Of a stretch of 64,000 nucleotides of DNA, positions 1-64,000 are shown piece after piece. The notes under the pieces are model-generated. The model ran no database searches, was not told the origin of the DNA, and worked only from the letters and a program-made list of their open reading frames with translations. This stretch comes from Mugil cephalus. Taxonomy: Eukaryota; Chordata; Actinopteri; Mugiliformes; Mugilidae. Position 1 is the first letter of the stretch. Each line of letters starts with the position of its first letter. A program made the position numbers and the translations under genes. Location of the stretch: contig NC_061772.1 of assembly GCF_022458985.1 (NCBI RefSeq), forward strand, positions 8,732,001 to 8,796,000. Direction: 5' to 3'.

Positions 1-946
1 TTTGAAGTAGGGTCCACCGGATGGATTAGTGAATTCTTAAACAGCTGGCCCTATAAGATAACTCATTCTGGCATTAATCATCCCTTCATGTTTGTGTCAG
101 TTTGTATTTTGTAAAACATCCCTGAATTACAAAAGACACAACTGTATTTTTGGTGCTTAGGAATGGTTGATAGGAAAGGTGCGAATGGCACAATAAATCG
201 GTTCCTTAATTTAGGAGTCATATTCATGAATTGGAGAGGACAGGTCCTTGAAATGATCGCTCCCGTCTTTGTTTTTTAGACATTTCCTGTTTTATTTTGA
301 AATATGTCTTCACCTCCTCCTTATGGTTGCAGTCCCTAATTGTGAGCCCCTCCGTGTAGTACGTACCATTGGTCCACTTGTATTTAGCCTCTGTGTTCCC
401 ACTTTGCCAGTTCGTCTTTATGGTTCATGTCAGAAACGTACCAGCCCGTTCCAAATGTACTTGGTGCTTTTAATCTGTTCCTTGGGAATATTTGGATTTT
501 GCTTTTTCAAGAAAAGACTTTCAATCCACCCCTTACGTTTTGTGTGCCATCTAGTTCCTTGGTACACTTGCAGAATCTCTGAAATGAAATCAACCCACTA
601 GAGATGAATGTGGAGTTCACGAGGCGCCATAGCCAGACTACTGTGCCGACAGAAGCTAAAATGGGAGATTTTACCAGTCTGTTGTAGATTCTTTCTGCCA
701 TTTGTGTGATGGACTTCAGTGTGTAAAAGTGCAATAAAATATCATCTCAGGTTTGTTTGCTTAGTCAACATCCTGTAAATTCTGGAAAGCCTGTTTAACT
801 GTCAAATGAGCGTTAATCAGCGCAGCTACACAGACTGATTTACACTCTTCCAGGCTGGTAACTCACATAAAGGTGAAACATGTGAAGGAGAGCGCGAAAG
901 GAAATTAAAGGATCATCACAAAAAATGAACAGAACAGTTCAAAATA
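1..946. other. 3' flank of strc, no gene seen
   Basis: Short ORFs only, none with recognisable domains or splice-consistent extension. No repeat family was recognised. It may hold the rest of a neighbouring gene's UTR outside the window, but nothing here supports that. Confidence 0.5.
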
Positions 947-952
947 TTTATT
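947..952 (-). terminator. candidate polyadenylation signal of strc
   Basis: Minus-strand AATAAA (plus TTTATT) lies about 65 bp beyond the strc stop codon. Position and sequence fit a poly(A) signal; cleavage itself cannot be seen. Confidence 0.5.
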
Positions 953-1017
953 TGAAGTACAAATCTGATGATACCAAGGAGGAGGTCAAAGGAGCTATTA
1001 AATGTGGCTCCAGCATT

Positions 1018-1106
1018 TTAAATTAGTTGCCACAACAAGAGGCTCAGAGCCAGCGAGCATAAAGTGAAGCTGTCTCTGTTCAGGGCAGCTGGAGCCGAGT
1101 TTCTCC
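1018..1106 (-). other. strc: strc last exon: hydrophobic GPI-type tail
   Basis: On the minus strand a good acceptor (pyrimidine tract, then CACAG) precedes a 29-codon exon (28 residues plus the stop). It reads [13 protein letters not shown], then a hydrophobic run [16 protein letters not shown], then TAA. Joined in phase to the exon ending at 1236 it gives ELRG-RNSAP, matching the human stereocilin C-terminus (QGRSTAWGL, then a hydrophobic tail). A small residue stretch before a terminal hydrophobic segment is the pattern of a GPI-anchor signal. The upstream donor (G|GTGCTA) is weak. This exon is easily missed, because read-through of the previous exon reaches a stop at 1207. Confidence 0.8.
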
Positions 1107-4100
1107 CTGTGGAAGCAGAATAAAATGTCATTTATTACGGCCATGCAAATCATATTCACCACTACGAGCATCGTGAAAAGTGAAAGACGTGATGCGAGGA
1201 AGGTTGTTAGAAGGAGGTTTTTCCTAAGGTAGCACCTCTCAGCTCCAGCAGGATGTCTCCTTCATATCGAGCTAGTCCGACGGCATGTCTCTGTTCAGTG
1301 TCCAGCTCTGCCCACTGCTCCTCAGTGACAGCCCACGCCTGCTCCGCACTCAGCCATGACAACTGAACTGCACTAAACACCACCTGTCAGGCACACAACC
1401 CGCACAAAAAAATGTGTGTTTTATTGCCAGGAATGCAAATGTAAGGTGGCAGTGTGTTTCTTTTGGCTTTACGCTCCCTTTTCACTTCCAGACCAATCCA
1501 GTTTCATTTAGAGTTCAGTGAGTAGTGAAAATGGCCTCATTCTGTTACATTTTGCGTAGTATGGCCTGAAAATGACTATTCTAGTTTTTTGCTCTATTGA
1601 ATATCATAAAGCACTGGTGTTGCTAAAACCACTAACAATGAATCTGCTTTCAGTCATTATCACTTTTATAATTTACACCTGAACCGATTTATTGAACAAT
1701 TTACCCAAAATTCACCATTTGTGCCACAAAGAGTATCCACAAGAGCTAAACAGTGCAGTCTGAATACACAATGATACAATGACAGAGGAAACTCACTGCC
1801 ATCTTTTTTGGGGACATCAGGGAGATAGCTTTGGGAGTGATTCCCTCTATTTGGTCTTGCAGCAGAGCTGACAGCGCCATGTCCGGCAGACCCGCTGGAC
1901 AAGGAGACAAACACTGCAGTCAGATAATTAATGTGTCTCATTTCAAATCACAGGAAGAGTTTAGAGAAACTTTCCTGCCTCGCGCTGAAGCCCGCGCCCT
2001 CAGGAATACATTTAATTGTACCTATCCATCCAAGAGCTGTCATTTCGTTCTACCACTGTACTCACTCTTTGAAGAAAAAAATAAAAAAAATAAAACAATG
2101 AAATGAAAAAAAGTTCATCACCAAAAAGTTGACACCTCCAGGGATGTTATGCTCCACTGTACCTGCCAATATTCCAATTTCTGTGAAAATCTCTGGTCCC
2201 CAGGCACTAACTGGACCAAAGGCCGCCGGTCTCGACAAACAGATTGTCAGCGCCTCCATCTGCTGTTCGGTGCAGGCCAGGGACGACTCCCGCAGGAACA
2301 CGACGGCCATACTGCAGTTTGAGGGAGGAGATCAGGACGTTACCCCCCCGGGGATTTGCACAGTGTTTTCATGAGGTTTGTGTTGCTTCTGTTAGTTAGC
2401 ATCTGTTTGCATGTTTGCCTCATATCTATTCATTTCTTTCTCATTCTGGACAGCTACAGGACACGGTATAATTTCTATCCATACATTCATAAATGACTCT
2501 GGATCAATCAATCCCTCTAAGTGGATGTCATTTGCCTGCGTTTGACATATGCCTGTAATTGCGCCCTTGGATTTATTGGATTATTTGGCAGTTTGTTTGG
2601 AGAAGTGTGAGTGGTCGTGAATCAATCGTCTCACTGACCTGAGGTTGTAAGGGCTCAGTCTTTTCATCTCTGAGGGATACAGACCACAGATCAGGTGGCC
2701 AAACGTTGCCAGATCGACGGCCGTTAACTGCTCCACTTTCAGTCTGCGTTTCCGCATCACGCTCAGAATCACAGCTCTCATCTGAAAAGTCAAACCCATT
2801 AAAACAGATTTATGGAAATAGCGTTTTTCATTTAAGGATTTATCTTTTTTTTCCCCCCTGAGAAATGAAAGAATGAAGTTCACCTTTTTTGGGCTCCAGT
2901 CTGTCATCGTGCCCAGATGTGCCAACACACCCAGATCAGTGAGGTCGGCGTCCTGCAGCTCCCTCTCTCCCATCGCAGTCACCACCGAGCCCAGTGCCAG
3001 CACCTGATCTGCCCTCATCTCTCTCACCGGACTGAAGGACTGTGTTGAAGGAAGAATCATATCATGGCTCAAGCACAGATTATATGGAAAATTATTCCAG
3101 ACAGGACACAGTATCCTGGTTTTTGGTCTTTTTTTTCCCCTTTTGTCTTGAAACTCACCCCCTACAGATATTCTCAGATATTACTTGTCCGATTTCAATC
3201 ACATTTTTACGTCACATTTCTAACTAGGATTGTTTTTTTTAAAAGATTTTAAGACATGCCTGATGAGGAACATCTCTTAGCCGAGACAGAAATGCTACAC
3301 TACAAGCCAGGCAGTGCAGAACTCGGAACATATTGTTCCTGACTGATCCAAATAGTCTCTACATAATTCATGGCAGAGAACAAGTTGTATTTCTACGAGT
3401 GTGGAAGGGAATAACATGTTCAGATGTCTTGAGGGCAAAAAAAATAAATAAATAAACAAACAAAATAAATAAATAAATCATGAGCTGAGACACTGTGGTG
3501 TTTTGCAGACGGACTTTTACTGACCTGCCTCAGTTTCAGCCACAGTGCTCGCCGCTGTTCGGAGCTCAGTGAAAAGTCCTGGCCAAAAACTTCTACACAC
3601 TGTTTCAGCTCCTCCTGGGACATGCGGCTGAGCTGAATGGGTGTCCACGCTGCAGGAAACGTCCCTCTAATGTCTGCACAACTTGGGACTGGCACTGCTC
3701 AGAAACACAGGTGGAATCAGTGAAATGACACAACCAATCGAAATATCCAGAAAGAACTGATGCAAGTCCCGTTTGCATTAAAGCAATATCTGCTGGATAA
3801 CAGAACTATTTTTCTCCTAAAATGCATTAGATGCTTAAAGAATATTTACTGAACCTTTTGCCCTCCTGCTGCGGGCTTTGACAATCCCTCGAAGGAGACT
3901 CTGAATCCGTCGACTCTGGCGATGCTGGTCCACACACTGAGTACTGCAGACGGCTCCAACCACACTGTCCTCCCAGCGCCTTTGAGCCACCAGGACCTGC
4001 TCCACCAAGTCTTTACTCAGCACTTTCTGTACAACATAAACACAGATTATATCATGCTGGTCATGATGTGTCTTAGAAAACCAGTAAAATGAATTATTCG

Positions 4101-7100
4101 GATGGATAGATAGTTTGCCGTGCTTACCAGTGGAATGGAGTTAATTTGCTTTGTTGACAGAACAAACACCAGTCGGCCCAAGTGTTCAACATCCCCAACT
4201 TGCCATGTGGATGGCTCACTGGCAGACAAACACACATATGTAATCCATTTCCTACTGCAACCTCAGTTCTGGGAATTTCTTATCAGGCATGCATATTAGA
4301 CGACTCACAATCTGTGATGTGGGAGATGTTTTGCTCTCAACACTTCTTAATTCATAGGTCAGTATAAGTTGTTTACGAAAATTCATCTTTGCTAACACTC
4401 TGGTTGTAGGTATTGCAATAAGTCATGCGGTCCACCTCTTTGTTCTAGACAGAAATATCTTAACTGTCAGATGAACTACCATGAGATTGTACACATTCAT
4501 GATTGTCATAGGATAATTCCCAGTCATCCTGTTGCTCAGTGCACACATGACTGTTTAATGGATTGACATGAAAAATATTCCATTCATGTCCTCTTTGGGA
4601 AGAACTATTTCTAACTTTTCATTTTTAGGTTGAAATTTTAATTTGTTCAGAACTTGTTTTTATAATGAAATACCTGCAGAACTAGTTACATTTCCAGCAT
4701 TAGACAAACATCAGGCCTCTGACATTTCATTTTGTGTTTGCAAATTAGCCAATAGTTGTTTTCAGAAACCAAAATTGAAATTTTAATATTGTATCAGAAT
4801 GTTTTTATATAATACTCAAACTATATTAATTTAATATAGACAAATACTTGACATATTCATTTTGTTTAATTAGCCATATATTTTTAGAAACAAAATATAA
4901 ATGTATAATATATATATATATATATATATATTATACAAATATACTAGCATTTAGCTGAAAGCAGTACTGTTGCAAATTACAGACAAACAGAAAAGCTTCA
5001 GGTTCTTTTGGGAAATCAGTTCATTCAGTTTAAATCACTATCTGGGATTTAAAAGCCTTGATCCAATTTCATTATCAACATTTATTATCAAAAATAAGCT
5101 ATTACAGACTGAAACATCATATAAATTAGTTTTTAATTTTGGTAAGTCGTATCTTTGGCTGTTGTAGTTTGTATGCATGTATGTCAGATTTTTAAATATT
5201 GTTGGACATTAATCTCATATTTAAGATAAATAAAACGCAGCTCGTCTGAGACCAGGATCTTTTTTTCTTATTATTATTATTTTTGCAGATGTGCTGCTTT
5301 ACCCGAGCAGGTCTTTTTGAGTGAGCAAGTTGCCAATATCTCTCAGAGCCTCTTTAGGAAGGCAGAAATTTTTCATCTCCTCCAGCCGCAGAGCCAGCGC
5401 TCCTCTGTCCACCAGAGCCAGACTGTCTCGGTCCAAGAAAGGCAGTAAAGGCCCAAGCGCATCCAGAATTACGCCATCAATCTGCTCCTCAGCCAGAGAG
5501 GAGCCCTGTTGAGAACCACGTGCAGTACAGAGAGTGGGTTTGAGAAACACAATTTCACACTGATACGATTTCACTCGTGCGAAAACCTGTTGAGAGGGTG
5601 AAAGGGGTTATGTTCTTTTCCTCCACTTGTTTCCCTCTATATCTGGTTACTCGGGAATCCTGGATTAGCATGTACTTTGTTCTTTCTGCCCCATTAAGTG
5701 TTAAAACGAATCAAATCATGACTCACCATCCCTGACGCAAACCCCTGATTAACCAGAAATAGCATCTCTGAGTTCCAGTTAGCTCTCAATTGTCATGGCT
5801 GGCTGTTTATCATTTTAATTACCCTGAAGTTAACGTAGGAGCTCTATTTCAACTTAATGATGTCCATAAATTACAGAAGCAGCTGCTTTCGGATCGCACT
5901 TTTCCGCTCAAAACATACTGTAGCATGTGTATAAATGCAGTATTCTTAGAATTCCTTTTAGTGTTTTACCAGCTCAGTGACAGCCTTCTCAGCTAAATTT
6001 GTCTGTTTATAATGAGGCAGTGTGAGGAAATCTGCAAAATGAGCCTGAATGTGGTTGAGAATGGTTCTGAAGGATGCATTAGAGAGATCCTCTATCATCG
6101 TCACTCTGAAAAAGAACAGAGAAGAGGTGTAAACGTAGCAATCATTGGATAAACCGTGAAATATTTTGAATAGAATAGAATAGAATGCGATTTTTATGTG
6201 GTGATATTTACGGTAAAGTTGCAGCAAACCCAGAACTTAAAGAACTGATGTTGAGTCCAGGTTGTCTCCTTAATTCCTCCACCATACACTTTCGCTGGTG
6301 ACACAGTCAAAACATATGGGAGATGGTTAGGTTTAAACCTAAATTTTCACTTACAATAGAATTGAATAGACCCCTTCGTGGTTTGTAAACAATGTGATGT
6401 ATTTGAGGGGCAGGGCTTAACTGGAAGCATAAGATCTAAAAAACTATGGCTTGAAAACAGCAGTTAGCATATTTTAAGAGGAATGGCAGGAATGGATGAA
6501 GAAAACGCTTTTTTTTTTTACCGAATATACTAATACACTCACTCCCCAAGACCGTGAGTGTTATTTTAAAAAGTTGACTCTGACTCATGGGATGACATTC
6601 ACCAACCCCTACAGTCTTACTTGCTGGATGGACGATTTGACCAAAATCAGGCACAAACGGGACTAAGTCTGGTCTGTATTTATCAAGTGAAGCCTCTCCC
6701 ACAAAGATATTACAAGAAGGAAGCGGAACCACTGTGGAGGTTAACGTACTAAATGCAACTTCTGCTTGGACACTCCTGAAACACAGAATTAACGTTGCTC
6801 GCGGTTAGCATTAACATTAACGTGTAACAAGAATCCCCCAAATAATGATTATCTCACTCCAGTCCTTTCTTTTCATCACCAAAGCCAAACCAAAGTTGTC
6901 TACACCTGGCAGTGGCTGGTGTGTGATAAAACTTCAAGCTAGTGTTTTTGATTTTACGGATTTAGCAGCCAAAAATACAGCAAGATGACATTTTCATGGT
7001 TGAAAGTCACAGTGTTAGCATCAAGCTTCCGTCTGTTTGCCTCCAGCTAACATCATGACGACTTCACAGTGACATTGGCCATGAAGGGGTCTATAGAATA

Positions 7101-10100
7101 GAATAGAATAGAATAGAATAGAATAGAATAGAATAGAATAGAAAATACTTTTTTCATGTATTAGGGGGAAATTCCACTTGTTATGGAAATAATTTTTGGC
7201 TAAGATGAAGAGTTCCTCACCAGAGCGGGCCTTGTGGCTCCAGGCAGCTCACTAACAAACTGAAGCAACTCTTCAAAATCTGTATCATTTGTCCAAAGCC
7301 TCAAAACATCACAACTCATTCCACCAGCGATACGATGTAGAGCGCTGAGAGTTAAACAGAGACATTATTTAGGCTGTTTATTCAGGGAGTACCTGACCTG
7401 AAAATTAAAGCATTAGTTTGTATTTTACTTCAGTTTTCAGGCAAAATGATTTATTGATTAAAAGCATGCGCATGAATGTACAATAGGTCCAACCTCACCT
7501 TACTGACTTGCTGGTAATGTTTTCAACTTCACAAATCTTACTGAACAAAAACTGCGTCTGTACAGAAAGGAAAAGCTTCAGTAAGGATTTTGAATGTCAT
7601 TTACCTTAGAATTAAAACTCAAATAATATATTTTAAGGGACCAACCATACAAGTATAATTTCCATATTTCTCCTATCAAGTTGATTTTTATACTGGCATC
7701 ATGCATTTTTAAGATCATTTTTTAGTAGTACATTTCTGCTGCTCATGGTGGGAAATAGAGCACTGCACACATGCATTTCACAGACACAGACCAAACCATT
7801 GTAAACAAACTGAATGTATTGTTCTATTTTGTAAATGTGGTTAAAAAAAAAGACATTTGTTGCAATGATATTTTAGCATGTTCTCTACAACTGAGCAAGA
7901 AAAACTACAGTTTATACTACTGTTCAGACAGTGTCCTGGATTAAAAGAGTACCCATATACTGTAGTGTAACATGATCTTTTCATGATGATATTAAATCAG
8001 TGCATTAATCGAACAAAATCAGCTTTATTTGCCATCTATATATGAAGACAAATACAAGGAAGATCTTTATTGGATTTTAACCAAGTGAGTGGGAGCCGTG
8101 GCCAGCCATGCAGGGTGTCCGGGGAGGGTTTTAGGGGTTTTGCTTAGTACCTCAGCCAAAGACATAGAGGGAACTGAAACTCGCATAACGCAGTCAAAGC
8201 TATTTGTTGTTTTCACCACTGGGTCACAGCCAAATATACATTAGATATGCTCTTGATGTCTTGTACCCTGTGTACTGTTTGTCTAATTTATATTGAACAC
8301 TGAAACTACTTACAAACAATAGAATATTTAGGGCTTAAAATTCAGTGTCACAGTCCAGAAGACAGAAAGTGTAAAGGGCACTCTTTATGAATTTGACTTT
8401 GGTCTTGTTAGAGTGAAAACAGGTGGTGAGAGCAGGCTAATACAGTCCCGGGCTGTGACAAAAATCCCTTTAAGGAAGCCATTATTAATTTATGCTACAC
8501 TCCTCCACACCATTGTACTACATCCAAACTAATTAGCTTGATGGCAGCTGATGTGAATTGAGTATTAATATCCTGAAAGGCTCATCTGAAGCATAGCCAA
8601 TGAGCCGAAGATTAATAGGAGCGAAAACCTAAGCCGGTAACAGTTTCTTATTTAGTAAAACTACCTTTTGTTGTTGCATCAATGAAAAGTTTTACGGAAC
8701 AGAAAACCAGATCAAAGTAAATGTGTACCTGCTGTGGCGACCAGTGAATGTCTCTGTACATGCTGATGCCTCTCACAATGGTTTCTCCATCCATGGCCTG
8801 TATCAGCTTCCTCAGAGGGACAAATGGTAAAAGACAGTTTACCTGCTGAGTGATGTTCCTCAAGTCTCTACGTAGAGCCTGTTGATATGTAATCAAAACA
8901 CTTTCAGACTCAGAAAGAGTTAAAAGCTTCTTAAGAAACAAAAAGTGGTGATTTGTGGAGCTGCTTAGATATTACTGTATTTTTGTTACGTATAGGTTAT
9001 TTTATTATTTCTTATTATTATTAGCAGCAACAGTAATGTTAAGACTTATGAGCCGCCAAACACAATATCCAATATGTCATCTACACGTGACACAACACAA
9101 GAGCCAATGAAACTACAAGAAATAAGATCAGAAAAGTGAGAAGTGATACACTTAAGAAACAATGCACCGTCACCTCCTGCATTGCATTGTATAGCATGGC
9201 TCTGTGGCCAGGTTCAAGCTCAGTTAGCAGCACTCTCCAGCACTGGCAGTAGGCCGCTTCACTGATCTCAGTCCACTGGAGGTCTGCAAACACAGCGGGG
9301 GAGAGGCCAGAGAGTAACGGCTTCAGCCTGCACAGTTCTTCCATGGTGAGCTGGCAGGAAAAGAGAAACATGAGCGTGAGAGTGCACTGGCTGGACTTAA
9401 GCAAAAATATTTTTAACTTGTTTACTTACGTTGGTGTCCTTTGAAATCTTGGATAGTAGCTGAAATGCCTGAGGAGAGTTTGAAAAAAAAAATAACCGTA
9501 CGAGAGCATACATTTGAAGACACTCCACAAAGGCCACATGTTTCATCAATGCAGATCCTCCGCTTTATTTAGAAATATTTCAGCCAATGTTAGTTTTCTT
9601 TCTTGTGAAGAGGGGGATTGCATAACAGCTCCATGTAGCATCTTAGAGAAAGTGAGTAATAGGAAAACACTGCTGACCTGTGCTGGAGGGTACCTAGGTA
9701 AACCTGGCTGTGACAGGACTTCCAGGAGTTGCTGTGTGGGGACAGACAGCAGGAAGGAGGCTCCTAACTGGGGCAGGAGACCACTGAGAGCAGACAGCTC
9801 AGGAGAAGCCATGCTGCTGACATTCATGGTCTGAACTGCTGGTATCAACCAAGACGACAACTGCCCATGAAGTTAAACAGAGAGTTAGTGAAACTGTAAT
9901 TCAGGATGATAGTGCTTTTTTCTGTGTCCCTTACCCTGCCGCCAGCACTGATGAATCCTTTGGACATGCACTGGGACAGATGCTGCCAGAGAGCCGATGA
10001 CACAGCTGGGTCATGGAGATATGGATCCAGGTCTGCTGGATCCAGGTAGCATGTGAGGACTCCTAATCTGCAAACACATTATTTTTCACCTTTGTGATTA

Positions 10101-13100
10101 TTCCATAAAATAATAGCTTTTCATACATCGTTTCCATAGAAAGAGCGTAATATATGAATTAATGTGAATATTTTAGAGCAAATATACACAATGATACACA
10201 TGTGTAGTATAAGGAGGGATTATATGTGCCTGTCATACCTGGTATAGTGCCATAAAGCAATATCTAAACACAACTCTGGTCTGTTACTCTTAACCAATAT
10301 GTATAGGCTATGAATATATCCTTGAAAGTTTCTGTTCAGTCCTGCAACTAGACTTTCTCTGCATAAACAAGTGCAAAACACTCAAGAAAAGAAAACAACT
10401 CGGTAAATATCTTATAAGCAATGAAACGATTCAACATTTTCACTATATCTCAAGGATGTACTCTGTGCAGTCTGCTGAGTAACAACCTGATGACCTTTAA
10501 TCATCATGAAGTGCTGTAAAGTGACCTCTGACGGTCCAGACAGTCCGTACTTCTCAGGGATTTCACACTGTGACAAAAATGGATAACCGTAAATTCTCTA
10601 GGTCTCACCTCAGAACGTCATCGCTGGTCAGATTTTTCTTCTTATTGAAGAGCGTCCGAAGCACATGGCGCCCCCTTATACCATCCAGACTGCTGTTTCC
10701 TAGCAACTCCACCAAAGGAGCGAGCTAACGGAGACAGAAGATTTAAGGTTGAAACGAGCTAAAACAAAAGTCACTAGTGACAAACTAAAGCTGCAGTGTA
10801 ACAGAAGGTGCCATGGTAAGGCTGGAGTTTGATGGCCTGATTTTAACTGACTTCAAGTTTGTGCTGTGAACATCATTTTATGTTATTATTGTGCAGAGGC
10901 ATATGTTCCATCCTCTCATTTATTTAGTCTTTCCTCTCAATTTAAACCACATCTGAGATCTGTGACAGAGATGAAGCAGTTATGGGAAGAGCTGTAAATC
11001 AGTGTAAATCAAACCTGTTGCGATGTCAGCTGCTGAAAATGACTGATTGGGAGGTAAGGCAGAAGAGGGAGGATGGAACTGAGAAAGTACGGTGGCCATG
11101 TGGGGACATCACCCACCACACTTGACTGCAGGAGTCTTTTTACAAAGGCCTTTTTCTGGGGCGATTTCATCCCAGAGCTGTGGTCACGAATGGCTGTCAA
11201 CCTGCAGAGGAGCAGTGCAGAAACCGTTAGCATCAGAGGAGAGAGGAATTTTGCATTAAACATGATCATTTGTTGGGTACGTGACTCACACACTGTCATT
11301 GACAATCAGGGAAGCTGGGAAGCTCATTATGTCAGAGACAGACATGAAGGGAATGAACTGAGAAAGGTCTACAAACAGCTCTGGGGTCACTCGGGGGAAC
11401 TTATGGATGAAAGCAGCTGTCATTGTTTCCATGGCCTGCAACTCTTTTTGAGAGGCCTGCCAGAGAAAACAAAACAACAGGACATGAATGGATGTGTGTT
11501 CTACTTGGCCCTCTTTAACTATGCATGGGCCGTGACATGCATACAAAAAAATTTGATACAACACAATGCCGTATAGTAAACACCAATCAGAAATACATCA
11601 CAGAAAGCACAACACAATCCCCCGATCCCTTTGTGATATATTACCCTGTCAGAAGCTTCATTAAAAAGAGTGTCACAAATATAAAGCAAATGCGGTGTTT
11701 TGAAAGAAGCTGATGAACAAACCTGGCTGGTTTCAACCTGAAGCTGGTCCCAACTTTGATGCATATGAGAGATAAATCTCTTCACTGCATCTTTTTCAGC
11801 AGACATCACAAGAGTACGAATGCTGTCTCTTGGCATCTGGAGGTACTCCTGGTGAGATAAAGTGAATCACTTTAATCTAATGTTCAGCGAGCGAATCTGT
11901 TGTGAAATGTTAAACGTGAGCATGGCTGCACAGGCCATTACCTGCAGCAGAACCCTGAGAGCAGATGAGTTGTCATCCTGCTGGATGAGGTCCCACAGGA
12001 CAGGCTGGTGTATCAGCAGAAACAAATTATTCACTCATTGTGTGTGCAAGAGAGAGACATATTGCATGTGCGTACCACTTTACTACTGTATCTTACACTA
12101 AAGCAGCTCAGCAAGTCTTCCTTTAGAGTTGTATTCTCCTCTCTGCGCAGGAAGACTCCCACAGTGTGAAGGACACTGGTGGAGGCCTCTGGCTGCAATG
12201 AGGCCCAGGATGTGTTGTCAAGGAGACTGGAGAGAAGGATGGCCTGACCCAGGCCTTGTCTCGCCTCTCTTTCTCCTTCATCCAAGCCTGAAGAGAGACC
12301 CACCATGAAGTCCAAGACTCGCAACACATACCCCAGCGCCACTAAAAACCATTCACGGTCTCCTCCCTCAACCTCACACACACTCAGCTTATGCAGGACA
12401 TCCACCAGCAGAGGAGCTGGGTCCACACACAACTGGGATGTGTCAAACTCATATGGTGCTGGGAGCATGTCAAAAAACCTCTGCAGGAAGCATTTCCTAC
12501 TTTCCTGCTCTGCCTGCAGATCAGCACAGACATCCTCTAACAGCGGCTTCAGTTTTAACAGCTGGTGGTAGAGTGTGGCATTTAGACAAATGTACTCTCT
12601 CAGTCCATGTGTGTGTCCACAGAGCTCCAGGAGGGTGGAGTTGGTGAAATGATGCACAGTCCAATTCCTGTAGTGACAAGTGTCACCATGGGAGTAGTTT
12701 TGTATCTTGGAGCAGTATGCTGCAGCCCAGCTGCCCTCTTGCAAAGGCTGTTGTGAGTCAGGGGAGTCTCTGCCACACAGAGCTGACATCAAGACTGAGT
12801 TGTTGGGCAGAAAGCAGTCTCTGAAAGCCTGGGCACTGAGTGACCTGCTACCTAACTGAGTCAGACACTCGTCATTCAGTCCTGGACTCTCGATCGACTC
12901 GACTGAAAGCTGCACACAGAGGTCATCTATATTTGTGTGGTTGAAAAAATTATAGTCTTTTGTCAATGCCGCCTGCAAATTATAAGAGAGAAAACAGTAA
13001 CCATGTGTTCAATGGGAATTGTGTTCAACAAACAAATAGCAATGTATAGAATTCTTTTAAATACAGCATTTAGCGTCTTCAGTGTTGCTAGCTATACCAG

Positions 13101-15768
13101 CGTCATAGAAAGCACTCAAATGACCGTCCAAAAAGGAATCTATTACCTGATGTGCTCTCTGCAACCAGAAAGAGGAGTTGGCACACACAGTGTTGTTGAA
13201 TTCATGAGCAAAGAACTCACTACAGACGTGAACCCAAAGGTAGTCCTCCTCAGCAGCAGACAGGTACCACGCTGCATCAGAGCATGTAGCATGTAGGTCG
13301 AGCCCCATCTGAGCCATTTCGGGATTAACTGACCCATTCTCCCCTTCAAACAGTTTGCAATACAGGAAAACAGTGAAGTTGGATACGCCAGTCAAGCCTG
13401 GAATGGACTCATTACACGCTGCCTCCAGGATTTCTGTAGAGGTGATGTACTCCATCTCTTTTGGTTGGTTGTTGCTCTCTGCTATAAAGCCTGTTTGTAA
13501 GCGGGTCAACTGGGAATTGTGAGATGCTGTAGAAAGTTCAAGCAGGCGTTTTTGTTTAGAGATTCTTTGTGAAGAGGGGGCTGTTTTTGGAGATGACCGG
13601 AGTGGTGTCTGTTTTGATCTTAGCTCGTCTCCTTCAGTTGAGGGGCAGGACAGGAATGGCAGTGAGTTTGGGAGGCCCTGGGAGCTAACGCCCAAAGCTT
13701 GAGTGTTCCACATCACATTATGTCTTATTCCCCTATGAAATGACAACAGTGGTTGAAATGTGAATCTGTAAATCCAGTTAATTAGAGCTGAATATGTAAA
13801 TGCTGTAATATAGTCCTAAAATGTCTTACCATAAGATCAGCTGTCTCAGGTCGCCTTCAAAAAGATCATTGAAAAGCAAATATTATTCAGAAATCAAAAT
13901 GAATGAGTGATGGAAAAAAGCACATGATGGGTCCTGCACTATACAACTATGGCTGATGTAACAGTGTAGCTCAGTTAACAATGCCCAAGATATAATGTTA
14001 CTGACATCAATGAGAGGATAAAGAGATTAGCTGGACTAACAACAGATGCTTTCACTGGCCAGGGTGATTAGAAAGATTTTAAAGCAGAGTCTTCCACTGT
14101 CACGTTCTCTCCTGGATCCTCCGGGTGAAACAGAGGCCACATTTATGAGATTTTCTGTTTTTCAAATATGATCCAAACCAAATTCTTAGTACATCCCATA
14201 TCATTCTCTGAAGCAAACATGCACTCACACAGGCATCTGTCATGTGAACTATAATTGGTGGTGGCTCTTTACTCATTATTTCATCGGTTTATAATCAGAT
14301 TGTCCGTATTCCTGCTGACTGATGCTTTTTTTTTTTCTTGGAGATGACTTTTAAATGACCTTTCTGTCTAATGATAAAAAGTTTATGTTTCTAATGATTG
14401 TTCAGACAACATAGGGACCAGTCTTTTCTTTATACTCACCGACTGAGCACCGGCCCTGAGTGTTGGGCTGTGGAACGTCCACCAGGCTGCTCACATCATC
14501 AAGCAGCGCCGTGGTAACTCGTGACACTTTCTCCCTCAAGTTACCATAGACTGAACTCCCCACTCTGTGCAGAAGACCCCTCCTCAGCCCATCCAAACTC
14601 TGGACAAGAGCTAAATTTTTCTGTGGCAAATGGCCTCCTCGCTCTCCTCCACTTGACCGCGTTAAAGCCTGGAGCAGTAAACTTTGCATGGAGTCTTGCT
14701 CAGCCTCCGTGGCCGTCATATCCTCCATGGATGCATTGCCAGACAACCCATCCTGCCACCTGGCCTCAGGGGGCAAGCTAAAGGGTTTTAAACGTCCGAA
14801 TGTGCTCGAGCTCTTACTGTGCTCAGATGCTTCCCCTGCAGGGTGTAAACTGACCACAGGCTTCCAGTTGTGTGTTTCTAAGAACTGCAGCAGCTGCTGA
14901 AGCCAGCTAACGCTGAAGGCGCAGTCATTACGACCCTTGAGAGCACAGATAAACCCTTGCAGGCCTGCGCTGGCCTGTCCATACGTTCCACTGACCAGAG
15001 CCTGAAGCGTAGCTTCCAGCACGGCGCTCACTGTCCTCCAGTTCTGAGATAAGAAAGTCAACATGGGCTTGTGGGGCTGACGCTCTGACAGACTGATAAG
15101 ACTCTGCAGAAGCCCCAAGAACCAGTCCCAGTGCGGGCTGCCCCTCAGGGACAAAAACCAGTCCTGTACTCTGATACTGGGCCGAGGCGGCACCCGGCCG
15201 TTCCACTGGTTCAGTGCAACATTCCCTTCAGACTGGAGGAAGAAATGCAGCACTTTCTCCCACAGCTGCTCCTCATCTGGCTCTGCCGGGACATCCTCCA
15301 GCTCGGCACCCATCTCTTGGAGGTACAAAGAGATGTTGTAGAGGAAACCAGACAGACGGTGTCTGTCAATTGGCTTTTTTAATGACGGCAGGCTCTTGCT
15401 GGGAAGTAGACCGAGAGTTTTTAAGCTCCCCATGATATTCCTCACCCAAGTGGGCACAGACTGGTCATTGTTTGTTTCTGGAGGTGCTCTCTGTTCATTT
15501 AAAGGGATTCCTTTACTCCATTTCGAAAGGATCTCCTTCAAAATAGCGTTCCTCTGGTCCTCTTTACCACCTCCTAAATGAGTGCCATTAGAAACATCTT
15601 GAATCAGCATTGTGTGATAAATAAGCCATGACAAACGTACGAGTGGTGTGTTTTGGTGGAGCACTCACCTGTCTGCTCAGGGGTTGCTTGTCCTAGTAAA
15701 ACAGCACAAACTATGATGCTTGTGAATTTAAGAGTGCCCATCCGTGACCCTTTCTCTGCCATCATCAT
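1018..15768 (-). CDS. strc: stereocilin, complete 29-exon gene
   Basis: Large secreted or GPI-anchored helical-repeat protein of the stereocilin/otoancorin/mesothelin family. In mammals it forms the top connectors and tectorial-membrane attachment crowns of hair-cell stereocilia. Exons in transcript order: 15768-15669, 15597-14440, 13854-13830, 13732-13147, 12972-12097, 12004-11942, 11848-11723, 11456-11290, 11201-11015, 10724-10609, 10067-9935, 9860-9678, 9468-9430, 9350-9174, 8878-8729, 7557-7499, 7344-7221, 6294-6212, 6105-5970, 5505-5303, 4218-4128, 4026-3855, 3694-3525, 3039-2884, 2781-2639, 2311-2163, 1894-1797, 1383-1236, 1106-1018. All phases agree, giving about 1968 codons (human about 1775 aa). 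Diagnostic blocks similar to human stereocilin include [72 protein letters not shown] and [19 protein letters not shown]. The start is the first in-frame ATG (three ATGs in a row), followed by a hydrophobic signal core [12 protein letters not shown]; a later ATG at 15741 is possible. The end is a hydrophobic tail without further charge. The extra length lies mainly in the N-terminal part (exon 2). No frameshift or internal stop was seen. Identity is near certain; exon 1 and the last donor are the least certain parts. Confidence 0.95.
3437..3478. repeat. (AAAT/AAAC)n low-complexity tract
   Basis: AATA tetramers interrupted by AACA copies, intronic in strc close to the donor after 3525. Confidence 0.8.
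4906..4932. repeat. (AT)n microsatellite
   Basis: Simple AT dinucleotide run inside the strc intron between the exons at 5303 and 4218. Direct observation. Confidence 0.9.
6366..7094. mobile_element. unassigned DNA-transposon-like TIR element in strc intron
   Basis: Inverted 16-bp ends: 6366-6381 reads ATAGACCCCTTCGTGG and 7079-7094 is its reverse complement with one mismatch. The ends may instead be GACCCC...GGGGTC flanked by TA. The element is about 730 bp and lies wholly in the strc intron between the exons at 6294 and 7221. It abuts a (GAATA)n array on its right side. A minus-strand ORF (6436-6732) has no recognised transposase motif, so this is probably a nonautonomous or decayed copy. 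Family is not assigned. Confidence 0.5.
7093..7143. repeat. (GAATA)n microsatellite
   Basis: About ten tandem copies of the pentamer directly after the right end of the TIR element. A few copies of the same pentamer occur at about 6168-6188, and its reverse complement forms the array at 53476-53550. Confidence 0.9.
8015..8210. repeat. probable teleost interspersed repeat in strc intron
   Basis: Contains segments resembling a very common fish repeat: an AATCAGCTTTATT...ACAAGGAA start, then GGGAGCCGTGG..CAGCCATGC..CCGGGGAG, then a GCTTAGTACCTCAGCC segment. Assigned from recollection of fish genomic sequence, not from a search. Diverged and probably old. Confidence 0.4.
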
Positions 15769-18233
15769 TGTCGTCTCATGCCAGCGAGAAAAATTAATGT
15801 CACATCTTTCTCTCTGGTCCCTTTTTCCTGTTGATTTCACAATAACCTTAAAAGTGATGTGATGGACTCCAGGAGTAAAGTATCTTAGTGGAGAGGGAGC
15901 ATTAAAACTTAATGACTGGCTACCACTTCACATTACCACTTTCTCTGGATGGTTACTAAAACACGTATCAGTAATGTAATTAAGTTTTACAACATAGAGA
16001 GACTGAACAATTAAAGGTGGATCCAAATGTGATGACCAAGAGAGTCCATGAAAACTCATGAATGTAAGGTTAAATATAAGATAATGGTTTTTAAAGTGAT
16101 CATGTTTGCAGGAAGATATATCAACTAAACTTAAAACACTCCCAATGATGAAATAAGAAAGAAACTGTTTCAAGACTCACCACAGGTTACAATCCATTCG
16201 TGCCTTTAAATGTCCTCCGAAGTCTTCAGCATCTCCCTAAGCCTGGCGGTTTCGACACATTCTGCACTGACCTCTTTCTAAGTAGCCCTCTCCATTTCAC
16301 CATCACTCTGACTTTCTCTACCTTTCACTCTCCTTCTGCTCCCCTCCCACCAGCGTCCTCTATCGCTCTGTTATTTTAACTGTCTGGAGCTCTTGCTTAT
16401 TGTCTCGGGGCTTTAGGTTGGCTTCATATTTCATCCGTGTATATTTGTCGGTGTAAATGATAATTGGCAAGGTGGTGTGGTTAAACTTGGTTATACACAT
16501 AAAAACACCATTCAGGTTTGCAGTACAATATTTTAGCTGTTCTCAGTTTAGTGTTTTGGACCCTGAGGCTGCAGGAAGGTCATAGCACTCAGCTAGGTGC
16601 TCAAACAAGGTGAAAATCTGGATCATGTTAATCACACCCAGGATGTCTATCTATGTCTCCCCCCCTGACTAATTCTCTATTGAGCAGGGACTCATCTTGT
16701 AACAGGGTGTAGTCTTACCAACTGAGCCGTACCAGCAGGACTGAGCGGGCTGTCACTGTTTGGACACATTTATCCCTCGGTCAGGTAGACATACAATTGA
16801 GCCCTGTGCAAGGGCACAGCAGCAGGCTCCCTGGAGTCAGACCACTGTCTGCAGGCCCTGAAATCCTAGAGGGCTGAGTGAAAGGACCACCTCCTGCCTC
16901 CACCTCTTTTAGCTGTATGATACTGTGGCCTGCACGGGGACAATAACTTCCTCCTGTATTATTGATGCTGCGGGGAACAGCGATCACTCAGTGCGGCAGG
17001 GCTCGATTCACCACGGGAATAGTCAATGAGAAACTGGATCCGCCCCATACGTTCCTCCCCTCTCTGCTGGAAACTCACTTATGACGGTGGGGAAATCAGC
17101 TGGTGAAACTAGCTGTTGAGATTGGAACACTTGGTTAGAGTCCAACTTTGAGCCTCATTAACCAAGCTGGGTGTGTTTCAGCAGTAAACAACACATTTGT
17201 GTGAGTCATTTTGTTTTGTGGTCTTCTCTTTTGATATTATTCGTGTCAGATAATGTTTAAAATGTAGGGTCAACGGAGGCATGAAATTGAAAAGTTCTCA
17301 TATCTACAAAACGCATTACTGGCTGTACAAATGGCTTATATAGAGTGGAGCAGCATCGCTGCAATAGTAAAGGTTTTAGCTAAACAACAGTACAGTGCAC
17401 TATTAAAACATGAATACATTAAATGCTAGTTAAGAGTTCGGGGATTATACATGACTTTCCCAGCAGTAATGCTCCAGCCTTAGTGTAGCCAACCGAAGCT
17501 TTGTGGATGAGGCTGCTGCGGGGAGTTTCATTTTAAAAGCATGATGAGGCAGAGTTAGAGGAAAAAACCTTGCAAAGCTGCACAGCTTGGAGTTGGTTGC
17601 TTAAGTGAACATTAATAAGGAAAATACATATTTAAATTGAATAATCCACTGAGCTTTTCATTGAATAGCCGCTAGTGTTCGTTACGGCTTGCATTTAAAT
17701 TTCAGTCTTTGTTAGTTATACTTAAGGCACAGTGACACCTGGCGCTTGTAATTCAAAACAAAACCCTGACAAATCCACAGACAGAATAAAATCCAATCAG
17801 TTGTGGGGATTTTAAAACTAGAAATCCAAACCTAAATAAAAAAAACATGGGTCTAGGGTAACACAAAAACAAATAATCCACAGTTATACATCACTCCTGC
17901 TATGATCTGGAGTTCTTGAATTTAAGTTTAAGTTCCTGTATCTGCACATCTTCATAACACCTAAGTACGTATTTGGTCCAAATTAAATTAGTGTTTCATC
18001 TCATGCCTTAGAACTGGGAAGCAATCTGTGCAAACTGTAGTTGAATTTGCAGTGACTGCAGGAGGTGAGAGAACCATGGTGATAGGAGCAGAAACAGCTA
18101 CAATGGTCCTGTAAAGCTCATCGTACAATTTAACAGGATTATCGGTGCTTGCCTTCCTAATTTTGGATGGAATTCAATGAGGTTTCAGTTAAGTTTCATT
18201 TAAATCACATATTTACACATATTTAATTGTAGA
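15769..18233. other. intergenic region between gas8 3' end and strc 5' end
   Basis: About 2.5 kb holding the unmapped 5' UTR and promoter of strc. No coding exon was recognised on either strand. A tRNA-like SINE fragment may lie at 16680-16740; otherwise no recognisable element. Confidence 0.5.
16680..16741 (-). repeat. possible tRNA-derived SINE fragment
   Basis: The minus strand carries GGCTCAGTTGGTAAGAC, which looks like the D-arm/box A of a tRNA, and about 25 nt later GATGAGTCCC, a decayed box-B-like sequence. It does not fold as a complete tRNA and has no acceptor stem, so a SINE head or chance match is more likely than a tRNA gene. Confidence 0.3.
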
Positions 18234-18239
18234 TTTATT
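18234..18239 (-). terminator. candidate gas8 polyadenylation signal
   Basis: Minus-strand AATAAA (plus TTTATT) about 310 bp beyond the gas8 stop. AT-rich context, so chance is possible. Confidence 0.35.
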
Positions 18240-18551
18240 TAGTATACCCACATATTTAATTTTACATTTTATGAATCCATTAAAACAGTTTTAATCCCGT
18301 CTTCCTTAATGCCACTGCTTATGTGGTTAGAGCCCTCCACCTGTGGAGGGCAGTGTGAGTCAAGTACATGATGTTCATCTCAAACTCCAGTTGCCTCTTA
18401 ATTACTAGACGTTGTAATTATGAGATATAATATTTCATAATATTTCATGTTCATATTCCTTTATCACTAAAAAAATCAACAGTTGAATCATTTGAAATGC
18501 AAGAACAATCTGACTGTAGTAAGATAAAATGCACAGAGGAAGATTTAATGT

Positions 18552-21500
18552 TCAAATCTTTGCAAAGCTTGTCATGGTTGGGCCAAAATCCAGATCCAGA
18601 TTCAGATTTTTCCCAGAAAGACTGCTCCCGTCGGGATTTACAGAAAGCTCCACCACAGGAACACGAAGCGTCCTTTGCAGTGACTCAATGGTCAGCAGCA
18701 AATCCCTACGGGCCTGCAGGACACACATTTGTTTCACACAGAAATAGATGGACCAGCATTTGTACAATCACTTGACCAACTACACTTGAGCAGCTCTAGG
18801 AATTACAAACACCACTAACCTTGGAAATCAGATTCTTCTTGTACTGTAAATTCTTGATGGCAGCATTTCCTGAGTCAATGCTTTTCTACAAAAAAAAAAA
18901 AGCACATTCAATTCAACAATTCCATTGAGAGAACGAAGATAAGAAAGAAGGGATGTAATGTGTATCATTACCTCAGCTTTATTTGTGATCTCTCTGAGAG
19001 CAGTTTGGTCCATGTTGGAAGCTGAGAGCACTGAGCAGAGCTGAGCCTGCGTCTTCTCTGTGTTGTCTACAAGGGCTTGCAGCTTCCTTTCCAGTGGCAA
19101 GTTCTTCTGATCTGCTTTATCCTGCACCTCCTGAATATTCTCAGTGAACGTCTTGTGCAGTTCATCTCTTTCCACCTGAAGCTGGGCAACATGTGCACAG
19201 AAAAACATTCACAGGAACAAAAATACAGCTACACTAAGTACATGAATTAGAGACACACATAGATTAAAACAATGTTTGAACAACATGACAATGTGCATCT
19301 CAGTCGTTACCTTGCTGAATTTCTGCTCCAATATTTCATGATCCCTTTTGAGATTTTGCAGCTCCTTGTTTTTGACCTTTTCAATGGTATTCTGCCAAAA
19401 TCAGAATAAAACAATTGCACTTGTCACATGCAGCGTATGCTACAAAAATAGACAACAATACATTATACCAGACAGCAACTTAACCTTTGTCTCCCAGAAG
19501 TATTTCATTTTCTTCTCAGTAGCAGCCTTTTCTTCCTTGATGTTTGAGATAAGTTCAGCAAGACCTTTGTTATCCTTCAAAACAGGGATCAGCTCCTTTT
19601 CCAAATTCCTCAGTTTCTGCTTTGTTTGACTGATTTCATTCTAGAAAATACAAACAACAGAAATGTATCTGGATCAAAGCTACTTCAACAGATTTGTCAA
19701 CAGCTTTGAGTCACTTATCAAGGAAAATGTCAAACATTATCCAATTGAGTCTTTTCTATATTTTACGTCACCTTGAATAGGATATCAAAATGAATTTATA
19801 ATCAAAATAAGCATTTCAGAAACATCACTTAAGGCTCTGGTAACCTTGTGCTTGCCATTTTCATTTATATAAATATTAAATATTGTATTCATTATTTTGT
19901 AAAAGAAAAACCAATGGAGACTCAAACGGTGCACACGTAAACAAAGAATATGAAATTGGTGTGTTGCTGAATGTGTGTACAATCATACCAAGAGTGAAGT
20001 GGTTTGGTGATAATCCTTCTGGGTGGGAGTAACAATTTCATTAGCATCGCTGAGGGCTTTGTTGTGGTCTTCTATAAGAGAGGCGATGTGGCTGTTCCAG
20101 CCTTGCTCTATCTCGCTGATCGCATTCCTCCTCATGTAGTCCAGCTCTTGTTGCACCAGCTGTATCTTTTCATCATTCTTGGCTCTAATTTCTACACAGA
20201 CAGTGACACAAAACAAGGCCTCCGTTTTAGTTTCTGACAACTTGAGGTGTTCAAAGTGAGAGTTGTTTACCTGCGAGTTCCCTCTCCAAGTTGTTCCTTG
20301 TTGTTGTCATTTCTTCTTCATGTTTCTGTTGATTTAAGACAAAGCTGTCATTTCTAACATAGTAGCATTGATGCTGACTTCCTGAAATACCGCATATCAA
20401 AATAAAGAGTAACATTAAGATCAACACATGGTGTGTACTACAAACCGCTTCCATTTCCTTGACAAGATTTTCACTGTTCAGCTCCTGTGTGTCTTCCACA
20501 ATGGTCCTCATTTTCTTAAGGAGCTCTGCCTCTAATTGTTTCTGCTCTTTCTGCGCTGCTTCAGTCGACACTAAGCCCTCTGCTTTCAGCTCAGAGATCG
20601 TGTTCTGGTGTTCACACAGGAGGTGCTTCATCTTCTGCTTATACACCTATTGGAAAAAAGATGTGCAATGTGAAATGAATTCTGCTGGTAACCCCTTAAT
20701 CTCAGGGCTGTTTTTGACATTTTCAGCTGTACATCACGTGTTTAGTCAGTAATGTTGCACAACTGTAAAATCCCAAAACAAACAGGCATTTTTAACTATA
20801 ACAAGTCTTCTTTTCTGCATCACAAGGTCAGAGTGATTTTAAAAATGCAAATTTGAGAGTAAATACCAGATTTATAACAATACGTCAGTCAATACGTAGG
20901 GACCTGAACTTGTTCTTGAAGCCCTGCCAGATGTGATGCAACAGAAATGAAACCCAGCACATGTTGCATCCATTTTAGTCATAGTAATACCTGGCTCTTC
21001 ACTGAGCATGTCAAGTAATGTAGCCTTTTAAAATATGCCAGTAAATTGTGTTTTTAATGGCCGGGTCTCAGTAGAAGTAGCAATGGTTGTTAACTTTGGT
21101 GTCTGATTCCCACAACAAAATAAAGCTACAGGCTGCATGACAAAGAACTATACTTTGCCTTATCTTATAATGAAATATGTAACACGAGGTCACTGTGCAC
21201 CTCAAACAGCAGATGAACACCTTAGAAACTGCCAGACTTATAGCCTTGTTTAAATCTGTCTGTGGATAACCTCTGCCGGCTTACAGCTGCGTGAGCGTTC
21301 ATGTGGAAGCTCGTATTCATAAACACTTCCTTGGCCCTGTAGAAGGCCCCATCCATCATAAATCTGCCATTTTCTCAGTCCACATATAATGTACCTTTTG
21401 GCTGCCTTTAACCCAGGCAAATAAGAGCAAATTCTCTGTAAGGTGACTCAACTTAACATATACATTGTTTCTGTTCACATCACACCACAGTCAGGGCCCA

Positions 21501-23198
21501 ACTGGACTGATAAGTAAATTCATTTGAACGCCCTTCAGTTGTCCACAATCACTGCAATGGACTTAACAATATCCACTGCTAAGAAAACCTTTTGCCACTA
21601 GAAACCTTTAGTGAAGTATGTCCTGTCAGATATTTTCTATGCAAAAGTGCCGGCTCGTATGGCTTTGACCATCTTGTGGCAATACAATGTTCTGCTGTTA
21701 AACTTTTGGACCTGGTATTTGTGTGGATGTTGCTTAGACATGAACCACCCACCTAGACCAAACCAGACACCCCCACCCCATAGTAATGACACTCTTTGAT
21801 GGCAGCAGCCATCCCCAGCAGGATGCAGTCTGACACAGACGCACACACAAAAACAGTTTAGGAACAACTTAAATAACACGAAGAGCAGCACAAGGTGTTG
21901 ACTTGGCCTCCAAAGTCCCTTAAACCCAAACTGATCAAGTATCTGTGGAGAGGCTCCTCCCCTAAACCCATAGGACTCAAAGCTCCCCACTAACAACGTT
22001 CTCTTCCCAATCACCAGGACACCCTCAGAAGACCCATGTCCATTCTCTGATGAGTCACAACTGGAGCCACAAAGGAAACCTAAACAACTAGGAAGATGGT
22101 CATAATGTTATGCCTGATCGGTGTATGCAGTGTGTGTGTTAACATCACCTTGATCTCCACTCGGTGACGCCGCTCATCCTCTTCAATGTCCTTATCCAGG
22201 TTTTTCTTTTCAGCCTTGAGCTCCTCTAGTTTTCTGTCCGTGATTTCCCAAAAGGTGTGGACCTTATCCCTCTCTAGCTGAAAGTAGTTTCTCTCTTCCC
22301 TCTCTCTATCCAACTCCTCTCGAAGGCGAACAATGTGCTCTTCCAGCTGTAGAATTATGTTGCAGAGAGGGCAAATCAGGGACAGACAATGTTCATGCCT
22401 AACATGCACTGTAAAAACAGATTTATCTTATCGCCCCTTCTTTGTTCCTACAGGGCCTGTATAGGACAACTTGAGGTGATGTACATTGCAATAGTGAAAA
22501 GAGATACTGCACAGATGCTTCTGTGACTCGGAAGGGGAGTCTTGATGACGTCTTCGGGGTTTTCTGGGCATGAGCAAAATTACAAAAGACTGTACTATGA
22601 AGTTTGACAGGCTTTTTGGCCCACAGGAAGGTTCTAATGAAAATGTCCCAATGGTAATATTTACTGTTTAGAGAGTATGACATACATTGGGCACTGAAGT
22701 GAGGACCTCCGTTGTTCTTAACCCTTTTAAACATCTCCCTCAGCTATTAAATTGCAGCAGTAACTTGCTGAAATGTTCCTTTAATGGAGCAGGGAATTAA
22801 ATAGGGAATACTTCTTTTCTCCAGACGAAAAGTACTCAAACATCACTTAACACACTTTCAAGCACATATCACAGCTGAGCTCTGACCTGCTCCTTGGACA
22901 TCTCTTCCTTGGTAAGGCCATCTATCAGCGTGGGCGTCCTCGCCTTTTCAGGCTTTTTACTTGCGCCTTTCTTTTTCGGTGGCTGAAAAAAAAAATCGAC
23001 AGCGGTTAACACTACTTCAGAAAACACTCGTCTCAAAACCGTCAATGCAGCCAGCTAAAAGAAGGAGCAATGACTATATATCACACACCTGTTAAGCGTT
23101 AGCTACTAGGTAGCTAACAGCTAACGCTAATTATTTACTTTACACTGTGAACTCACGGGCATGTGATTAATTGATTTAAACAAAGCTTGGCTCACCAT
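18552..23198 (-). CDS. gas8: growth arrest-specific 8 / dynein regulatory complex subunit 4
   Basis: Coiled-coil core subunit of the nexin-dynein regulatory complex of motile axonemes; needed for regulation of ciliary and flagellar beating. Exons: 23198-23196, 22982-22887, 22346-22149, 20646-20446, 20325-20271, 20191-19989, 19640-19485, 19391-19311, 19181-18972, 18885-18820, 18713-18552. All junctions are in phase, giving 476 aa (human 478, also 11 exons). It begins [11 protein letters not shown], then [57 protein letters not shown], and [10 protein letters not shown]. These are alignable with human GAS8 along the whole length and are rich in E, K, Q and heptads. Exon 1 contributes only the start codon. 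A perfect RFX X-box lies at 23317-23330. The gene is upstream of strc on the same strand, about 2.8 kb away. No truncation or frameshift. Confidence 0.96.
21655..22123 (+). mobile_element. decayed Tc1/mariner 3' part in gas8 intron 3
   Basis: The plus strand resembles the 3' half of a common fish Tc1/mariner element: GCAAT..AATGTTCTGCTG, GTGTGGATGTTGCTTAGACATG, GGTGTTGACTTGGCCTCCAAA, ATCTGTGG, and the terminal GTCATAATGTTATGCC..ATCGGTGTA. Coding capacity is destroyed. It lies between gas8 exons at 22149 and 20646. Assignment rests on remembered consensus. Confidence 0.65.
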
Positions 23199-23316
23199 CG
23201 TACGTGCTGCGCGAACGACGAAAGACGGGAAATGTTTGGATAGTTTTATATATCAGAATATCAGTGGGCTGCCAAACTCAAGAGTCTACTGACTAGCCTA
23301 CAGCAACCAAACAGCT

Positions 23317-23330
23317 GTTACCATAGCAAC
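23317..23330. promoter_or_regulatory. RFX X-box upstream of gas8
   Basis: GTTACCATAGCAAC matches the X-box consensus GTNRCC-N2-RGYAAC at every fixed position. It sits 119 bp upstream of the gas8 ATG, the usual place in ciliary gene promoters, and gas8 is a motile-cilium gene. Confidence 0.8.
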
Positions 23331-23458
23331 ACAGGCACAGACCATGGTCGGCAGCGGCTATGAATCACACAATGGTTAATATTTTAAACATGTCAGTCCT
23401 CTTAACATCAGACTGACAGCATGCACATGTGAGAAAATGGCACTATGAAGACAAAATA

Positions 23459-24250
23459 CAGCGGTGTGGAAAATGTTTTTGCCCCCTTCCTGAATTCTCT
23501 TATCTTTCTTTCTTCGTTTTGTTTGTCACGCCTAAATATTTGACGTCACAAAGGTCGGCTTGTTTAAGGTCAGTGTTCATGTCATCATCACCACCAACAG
23601 TAAAATCTGGTGGTGGTAGTGTGATGGTCTGAGACTGTTTTGCTGCTTCAGGACCTGGAAGACTTGCTGTGATAAATGCAACCATGAATTCCTGAAGGAG
23701 AATGTCTGAGCATCTGCTCCTCACCTCAACCTGAAGTGATGTTGGGTTCTACAGCAGGACAGTGATGCAAAACACACCAGCTAGTCCACAGCTGAATGAA
23801 TGAAGAAACACTAAATGAAGACTTTGGAGTGGCCTAGTCAATGTCCTGACCTAAATCCTATTGAGATGCTGTGGCCTGACCTTGAAAAGGCAGTTCATGC
23901 TGGAAAATGTGGTTGAATTACAACAATTTTGCAAAAACGTGTGGGCCAAAGTTCCTCAACAGTGCTGGAAAAGACTCATTGCAAGTTATCACAAATGCCT
24001 GATTGCAGTTGGTGCTGTTAAGGCCCAACCAGTTATTAGGTTTAGGGGGCAAACACTTTTTCCACACAGGGCCATGCTGTTTTGGATTTTGTTTTCCCTG
24101 AAGAACCTTCATTAAAAACTATTTTGTGTTTACTTGTGCTATCTTTGACTAATATTTCAATTAGTTTGATGATCTGTAACATTTAAGTCTGCCAAACATG
24201 CAAAAAAATAAGAAATCAGAAAGAGAGCAAATTTTTTGTGCACACCACTG
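23459..24250 (+). mobile_element. decayed Tc1/mariner copy with both ends
   Basis: TA target duplications (23457-23458 and 24251-24252) flank ends reading CAGCGGTGTGGAAAATGTTTT and, inverted, CAGTGGTGTGCACAAAAAATTT. Inside, the plus strand shows broken transposase remnants: GGGSVMV, then CFAASGPGRL, and later PDLNPIEMLWPDLEKAVHA, the DDE-region signature of Tc1-like transposases. Several stops and frameshifts make it inactive. It lies between the gas8 promoter and the E2F 3' end. Confidence 0.75.
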
Positions 24251-24359
24251 TATTTATAGTTATGACTATAGCTCAAGGTGCTGTATTTAACTGTCATATT
24301 GTGCAATGGTTTTTCTATTATTTTCTGAATGAAGAGGACACAAAACATGAAATCATGAT

Positions 24360-24365
24360 TTTATT
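24360..24365 (-). terminator. candidate polyadenylation signal of the E2F gene
   Basis: Minus-strand AATAAA about 90 bp after the stop codon at 24454. Close spacing supports use. Confidence 0.5.
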
Positions 24366-24453
24366 ATACAATATAATCGCATATACATATATATATATAA
24401 AAAAAAATACATCAGGAACATATCCACTTTTCCAGGAATGCAGGACCTCATGG

Positions 24454-27242
24454 TCAAACATTGAGCAGGCGGAGGTCAAAGAGGCTGGAGAGGCCATTGT
24501 TCTCATCCAGATGTTTATGTTCAGATGGGGGTGGACCAAAAACTGGAGTAAAAACTGTAGAGCAGAGATACATGATATTAATACAAAAACTGAAAAAAAA
24601 AATGTCAGAAAATAAAGTGTGCTTACCTTCAGAGGCTAACAGCTGTGCGAGTATATCTTTGTTCAGCAGTTCTATAAAAATAACATTATTATATGAGTAT
24701 ACAGTCTAATGAAGCGACTATAAAAATGTAATCAAAATAAAAAATTCTGAGACAAAAGAAGGGTCCTACTTTTGGTGGGCTCTATTAGGTGCTGCAGTTC
24801 CTCTGAAATGTCTCGCACTGAAAAATTGATTTTTATAAACTCAGTGTTAAGTCACAAACATGGCACAAACACAAACCGTTGTATTAACAGATATTGTGGA
24901 GAAGACAAAGATGTGAATCAGGAAATGCATTTTAGACATTTTGTTTGGTTACAACTAGTCCAAAATTCTGCAGTAAGATGTTATGTTGCTCTCATATATG
25001 CCTGGATTTGATGTCATATATCAATGACCTACTACACCCTTATAACCTTCCATGGCCACCCAGACACTGACAAAAGCCAGATAGTAGTTACTGTACTCTG
25101 CGATATTGTTAGTGCTTTGTTTTAGCTTCATATGATGAGAGAGCCAGCTCATAGAATGAAGTGTTATTTTTTTCTTTCAGTGGCATATCAAGAAAAAATA
25201 AAAAATACTTACATTGGGATTCACCTGGTCTGTTGAGCTCCGCACTGATAAATGATGATGTAAGAGAAGGGTGCACGTCCTTTAATGAAGTCCTTTTAGA
25301 TCTAATACTTTCTTTGGTATCAACAGAGGCTTGACACGGTCCAGTACTGCTTTCTTTCTCATGTGAAGTAGACATGGCAGACTTGGCACTTTGCAAAAAT
25401 TCTTCAGGTGGTGGGACAGGAAGTACGACAGGAACAGAACTGACGGACTGCTTGTTAAGAAGTACAACATCTATGGGTCCTCTGGTGCTTTTCAGATGGA
25501 TCTGGTATTTTGCCGGGCTGTTCAAGACCTAAATGGAGATAAATGCAAACACTAAAACCTCCAGCAGCAAAAAAAAAAAAAAAAAAAACTACAGTAGATT
25601 TCCAGTGATGCAGAACTTACAGCTTTGGGAATAGGAACATCGAGCTGTGTGCCTGAGGGTGCTTTTACTGCCAGGAGTGTGTTGCCTTAAAACAGGTGAG
25701 ACAGTGGACAGTTATGGGACAATAATTTCATTTGGTACTGATGCAGTTAATGTTAATACATTAGTTTGAGTTTTCTTTGACTCGATACTGAATAAACTGT
25801 GACAAGGTGAGCTGTTGTGGTTGTGCTTTTGCTTGTCAATCTAGGTTTATGTGAAATGAACAAAATGGTTTGACTCTACAAAACACCCGATGATTTTTAT
25901 CAGCAACCCCTAAGTCTAAACGTTTAAATTCTATTATAACACATTTTATCTTATATGGCTGGGACACATCTACTAAGCATACAATGGAAAAATAGCTCAA
26001 ACTTGGGCATCATTGATAAGCTAACTTCTGGGAAACCAATTCCAAAAATGTTGAAATACTTTTTAAAAAATAGATATATATATCTTGAGGTCAGGAAGGA
26101 AGAAATTACATTTTTGGGTTCATGTTGATCAAAAACCACGCAAGAGCTGTGGAATGAAAATGGACCCCCACCCACAGCAGATAGCACTGGCTTTGGCTTG
26201 TTGCCCCTGTACTTGGATTTTCAACTGTATTCAATATATGCTGATGCAAAAATACATTCAAATGTATGAAAGGGCCTTATACATTACCACTGAAGCAGTT
26301 GCAGATGTCTTCATGATTCACATAGGTCAGAGTTGATTTCAGTTAAGGTTCAACTTGAAATAGTGCACTGCTTAGAACAGAGAGGAGTCAAACGTGGCTA
26401 AATGTCAGAGATGTTCCCTATACAGCAACTGCAGTACATGTGTCAGAAAACCACATTAAATATGTTCACAATCCTGTCCACTATCACACATTCAGATAAA
26501 GCAAGAGAAATTAAACATGTCCAGGAAATGCACATGTATGCACCCTATGCATATTTTTTATAAATAGAAGTACATATGAAAAAGGATATTTGCTGCAGTC
26601 TTCTGTTGTGTTCCTGATGCTCTGTTCAACCCATAGTTTCTGCTGGTCCAACGTAAATTCCACGTACTCCAAGTCCTGCAGTTCAGACTTTAACACTGCC
26701 AATCTGCTGGCTATCTCATGTGAATTTTTGGCAGGCGCTGGACCGCTTAATGAAAACAAAGTGCATGTATTATATTGTAAAACATGTCTTGCTTTTGACA
26801 CACATGCTCACACACCACAGAAAGTTTAAACACTTACATCCACCTAACAATGCTCTTGGACATTTTCTTAATCAGACCAGCACCTTCCAACACATTGGTG
26901 ATGTCGTAGATTCGCCTTTTCTGCCCAGCAGCCAAGATTTTGATGGCCTGACAGAATGAAAAAAAAAAGCAACAACATTTATGTAGCACAGATGCATTCA
27001 TCTCGTTCTATGAGATTTTTTTTTTTTTTTTTGCTTTGCAAATGTCATTGTGCTCTATGACTGGTTTTACTCAGGTCACTTACTTTTCTGAGGTCCAGCT
27101 CACCAGATTCAGATTCTTGTAGCAACCTGACAAATCTTATAGTGAGCACATGAAGGCTTCTGAATCTCCTCTGGTTTGGGAGGCTTTGCTCTAACCTGCT
27201 GCCATCTCCTTCTGGACTGCATGGGCTACCTAGAAGATCCAT
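24454..27242 (-). CDS. E2F4/5-family transcription factor, divergent
   Basis: DNA-binding cell-cycle regulator of the E2F4/E2F5 class, which acts with DP partners and pocket proteins. Exons: 27242-27084, 26947-26838, 26745-26590, 26331-26288, 25685-25621, 25528-25213, 24817-24770, 24671-24627, 24554-24454. All are in phase; 347 aa. Residues about 20-90 form the winged helix, including the hallmark [18 protein letters not shown]. The coiled-coil/marked-box part follows, with [48 protein letters not shown] and [12 protein letters not shown]. The C-terminus [18 protein letters not shown] and [18 protein letters not shown] corresponds to the E2F4 transactivation/pocket-binding end. An [10 protein letters not shown] block resembles E2F4 (ELSEIFDPTR), but the serine-rich spacer is absent. 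The DNA-binding start ([13 protein letters not shown]) is unusually diverged. Intron 3 is U12-type. It could be e2f4 itself or a lineage-specific duplicate; no symbol assigned. Confidence 0.88.
26332..26589 (-). other. U12-type AT-AC intron of the E2F gene
   Basis: On the coding strand the intron begins ATATCCTTTTT, the U12 5' splice-site consensus. It ends ...CCTTAACTGAAATCAAC, with a U12 branch site (CCTTAAC) 11 nt from the AC end. Splicing here gives [18 protein letters not shown], matching E2F4/5 proteins. No AG stands at a position that would give this reading. A second AC 6 nt downstream (NYVNHED) is also possible. E2F genes are known from the literature to carry U12 introns. Confidence 0.85.
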
Positions 27243-29085
27243 GCTGCTGAACAGAAAAAGCAAACAAATAAACACTGCACTTTAAATGGGCTGCAGGAGC
27301 CCGTCTCACAGCCACAGACTTTTCTCCGGAAAAAAGTAGTTGACGTAGTTTGAGCTTACAGTGTAAAACACAAGATATCCAAAAAATTTAGCAAGACAAC
27401 AATGGTATGTATATTTTAAGTCATTGTTCAAATATGCTAAGTTAAGCGTTCGCCAGAGGACATTTATTATGAAATGTTGTACCGGAAACACTTATTTTTT
27501 GTGTAGCTTTTTTCCTTCGTAAGTATCTTGTTTTGCCGTGAATCCTCACTATTTTGTCAACATTTCCTTATAGTTGTATGAGAAATCACTTCTACAAGCC
27601 AACAAAGAAAACTGCCTTCACGACCTCACAGGCCAGCGTGAAAATCCCAAACAATTCATTGTTTTTACCTCGCTCGTAGTTGGATCCAATTGGGTTCAGA
27701 AGTCTTGTAAGTATATTATGCTATCGTTAGCAGTACCGACGACGACTATCGACTGTACTATTTAAACCGAGATACAAGCTTTTAGTTGCATTGTAAAGTC
27801 GACGTTAGAGAAACTACACTAACTTCAGCAATTGCCCCCTCCTCACTGTTGTGGACTGGGGTGCCGCTTATACTTCCGGTATCCGCAAGTCATTACCTTC
27901 ACAATAAAAGCCTGCCGTTCGAACGTCCACAACAATATTCTTCACTAAAGTAAAACATGTGTTATTATGTATCTTCTGAAATGCATAATAGACTCTGTAA
28001 AAATGTTGTTTGTTGTTTGCCTAAACATTAGGCAATGCACATGCAGTGACTGTTATTCGTTCAATTAACCCTGTGTAAAGTCCAGACTTCCTGTATTGCT
28101 AGGTTAGAGTTAAATGACTGAAACCAATGTTGTTATATCAGTTAATGTTCTTTTCGTGGTTCAGTAGTTTTGGGAAGACTGATGTATTACGTGCTCTTAA
28201 TGATAAGGTGGTTTTAATCTTGTTACAGTAATTAATGATAGTAAATGGAATAATGTTATGCTAAAACGGAGGTAATAAAAAGCTATCGCCGTTGGCGGTT
28301 TTTGCATGTGGAGTATTTTAGCTACAGCCGCCCCAGTTTTAATGATCACCCCATGATCTGCTTGTGAACTTCTCTGCCGGAATCTGTTGTGGTCTACAAC
28401 ATATCCTTATATTCTTATCCTTTCAGTGAAGACGTAGCTGTGAAACAACTCCTGATTTTCTAAATCAAACATTAGCCCCATATGTCCCCCCAACAATGTG
28501 CAATGCAGTCAAATAAACCTAGCATTTTAGCAATGCAAGTAATTTAGACTGAAATATAACAAACAATATGAATTAAAATAATTATGTGTACATATGCATC
28601 AGATTTGAATATACAAACTCTTCTAAACTTGGAAAAGGACAGGTCGGTGCAACTGATCCAGGCGGCTGGACTTCAGTAGTGTATTTGACCTCTGGTGGGT
28701 AGCTACTAGATTCAGCTTGATTGTAATTTGGTGATACATAATCCCTGTTTAATCTCTTTTATTTGAATTGAAGGGGGGATAAGGCAAAACCTGAACTGAG
28801 CCTCGGTTTGATTGATCTAGTGAACTGGAATTGCGTTTGAGTCAATAGCTTTGGTTTATGAGCTTGTAGCTCCACCGTCTGGCCAGGTAGCGTAATTTAA
28901 AGTGTTGGAAAAAAAACCCTGCACCATTTATGTAAAATCAATTTTCCTTAATGAATGTCAGCTGTGAAAGCTTTTTCTTTGCTTCATAATTTATATATAC
29001 TTCTATTCCATAATGGGTACAGATGTCCCCGCACACTATCCGAACCTGATGAGAGTTCAGAGGGAGAGGAGCAGACAATCTGAAG

Positions 29086-29270
29086 GGACAAGCCCTTACA
29101 CAACATGTACCACCGTCAAATTGAAGAAGTGGCTCATATCAAGAAAACCTACCAATTGCTGGAAAATGCTGGACTGACAGACAGCACACAAGATCAGGCC
29201 CTAAGCACAAGAGCCATAGAGGCCAAGATCTACCTGAGTAGATCAGACCCAAAGTGCAGATTGTACTAGA
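29086..29270 (+). mobile_element. LINE-type retrotransposon ORF fragment
   Basis: One plus-strand frame reads PLHNMYHRQIEEVAHIKK, LLENAGLTDSTQDQALSTRAI and EAKIYLSRSDPKCRLY, then a stop. It resembles the conserved C-terminal region of fish non-LTR retrotransposon polyproteins (QALxTRxIEAxxY..RxDPxCRLC). The frame ends exactly where the palindrome starts, so the copy is truncated at both ends. Clade not assigned. Confidence 0.55.
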
Positions 29271-29315
29271 TAGTACAAAAATATTACGGGTGTAATATTT
29301 TTGTACTATCTAGTA
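29264..29315. repeat. perfect 24-bp inverted repeat with 4-nt loop
   Basis: 29264-29287 and 29292-29315 are exact reverse complements around GGGT. The arms start TACTAGATAGTAC and are AT-rich. A 52-nt hairpin this exact is not expected by chance. Candidate minimal palindromic MITE or recombination scar; no clear target duplication. Confidence 0.9.
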
Positions 29316-31279
29316 ATAATGTTGCTAGTGATGAACTTAAAAGCATTTTTTTGGTGGCTCTTGTTTTTTTTGTTTTTGTTGTTGTTTGAAAAATAAATAC
29401 TTTCCTTAGATTCAAAAGTTTAGTAGTGTGTTGTTTACTTATTATGAAGGAATAAAATGATGAGGTTTCCCCATCAAATAACACTCAGTAATTTTTAATG
29501 AAAAAAGTGGAAACATGTTTTAGAAACCTATAACCAAAGTATTGTTGAGTTCTCTTGAACACAGAAAACGTGAAAATCAGAGCCTGTCGCACACTCCTAC
29601 AATTACAAGGGCTCACATCCCATGGTGCTGATGTCTACCTCCTACATTAGATATTGTTTTATGATGATGATGTGTTGGGGGGAAAGTGATGGGGGTATCT
29701 TCAGGGTGAGCAAATTTGGTTGAATGCTGCTTGAACACACACGGTACCTACCCCTATCAGCAAATCTTTCTGAAATACAAGTGAAAGTACCGCATGTGAT
29801 CGGTGGTGATGCAGTGTCCCCCCTCCAAAACAAGCTCTTGGATCCCTTTCTAGATATGTCACAATTAATGAATGAACAATGGAAAATATATTTTATTATA
29901 GTTTTGTGGGTTGTTGCCAAACCATGGAAAACATACTGTTTACCAAGCGTTGTGATTACAGCTACTTAGTTTTACAACTCTTCTCGTTTCATCAATACTC
30001 AACAAGCAGACCTACAGCTGCCATCGTTTCAGAGCCACGCAGGTGACTGATAACACGTTTGGCATCTTGGTGGCACGTGTAGAATCACTGACTGGCTTGT
30101 GAAAGCTTGTATTGTTCTTCACGATTACCAGGCCTACACTTACGAACCAAAGACAACTATCCCTCCCAGTTTAGCTGACAGATGTTACAGGCTTGGCTCA
30201 GTGGCTGGGACACAAACCTTTTGAAGCCTTTAAATCCACCACACCTCTCAAGGTGCAGTTCTAACAGTTAGTAATGACATCATGTCCTTTGCATGTCATT
30301 GCAGAGCAATGTAGCATGCCATAGTAAAGTTAACCAGTGAAATCTGCCATACAGTAAACAGACTAAAAAATTATGTGTAACTGCTTCAATAAATGTCTCC
30401 TGCACTAAATTCCCTCTTATGACTTTATTCACTTTATATTGAAACTGCACCAGAAAGGTAGTCATTCAATTGTATGATCACACTGAGACCATACTACTGT
30501 AGTTTGTTTTGCTGTTAAACTGGATTGAATAAAACAGTCTTACTAAAACATAGTTATCAGAATAGTTAGGGTGACCAGACGTTCTCTTTTTGAGACCTAA
30601 AAATGTATCAAACTCAAACTTTGAAACCATTTCAAACTTGTCTCTCTCAGCGGACAAGGAAACACCACTTAAGTACATCTGCTTAATGCTATTTCTGGGG
30701 AAAAATGATTACACTCTTTATTTTATTTTACCAGATAACATTTATTTATTTTTTTTTATTTAATTAATCTAACCTTATTTTATCTTTCTATTTATTCGTG
30801 GTTTTCAGTCAAAACAAAACGATTCGAAAATCTCGGCGATGTAAACGCAGATGGAAATGCGATAGCGGAAATACGCTCCCACCAAGCGAACGAGCCCAGC
30901 TGGGTTGACCTATGGGGTTGACCCTACAGTCAGTCAGTGGGTTGACCGCGTCGTCAAAGGGACACGGGGATATAAATTACGCGGAATTCTGTCAAAATAT
31001 TTGAAATGCACAATCATACAGTCAATGTACACACGGCCTTGCAAAAAACAAGGCAGTTTAAAATAGATTTTACCGTTTTATATGTACGGTGGTCCGGGAG
31101 GTTTAAATACGGTTCGCGTTTTGTGGGAGTGGTCCTTTCAAGCCGCCGTAGCAGTGATAAACATTGACAAGCAGCTGTTCCTTCAGTATTATGTTTCAGA
31201 GCTACCACGTGTAAGACTTTACTGCATGTAGCGTAACAAAGCGTTGGAGAAGAAACCAACTCGTGTCACCAGTAGCCAA

Positions 31280-34200
31280 ATGGAACCTGTCATAAAAATA
31301 AATCCCGGTAGGTTAAATGTTCGAGACGTTTGTTTCGTCGTTGGATGCGAATGTCGACTCGTCATTGTTACGATGTTGTGCCTGTTAGCATCAATGTAGC
31401 TTCATTTGTCCTGTCTTGACATTTGTCTCACAGTTTGTTCCGTTTACTTTGCAGGAGCGTCGAAATGGGACATTCGTCAAAAAGTTTGGGATTACATTGA
31501 GGAAAACAATCTGGCCAACTTTCCAAGGCCTGTTCATAACAGAATCCCCAATTTCAAGGCAAGTTAAAGGAGCTCTTTGAAAAAGTGGTGTTCAAGATCA
31601 ACACTTGTGACTTAAATGAGTACGGTACATCTCAGCTGAAATATGTCACTCCTTTAAAGCCTACTATGTTGCAAAAAATTTAATAAGGCTTTGAACGTTG
31701 TTTTTCAGTCATTTGGGCATCAATTATCAGTCAAAAACTAGTCCACAACGTAACACGCTATGAAATTAGAATAACTCCTTTTATCTAGAGCCTTTCTAGT
31801 TAGACAAAGTCTGGTGATTCATATTTGTCTTCTATGCTATATAAATCATTTTCCAGGTCATTATTCTTTGTAGAATACAATAATTTTTCCTAATGTAAAT
31901 GAATCCCGCAGTTGCAGTCTGCATTAACTTGACTGAGATGGCCACTTACAACCTTATTCAAGTTACCGTGTATGTTCCTTAAGTCACAGAAATAAATTCA
32001 TATGTTGAATAAGTGTGCATATATTTTTTTATAGGTATGATCATTAATTAATCCAGGGCACAGATTTGCACAGCAGCTTTAGGCTGGTGTTCCTGAAGTC
32101 TGAATAATTAATGCATGTCCTGTCTGTACATGCGTTTCTTGTCATGTGTACTTATTGGCCAGGGTGCAATTCAAGCGTGCAACAGACTTGCAGAGCTGCA
32201 GGAGTTCAAGTCCAGCCAGACAGTCAAAGTAAACCCAGACAAACCCCAGCAGCAGGCACGCATTGTCACACTGGAAGTAAGTTGCCCTAATAATACTTAT
32301 TATGACATGCCCTCCTTTCCTCTTTAGGGTGCTTTTGTGGCCTGTACCAAGGTGTCGGAGATGCAGGTATTCACCCAGACAGCTGAGGTGAAGGTGGATC
32401 CTGATAAACCTCTGGAGGGTGCTCGATTGGCAGTGCTACAGGTAGCGCTGTTCTGTGGAGCATATGCACCAAGCATCTCTAGCTGTATTATAGCAACTTC
32501 TGTCCTCTCCATTGCCTCGGGTGACCACAGCAGTTTGGCTTTAATGTGGTTATTAAAATGAAAAATTACAATGCCTCCACTAGTCTCCAGAACTCACAAA
32601 ATAAGATACATCATGTGATTCACTTCATAAAGTGATATGTCAGGCATCGTGTTTTGCATTTTCTGAATCGACATAGTTGTTATTTTTGCCATCACTGATA
32701 GTACTTAATATTTAATAATACTTAATTCACTTCAGCATTAACCTTAAATAACTGTTGTCTTTCGGCAAAATTTTTACAGGCTCGGAAAACTTTATTGGTT
32801 CCAACTCCTCGTCTCCGCACTGGTCTCTTCAATAAGATTACTCCTCCCCAAGGGGCCAGCAAAGAACAGCTACGTGTATGCTCTTCTTCTCAGGTTCGAA
32901 TCTGTACATTTTTACACATTTTCACAAACATTTTCTCCTACAATTTCATTCAGTAAACCCCAACAACTTTGATTAGTAACCTCTAGCACCTAAACTTTGT
33001 CAGGGTGTGAAGGACTTCAGTGTGCCTGTTTCCCTGGATGCAAAAGTGAAGGTAGACCTGGTGGTGGTTGGCTCTGTGGCGGTGTCAGAGAAAGGTGAGT
33101 GTCATCTGACAACGATGCACGACACTATTCGCTTTAATATAGGCCACTCAACTAAGATATAATAAGACAATCCTTTACCCATCCCATAGTGGGGACATTG
33201 GTAGCGTTTAAGGACTGCATAATACAAGGAAAAGCAAAACATTAAATTATTACAAAAATTAGAAATTAAATAAAAGAGTAGTTATGTGTGTGGTCTACTG
33301 GCAGCAGGCTTGGTTACAGCCTCACAGCAGCAGGAAGGAAGGACCTGTAGAAACACTCCTTCACACAGCAGGGGTGCAGCAGTCTGCTGCTGAAGGAGCT
33401 GCCCGGTGCTGTTATAGCACCATGAAGGGTTTTTCATCAGGGATGGCAGCTTTGCTTCCATACGGTCAAGAGTCAGCCCAGAACAGAGGGACCTAGTTTG
33501 AACATGATGCTGCATTTATTATAGCCACTTAATGGTATTTTACAGTTGGGGTGTATTAACCATGAGTTCAAGCCAAAGCTTTGATACGGACAGTAAATTA
33601 TAAAATGGCGGTTGTAGCTGGTGTTGTTCCTAATTAGACATGATTTATTATTTATGAATGTAATGAGTATCATATTGTCCAGGAGCCGTGACTCTGTAAA
33701 AACAATTAACGCGCTGAACCAACTCTAACCAAACCATACACCATAAGGGTTGCATATTACAACATTCAGAATGGGTGAAATTTGCTTAATCAGATCAGTT
33801 TTGCTCAGTTTCTGCTTTCTTCACTTACAAGTCGTTTTGATCCTCTTTTTAAAAATGTGTATCAGTGTGAGAGAAGTGATGCAGTGTCGTGGTGAGTGCG
33901 TAGCTTTCTGCGCTGGTATTGAAATAGTCTCTTCTTTGCACTATGTTTCCGAACGTAGCACAAATATTATTGTATTTCGATTCATATTAAGTGAATCTGC
34001 TTTTTGGAGAATATGTCTCCCTTAAGATTAGATATGTCACCTATTGAAAAATTCATATTAAAATTCTCTCATGGTATCTGTCTCCTCCTGTAGGCTTTCG
34101 GATTGGAAAAGGAGAGGGCTTTGCTGATATGGAGTATGGCATGATGGCTTGTATGGGTGCTGTGAATGAGTCCACTGTGGTTGTTACTGTCGTCCATGAC

Positions 34201-37200
34201 TGTCAGGTTAGTCTGCTTATTTGAAGTTTTCGAACAAACCAAATGTCTTATGGAACCTCAAAACCTACATCAATAATCAAATGCAGAGGCAGTAAACGGA
34301 AGACGCTTCAGAAGAGAGATTCTCTCACTTTGATGCGAGAAAAATGACATTTTAGAAGTTGTTAAGCATTTTTTTTCTGTCTTTATTCCTAAACTTAGAT
34401 CAGTTGCTGTTTCTGCATTAACTGGAATATTTGTATTTTCAGATAGTGGACATTCCAGAGGAGCTAATGGGAACTCATGATCTGACTGTAGACTACATCC
34501 TCACCCCCACCACAGTTATTAAAACAAACTGCCAGTTACCTAAGCCGCACGGAATCATCTGGACTAAGGTACATTTAAATAACACTGTAAAATACATGTG
34601 TAAGTTGACAAGCAGAATTATCATAAAGAAATAATATTCCCTAAGATACATATAAAAGTAGTGTTAGTTAAAATAAACTGGAAAAGTCCATCTAAAGGAG
34701 GGAATAGGTAGACAGGTAGGTAGGTAGGTAGGTAGGTAGGTAGGTAGGTACATAGATAGGTCCATTAATGAAGACACTGTCTCACACACATCTTTGCTTT
34801 TCAATTGTTAAATAATCATCTTTCAAAAATATTAAACCTTTTTTGCACTTAAGAGTCTTTGTAAAGTATGGGAGTAATATCCACATGTGAACAAGGTGGA
34901 CCTCAGCCATGGAGTACATACATTTATTTATTTATTTTTAAAGAGTGCAGGTAAATCTGATTTGTTCCTCAAATTATCACCAACCTATCACCAGACATCA
35001 TCAACCTATTTGCTTGGGTTGCTGCGGTGTCTGCGTGGCTCTTTCCAAAGGGAGAAAGGGGGAAAAGCACACATTCCTGATTTGTTTCTCCTGATGGTGC
35101 ACCATTTTTTGTAGAATTCTATTTTAATTACATATCCAACCACATCCAATAGCAGTTTGGAGCTGATTTACAATTTTTTTTTCCTTTAGTCTTTATATCA
35201 ATCTGGAGTTTGTCTGAGTTTGCCAAAAACAGATTTGGATTATGTGTCTGAACAAGGCTTTTTGACTCCTTTGGGACAGTGTTGGCTGCTTGACAAGGAA
35301 AACACAATGAAAACTGAGGAAGCCTCCCCCTTTTATTTTTTTTAGTATTGTTCACTCACAGCTCACCCAATAGGCTGCTTAGTTATAATAAATAACAAAG
35401 CAACAAACGGGGCCAAATTTTTCTAACATTGTCAATAAAATGCCATAAATGTGTCAATTTTTTTTCTTATGAGCTGAAATAAATTATCTGTAAGAGCAGC
35501 CAGGTGTCTGCAAAAATCTTTTTTGCATTAAGAGGATTTTGATTGAGGTGTCTTTCAGTGATGTGACTTGAAATATACTTAGTTTTTCACATCAGTTTTT
35601 AATAATTTGTGATGATTCAGGTTAATCATCAGGAAGTATATTGAAACGACCCTCAGCTTCCTTAGGTTAGGCCTTAGCTGTGTTCATCAAGAAAATGTGG
35701 TCAGATGACCTCGTTCTAAATAAATGAATCATTTTACATTTAAAAAATATATGTTGTTAGAATTTGTCTGATGAAATATTTACATTTGCCATCTTCTAAA
35801 GCTAAGCTCAACATTTTTAACCTTTGTCTCCCCCTTCTGGCTGTGACAGTAATTACGCAAACAATGTGTGGAAAGTCCCAGGCTTGTGTTCAGAAATGGT
35901 TACAAAAATACTGAGAAATTTCCAGAGTGTCAAGGCCATACTATACAAATACCAACCTGTCCAAGAATACAAAGAAGACATCCACACATGCCTTCAGTCC
36001 CTTCTCTCTTTCAGATGTCCAGCTCAGAAAAAACACACTCATGTGGCATACGCTGACAATCATTTATATGTAGAAGTCTCGCTGTCCAGATTTAAATTTG
36101 CAAAACTGGTGGATGAACAACAATATGGACATAATGCACATTATATAATTCTAAAAGTCATGTAACAAAAATATGTTTAACATTGGACTAAAATTCACAT
36201 TCACCATGTTAATCATTTAATTGTTCATAGTTCAACTTCAAGATTTATTGCATAAAAAATAGCAAAATTAAAAAAAAAAGTAGCAGTCCCCTTTCAAAGA
36301 TAAATATTGTTACTGTCACAGTGGTATGACTTACTGGACTGACTGACTAGAACAGAACCATCAAAAATTATTAGTAATACCTGTGTGTTACCAGCAGTTA
36401 AATAATGTCTTGTGAAAATTCTTTTAAAAAAATGATCCTTCAGTTTATTTATTTATTTTAAAAGTATATGATAATTTCTGGCATTTTGAGATACATTAAC
36501 GTTGTATAAAAGTAAAAGTGGAATAACTTAAACAAACGTGACTATGAAGACCATACAGTTTTGTTTCTTTTTGTCTGTATCCTTTTGCCTAGATCCGTAC
36601 TTCTTATCTTGTCCTTTGAGCCACCTGTCCTGTACAATGTCTGATCTCATTACCTGTTTGTTGTCATGGGTTCAGATGTAAACGTAGAGAGCAGGCTTGT
36701 AGATAAATGCTCTGTTTGGGCACATGGCAAAACGTTTAGCCCTTCTCCCCATGTGATACTGCCGTCTAGTTGGCTTACAGTGAAACTACATCTCACTGGT
36801 GTTCAGAATCCATAATAGTTCTATGTGAACTATAATATATTGAAATTGTATATTTTCACAACATTACTCTTTTGTGATATTTGCTTTTTTAATGTGCAGT
36901 CATATAGGTTTAGTCCTTATAATTTGTATATTGGATGCATGTCCATTTTAACAGTAGTCTACCCATTCTTACTATTTAACATGTTGTTGAGATTGTTGTT
37001 CCTGGTCATCTCGTGGTTATATTTAAACCAGGGTCTGGCCCTTAACGTGCCTCTGATTTAATGACATTGGCAGAGAGCTATCGTGTTTTTCCTCCTGATA
37101 ATTTTTTTCTTTAATTAGACATGATGGGGGGTATTATTCTTATTATGTGGTGAGTTTGTGTGTAACCTCTGGGTTCCTTAAGACACGCATGTAAGTAAAC

Positions 37201-37525
37201 AGGACCCAGTGAACTCACAGACAGGAAGGCCGTGTCTGATCATCAAAGGCTCCTCTGCCCAGACACCTTGGCTCTGCAGGGGCAGGGGAACGGCGGGTCA
37301 AACAGGCCAGTGTAAAAACAATAGGCCCGTATATCCTTTACAGGACTGGTCAGCATCAAAGGCTGCCAAGGCACTTGAAGACCCAACAAATCAAGAAAGC
37401 AGTCTTTATTTTTAACTGCTTGGGAAGTGACATTGGATGTTGCTATAAAGATTGTTATTAAGCATGAACTGCGAGCAGGATGGAATAATAACAATTAATT
37501 GGCTCTGACAGGGGCGTGTGTGTGC

Positions 37526-37556
<31 letters not shown>

Positions 37557-38349
37557 CCCCTTTGTCATTCAGCCTTACTGAACATATCCATTTTTGTGTC
37601 TCCAGCTGGACACAGAGAAGTTGGAGAAGATCCCTATCCTGAAGAAGCTGCGTGCTCTGGAGGAACAGGCTGGAAAGGATGTGACACTGGGGGCTGCGCC
37701 TGCCCCAGCTGATCCTGATCTGCAAACCGGTCGACCAAAACGGCAAACCCGACAGAGGCCGAGGCAAGACACACAGCAGGACGCAGAGGGAGAGTCCAGA
37801 CATGAGAAAAGAGTGGAGGCAAAACAGAGAGCCAGGCAGCAGCAGCCAGCTAGAGTGAGGAAGGAAAGCCGAGGAGAAGGTAGAGGACTTAACGAGGGAG
37901 AAATCAGCAAGACGTTTAAGGGGAGGGGTAGAGGGAGCATGAGAGAGCAAGGCCCAGAGGAAGGTGGACGTGAGGTGACATCTCAGCGTAAGCTCCCACT
38001 GAGTGTGACCACAGTTTACCTGGGGGGGATCCCGGCCGGGCTGCGCGTTAGTGAGCTGAAAACCGCCCTTAGAGAGAGGGAGGCTGCTCCACTGAGGCTC
38101 ACCTGGCAGGGAGCTCAACACAGGGCCTTCCTGGACTACAGTGACCCTCAGGCTGCAGATCAGGCCCTGGAGGCTCTGCAGGGTCTCTGTCTCAACGGTC
38201 ACGACCTGCAGGCTGAACTGGCCAAGAGCCAGCGGGGAGGCAAGAGGTCTGGACAGTCCAGCAGGAGACCAAGACCATCAGCGGCTCCGAAGGCTAAGGC
38301 CGAACCACTGGATACGAAGAGCGACACTGCTGATAAGACTGAGCAGTAA
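31280..38349 (+). CDS. mthfsd: methenyltetrahydrofolate synthetase domain-containing protein
   Basis: Protein with an N-terminal 5-formyltetrahydrofolate cyclo-ligase-like fold and a C-terminal RRM; enzymatic activity is not established in the family and RNA binding is likely. Exons: 31280-31307, 31455-31558, 32163-32276, 32328-32441, 32780-32893, 33004-33094, 34094-34206, 34443-34568, 37606-38349. Phases all fit: 515 aa if both 114-nt exons are used, 477 aa with one (human 383). Key blocks are [83 protein letters not shown] and [20 protein letters not shown]. The RRM lies at about residues 363-440 in the 477-aa form ([12 protein letters not shown] and [16 protein letters not shown]). Between the domains is a charged Arg/Gln/Glu-rich linker of about 110 residues, longer than in human and likely disordered. 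Exon 2 uses a GC donor. The gene is convergent with foxf1, as in human. Confidence 0.95.
31559..31564 (+). other. GC-type 5' splice site, mthfsd intron 2
   Basis: AAG|GCAAGT: the strict consensus context of GC-AG introns, right where the reading frame (IPNFK) must join the next exon (GA). No usable GT is nearby in frame. Confidence 0.85.
32163..32276 (+). other. mthfsd: mthfsd duplicated exon A
   Basis: 38 codons, phase 0 at both ends, beginning [15 protein letters not shown] and ending ARIVTLE. It is homologous to the next exon (17 of 38 residues identical, no gap). The VNPDKPQQ version resembles the form I recall in non-vertebrate relatives. Acceptor GGCCAG, donor GAA|GTAAGT. Confidence 0.85.
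32328..32441 (+). other. mthfsd: mthfsd duplicated exon B
   Basis: 38 codons, phase 0, beginning [15 protein letters not shown] and ending GARLAVLQ. This is the copy closest to the human segment ([18 protein letters not shown]). It is separated from exon A by a 51-nt intron (32277-32327) with GTAAGT and TTTCCTCTTTAG ends. Confidence 0.9.
33190..33500 (-). repeat. probable LINE 3' region in mthfsd intron 6
   Basis: Resembles a common teleost LINE 3' segment (GGAAGGACCTG.AGAAACACTCCTTCACACAGC, GTGCAGCAGTCTG, GAAGGAGCTGCCC), with an AT-rich tail on the left that would be the 3' end if the element lies on the minus strand. Assigned from recollection only. Confidence 0.4.
34715..34750. repeat. 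(GGTA)n microsatellite
   Basis: About nine copies of the tetramer in mthfsd intron 8. Confidence 0.9.
37526..37554. repeat. (GT)n microsatellite near mthfsd last acceptor
   Basis: GT run about 50 bp upstream of the last-exon acceptor (37605). Direct observation. Confidence 0.9.
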
Positions 38350-41300
38350 AAGCAATAGTAAATACATGCCACCAACTTTGAATACATAAGGTTTGAGTTT
38401 GTTTTATGACATGGATTCAATAGAGATAGAGGAGCACTTCAGTTACAGGAAACTGATAAAATTTACTTTACAACATGAGAAAATAATTTCATTTCATTTC
38501 ATCACAGCATTGTAAAGCATTTTCCTACTAAGGTATTGTATATACCATTAGGTGAAACGTACACGTACTATATGTGCCTTGATTTATTCACACACCACGG
38601 CCTGGTCCGTGTGTCCCGATGGCCTTTATCTTTTCAAGGTGCTTTTTTTTGAAGGATTCTTATAACTGACTACAGTTGTTTTCTTTTTAAGCCATAGGCA
38701 GTATATAGTTGCGAGAGCCAATTTCGGCCTCTTGTTTTTATTTAATTTACAGAGGCCTTGGTTCAGAGAATTGAGTGGTTAGATTTTGTTTTAGAGGGCG
38801 CCACCATCTGGTGAGTAGCACAACTTGTACTGTCTCAAGAATTTACAGATCTCTCTTTTTATTTTCTTGGTCCAACATGTGAGTTTCTACATGACCACAC
38901 AGATGTTCTGCCATTTCAAATATTTTTTGGAAGACGTTTTTAGAGCCACTCCTACAGGTTTTATCCACTCCTTTTATTTTTAAATCCCATTACCGAGATG
39001 TGTTATGACTGAGGCTATGTGGCCATTTAATATAAAATGTCATAAATCTAGGAAATAGTGTACAGGTTTCAGCCTAACTCACTGGCAATGTTCAAGCCAT
39101 TTTGATTACAGACAACACAAATTTAATGAGTTTAAACAGGCGTAATTTAGTCGTGTTTACTTTAACTCGCACCATTCATCCTTGTACACAGCCAAGCACT
39201 TGCCTGTCCTCAAAAAACATCATTTTCTATCAGTATTTCATTGAAATGCGGTTTACGAACTTTTAAAGCTATTTTCTTGAAGTAGAATGGTTTGTACAGC
39301 CTTAAGCTAAACTCTGTTCCTGAGTATTTTTATTTGCGTTGGAAGAGTGATGTTACCTTTTTTGAGTACGATGTCAAGCTCACTATTAAGAGTTGTATCA
39401 CGTTCATTAGTAACCATACTAAAGCATGTTACTGTACCTTTTCAGTCTTACTGTCTTTTTTTAAAAAAAAAAACAAACAAAAAAAAAAACATTTTGATTT
39501 GCAACATGACGGATCTTGACACTGTTTTTCGTTTTGCAGGATTAAACACATTGCTCTGATTGTAGATGAGACAGCGAAGCCCCTTCAAACCCTTGCTGTA
39601 CTGAAGCAGAGGTACTTTTATGGTCAAAAGTTAAACATGATATTTCAGATCATTGGATGAAATTAGACAAAAAACAAAACAAAAAAAAAATAACGTAGTA
39701 ATGTAATTCAACAGTTTAAGCTATTTTCTTTGAGCAGGTCTTCTCAGATTATTGCTCGCTAAGTAAATTACATTTAGGGAGGGGAACAGTTTCTGTCCGC
39801 ATTAATTCTGGTTTTCAGACAGACAACAGTCACAAGAGGTATTTTAATCTTATTTAAATAAAAATATCCCCAGATACATGTACGACACTTATCTGCTCAG
39901 TAACCTGTATCGTGTACCTCTAATGCTTTGTTCACACCTTTCTGTGTTTCTTCAGCGAAGGTTGTGTCAGATAAGTGTCACTAAAGTCTTGGCTGTGTTG
40001 AGACACCAGCACACAGCATGTCTGTCTACACAGTGCAGGCTTCAGGCTTTTTATGGAGCTGTCATCCAGGCCTGGCCAGGGAACAGCTGTGGAGCTCCGT
40101 CTCTCTCTCCCTCAGCCTCGCCAGAGCTCTGAACCTCGGCAAATGTCATCAGTTTGTTAATGTGCTGTTCTACTGCTGTTGAGCCTGCTAACCCTCCACT
40201 CCATGGCATGCTCATTTTACTGGGTTCAGTCAGTGGTCACGCCGCGAGGCTGCAGAGCAAGTACATCTACGTATAAAGATCCACACACACACACATGTCG
40301 ACAACGAGACTGAAAATAAAATTAAGAGACCTCTTAAATTACATTCCAGTTGCTGTATCTAAATTGCACGAGGTGTGCATCAGAGTAATCTGAGTGAACT
40401 ATGTTGATGCCCAAAAAGTAGAATGTGCCCACCATGTTTTTTTTTTTTTTTTCTACGTGAGGAACACCTGTTGTTTTCATCACCACAGACTAATCTGAAA
40501 CTAGAAGAATTTCCTGAAGGTTATCTTTCCTTTTTAATTTGTACAAATTCAAGGAGCCTGCGAAGACAAGTGTGTGGATGCGTATGATAAAAGAATAGAA
40601 CCAACAAGTTGGAAAATAAGTCCCACTCTGAAATAATTTGTAGGATTTTGACGATGTGATAAGAAATTTAAGAATTCACATATGAACTGTTTGTGTGCAT
40701 TTAGTGTCATTGTGCCTTTGCTGTACACAACGAGGACGCTATTTCTCTGATATTTAACATATAAGGAGAAGTTGCTCTTTTCGCTCTCGGTCTGTAATAC
40801 ACACTTCATTTTTAATTTTTTTATTTTTTATTTTTATTTCGAGTTCTAGTTCTTTTAATTATTATTAAGCCCATTCTTTGTAGAGATTTCCCTGGAATCC
40901 CTGGAGCTACTCATTACACGAGAGTACAGAAGTTCATTTAAATCAGCACCATTTATTGTATTTCCATCAGGCTATTACGCAGAAATATTATTTGGACAAA
41001 ATGCTTTGGAGGAAAACAACTGTACAACTATTTCACAGCAACTGGACTGCTGCAGATTTTCAGCCCGTAACCAAACGCGGGTGAGATCTCTGCAACTGAT
41101 TTGTTACGCCTCAATTGCTGCACACTCTCATTACATAGAAGGCATGTCACGATTTAACATTTTTACCTTTATATTTATTAAATCTAAAGCCACCGATCAT
41201 TGTTTTGTGGAAAATATGATTTCTTCGGTTTACAACATCAAGCATTACCATTTCCTGCGAGGTGAAAATTGGTTAAATCGTTGAAAAGACTGGGGTTTCA

Positions 41301-42726
41301 GCCATGGCCTGTACTGCATTATAACAAGACACGTTATATTCCTGCAACATTTTTCTATAATAATATTACTGCACTGGGCCTTCTAAATGTAGATTCAGTG
41401 CGAATTGTGCTTTAAAGGTCGGTATCCACAAAATATGTAGGCAATAGTTCAAATCCACGTGGACGCATTGTTTTTGGTTGATTGTTAAATTATCATCGTG
41501 TACTTTTAAGGTAAGTCATAAATCCATCCTTCTTTAAATATCACTGATTTGCCATTTAAGATGATAATCATCATGACAGCCTTAGGACCTCCACAGTCCT
41601 TGCGCCCCGGCTCCTAAATTTGTAAAACGTTATATGGGTGTGTGATTAAATTCGAAATAGATTTTTGTGGACTCTCGCGTCTAAACAGTCCAACAGATAT
41701 ATTTTATTTTTTACAAAGGGTTTGTTGTAATATAATCTAACAAAAAAAAAAAAAAAAAGCAGCCCTTGCGCCCGCTCTAAATTTGTAAAATAATGGTGTG
41801 TGATTAAATTCGAATAGATTTTTTGACCTCACGCTAAACAGTCCAACAATATATTCTCATTTTTACAATTTGTTTAATATATAACAAAAAAAAAAAAAAA
41901 AGCAGCCTCTGACGGACTGCTAATTGTCCTACATAAACATGAAAACTATGGTCTAATATGCCCGACATAACAGTCTTAACAATATAGCCTCAGATTTCAA
42001 TTATAAACAAAATATAAGCGTTTAAACTTTTGCAAAAACAAAAGCCTTGCCCAAACGCTGAAATTAAAATATAGGCCTACAGAATAAATAAAAAAAAGTT
42101 GCGCTTATAGGCTTTTCAAAAAAAAAGTGCCGTCATCGTTTTTACACATTTACAGTATATGGACATACAACATATATGTAATGTCCATAATTGTTCATTT
42201 CAACATTGGTATGCATGTCCAAAACAAACAAAAATAAAATAAAATAATAACAACTGTCTAATTTGTCAAAGGTAATTAAGAAAATTAAGGTAAAAACTTT
42301 AGACGGTGAAAATGGAAGTGTGCATTTTTACATCGGCCTATTTAAACAAGATGAATAAACATGAGCAAAAGTGTGAAGTGGTAGTCATCCGCTCTGCAGG
42401 ACTAAAGTACCAAACAGCAACAGGGTTTCCTACGCCCACTCCCAACCCCGCTGGTCGATGATGATGGCATGAAGGAGTTTTTTTTTTATTATTATATATT
42501 ATTATTATGTTTTGTAATTGGCCTGTCTCCGAGTCTTTGTTGCTGCGTAAAACGCTGCAGAGAAGTAGTCCCGTCTACTTGGAGCGGCGAGCTCTCTCCA
42601 TGGCCTGCGCATGCCATTACGTCTCTCAGTGGTAATGTACTCATTTGTTCGCCTTTCAGGTGGCTCTGCTGCACGACTCAAGTCCGTGACGCCGTCCCCT
42701 GGTCTTCAGACTATCCGCGGAGGGCA
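38350..42726. other. shared 3' region between mthfsd and foxf1
   Basis: The convergent genes leave 4.4 kb for two 3' UTRs. Plus-strand AATAAA occurs near 39854 and 40315 for mthfsd. Minus-strand AATAAA (plus TTTATT) near 41702 and 41173 could serve foxf1. No coding sequence. It includes the tandem copy at 41598-41906 and AT-rich, A/T-homopolymer-rich DNA. Confidence 0.5.
41598..41906. repeat. tandem copy, second unit noisy (possible assembly artefact)
   Basis: 41598-41763 (166 bp) and 41764-41906 (143 bp) are the same segment, each starting CCTTGCGCCC and ending in an A-run plus GCAGC. The second unit differs mainly by 1-4 nt deletions in or next to short runs, with few substitutions. Confidence 0.85.
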
Positions 42727-44854
42727 TCACATCACGCAGGGCTTGATGTCCTGGTAGGAGACCTGCTGGTGGTGGTAGTAGGAGCCGCTGCTCGGTGAGT
42801 GCATGGCCGAGGACGCCATGGCGTTGAACGAGAAGACGAACTCCTTTCGGTCACACATGCTGGGAGACTGGGAATGGTACCGAGGAATACCTGCAGCAAG
42901 GCGTTTAAAAAAACATGGATTAAAAACAGCATCTCTAATGTCACAAGTAACATGACTACTTTGATGGCTAGAATTAAAATATGTCCTCCTCGTTTCTAGG
43001 AAGATATAGAAGCTTTACTTAATTAAACAATACAAGTAATACGTACACAAGGTGTCACATTTTCTTGTTAAATTAAAAATATATTTTTTAAATTTATTTT
43101 CCAGATACAGGGCTTCACTATGCATGGGTAAATTCCTCATAGACCTCAAGTCCATTTAGCAAGCACGATTAAGATTGTCAAAAGGGGAGGCGGGCTTGCA
43201 GGGCTAATTGACAGTGGCCCTCTTGCACGCCAGTCCCCGAGGACTGGGAGCCTCAGGGCAAGGCAGGCTGGACCTAACCGCGCTTGTTTTTCTTGCCCAG
43301 AGATTGGCACCACTCTAAACTGTCCCGGCAGACTCTCCCTTCCCTCCCATATCTCTCTCTCTTTTTTTTTCTAAACCACTTCCAGGAGCCGAAACGCGTA
43401 CAAGTTTGAAACTCTTGATTTGTGGATTTTTATTTGGAGTGCCGTATTATATTAAATTAGGAGCAAAAAGGTTGAAGGAACATAATTTCCGTGGGAGAAA
43501 ATGATTTCTTGCGGTTGCATCATTTTTCCTAGGTGACCTTAATTTAAATCTTCCTGTTTTGTACGATACAGACGAGCTTAAATTTATTGACCCCAAAATA
43601 AATCCAGCGTAAATCACCGGAGGCCTATAATGCTGGTTCTTGCTGCTCCGTACTTCCATTAAATTTGTAGGCCACTAGATTTTGAAACATGTAGAAAATA
43701 TTGTCTAAAACGTCTAATAATTAAATGTTCTAAATGTAAATTAAATGTTCTTGTGTCACTTCATCTTTAGTTCTACATACACTGATTATATTTACTTATT
43801 TATTTTATACATATAATCAACCACAGTTTTACTGGACATTTTCCATTCGTGAGATTGGGAATGAAACGGACATACCTTGTAAATCTGTGGTACTGTGCCC
43901 GTTCTGGTGCAGGTATGGCTGGTCTAATGAATGCGTGGGCAAACTTGGCTGCAGCGGGTTCGCTCCTGGATTGCAAGGAGACAGAGGCTGCTGCTTGATG
44001 TAGGATGCCCCGTTATTCAACGAGGCCGAGGGGGCAGGAGCCCACGCCGAGGCTGAGCTCGAGTAGACGGGGTGAGGCTCCATGACTCCCCCGCTAGTGA
44101 GCAGAGGGGAGGCGGAATTGTCGTGGTGGGGGTAATCACTCCCAGTGGATCCTGTACAACTTCCCATGTAGGAATGTCCATTGTTGGTCGACAAGTGTGA
44201 CATGGAGTGTCCGGACAGACCCATCCCATCCATGTTACCTGCCAAGTGTCCATTCATCATCCCAATCCCACTGTCCAGAGACAAACTGTTGGGCGGACAG
44301 GATAGGCCCCCGCCGCTTCCCTGGAAGTTGTAAGACTCGGGGATGTGGTTGAATCCCAGGCCGTTCATCATGCTGTACATGGGCTTCAGCGCCTGGCACT
44401 TGCGCCGGAACCCCCTGGGTCTCCTTCTGAAGGAGCCTTCCTCGAACATAAACTCACTAGCCGGGTCGATAGTCCAGTAGTGGCCCTTCCCTGGTCGACC
44501 GAGGCCTTTGGGCAGCTTAATGAAGCACTCGTTCAGGGACAAGTTGTGACGCACCGAGTTCTTCCATCCCTGATACGAGCCTCTGAAAAACGGGAAGCGG
44601 CTCTGTAGGAACTGGTATATTTCACTGAGGGTCAGGCGCTTGGTCGGAGAGCTCTGGATAGCCATGACTATCAAAGCTATGTATGAGTACGGGGGTTTCT
44701 CTGGTCGTCGGATCCCTGCGTTGGTCTTTTTGGTTTTCGTAGTGGAGGAAGCGGTTTCCATCACCACCGTCTGTCCGTGCGGCTTCTCCTGAGCAGACAT
44801 CGGGCTGCTCTGGGCAGGAGTCTGCGCTGGGGGCTGCTGGACCTCTGCCGTCAT
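42727..44854 (-). CDS. foxf1: forkhead box F1 transcription factor
   Basis: Nuclear forkhead activator of splanchnic and lateral mesoderm, gut and vascular mesenchyme; a known Hedgehog-GLI target. Exons: 44854-43876 and 42890-42727, joined in phase at Q-G; 380 aa (human 379, also two exons). The forkhead domain is at residues about 51-153: [20 protein letters not shown], recognition helix [20 protein letters not shown], and wing [31 protein letters not shown]. The Ser/Gly/Asn-rich middle and the C-terminus, [20 protein letters not shown] and [16 protein letters not shown], match the FOXF1 transactivation tail and distinguish it from foxf2. The start ATG is preceded by non-homologous sequence, and the N-terminus [11 protein letters not shown] is FoxF1-like. 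Convergent with mthfsd. Confidence 0.98.
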
Positions 44855-47800
44855 TTGGTAAATTTAGTCTACGGAATGGCAAACAAAAACGGTTGCTTTC
44901 CACCTGTCCGCCTACAAATACTACAAAATGAGATACTAATACGCTGTCATAAAGAAAGCAAGAGGGAAAAAAATTATTAAGTGGACACAAGCCAAAGTCG
45001 CGAGTATCTTCTTAACTCTGTTTTCTTGCGCTTGAATCAGTCCTGTAACCAGCTGAAGCCTTGTACACAGCGTCCGAAACGGGATAAGGAGCAGAACAGG
45101 AGCCGCTTTCCACTTCAGTTGGTGTGTTGCCCTGCGTCCGAGGAGCTCACTTTTTACTTATCTGTTTCCATCGACGCATTGGAAGCTGGATGTCTTGGTC
45201 ATCCTAATGTTGGGACCCGCCCAGGTCCCTCCTACTCCAGTGGTGGGCTGTAAGCATGCACATCTGCCTGCGTTCACTTTTCTGCGAAATGTTTTTTCTT
45301 TCCTTTCCTTACATTGAAATAGGAATATATAACACATATAGCCTGTAATAATCTATACTCGAGTGCGAATGCATCCCATTGTGTAGTTCACTGAATGGGC
45401 AAAGACATAGCAATAGTAATAATAGTAATTACACTGGACCCAGGCTCCAGCTACAGATTGCCTTGTTTTCTATCGTGATTTTATTTAAACGTGATTCTTA
45501 TGTTTAACACTGAATGTTTATTCATAAACAGTGTACATTCATAAGCCTACAGTGCAAAAAGTACCCCGAAAGTTTAGGCCACATTCTCGATACACCAGCA
45601 CTGCAGTGGGCCGTGTATCCACTATCATTAAACTCACGAAATATATTCCAAAACATTATTAATATATGAAAAGCATTTACCAGAGAACGTGCCCCTCGTA
45701 TCCGAAGCCACCCTCCTGATTTCTGTGAAAAGATAGACAGGAACATGGGCAGGATGTTTATACAGCAAAATGTAAACATTTTCCCTGGCCTTCTTTAAAT
45801 AAAAAATCAAGCAAAAGCCCCGTTAGATCAGCTAATACTCAATCTGACGCGATATGCCAGTCTGTTCGCAGAGTCTTCTGTAGATGCTGGACGTTTTTAC
45901 ACATGAATATTGTTTGTGTAATGCAGTCATAATATTTACGCAGGGACGCGGGAGGAGTGAGGTGGAAAGTCTGCCGAACTGTGAGCACAGAAACTCGGAC
46001 GGGGGACTTGAGATCGACTCCTCCAGCTCAGCTCAGCATCGAATGATCCTGGGACTGAAGTAAGGTGAATTTAACTCTTTCAGTCATACCATGACCAGCA
46101 GAATCTTTTACAATCCGAAACACGGTGTTTGTTTTATGTGACCTCATATATGATAATTGAGGAAAACGGAGTCCGGAGTTGTATAACGCTCCGAAGACTC
46201 GTCTTTGCTTTAATTGAAAATGTTGTCGTTAATCAGAAGATGCGGGACAGTTTATCCGTGTGTGTTTCCGACCTGCAAAGGCTTTATTTTCAGTCGTTTT
46301 ACTGCCTTGTATACAGCTTTGAGCGAGAGCTACTGGAAAGCGATCAGTCCATAGCCTAAAACTGTTGACAGTAGGTTGCTTATTGTTCCCTAGAGATCTC
46401 CAAAGCTGCAGCCTGCATATCCATGAGTTCAGTTAAATGAGCCCGTGCTTCTCATCTTCTGCAGTATTATATTTTACATGGGATACTTATGGTTACTGAA
46501 GGCTTTGTAGGCTATAGAAAATGCTGTGGTAAATAAGGACCAGGGAAACCTGCATATTTTGGCGTCTGCTCAAATGTATAACATATTTTGGCGTCTTTTT
46601 GACTTTCTCTCTTGTGCGTAAATATCCTAGAATCATTTTGCGCAAAATAATTTACGCGTCTTCGCTTTGATGTGGCAGATTTAAATCAAAATCTAGTATA
46701 ACTTAAACATCAAATGGGTTATTAATGTTCCAACTGATAAAATCACCCAATTGCCGTTTCCCCCGCTGCCACGGGGGAAGCGAGAAAACAATTCAGCCAA
46801 TTTTTGCCCAAAGGTGACGGACATCACGGTTAGCTGTTGCTGTTACAGAAGAGATTTAAAAGCGTGGATAAATGAATGTAAGTATTGTTTTAACCGGTGC
46901 CTGCTCGACCACTCGCCTGTAGTGAGGGCCACACATTTATCAGCGTAGCGGACCACCCAGCGCGCACCAGGGGCAGGCGCGCTCCCGTCCTCTCTCTGCC
47001 CACTGCATTTAATTACCACTGATGACTTCATTCCATTATGGCTTTTTTCTCTCTCACGCTCATTCGCCTCATGTTATATTATCCTTTCTTTGTTATGTAT
47101 AGGTCTATTCGGTAAACATGTGTATACATTTGCACTTTCAAGTCCAACCGAAGTCAGTGTCCGTAATGTTTACACAAACCATCAGTGCTGGATGGCGATG
47201 CGCTACTCCCTGCTGTATTCCTCTTTCCACTGGGAAAAGTTCTTTTTTTATTACCCTCCACCACTTTCAAAGATTTAATGTTTTATAGGGGTACACACCG
47301 ATATAATATGACCCTCTAGATACCATCAAAACTGCTTCGTGTTATTATTATTATTTTTTTTTAAGTATTGATCCACATCCTATAGAAACAGCAGAAGAAG
47401 GCTGTCATAAGAGCCCGATTTTTGTTCATTACTGAGACTTGAGACCTGAGGTCAGACCTTCCCCGTTGCTCCATCGTAGACGAAGTCATGCACTTTTCCA
47501 TGACGTCCTATCATGAAATATTTGACAGCGCTGCATCCTCAGGAATGCTCGGCCACTTAGGTGGAGGTACACCGCAGAGCGCACAGTCTTGACAGGCTTC
47601 CGGACAGTCCTAACGTTATTTAGTGTGCTGAAACCATGAAGCCATGGTTGGTCATGTTGTCGCAATATTCAGCACAAATGTACATACATGCATATTTTTA
47701 TTGGTTACATTAAATTAATACCACGGTACACATAAGCCGCATTAATATTATGTATTCCTTTTCCTATTCTAAAAAGCAGTACAGTTGGTTTAGTAAGAAG

Positions 47801-50800
47801 CTTTTTAGGAATTATTCTTGTCCTTTCACCCTAAAATCTTATTCTGTATATTGATCACATGAGTGAGTCACAACATGGTAAACTTTAATCACATTTCATT
47901 GTCACAGAAAATTGAATACACCTGGCAGATCACTGTTCCAATCAATAATTTGATTTGGTTTCACACAAACAAATTTGGGGAGATTAGGCCGAGTCCAAAT
48001 GAGTCTGAAATATTGAAATTTCATTAAACGTTTCTTTCGCAAGGCATCGTCTTTGAGTAATAAGCTAGTTTCACTCCTCGGTGGTAAAAGAGGTCCGCAG
48101 AGGGTCACCGAGAGGCCGCAGAGACTTTGTTTGGAAGACAGTGCCACAGAGTGATCGATCAACCGGTCGTAAGTTCATCCGACTTGAACTTGAAGCAAGA
48201 TTTCTAAACAATAAATAAATAAATAAAAATGTTTCGTTATAGGCCATTATCTGTACTTACATCTGGATATCACAGAAGGACAGTAAACAGGAAATCATCT
48301 ACATGTTTTACTTTTAATTGCTGGCATTATGCAGAGAGGGGGTAGTTTTTAAAATTTATATTATTTTAATTAAATAACCAGATAAATAAAGTCGAATAAA
48401 GATAATAAATGTGAATTATACTAACTCTGAAATTACAAATAATCTAGATGTTAGTCTGAGATCCTCCAAGTTGATTTTTCAAAAATCAGTTTAAATATTC
48501 CATGTTTAGATTTGTCTTTATTTATTTTTTATTTTATTTGTTATGCAGGACTAAAAGTGTAATTGCTGATAATTCTTAGAGGCAACTTGTCAGTATTGCG
48601 CATGAACACGTCGACAGGTGTTCATTTAAGGATTATTTAAAATTAAACGGGGCGTTGCTCTAACGCCAATTACAGAAATTAAAAAATATGAATACATTAA
48701 CTATGAAATGATGATTATGTAATTATTTTAAGCGTAACACGACATTTAGCTTCCTCCAATAGATAATTTACAGATGCATCCTAATAGCTTTTCTGGCCCC
48801 TTGCCCCTACTGTGTCGCCTGTAGTTCACTCAACATTGTCACTTTAATTGAAAACAGTGTAATGTCGAGGTGGGTACCCCCTCATCACTTTCCCTGCTCT
48901 GTAGGTGGCCGTGTATATTTTCGTTTAAGTGGTGTTTATGTGATCGAGAAAGGACGGGATTGCTAGCAGACCGCTGATTGCGCGCGTTGGGCCGCTCCGT
49001 GGATTTGAAGTGCATTTGATGGGCACTGCCGTCTCCAGTAATCAGCAGCAGCAGAGGTGCGCTTTATGACATTTTAATTTTCCTGACGAGATACCTGACC
49101 TGTAACGTGTTGTGTGTGGAGGCGCGGCCAAACAGCCCCCAAACTAGAATTCCGGAGAGGTTCGTTAATTCCTTTTTTTTTATTATTATTTGTTTATTTA
49201 TTGGAAATTGCCGCGTCATTTTTCTAGCGATGTTCCTGAAGATGGGAAGTCATGCGAACGAACAAACATCCTCCCTGCTGAAGTGCCCTTCAATATGACA
49301 CAGACTCGATGCAAGCTATGTGGACACCGCGGATCCTGGTTTTTGACGAGCTATATTCATGTTATAGCAGCCTGTGCATCCTGCTTCAGACACGTCCACC
49401 TGACTGAGAAAACAAGGTGTTCGTTAATCTGACATTAGACGCATTTAGTTCAATGCTGACGTCTTTCTTTTTATATTGATTGTTTCTTTTTTAAAGAAAA
49501 AAAAAGACTAGAAACGTAATTTTAAGCTCATGACTTCATCCAGAAGTCTCTCCATCATATAGCCTCTGATAATAACGTGCGTAGATATGGAAGTGAGAAA
49601 ATACTCTGTTGTTATACCCCAAAATATCGAAATGTTAAAATAAGTGTTCATTCTTTAGTTATCAATTTTTGCGATTTTTAAAATACATTTATTCCGCCAT
49701 AGTTTGTTTTTTGGTGTCACGTCCCGTGGCCCACCTGTCGGCCTCCGCCTCACACCTGCAGCCAAATCAGACTCAGCTGTCAGTGGAGAGCTGGGTTTTG
49801 TATTTTCCCGACCCTTTGATAAAAATGCCATTCGTGTTTTTGTTTATTGAATCTGTCAGTGAAGTGCGTCAGTTGGGTCTAAATCAACCTCATATCCTAC
49901 TTTAGAGATTATTGTCTCAAAAATATCCCCAGAGAGCTTTACGCTGCAGGTCGTCAGGCCTGTGGCGTTTATATTGTTGGGTAGTGGTGCATTTGACACT
50001 AAGTATTTCTTTAAAATAATAATAATAAAAATATATATAAAGCCAGCCAGTGCAGATAAAGAGCTTATCATGCCAAAATGCATGAGTCACCGGTGCAGAC
50101 GTTATTGTGAGAACCTCGGCCTCCTCAGTAGCACTTCACACGCCTTCCCTCAACAGTCCCTGGTGTACCATACTGTCAAATTAAAGATAGCCCACTCCAG
50201 TCGTAACATTCCCATTTTCTTATTTATGGATACAGTTGTTTGTCACATGTTGAAACAGACTTGACTCTATTTCCAAAATCTCCTCCTTTTGAAAAGCCTC
50301 TTGTCGAAACATTCCTCTGAGACAAAGAAGAAGAAGAAGGAAAAAAATAATAAAGACATATGTAAAATTCTTTCGGGTTTATTTTGTGATCCTAGGCAGC
50401 ACCACATAATTTGACATGAAGGACGGCAGTGGGGAGGATTTGGCAGGTCCAGAGTTTTTACAAATTCCTAACTGTCCAAATGTGGCTACCACTTGCAGGG
50501 AAAGGTTTCATAATTTTAAATACCTGTTCATAGCGAACTGGCGTCTCAGCAAATAGTTTTTCTGTATGTGAAGATGGGGGGAAAGCATGAAAAGAATAGA
50601 GGAAAATAGAAAAGAATCAAAAAAAATAAAATAAATACATGATTGTTGGGTCAGAATATAGTGGGTATATAGTTTAGTATCTGAGAGATGTATTTAAATA
50701 TAATTGAAATATATTTTAAAATAACCTTAATAAACATTATGATCTAATATTGTTTTCAGGTTTGAGCATATTTGGCTTTGGAAATATTATGAGATATTTC

Positions 50801-53429
50801 TAAATAAAAAAAATAAATTAAAAAAAAGTTGTCACACTTGGGGATAAAGTACCAACACAGTATACGTTCATTAACATTAAAATGACTGACTCAGGTCACT
50901 TTACTAAATTTTCATTGACAATAATTAAAGTTTTTCTTTAAAATTCCCCTTTGTTTCACTTCACTATGAAATGTCAGTGTGTCATCTTCAGATTTATTTT
51001 AATGTGCATTGATTGGATACTTTAATTTGAAAACAGAAATTTTACTTTAAAAAAAAGAAGCTTTCCTTTAATGACAATTTGAACATTTAAACAAGGACAT
51101 CCTCCTCGTGTTATAGGTTAAGCTTGAGATCACTTTGAGCTCTTAATTCTCCAAAGGTTTATTTGTTTGTAATAGTCAATGTATAAATCCTCAGCGATAA
51201 GTCAAATTGCAATTCAAAATATATTTATTGTCTTTAAATCCTCTGCAGCATTATGTTGTATGTATATTAGATGTATTTTAGCAAGACTATAAACAGGCTT
51301 GTTTTTGATCCTCAGCTGAAAAGATTAAAATTTAGAATTACACATTGCTTTGTGCTGCTTTGAATCGCCAAAGTGAGATTCCCCTTTAGACGCTCCCTTG
51401 GTTCTCCACTTCACCGTTGCGTTTTACCTGCCTCACTCTGGCCTCTGTAGGAAGATTCGGTCCAACACAGTGAGTGGGAGCCTGTTTGCTGCCCACCCTG
51501 CAGCCCTGCACACCTCCCAGGGCCGGTCCATCATGGTCTGTCTAATGCAGGGAGAGACATCAATAATGAGAGCTGAAGCAGAAACCACAGCGGAGAACAC
51601 AAAGGAGAGAGGGAGGGCAGACGCAGGCCACAACTGGCTCTGCTGCAGGTTAGCTCCTTTGATACTGCCTTGATGGCAGTTTGATGGGTGCACATGGGGC
51701 GACATGGGTATATACGTATGTGTTTACATAATATCTATGGTGTTTACGCGCAGCCCACCAACGCTTTTTTTTTTTTCTTGACTCTGAAGGGGGATTTTCC
51801 TGTGGCGAGCTGCTTCGGAAAAAGCAATTAAGAATTCCCAAACAGTACACCACAATGGGAGATATCATTTGTGCAATGTGTGTTCCATGTCCCTTGCAGT
51901 TTTTGTCTGGAATGGGTTGACTATTTTTAATCTGCGCATAACCCAATCCACCTACAGAAAAACCACAAATTGAATGAAGGGGAGGGGGATGAGTGGGCAT
52001 GGTAATTGCCTATTGTGGAGCTCAAACTCCTCTGTTTGGCCATAAACCGCTTTGGTAGTTCACAACTTGATACCCAGTGCTTCAGCCGATTTGAAATTAG
52101 GGCATATCCTCGTTGTCTGTGGGAACTCATAGCCATGCAGTGGTTGGAATCAGCCAGGAATGCTTTGGGATGGTAACTGGATTCAGTTGTAATGCCCAGC
52201 TCTCCACAGCGGAACACAAGGGTGGGAAAAAGGCCGAGAGCATTTCCTGAGTGAAGGGGGGGTCCCAGCGAAGCATCACACGCATGGGCATCGTGTGACA
52301 GAGATCCTGCCAGGTTTAGGCTGTGATCCCAAGTGAAGAGGGGGCTGGAGAGGAGTGCAGCCGTGGGGGAGGTGTGATGGGTGTGGTGGGCAGTGCCAGG
52401 ACAAGAAATGAGAGGACAGGGAGAGGCTGGAATGAGGACGGAGGCTCAAATTTTGGAGCAGCCGGTGACGGACGGGACGAAAGCACGAAGACGGAAAAAA
52501 GTCGACCGAAATGAGTTTATTTCACAAGATTTAAATGTATTCCCTCGGTGGCCACTGAATAGTAGGAAGCATCTGTAGAAATTTGTTTTATTCTGTTGTC
52601 AGTTTTTAAAATTATTGCAGCCGCTCACAAACAAGCAAGGGTGTTTTGAGCATATTCAAAAAACATGGTGGGAGCCTAGTAATCACAGTTGCATTGGACC
52701 ATATTGTGTAATTTAGTTTGTAAAGTAGAAGTTGGATATTTAATCCCAGATGCAAACTGAGCAGGCCTTTGACAAAAACCCTCTTAATTTGCATAATATT
52801 TCTACGAAAATTTCCAACTCCTTCTCATCATTATCCTATTTATTGCCAAGTCACCAAGGCGTAATGTAATAGATCATGACTTAAAAATATCACCTGTGCA
52901 GCATGAGTCAGGCTTAACTCGGCCCTGCTCAACAAATGTGGTGAAAACTGTTATAAAACCGACTGAGGATGACCATCTTGAAGAGTCCCCATTTCTAAAT
53001 TAAGACCAACCACGTTGTATTATAACACTGCAACCAGCTTAAATAATTAATTGCCAATCATCTTTTAATACAAAAAAAAAGAAAAGAAAAGAAGGACGAG
53101 CAGAAAAAGGCAAACAAAATCATGAGGAGACCGTTTTCTAGTCTCAGTGGACAAAGACTGAGTTCCACTGATTGTGAGTTGACCGCGTTATGGCTGTGAA
53201 GGATGAGGGTGTGAAGTTTGTGGCAATATGTGTCGGCCCGATGAAAGAAAGTATCAAAACAAATATTGCGGCAAAAATCTGGATGCTGTTGGTATCTGTT
53301 TACCTGCTGTTTCGCGCTCGCATTCCTTTCCCCTCCTGAATTTATTAACGTTTCCGAATTCCAAACATCACTGAAACAATCCTCATTTTAACTTCATTTC
53401 GAGGAGAGAAATTCAGCAAATATTATTGT
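44855..53429. other. foxf1 upstream noncoding region, proximal part
   Basis: Contains the foxf1 5' UTR and promoter and the GLI site. No ORF with a recognisable domain or splice-consistent extension on either strand. A noncoding transcript divergent to foxf1, as FENDRR is in mammals, could start here, but nothing in the sequence proves it. Confidence 0.5.
46951..46959 (+). promoter_or_regulatory. consensus GLI site upstream of foxf1
   Basis: GACCACCCA, the exact optimal GLI-binding 9-mer, 2.1 kb upstream of the foxf1 start codon in a locally GC-rich stretch. FOXF1 is an established Hedgehog/GLI target. Function here is inferred. Confidence 0.5.
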
Positions 53430-53475
53430 TATTGCTTTCAGCAATTTCCCCACTGAGAGACAAATAAAGGTTTTT
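53430..53475 (+). repeat. LINE 3'-end remnant
   Basis: TTTCCCCACTGAGAGACAAA followed by TAAAGG and a pentanucleotide array resembles the 3' terminus of fish L2/CR1-type LINEs, which end in a short tandem tail. Only the terminal piece is visible. Confidence 0.5.
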
Positions 53476-53550
53476 CTATTCTATTCTATTCTATTCTATT
53501 CTATTCTATTCTATTCTATTCTATTATATTCTATTCTATTCTATTCCATT
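53476..53550. repeat. (CTATT)n microsatellite
   Basis: About 14 copies, slightly interrupted near its right end, directly after the LINE-like terminus; probably the element's tail. Confidence 0.9.
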
Positions 53551-56500
53551 CTGTTGCAGCTATTATTTTAGGTTACAGGACATTATTTTGTTTGTTTGTT
53601 ATGAGGATATTAGGAGGAATCTGAGCCTGCATGCGGCCGCTCTCCCTGTCCTATGTTGCTATTTCTGTGCTTACAGTAGTAGTCAGTGACTGCATCATTG
53701 TTTTAAGAGTCTGTAAAAGCTGCCTGCGGTTGCATTTGTTCATGTATCAGTGCATATGGGAATGTCGCTGACTGAATATTTGTGTGTGTGCGTGTGTGTG
53801 TCCAGACTGGTGCAGGCAGCCAGACATTACTCCCTGTGGCTTGGGTAAATGTTGTGACGATCTCGGGAGGGATCTAACCCTATAGTTGTCAAAGGGCTTT
53901 TTATTTCCACCTGCTACCGGCCTCTTTCCGTTGGTCTGCTCTATAACAATGGTACTGAGAAAGCTGTGGAGTGCAAAGTGATTGATGTCGGACTGTATTT
54001 GGCCCGTCTTCAGGTTGGGGCCTGAAAGGAAGTGGCTATCCCTCCCTTCCACCCTAACTACCCAGCAATAATGCAGGGCTCAAGAGGGCAAAGTGCTGAT
54101 CAGGACGTTCTCGGACAATTTAACAAGGTGCCAAATTGTCCCGAAAGACAAGTTGGCCGGCGCATGTAAACTTTTCTCGTGACTTATGAATCAGTTTGCC
54201 ACCTGATGAAAGAGAATGAAATAATTTACTGTACGATCGAAACCCGCCCCTGTCCCCTTCATCCTGTCTTCAAACGCCGCTCTTTTTCTTGTTCTGTCTG
54301 GGGGTAAAAAGGTACAGACTCATCCCTGCTGCATTCTTTCCATTTTGCTGAAGCGCAGCGTGGCAGAGAAGGTAATCTATCACCCAAATTGTCTGTTCTT
54401 CTCGCTCCCTATTTCTAACTGTGTTTCTCTTTCTCCTTCCTCTAGGCGAGAGTGGGCAGGCGTGTGGCTTTGGCCACAGGAAGCTGTGAATTCTTTGGAG
54501 AATGGAAGATGTCTTACAGGGAGACATGCTGGCCCCCCACCCACCCACTCACCACCCCAAAGTGACCCCTGACCCTTTCATGTGTTTATATCAGACCGTG
54601 GAAGTGAGAAATAGTGATGAGTCACTCTGCCTGTGTGTTTACACTCCGGAGTCACGCAAGGAAGGAAATCAGCCACGGTCTGCTAAAAGTGGCGAGGTGA
54701 GAGAGAATGGCTGTAGTCCCCCAGTAGTGCAGTGATTTACCTCTTAGAGCCAGAATTTATTTCACGTCATCTCCGCCGCGAAAACGTTCAACCAACAGTA
54801 AACAGCACCTTAAGCTGCACAGTAGGCCGTTGTCGAGGAAAAGGCAACGGCAAGGGCCAAAACAAATTTTCGCCACAGGGAATAGGTGTGTTTGTATGCG
54901 TGTCCACCGCCACCACACTTATTATTTCAGGAGATAAAACTGGTACAGTAAGGAGAAAAATGTATCCAGCAGATCCTATGTAATAAATTAAGACACATAT
55001 CAGAGCGTCACACAGTGTGGGTCCCTTTTAGTTGCCGTTAACTCACACGTCACTATTGTAAAATAAAATACATTTTTTTTAAATTTATGTTTCTTGAAAA
55101 AAAAAACTGCTTAGAGTTTGACTTTACTTCACTGTGCAATTTGGCCTCAATTTAAAACAAAATTTTTTTTTTTTGCTACTATAAAGTACTGCTCAGTCAA
55201 ATCAGCTTTTCACCCATCACGACTAATATACTAAATGTCAAAAGGAGCAACAAAACAAAAATTGAAACAGAAAAGTGTAGCGCTGATGGAATATACATAT
55301 TCCAAGCTTGTTATTTTTTCTCTGTGATCATCAATAAATACCATTTTTACATTCTGAAGATCAAAAGTGTTCGTCCCAGGTCCACAGACTTATATGCAGA
55401 CTTTTTCTAATCAGGCACTTCATATTCTATTTAAGGGCTGAGTGGATTTTACAAAACCAATAAAGTCTAGAGACTGCAGTAACATATGTGCATATAAATT
55501 ATTTTATAAAAAATAAACACACATTTGTAGAGCTCCTGAAATCCCTCTTTGTTTTCCACACATGAATATGAAAGAGGCAGACATGGCCCAGTTTTTGACT
55601 TTTTGAATTTTTCAGCATCTTTCACGTCACACAAGACGGCATCAATTTATATGTCAGTTAATCACTTTTGCAGGTTGCTGTATTCTCTGGGGCCTCACAA
55701 ATGTAATATTAGATTGAGAATTTGTTTATTGAATTATAAAATGTTTTTATGACACATTATATGAATGAACGATCTTGATGATCACTGCTGTCCGTACCAC
55801 ACTGGATACGCATCGCTTTATGTCCGATGCACTGACGGCTCTGTTTACTGTGGCGTCCACCAGTGTCTCAAACATAGTGCCATTGTTGTTCTCTGTGCTG
55901 AGTGACATTAGGTTGCACAACCGTTGTTTTCAAGACACAGCTGTAGTTACTGCAGTTGCGCACTGTAAATAAAAGAGACATTTTATTTCTTTCCGTCACT
56001 GCATTGGCGCAAGTCGTTTCGTTGCTGACTGTAGCTGGTATCCTTTTACACTCCCCCATACACACCGCCACAATGAGAGAGTCAGCAGCTCTTATTTTGG
56101 ACGATCTCTCCTGAATTGCAAGTCCTGTCAGGGGCTTTGATTTATAGTTGCATTTATCACCATATTATTAAGTAATCAGGCTCACCACAGCTCAGCCTGA
56201 AGCTCCTTAATTCCAGCTAAATGACACAGCTTCATGCTAATTAAAGGTTTGGTAAACGTGCTTATTTTTGTGAATTTTTAAAATATATTGTCTGTTTTTT
56301 TTTCATGTGTGCTAAGTGTGCTGATTGTTGCATTTGTATCCTGTATGGAACATTTAGCGCCAACCTTTAGCTTTTTTGTTTTGTTTTGTTTTTTTGTTTT
56401 TTTTATCTTCAATAGAACGATGTGAACAGGAGAGTGAAACTCATGCTGCTATCCTGCACGTAGGGTGTAAACATCTTGCCTTTCATCACATAAGAATATG

Positions 56501-57319
56501 CTCTACGGGAAAATCTGCAAAATCACAATTAAGTTACAACAAGAAAATACTGTATATAACACAAGAGGGTCGATCAGTCTATGTTCTGTGCATCAGACGA
56601 GCTTTCTTCTCGCTTCGTTAATAGAGCCTGCGGCAGGCTGCGTTTGTGTATTTCTGTGGTAAACACAGTCACGGCAAAGTGGACACGCTGCTGAGTGTGT
56701 CCTGACTGGAGACAGAGAGCACTGTGGCACTGTACTCACTGAGACACTGGCAGCTCTCTAGAGGTAGGGTTAATGTGATGAATGGCCATTTGGTAATGGG
56801 CCATGTATTAGGGTGAAATAGCTCTTTTAAAAGCCAGCGTTTGAGCCGTTGCTATGGGCAATTTGATACAGGAATCAGTCCAGTGGCAGGTGTTTCATGT
56901 TGTATCCGTCAACTCTGTCCTGCTCTCTGTTTCAACCAAATGAAGGAAGAATTGCTTGAATGACTGTGTGTAGCAATCAGCATCTAACTTCAATCAGGCC
57001 GAAACACAAGCGACGCTATATCCTGTTAAAAAAAAAAAAAAGTTCAGTGATCAACCTTCAAGACGAGAAATGTTATTTTATTTATTTTTTTGTTGAACAT
57101 TAAAGGTTCTTGTAGCTTGCAGATCATATACACTTCCTGTTTAAAGATGTGTTTTCAACCCGTGTAGATTTTTAATCCACAAAGTGAACATACATGCTGT
57201 GTAAAGAGGACAGTCATATCTCAAGGGTTTAAATGTGTAATGTAAGGACACGGGTGTTTAGTGCAATAATTGTCCCGATGTTTCCTACTACTGTGATTAG
57301 CAGGAATGTCCTCCATTGT

Positions 57320-57346
57320 AATAAATAAATAAATAAATAAATAAAT
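57320..57346. repeat. (AAAT)n microsatellite
   Basis: About seven tetramer copies in intergenic DNA. Confidence 0.9.
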
Positions 57347-59476
57347 GAAATAAACATTCCCATGTGCACTAATACATGAACAAATGCATCCACAATAAAA
57401 CATAAACTTATAACTTCCGTTTCTGATGTATTTTAAATAGCTGCTAATTTTGCCATTTTATTTTTGGATTAGGTTTTTGGGTTCACATTTTTCATCAATA
57501 AACCTTCACTTGTGCAAATTAAAAGTGTTACCTGTCCTTCTTCCGCTCTCTCTCTGCCACACACTGCTGGTTTCCTTGCAGGGACTCCACAGGTGTTGTT
57601 TAACATGTGCGGTAGACACACTAACGGGGAACGGTGCAAAAAACTCAATCAAAACTCCATCCAAACTCAACCCGTTTTTCTTTTTTTTTTTTCATACAAA
57701 TTCTTTTATGTGTAAAACCGCTGTGCACAAGTTAAATTTAGCTTTGGAGTTATTTGCCAAATTCAAGAAGCACTTAAGGACCTTATGATGACTTCTCTTT
57801 TTCCATGGTGGGGTGCAGAGCCCGAGATAAACACAGCCAGAACCAAATTCAGCGCTAGCGAAGCCGCTGGTGGTCCAGTTGTTTACTTCAGCGTTACAGA
57901 TCAGTGTTCCAACTGTCCAGTTATTTAAAATAAGTCGACCCAACTGAGTGATGCTTAATCTGTAACATCCACTTCGTGCAATATATGACAGTTTTACACG
58001 CTGGCTCTGTTTGACTTCAGACCTATGCTAAAAACACACCTTTGGAGAGGTCATGCGAACCAAAGGAGCTCAAAATATCTCGATCTGAACTTCGGCTGGT
58101 CAGTCGTACTTCGTCACTGATTTTTTTATTTTCGCAGAAATGAAAATGAAAAAACTGTCAAGGCAATGAAGCAGTGTCTTTTAAGTAAGTGGATCAGCTT
58201 TTTTGTTTTACAAAGAGACTAAAAAAAAAGATCTTGCGTTAATGTCCTGAAATATTTATCTAAGAAGTAGATAGTGGGGGATTTCACTTCTTCTTATAAT
58301 CACTGCTGTCCTTAATATTTAACAGTGACAGACACTCAACGTGTAAGCATGCAGAGGTCCATGGTGGCCATAATTAATGTGAGGATAACCTTGAGGCAGC
58401 GCCATTTCTCTGTAGCCTTATCACAGGTGTTGGAAAGGACCGACAGAAGAACAGACCGACAGGCACATGGTTCTACTTTGACGTCTCCTAATTCCAGGGA
58501 ATCAATCCTAAATGACACCTATGGGATACACAGAGTGGATTTCCCTCTGATGCAGATTGGTGGTGGTTTGCAGATGAAAGACAGTAAAATAAATAAAGCT
58601 GTGGTGAGCAGGCAGAGCTCTTCTGTCCGCACAGCACAACCATAATGGGATACATACTGACATGAGAGAAGAAGTGGAGGCCTGCTCCTGTTTTCACCGC
58701 TGTTGCCATGGAAATGCTGATGGACTACTGCTGCTTGTCCCGAATATCTGTATTGACATGTTGTGAAAAATCCTCTATTTTCCAATTTCAAAGGGGTCGT
58801 AGAAAGTAACCCAACAAGCAGAATAATAAAGCGATTAGCAGAACACAGCTCTGTTCTTTGTCACCCACCCTGCCGGCTGGCCCGCTGCTGCTGATACTCT
58901 TTGAATCCTAAAACGCGTCATTTAATCAAAGAGAGCAGTATCAAATGGCTTTTTAACACCTCTAATTAATCTTCTCATCAGCTGCTTTGTCTGTGGCTGG
59001 GCTGGAGAAGGAATGGTAATGGTAAGACTACCCTTGCTTGACTCATCCTGGCTGGGATCATGATACTCCTACGAGTTACTCTGACCTGCAGTTCCTCACC
59101 ATCCCAATTAAAACTTGTACTGCGCAACTTTTAACATTTTCTGGAGAAAAAAAAGGGCTTGCGGTGTTATTTGCATCTTACCGTTGATGGGCACGACGTA
59201 AAATTTGCTACCGCTCAGCTACTGAAAAAGTGTTTATCTTCGTTTCTTCACCTGTCTCGGCTTCGATATGCAGAAAGAAGCTGGAGCGGTTTGCCACTAA
59301 AAACAAGTTTTTTAATACATCAGCTCAAGGACAAAAAATCTTGCCTGAAGATGCTGTGTGTGTGTGGGAAGGATTTTGATACATCACAATCATTTTAGAA
59401 ACCAAACACAGAGTTACATTTTTAATTGGTTGTTTGAAGATTATTCAAATCATATTAATCAAATCCAGACCAGCTG

Positions 59477-59510
59477 TTTATATATATATGTTTATATATA
59501 TATATATATC
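59477..59510. repeat. (AT)n microsatellite
   Basis: AT dinucleotide run, interrupted once. Confidence 0.85.
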
Positions 59511-60936
59511 TTAATATGTGTGGGTGGGCTCTTTCTGTCCTTTTTTTTCTTTAAAAAAAAAAGACATAAAAGCAGTTAAACAATTGACCCTCGTGCCGGC
59601 TTAAAATAATTAGAAGTCCGTGCAGATAATGCAAAAGGGGAATTATCAGGGTTTTGTCACTGGTGCCACTGAAGTGATTTATCCAAATTCTGGTCAACTC
59701 CCGTCTGATGCACTTCAACAAATCACAGCCCGAGGTCTCGCAACCCCCAAACCACACTCACTCATCTCTGTCTGCCTCTTTGACCCCCACGCAGCTCGCA
59801 GTGATGGGGACACCCAGCACAATGATATCGCCCGGGGGCAGTTTTCAACCTGAACAGGAGTCACCGCTTCTTATCCGCAAGACTCCCTGCAACTGCATTA
59901 GAGGTGCAATTAATATATGCGTTGTTGTAATGATTAAACAGTCTGCGACCACCAGCAGCACTGTGTGACCCAAGGCTCAGGGTGATAAGACCTCCATAAC
60001 TCTACTTTATCCCCCTGCTCATTATCATCCTCAATCCCAGATCTGCCCTGAGCCCCCAGGCTGCAGCAGAACAGGCTTCTCTCCACCTTCCACCACCAGA
60101 AGATTATTGGGGAGACACCCAGGCTAAGTCCAGCTAACTCCGAACACTCGACAGCTTCTGTCTCTGGGTGGCGGGGATTTCAGCGTTTTGCAGAAGCGTT
60201 TCTTAGGCTATAGATAGATTGATAAATGGGTTATTTGTTTAAATAATTAAAGGACAAATTTACATCTTATTAGGTTTGTCACAGAGTCACATTTACTCCA
60301 CATCTGTTTTTTGTCGCCATGTGCTAACCCTGTCGGTCTGCTTTCGTCAGAATTTAAATCATGATTTATTGTCCATATCCTCAGGAGAGACGTGGACAAA
60401 TCGTAAAATCAGTCAAGACTCACTCGTCGGCGTCGAATTCTGACCAGCGCCGAGGCCACGGCTGCTAATGTCTGTTGATCTCCTCAAATTTGGCAGAAGG
60501 AGATGTGCTAGCTTGTGAACAGGACGGCTTTTCGCTGTTATTCCTGGCCTCCGTATCTGCTCCGTGGCGCATGGCACACATTTTTTATCCCAGCCGGTCG
60601 AGTGGCAAAACCTTGTTTCATTTGTCATGTCCCTGTAAGAGGGTTTTTCATGAACCGAACCGCTGTCTCGCAGACGACATATGATTGATGGCTTTCACAT
60701 TAACCAAACAACAATCGCGAGGCTTTATTTTAACTTGCGATGGTCATGTGTTAATGTTTGCATGCTTTCTATATATTTTCCTGAGTTGCATGCAGATCAT
60801 ACTCCGTGATATTCTGTGCTTGAGTCACTCTCATTATCCGAGGCTCGTATAATTGCGCTCCCTCGTAGTGGCTAGTGTTTTGGTGTGGCCGAGGATTTCC
60901 TTCAGCTGTCCAACTGCTTATTTATACATCCACATT

Positions 60937-60961
60937 TGTGTGTGTGTGTGTGTGTGTGTGA
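60937..60961. repeat. (GT)n microsatellite
   Basis: About twelve GT copies in intergenic DNA. Confidence 0.9.
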
Positions 60962-63900
60962 AGGAGAGCTTGAATCAGCGCGCCTGTGTGTGCTTGCGCT
61001 TTATGTTTGGTCTGAGGGGTGCGCTGATGGACGTAACTAAAGTTAATGAAGTTTAGTTCTCAGATTATTCACTTGCATACTCTCGGCCTGATGACCAGAC
61101 AAACATTTATGACTCTAATGACAACAACACTGTAATTTAAAACGGCAATAAAACAATTATTAAAATTCATCATTACATGTATTTGTTATTTTAAAAAAAG
61201 ATGGAAATATCAGTTTCCTGTTCAAGAGCAAGAGATTCTTCAAACTGAGGCTGTTTTCAGAGGAGATGTGAAAGAGTTTTGAGGTAAAGCACCTTCGCAA
61301 AACCTCACCTATATAATCATGCAAGTCATAGTTTGATCTTTAACCTGGAAATTGTAAAAAAATAAATACAAGAAAATGCACTTTTACAGCTGTACAGCTG
61401 ACTTGTCAGACGCTCAAGAAATACTGCAAACTGTTGTGGCAGTCAACATTTATTCATGTAGACTTAGCGGTTTTATAATATCTGGACACCATCCTGTTAA
61501 AGAATTAGACTGAGTTTGATTTGTGTTTGTATTGAGGGCTAAAAAGCTTTCAGGAATGTCAGAGCCACGCCGCAGCAACATGAACAGCTATATTTGCAGC
61601 AGTGATTTCTTAAGCTGTGAACGTAAACTGGATAGACTCACTGTTGTGAGCAGCAGAGTTGCAAGGTCTTGGAATGCAGTTATATTACAGTTTACAGGTT
61701 TATATTTATGAAGAGACAGCGTCAATCTGTCCGTCAGAGAGAAACCTGTAACTGGAGGAGGCTTCCCAGAACGGGTTTGGCAGGCGCCGCAGAGCAAAGG
61801 AAAACTCTGGACAATATTCCTGCTCCGTGTCTGAAAATCAATAACCCAGACCCCGGTGGTGAGCACACGCGAGAGAGACCCCACACAGCGGCGAGCTTTT
61901 CCCCGTCCACTCCCCCTCACAGCGCTCAGCCTTCCCTTCCTCCACACTGCAGAAAGCCTCCGCAACTCTCTGTTTTTGTGATGTTTTTGTTTCTTAGTTT
62001 ATGTCCTCTCATTTATTGCTTTCCTCGGCAGGCTGAGCTGCAGAGCACCAGTGAAGGGTACTGGATTGTAAAAACGATTCATCTGGATGACCTTTACCTC
62101 ACGCACGCATTTTTGTGCCTATATAAGAGAGAGGAGCCAAGAGCGGGAAGGGGGTGGTGGCGTGCAAATTTTCTTGTTTTAATTTCTCAATTGGCTCTTA
62201 AGGAGGGGTCAAAGGCTGGCTTAGGACAACAGCTCTGACAAGATAAGCACCTGTTTCTCTGCTGGTGGAGGCCTGAGTTATCCTATTACCCTCGATATGT
62301 AAACCTCTCAAAGGACCTGTACACACATGCGTAAATACTGACGTAAATATGGGAAAACACCAGGGCTGCTCTCTCAAGGAAAACACTAACACTGTCAACA
62401 CCTTCCACCCCCACAACTCCACAGACATCTAGTATTATCCGACTACAAACTCATCATCAAGAGCATGAATTTGAGCTGCTTTTGATGCTCTGTTTACCTC
62501 GTTAGTGGACAATCTGTAATTGAACGCTTCAGGATGCTCATTACACTTCACAAGTCAGGAGACGGCGCTTTATACAAAAGGTGCTGGCACGGACACCTCT
62601 GCGGGCACGTTGTCCTTTGGGTTGGCATCGCTGTATTTTTAGCCAGTAAATAGGGACAGAGAAACCACCTTTCCCTGCTCCATTTTAGCACCCATAATTT
62701 GACCCACCCCTTGTTTATGCTGCTTTTGGCTTGACTGATCTTTTTGTTTTTCTGCTGGTGAATGATGAACGGTCAGCACGGCTGGACAGACTCACAGAGG
62801 CTTAGAAACGGAGATAGCCTCCTACATGATAACAGTATGTTTTCCTCATCCCCTCCTTATTAATCCATCACAGTGATGCAGGAATAGCTTCATTTAGAGA
62901 TAATCAGAGACCACTAGTTCCGGCGTGTGTGAACAGACGGCGTACTGTGGCTCCGAGCAATAAAACAAATGATTTTAGTTTCCCACTGTGGCGGAGGCTG
63001 AGACACACTACCTGGTGCAATGATGCCAAATCTCCCCATTTTCTGGGGCACTTAGAAATATCATTAGAGCCGCCTCATGGCATTATATCTTAAGACCCAC
63101 AGATACAGGGACGTTCAATCTGTAGAGGTGAAACTTGTCAGCAGATGTTGCCTGTGTTGCAAATATCAACTACATGCTAAAGTGAATAAAGAAGCTTATA
63201 TGTTACGTGTTTGTTTTCCTTTTCATTTCCTTTCATACGTCACTTTTTCTCAGACTGAGGGTTTTACCCTCCGCTGCAGAGTGTGTGCAAGTTGCTACTG
63301 GGCCAGCGGTCACTGTGTGTGGTACCCAGCCAAAGAGCAACTGTGTGTTTCCGACAGGCAGCACTGTTAATCCATATATGAGGAAGGGGTCACATTACAC
63401 TGGACTGTGTGTGTGTTTGTTTTTTTTTTTTGTTTTTTTTTTTGTGCTGGATGCTGGTATATGCTGGACTTATCATTGTGTGCTTGTTTGCGTGTAAGTG
63501 TCTTCCCTCACCATTCATTCTTAATTAGGTAGGGTGATGTGAGTATGTTGCAGGCTTGCATGATCAAACGCAACGGGCTGAATGTGAAACCGTATAGGGA
63601 GACCAGAGGATGTAGTCACGAAAGCCGCCTTGGCAGTCGCGTGTGTGTGTGAGCTTGGCGAGAATGCCGTCTGGATGCTGTGGCCTCTCACTAAGCCCGG
63701 GCTTTCTGCTGTATTAATCACCCTCGGCAAAGTCTGATTTCTTGGCCTTGCGCTCTGAAACCAAGGCCTTGACATTCGACTCGGCTGTTTGAGCTGTCCA
63801 TCACGAGCGAGTCCGCATGGTTTCCCACAGCATGTGGTTTCAGATGTGTGTGAATGCATGAGAAGGGAACTGGTAAGACTTGACATGTGTATGGTTTGAG

Positions 63901-64000
63901 GGAGAGCGGGAGCAGAGGGGCTGGAGGTGGGGAGGGGCCGGCTACGCGCATGTATGTGTGACAGCCAAAACTGGCGGACCTGATAAGAAGGGTCGGTCCA

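Follow-up and report, generated by a model that had tools for sequence, protein, structure and literature searches.

In the window, by which we mean the whole stretch of 64,000 nucleotides analysed here (C3:8732001-8796000, in a source genome scanned as 635 Mb in 24 contigs), the mthfsd gene carries two adjacent homologous exons, which we call A and B. We put at roughly 80% the probability that these exons stem from an old tandem duplication and are used as a mutually exclusive pair, a reading drawn from the divergence of the two copies and from the dimensions of the intron between them. Comparison with prokaryotic relatives shows that the copies are not equivalent: A has kept the ancestral type, and B has diverged from it.

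The mthfsd locus and its tandem exons

A gene model built from open frames and splice sites places mthfsd on the + strand of the window, with 9 exons including A and B. The coding part of exon 1 runs from the ATG (31280..31307) and is followed by exon 2 (31455..31558), the donor of which is GC rather than GT: exonic AAG followed by intronic gcaagt, cut after 31558 (window 31556-31564), in a context that is otherwise strong. Exon A (32163..32276) and exon B (32328..32441), of 38 codons each, are separated by a GT-AG intron of 51 nt (32277..32327). The first common exon 3' of the pair, exon 5 (32780..32893), is followed by exon 6 (33004..33094), exon 7 (34094..34206), exon 8 (34443..34568) and the last exon, whose coding part (37606..38349) specifies a C-terminal RRM-like domain. 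The predicted protein has 477 residues with A or B alone and 515 with both, and all four combinations (A, B, A+B, neither) stay in frame. Either form exceeds the PF01812 cut-off of 27 bits, with 96.4 bits for form A and 90.4 bits for form B, and the C-terminus resembles PDB 2e5j, which is entitled methenyltetrahydrofolate synthetase domain containing (MTHFSD), with E 3.3e-18; the RRM_1 match to this region fell below its Pfam cut-off. The bare 38-residue pieces encoded by A and B matched 0 Pfam families. No match at gathering score was found with Rfam between 30000 and 39500, and A and B lie clear of the 3 direct and 2 inverted repeats of at least 24 nt that occur in 31250-38400.

Downstream of mthfsd lies a forkhead open reading frame on the - strand (43829-44854; PF00250, E 5.4e-37), by reading foxf1-like; in human 16q24.1, MTHFSD and FOXF1 adjoin in the same way as the forkhead frame and mthfsd in this fish. 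Elsewhere in the window, a - strand frame at 12031-12978 has a Stereocilin match (PF21058, E 4.9e-10), and the neighbouring frames on the same strand, which gave no Pfam match, may belong to the same gene.

The existence of a tandem pair had been claimed in an earlier note, and recomputation bears this out: the coordinates, the 114 nt of each exon, the 0/0 phase, the 17 of 38 identical residues without a gap and the 51-nt intron were all recovered, and the motifs VNPDKPQQ (A) and VDPDKPLEG (B) are found as described there. The ungapped BLOSUM62 score of A against B is 93. In 20,000 shuffles the mean was -26.5 (sd 12.0) and the maximum 51, which rules out a chance resemblance. In a comparison of A with every 38-residue stretch on the gene's + strand, in all three frames, the best score after that of B was 19. 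Equal exon length is weak evidence of homology, because the unrelated exon 5, which scores -25 against A and -32 against B, is also 114 nt long.

The age of the duplication may be judged from the positions at which the copies agree. At codon positions 1, 2 and 3 they are identical in 24, 25 and 10 of 38 cases, respectively. The first two values exceed the random expectation (binomial tails of 3e-6 and 7e-7 at p = 0.27), and the third is at the random level. By the NG86 method dN is 0.48 and dS has no finite value, the silent sites being saturated, and in this one species both exons are open, without a stop. With silent sites saturated and positions 1 and 2 conserved, the duplication is therefore old and both copies have been retained as protein; on this pattern both are under purifying selection. 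A recent duplication is ruled out by the randomness of third positions and a dead copy by the codon-position pattern as a whole.

We also considered a second mthfsd paralogue as the source of one copy. An exon-by-exon search of the genome, in which 2 candidates were scored, returned 3 matches, all at mthfsd, and no second A/B locus, which sets this candidate aside, with a miss still possible in a search of a kind that can pass over short exons. A search with PF01812, which overlooked mthfsd itself, revealed a second gene of this family on the same contig, about 4.9 Mb from mthfsd (C3:3866552-3867403, - strand); it is probably the true mthfs.

Comparison of the copies with prokaryotic relatives

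Relatives were collected by scanning genome contigs with an alignment (A1) of the fish forms and two added rows, with the scan patterns placed in exon 2 and hence outside A and B. Of the 221 relatives confirmed in this way, the 80 that ranked highest against form A were retained; going by their record titles, 77 are from archaea and 3 from bacteria, and their identity to form A is 37-47%. We take these proteins to belong to COG0212. An earlier scan of genome contigs with a single protein had given 0 relatives from 16 pattern matches, and a scan of viral contigs gave 0 from 53. In all of the best 80 of 221 the unit that corresponds to A and B is single, its spacing is fixed (RIPN-NPD 29, PQ-P[RK][LI] 18) and there is no gap within its 38 columns.

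Every one of these 80 relatives is nearer to A than to B, both by identity and by BLOSUM62, with mean identities of 15.9/38 for A and 10.7/38 for B. A relative-rate count over the 80, which are not independent and were ranked with form A, assigns a mean of 0.9 changes to the A line and 6.1 to the B line; the chi-square exceeds 3.84 for only 40 of them (median 4.04). A second sample was drawn with a profile (A2) that contained neither A nor B, from 198 genomes of one bacterial phylum. Matches came from 80 of the 198, and the 30 best supplied the loci for comparison. One of these (L106) has no such segment, leaving 29 that could be scored, and another (L086) is the gene of L041, hence 28 are new. 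A is nearer than B in 29 of 29.

Where the two copies part company is seen most clearly in the columns that do not vary. Among the 80 relatives kept, 31 alignment columns are invariant; form A agrees at all 31 and form B at 29. The two that form B has lost are N68, which is D in B, and Q73, which is L in B, and both are within exon B. At the 55 columns that are at least 95% conserved, A has the common residue in 47 and B in 45, and the two forms differ from the family at the same 8 others. The family-wide invariance that the first sample (80/80) would suggest for N68 and Q73 is tempered by the second, in which column 68 holds N in 5 of 29 loci and D in 1, and column 73 holds Q in 15 and L in 11. 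Since these columns vary in remoter bacteria, B appears diverged and not necessarily dead. Its changes may have altered rather than abolished function, and B as a dead enzyme is only a possibility on this evidence. In the same bacterial sample, the loop reads PPD instead of NPD at 11 loci (L091-L101), which are possibly a subfamily with a different ligand.

The 51-nucleotide intron and the proposed choice between A and B

It had been argued in the earlier note that the intron between A and B is too short for a normal distance from donor to branch point, and the predicted branch sites agree with this. In a consensus scan, strict yUnAy sites have their branch adenosine 14 and 23 nt from the donor of A, and sites of the looser form nUnAn, with the A of the final AG not counted, come no farther from it than 29 nt. 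Inspection by eye shows no adenosine beyond 31 nt other than that of the closing AG. The steric limit is given as about 50 nt from donor to branch point (PMC7969005, PMC5740500), and it has been credited with the exclusion in 57 of 629 human clusters of mutually exclusive exons (PMC5740500). Since splicing has been reported for human introns as short as 43, 49 and 56 nt, the last of them with ordinary splice and branch sites and leaving as a lariat (PMC4463651), a length of 51 nt would hinder the joining of A to B and would not bar it.

The other features of the splice sites are less informative. A's donor reads GTAAGT and B's acceptor has a pyrimidine fraction of 0.94; the fraction is 0.59 for the acceptor of A and likewise for those of exons 5, 6 and 8. 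Donor scores, from a weight matrix, are 4.3 for A, 0.8 for B, -0.4 for exon 5 and 1.3 for exon 8. By these measures A and B have splice sites of ordinary strength for mthfsd, and no argument is drawn from them. Two familiar mechanisms of exclusion are ruled out: incompatibility of U2 and U12 sites, since there was no U12-type donor among the three checked, and frame-shifting, since each exon, at 114 nt, is a whole number of codons.

From these features we infer that A and B would exclude one another in the mRNA, in the following way. One internal exon of mthfsd would have been duplicated in tandem long ago. Each transcript would now carry either A or B between exon 2 and exon 5, and the two resulting proteins, both of 477 residues, would be the same outside a 38-residue segment. 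An intron of 51 nt would leave little room for U1 on the donor of A and U2 on the branch point of B at one time. The intron is in frame and its last three bases are TAG, so that its retention would confront translation with a stop. The choice of A or B, which the earlier note had proposed, is in our judgement the best explanation, because it would account at once for the purifying selection on both copies, the short intron and the single unit in the 80 relatives.

Human data touch on this choice. A mutually exclusive event in human MTHFSD (MTHFSD-102413-ME, from TCGA SpliceSeq) appears in Table 1 of PMC7443856, where the exons are unnamed, and it is plausible that this event is the A/B pair. 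A second human study has MTHFSD among its skipped-exon genes, again with the exons unnamed (PMC8116631). The exon-skip category, together with the fact that all four combinations keep the frame, is what one would expect if A-only, B-only, A+B and skipped forms were made as a regulated mixture that is not strictly exclusive. Skipping both copies would drop a unit that is present in all 80 relatives kept, and we regard such a mixture as unlikely; it overlaps the preferred explanation, and our confidences do not total one. It is considerably less likely that both exons are constitutive, the 51-nt intron being removed in the manner of ultra-short introns to yield a tandem 38-residue repeat in a protein of 515 residues. 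The frame would be kept, the intron has a GTAAGT donor and a very pyrimidine-rich acceptor, and the short human introns just mentioned set a precedent. Against this, the predicted branch sites are all within 29 nt of the donor, the intron is not G-rich, whereas 12 of 22 conserved human ultra-short introns are (PMC4463651), and with one unit at fixed spacing in 80 of 80 relatives a second unit would be unlikely to be tolerated in the fold. The least probable alternative, that only one copy serves the protein while the other, as a relic or a poison exon, is skipped or acts to lower the amount of message, draws on the TAG met upon intron retention and on the GC donor ahead of the pair, but A and B alike have an open reading frame that fits the rest of the gene, neither brings a stop, and their identity by codon position is not what would be expected of a long-dead copy.

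Exclusion by spacing has a known precedent in alpha-tropomyosin, where mutually exclusive exons are held apart by a short distance from donor to branch point. Exons 4a and 4b of human OGDH are likewise adjacent and homologous, provide two versions of one segment, and are separated by an intron whose branch points, at 25-41 nt from the donor, fall within the limit of about 50 nt (PMC7969005). Unlike in OGDH, the entire mthfsd intron is 51 nt, so that no distant branch point is needed, and its branch points are predicted by consensus only. In their being adjacent, homologous and products of an old duplication, A and B also resemble the 236 human tandem duplicated exon substitution events, of which more than 90% are reported to have teleost counterparts (PMC9741552), and the human mutually exclusive clusters (PMC5740500). 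MTHFSD is absent from the main texts of these two papers and from those of PMC7969005, PMC4465641 and PMC7954323, and it may be present in the supplementary lists of PMC9741552 or PMC5740500. A literature search, confined to main texts, disclosed among the papers listed none that was recognised as describing the mthfsd pair. The two exons are a genuine old tandem homologous pair of a well-known kind, most probably mutually exclusive. What is unusual in mthfsd is the contrast between an ancestral-looking copy and an altered one.

The protein family and a possible splice switch

A profile match to the solved 5-FCL sequences 2jcb and 1ydm spans most of the 38-residue unit, and this alignment makes it plausible that the unit is substrate-facing. 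We assume that it comprises the first helix, the first strand and the next loop of the cyclo-ligase-like (COG0212-type) domain, and that it lies near a folate-contacting glutamate of MTHFS. Both fish forms have the PF01812 domain in common with the 5-FCL-like proteins of the COG0212/MTHFSD group, such as plant At1g76730. The vertebrate protein differs from the plant one by its C-terminal RRM and, in this fish, by having one exon in two versions. The plant COG0212 protein has been described as lacking 5-FCL activity and has been linked to thiamine salvage (PMC3223725), and in 2014 the biochemical function of COG0212 was given as unknown (PMC4120688). Fish MTHFSD has been credited with the recycling of 5-formyl-THF (PMC7918649), an ascription probably made by name. 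Human MTHFSD is described as an RNA-binding, stress-granule protein that is altered in ALS (PMC5773659).

The unequal evolution of the two copies raises a further idea, which is possible although doubtful: splicing may toggle MTHFSD between a form with a ligand-competent COG0212 domain (A, VNPDxPQ) and a derived form with lost or changed activity (B, VDPDxPL). Form A, which has the VNPDxPQ motif of the family, would presumably retain the ancestral ligand-binding behaviour, and form B would presumably bind something differently or less well. If this were so, an enzyme and an RNA-binding pseudo-enzyme would come from one gene. The corresponding segment of canonical human MTHFSD appears to be B-type, with 23 of 38 residues identical to B and 15 of 38 to A, which serves as a lead. 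On this view the mammalian form that has been studied best would be the derived version, and it is with form A that one would have to look for the activity still missing from the orphan family.

As a whole, the interest of the mthfsd pair lies in the unequal evolution of its copies and in the handle that this provides on what an orphan enzyme family does. If the two splice forms differ at a pair of residues that never vary among the nearest prokaryotic relatives, assays of a single form may have missed the chemistry of the family, and the A/B pair makes this idea directly testable, form against form.
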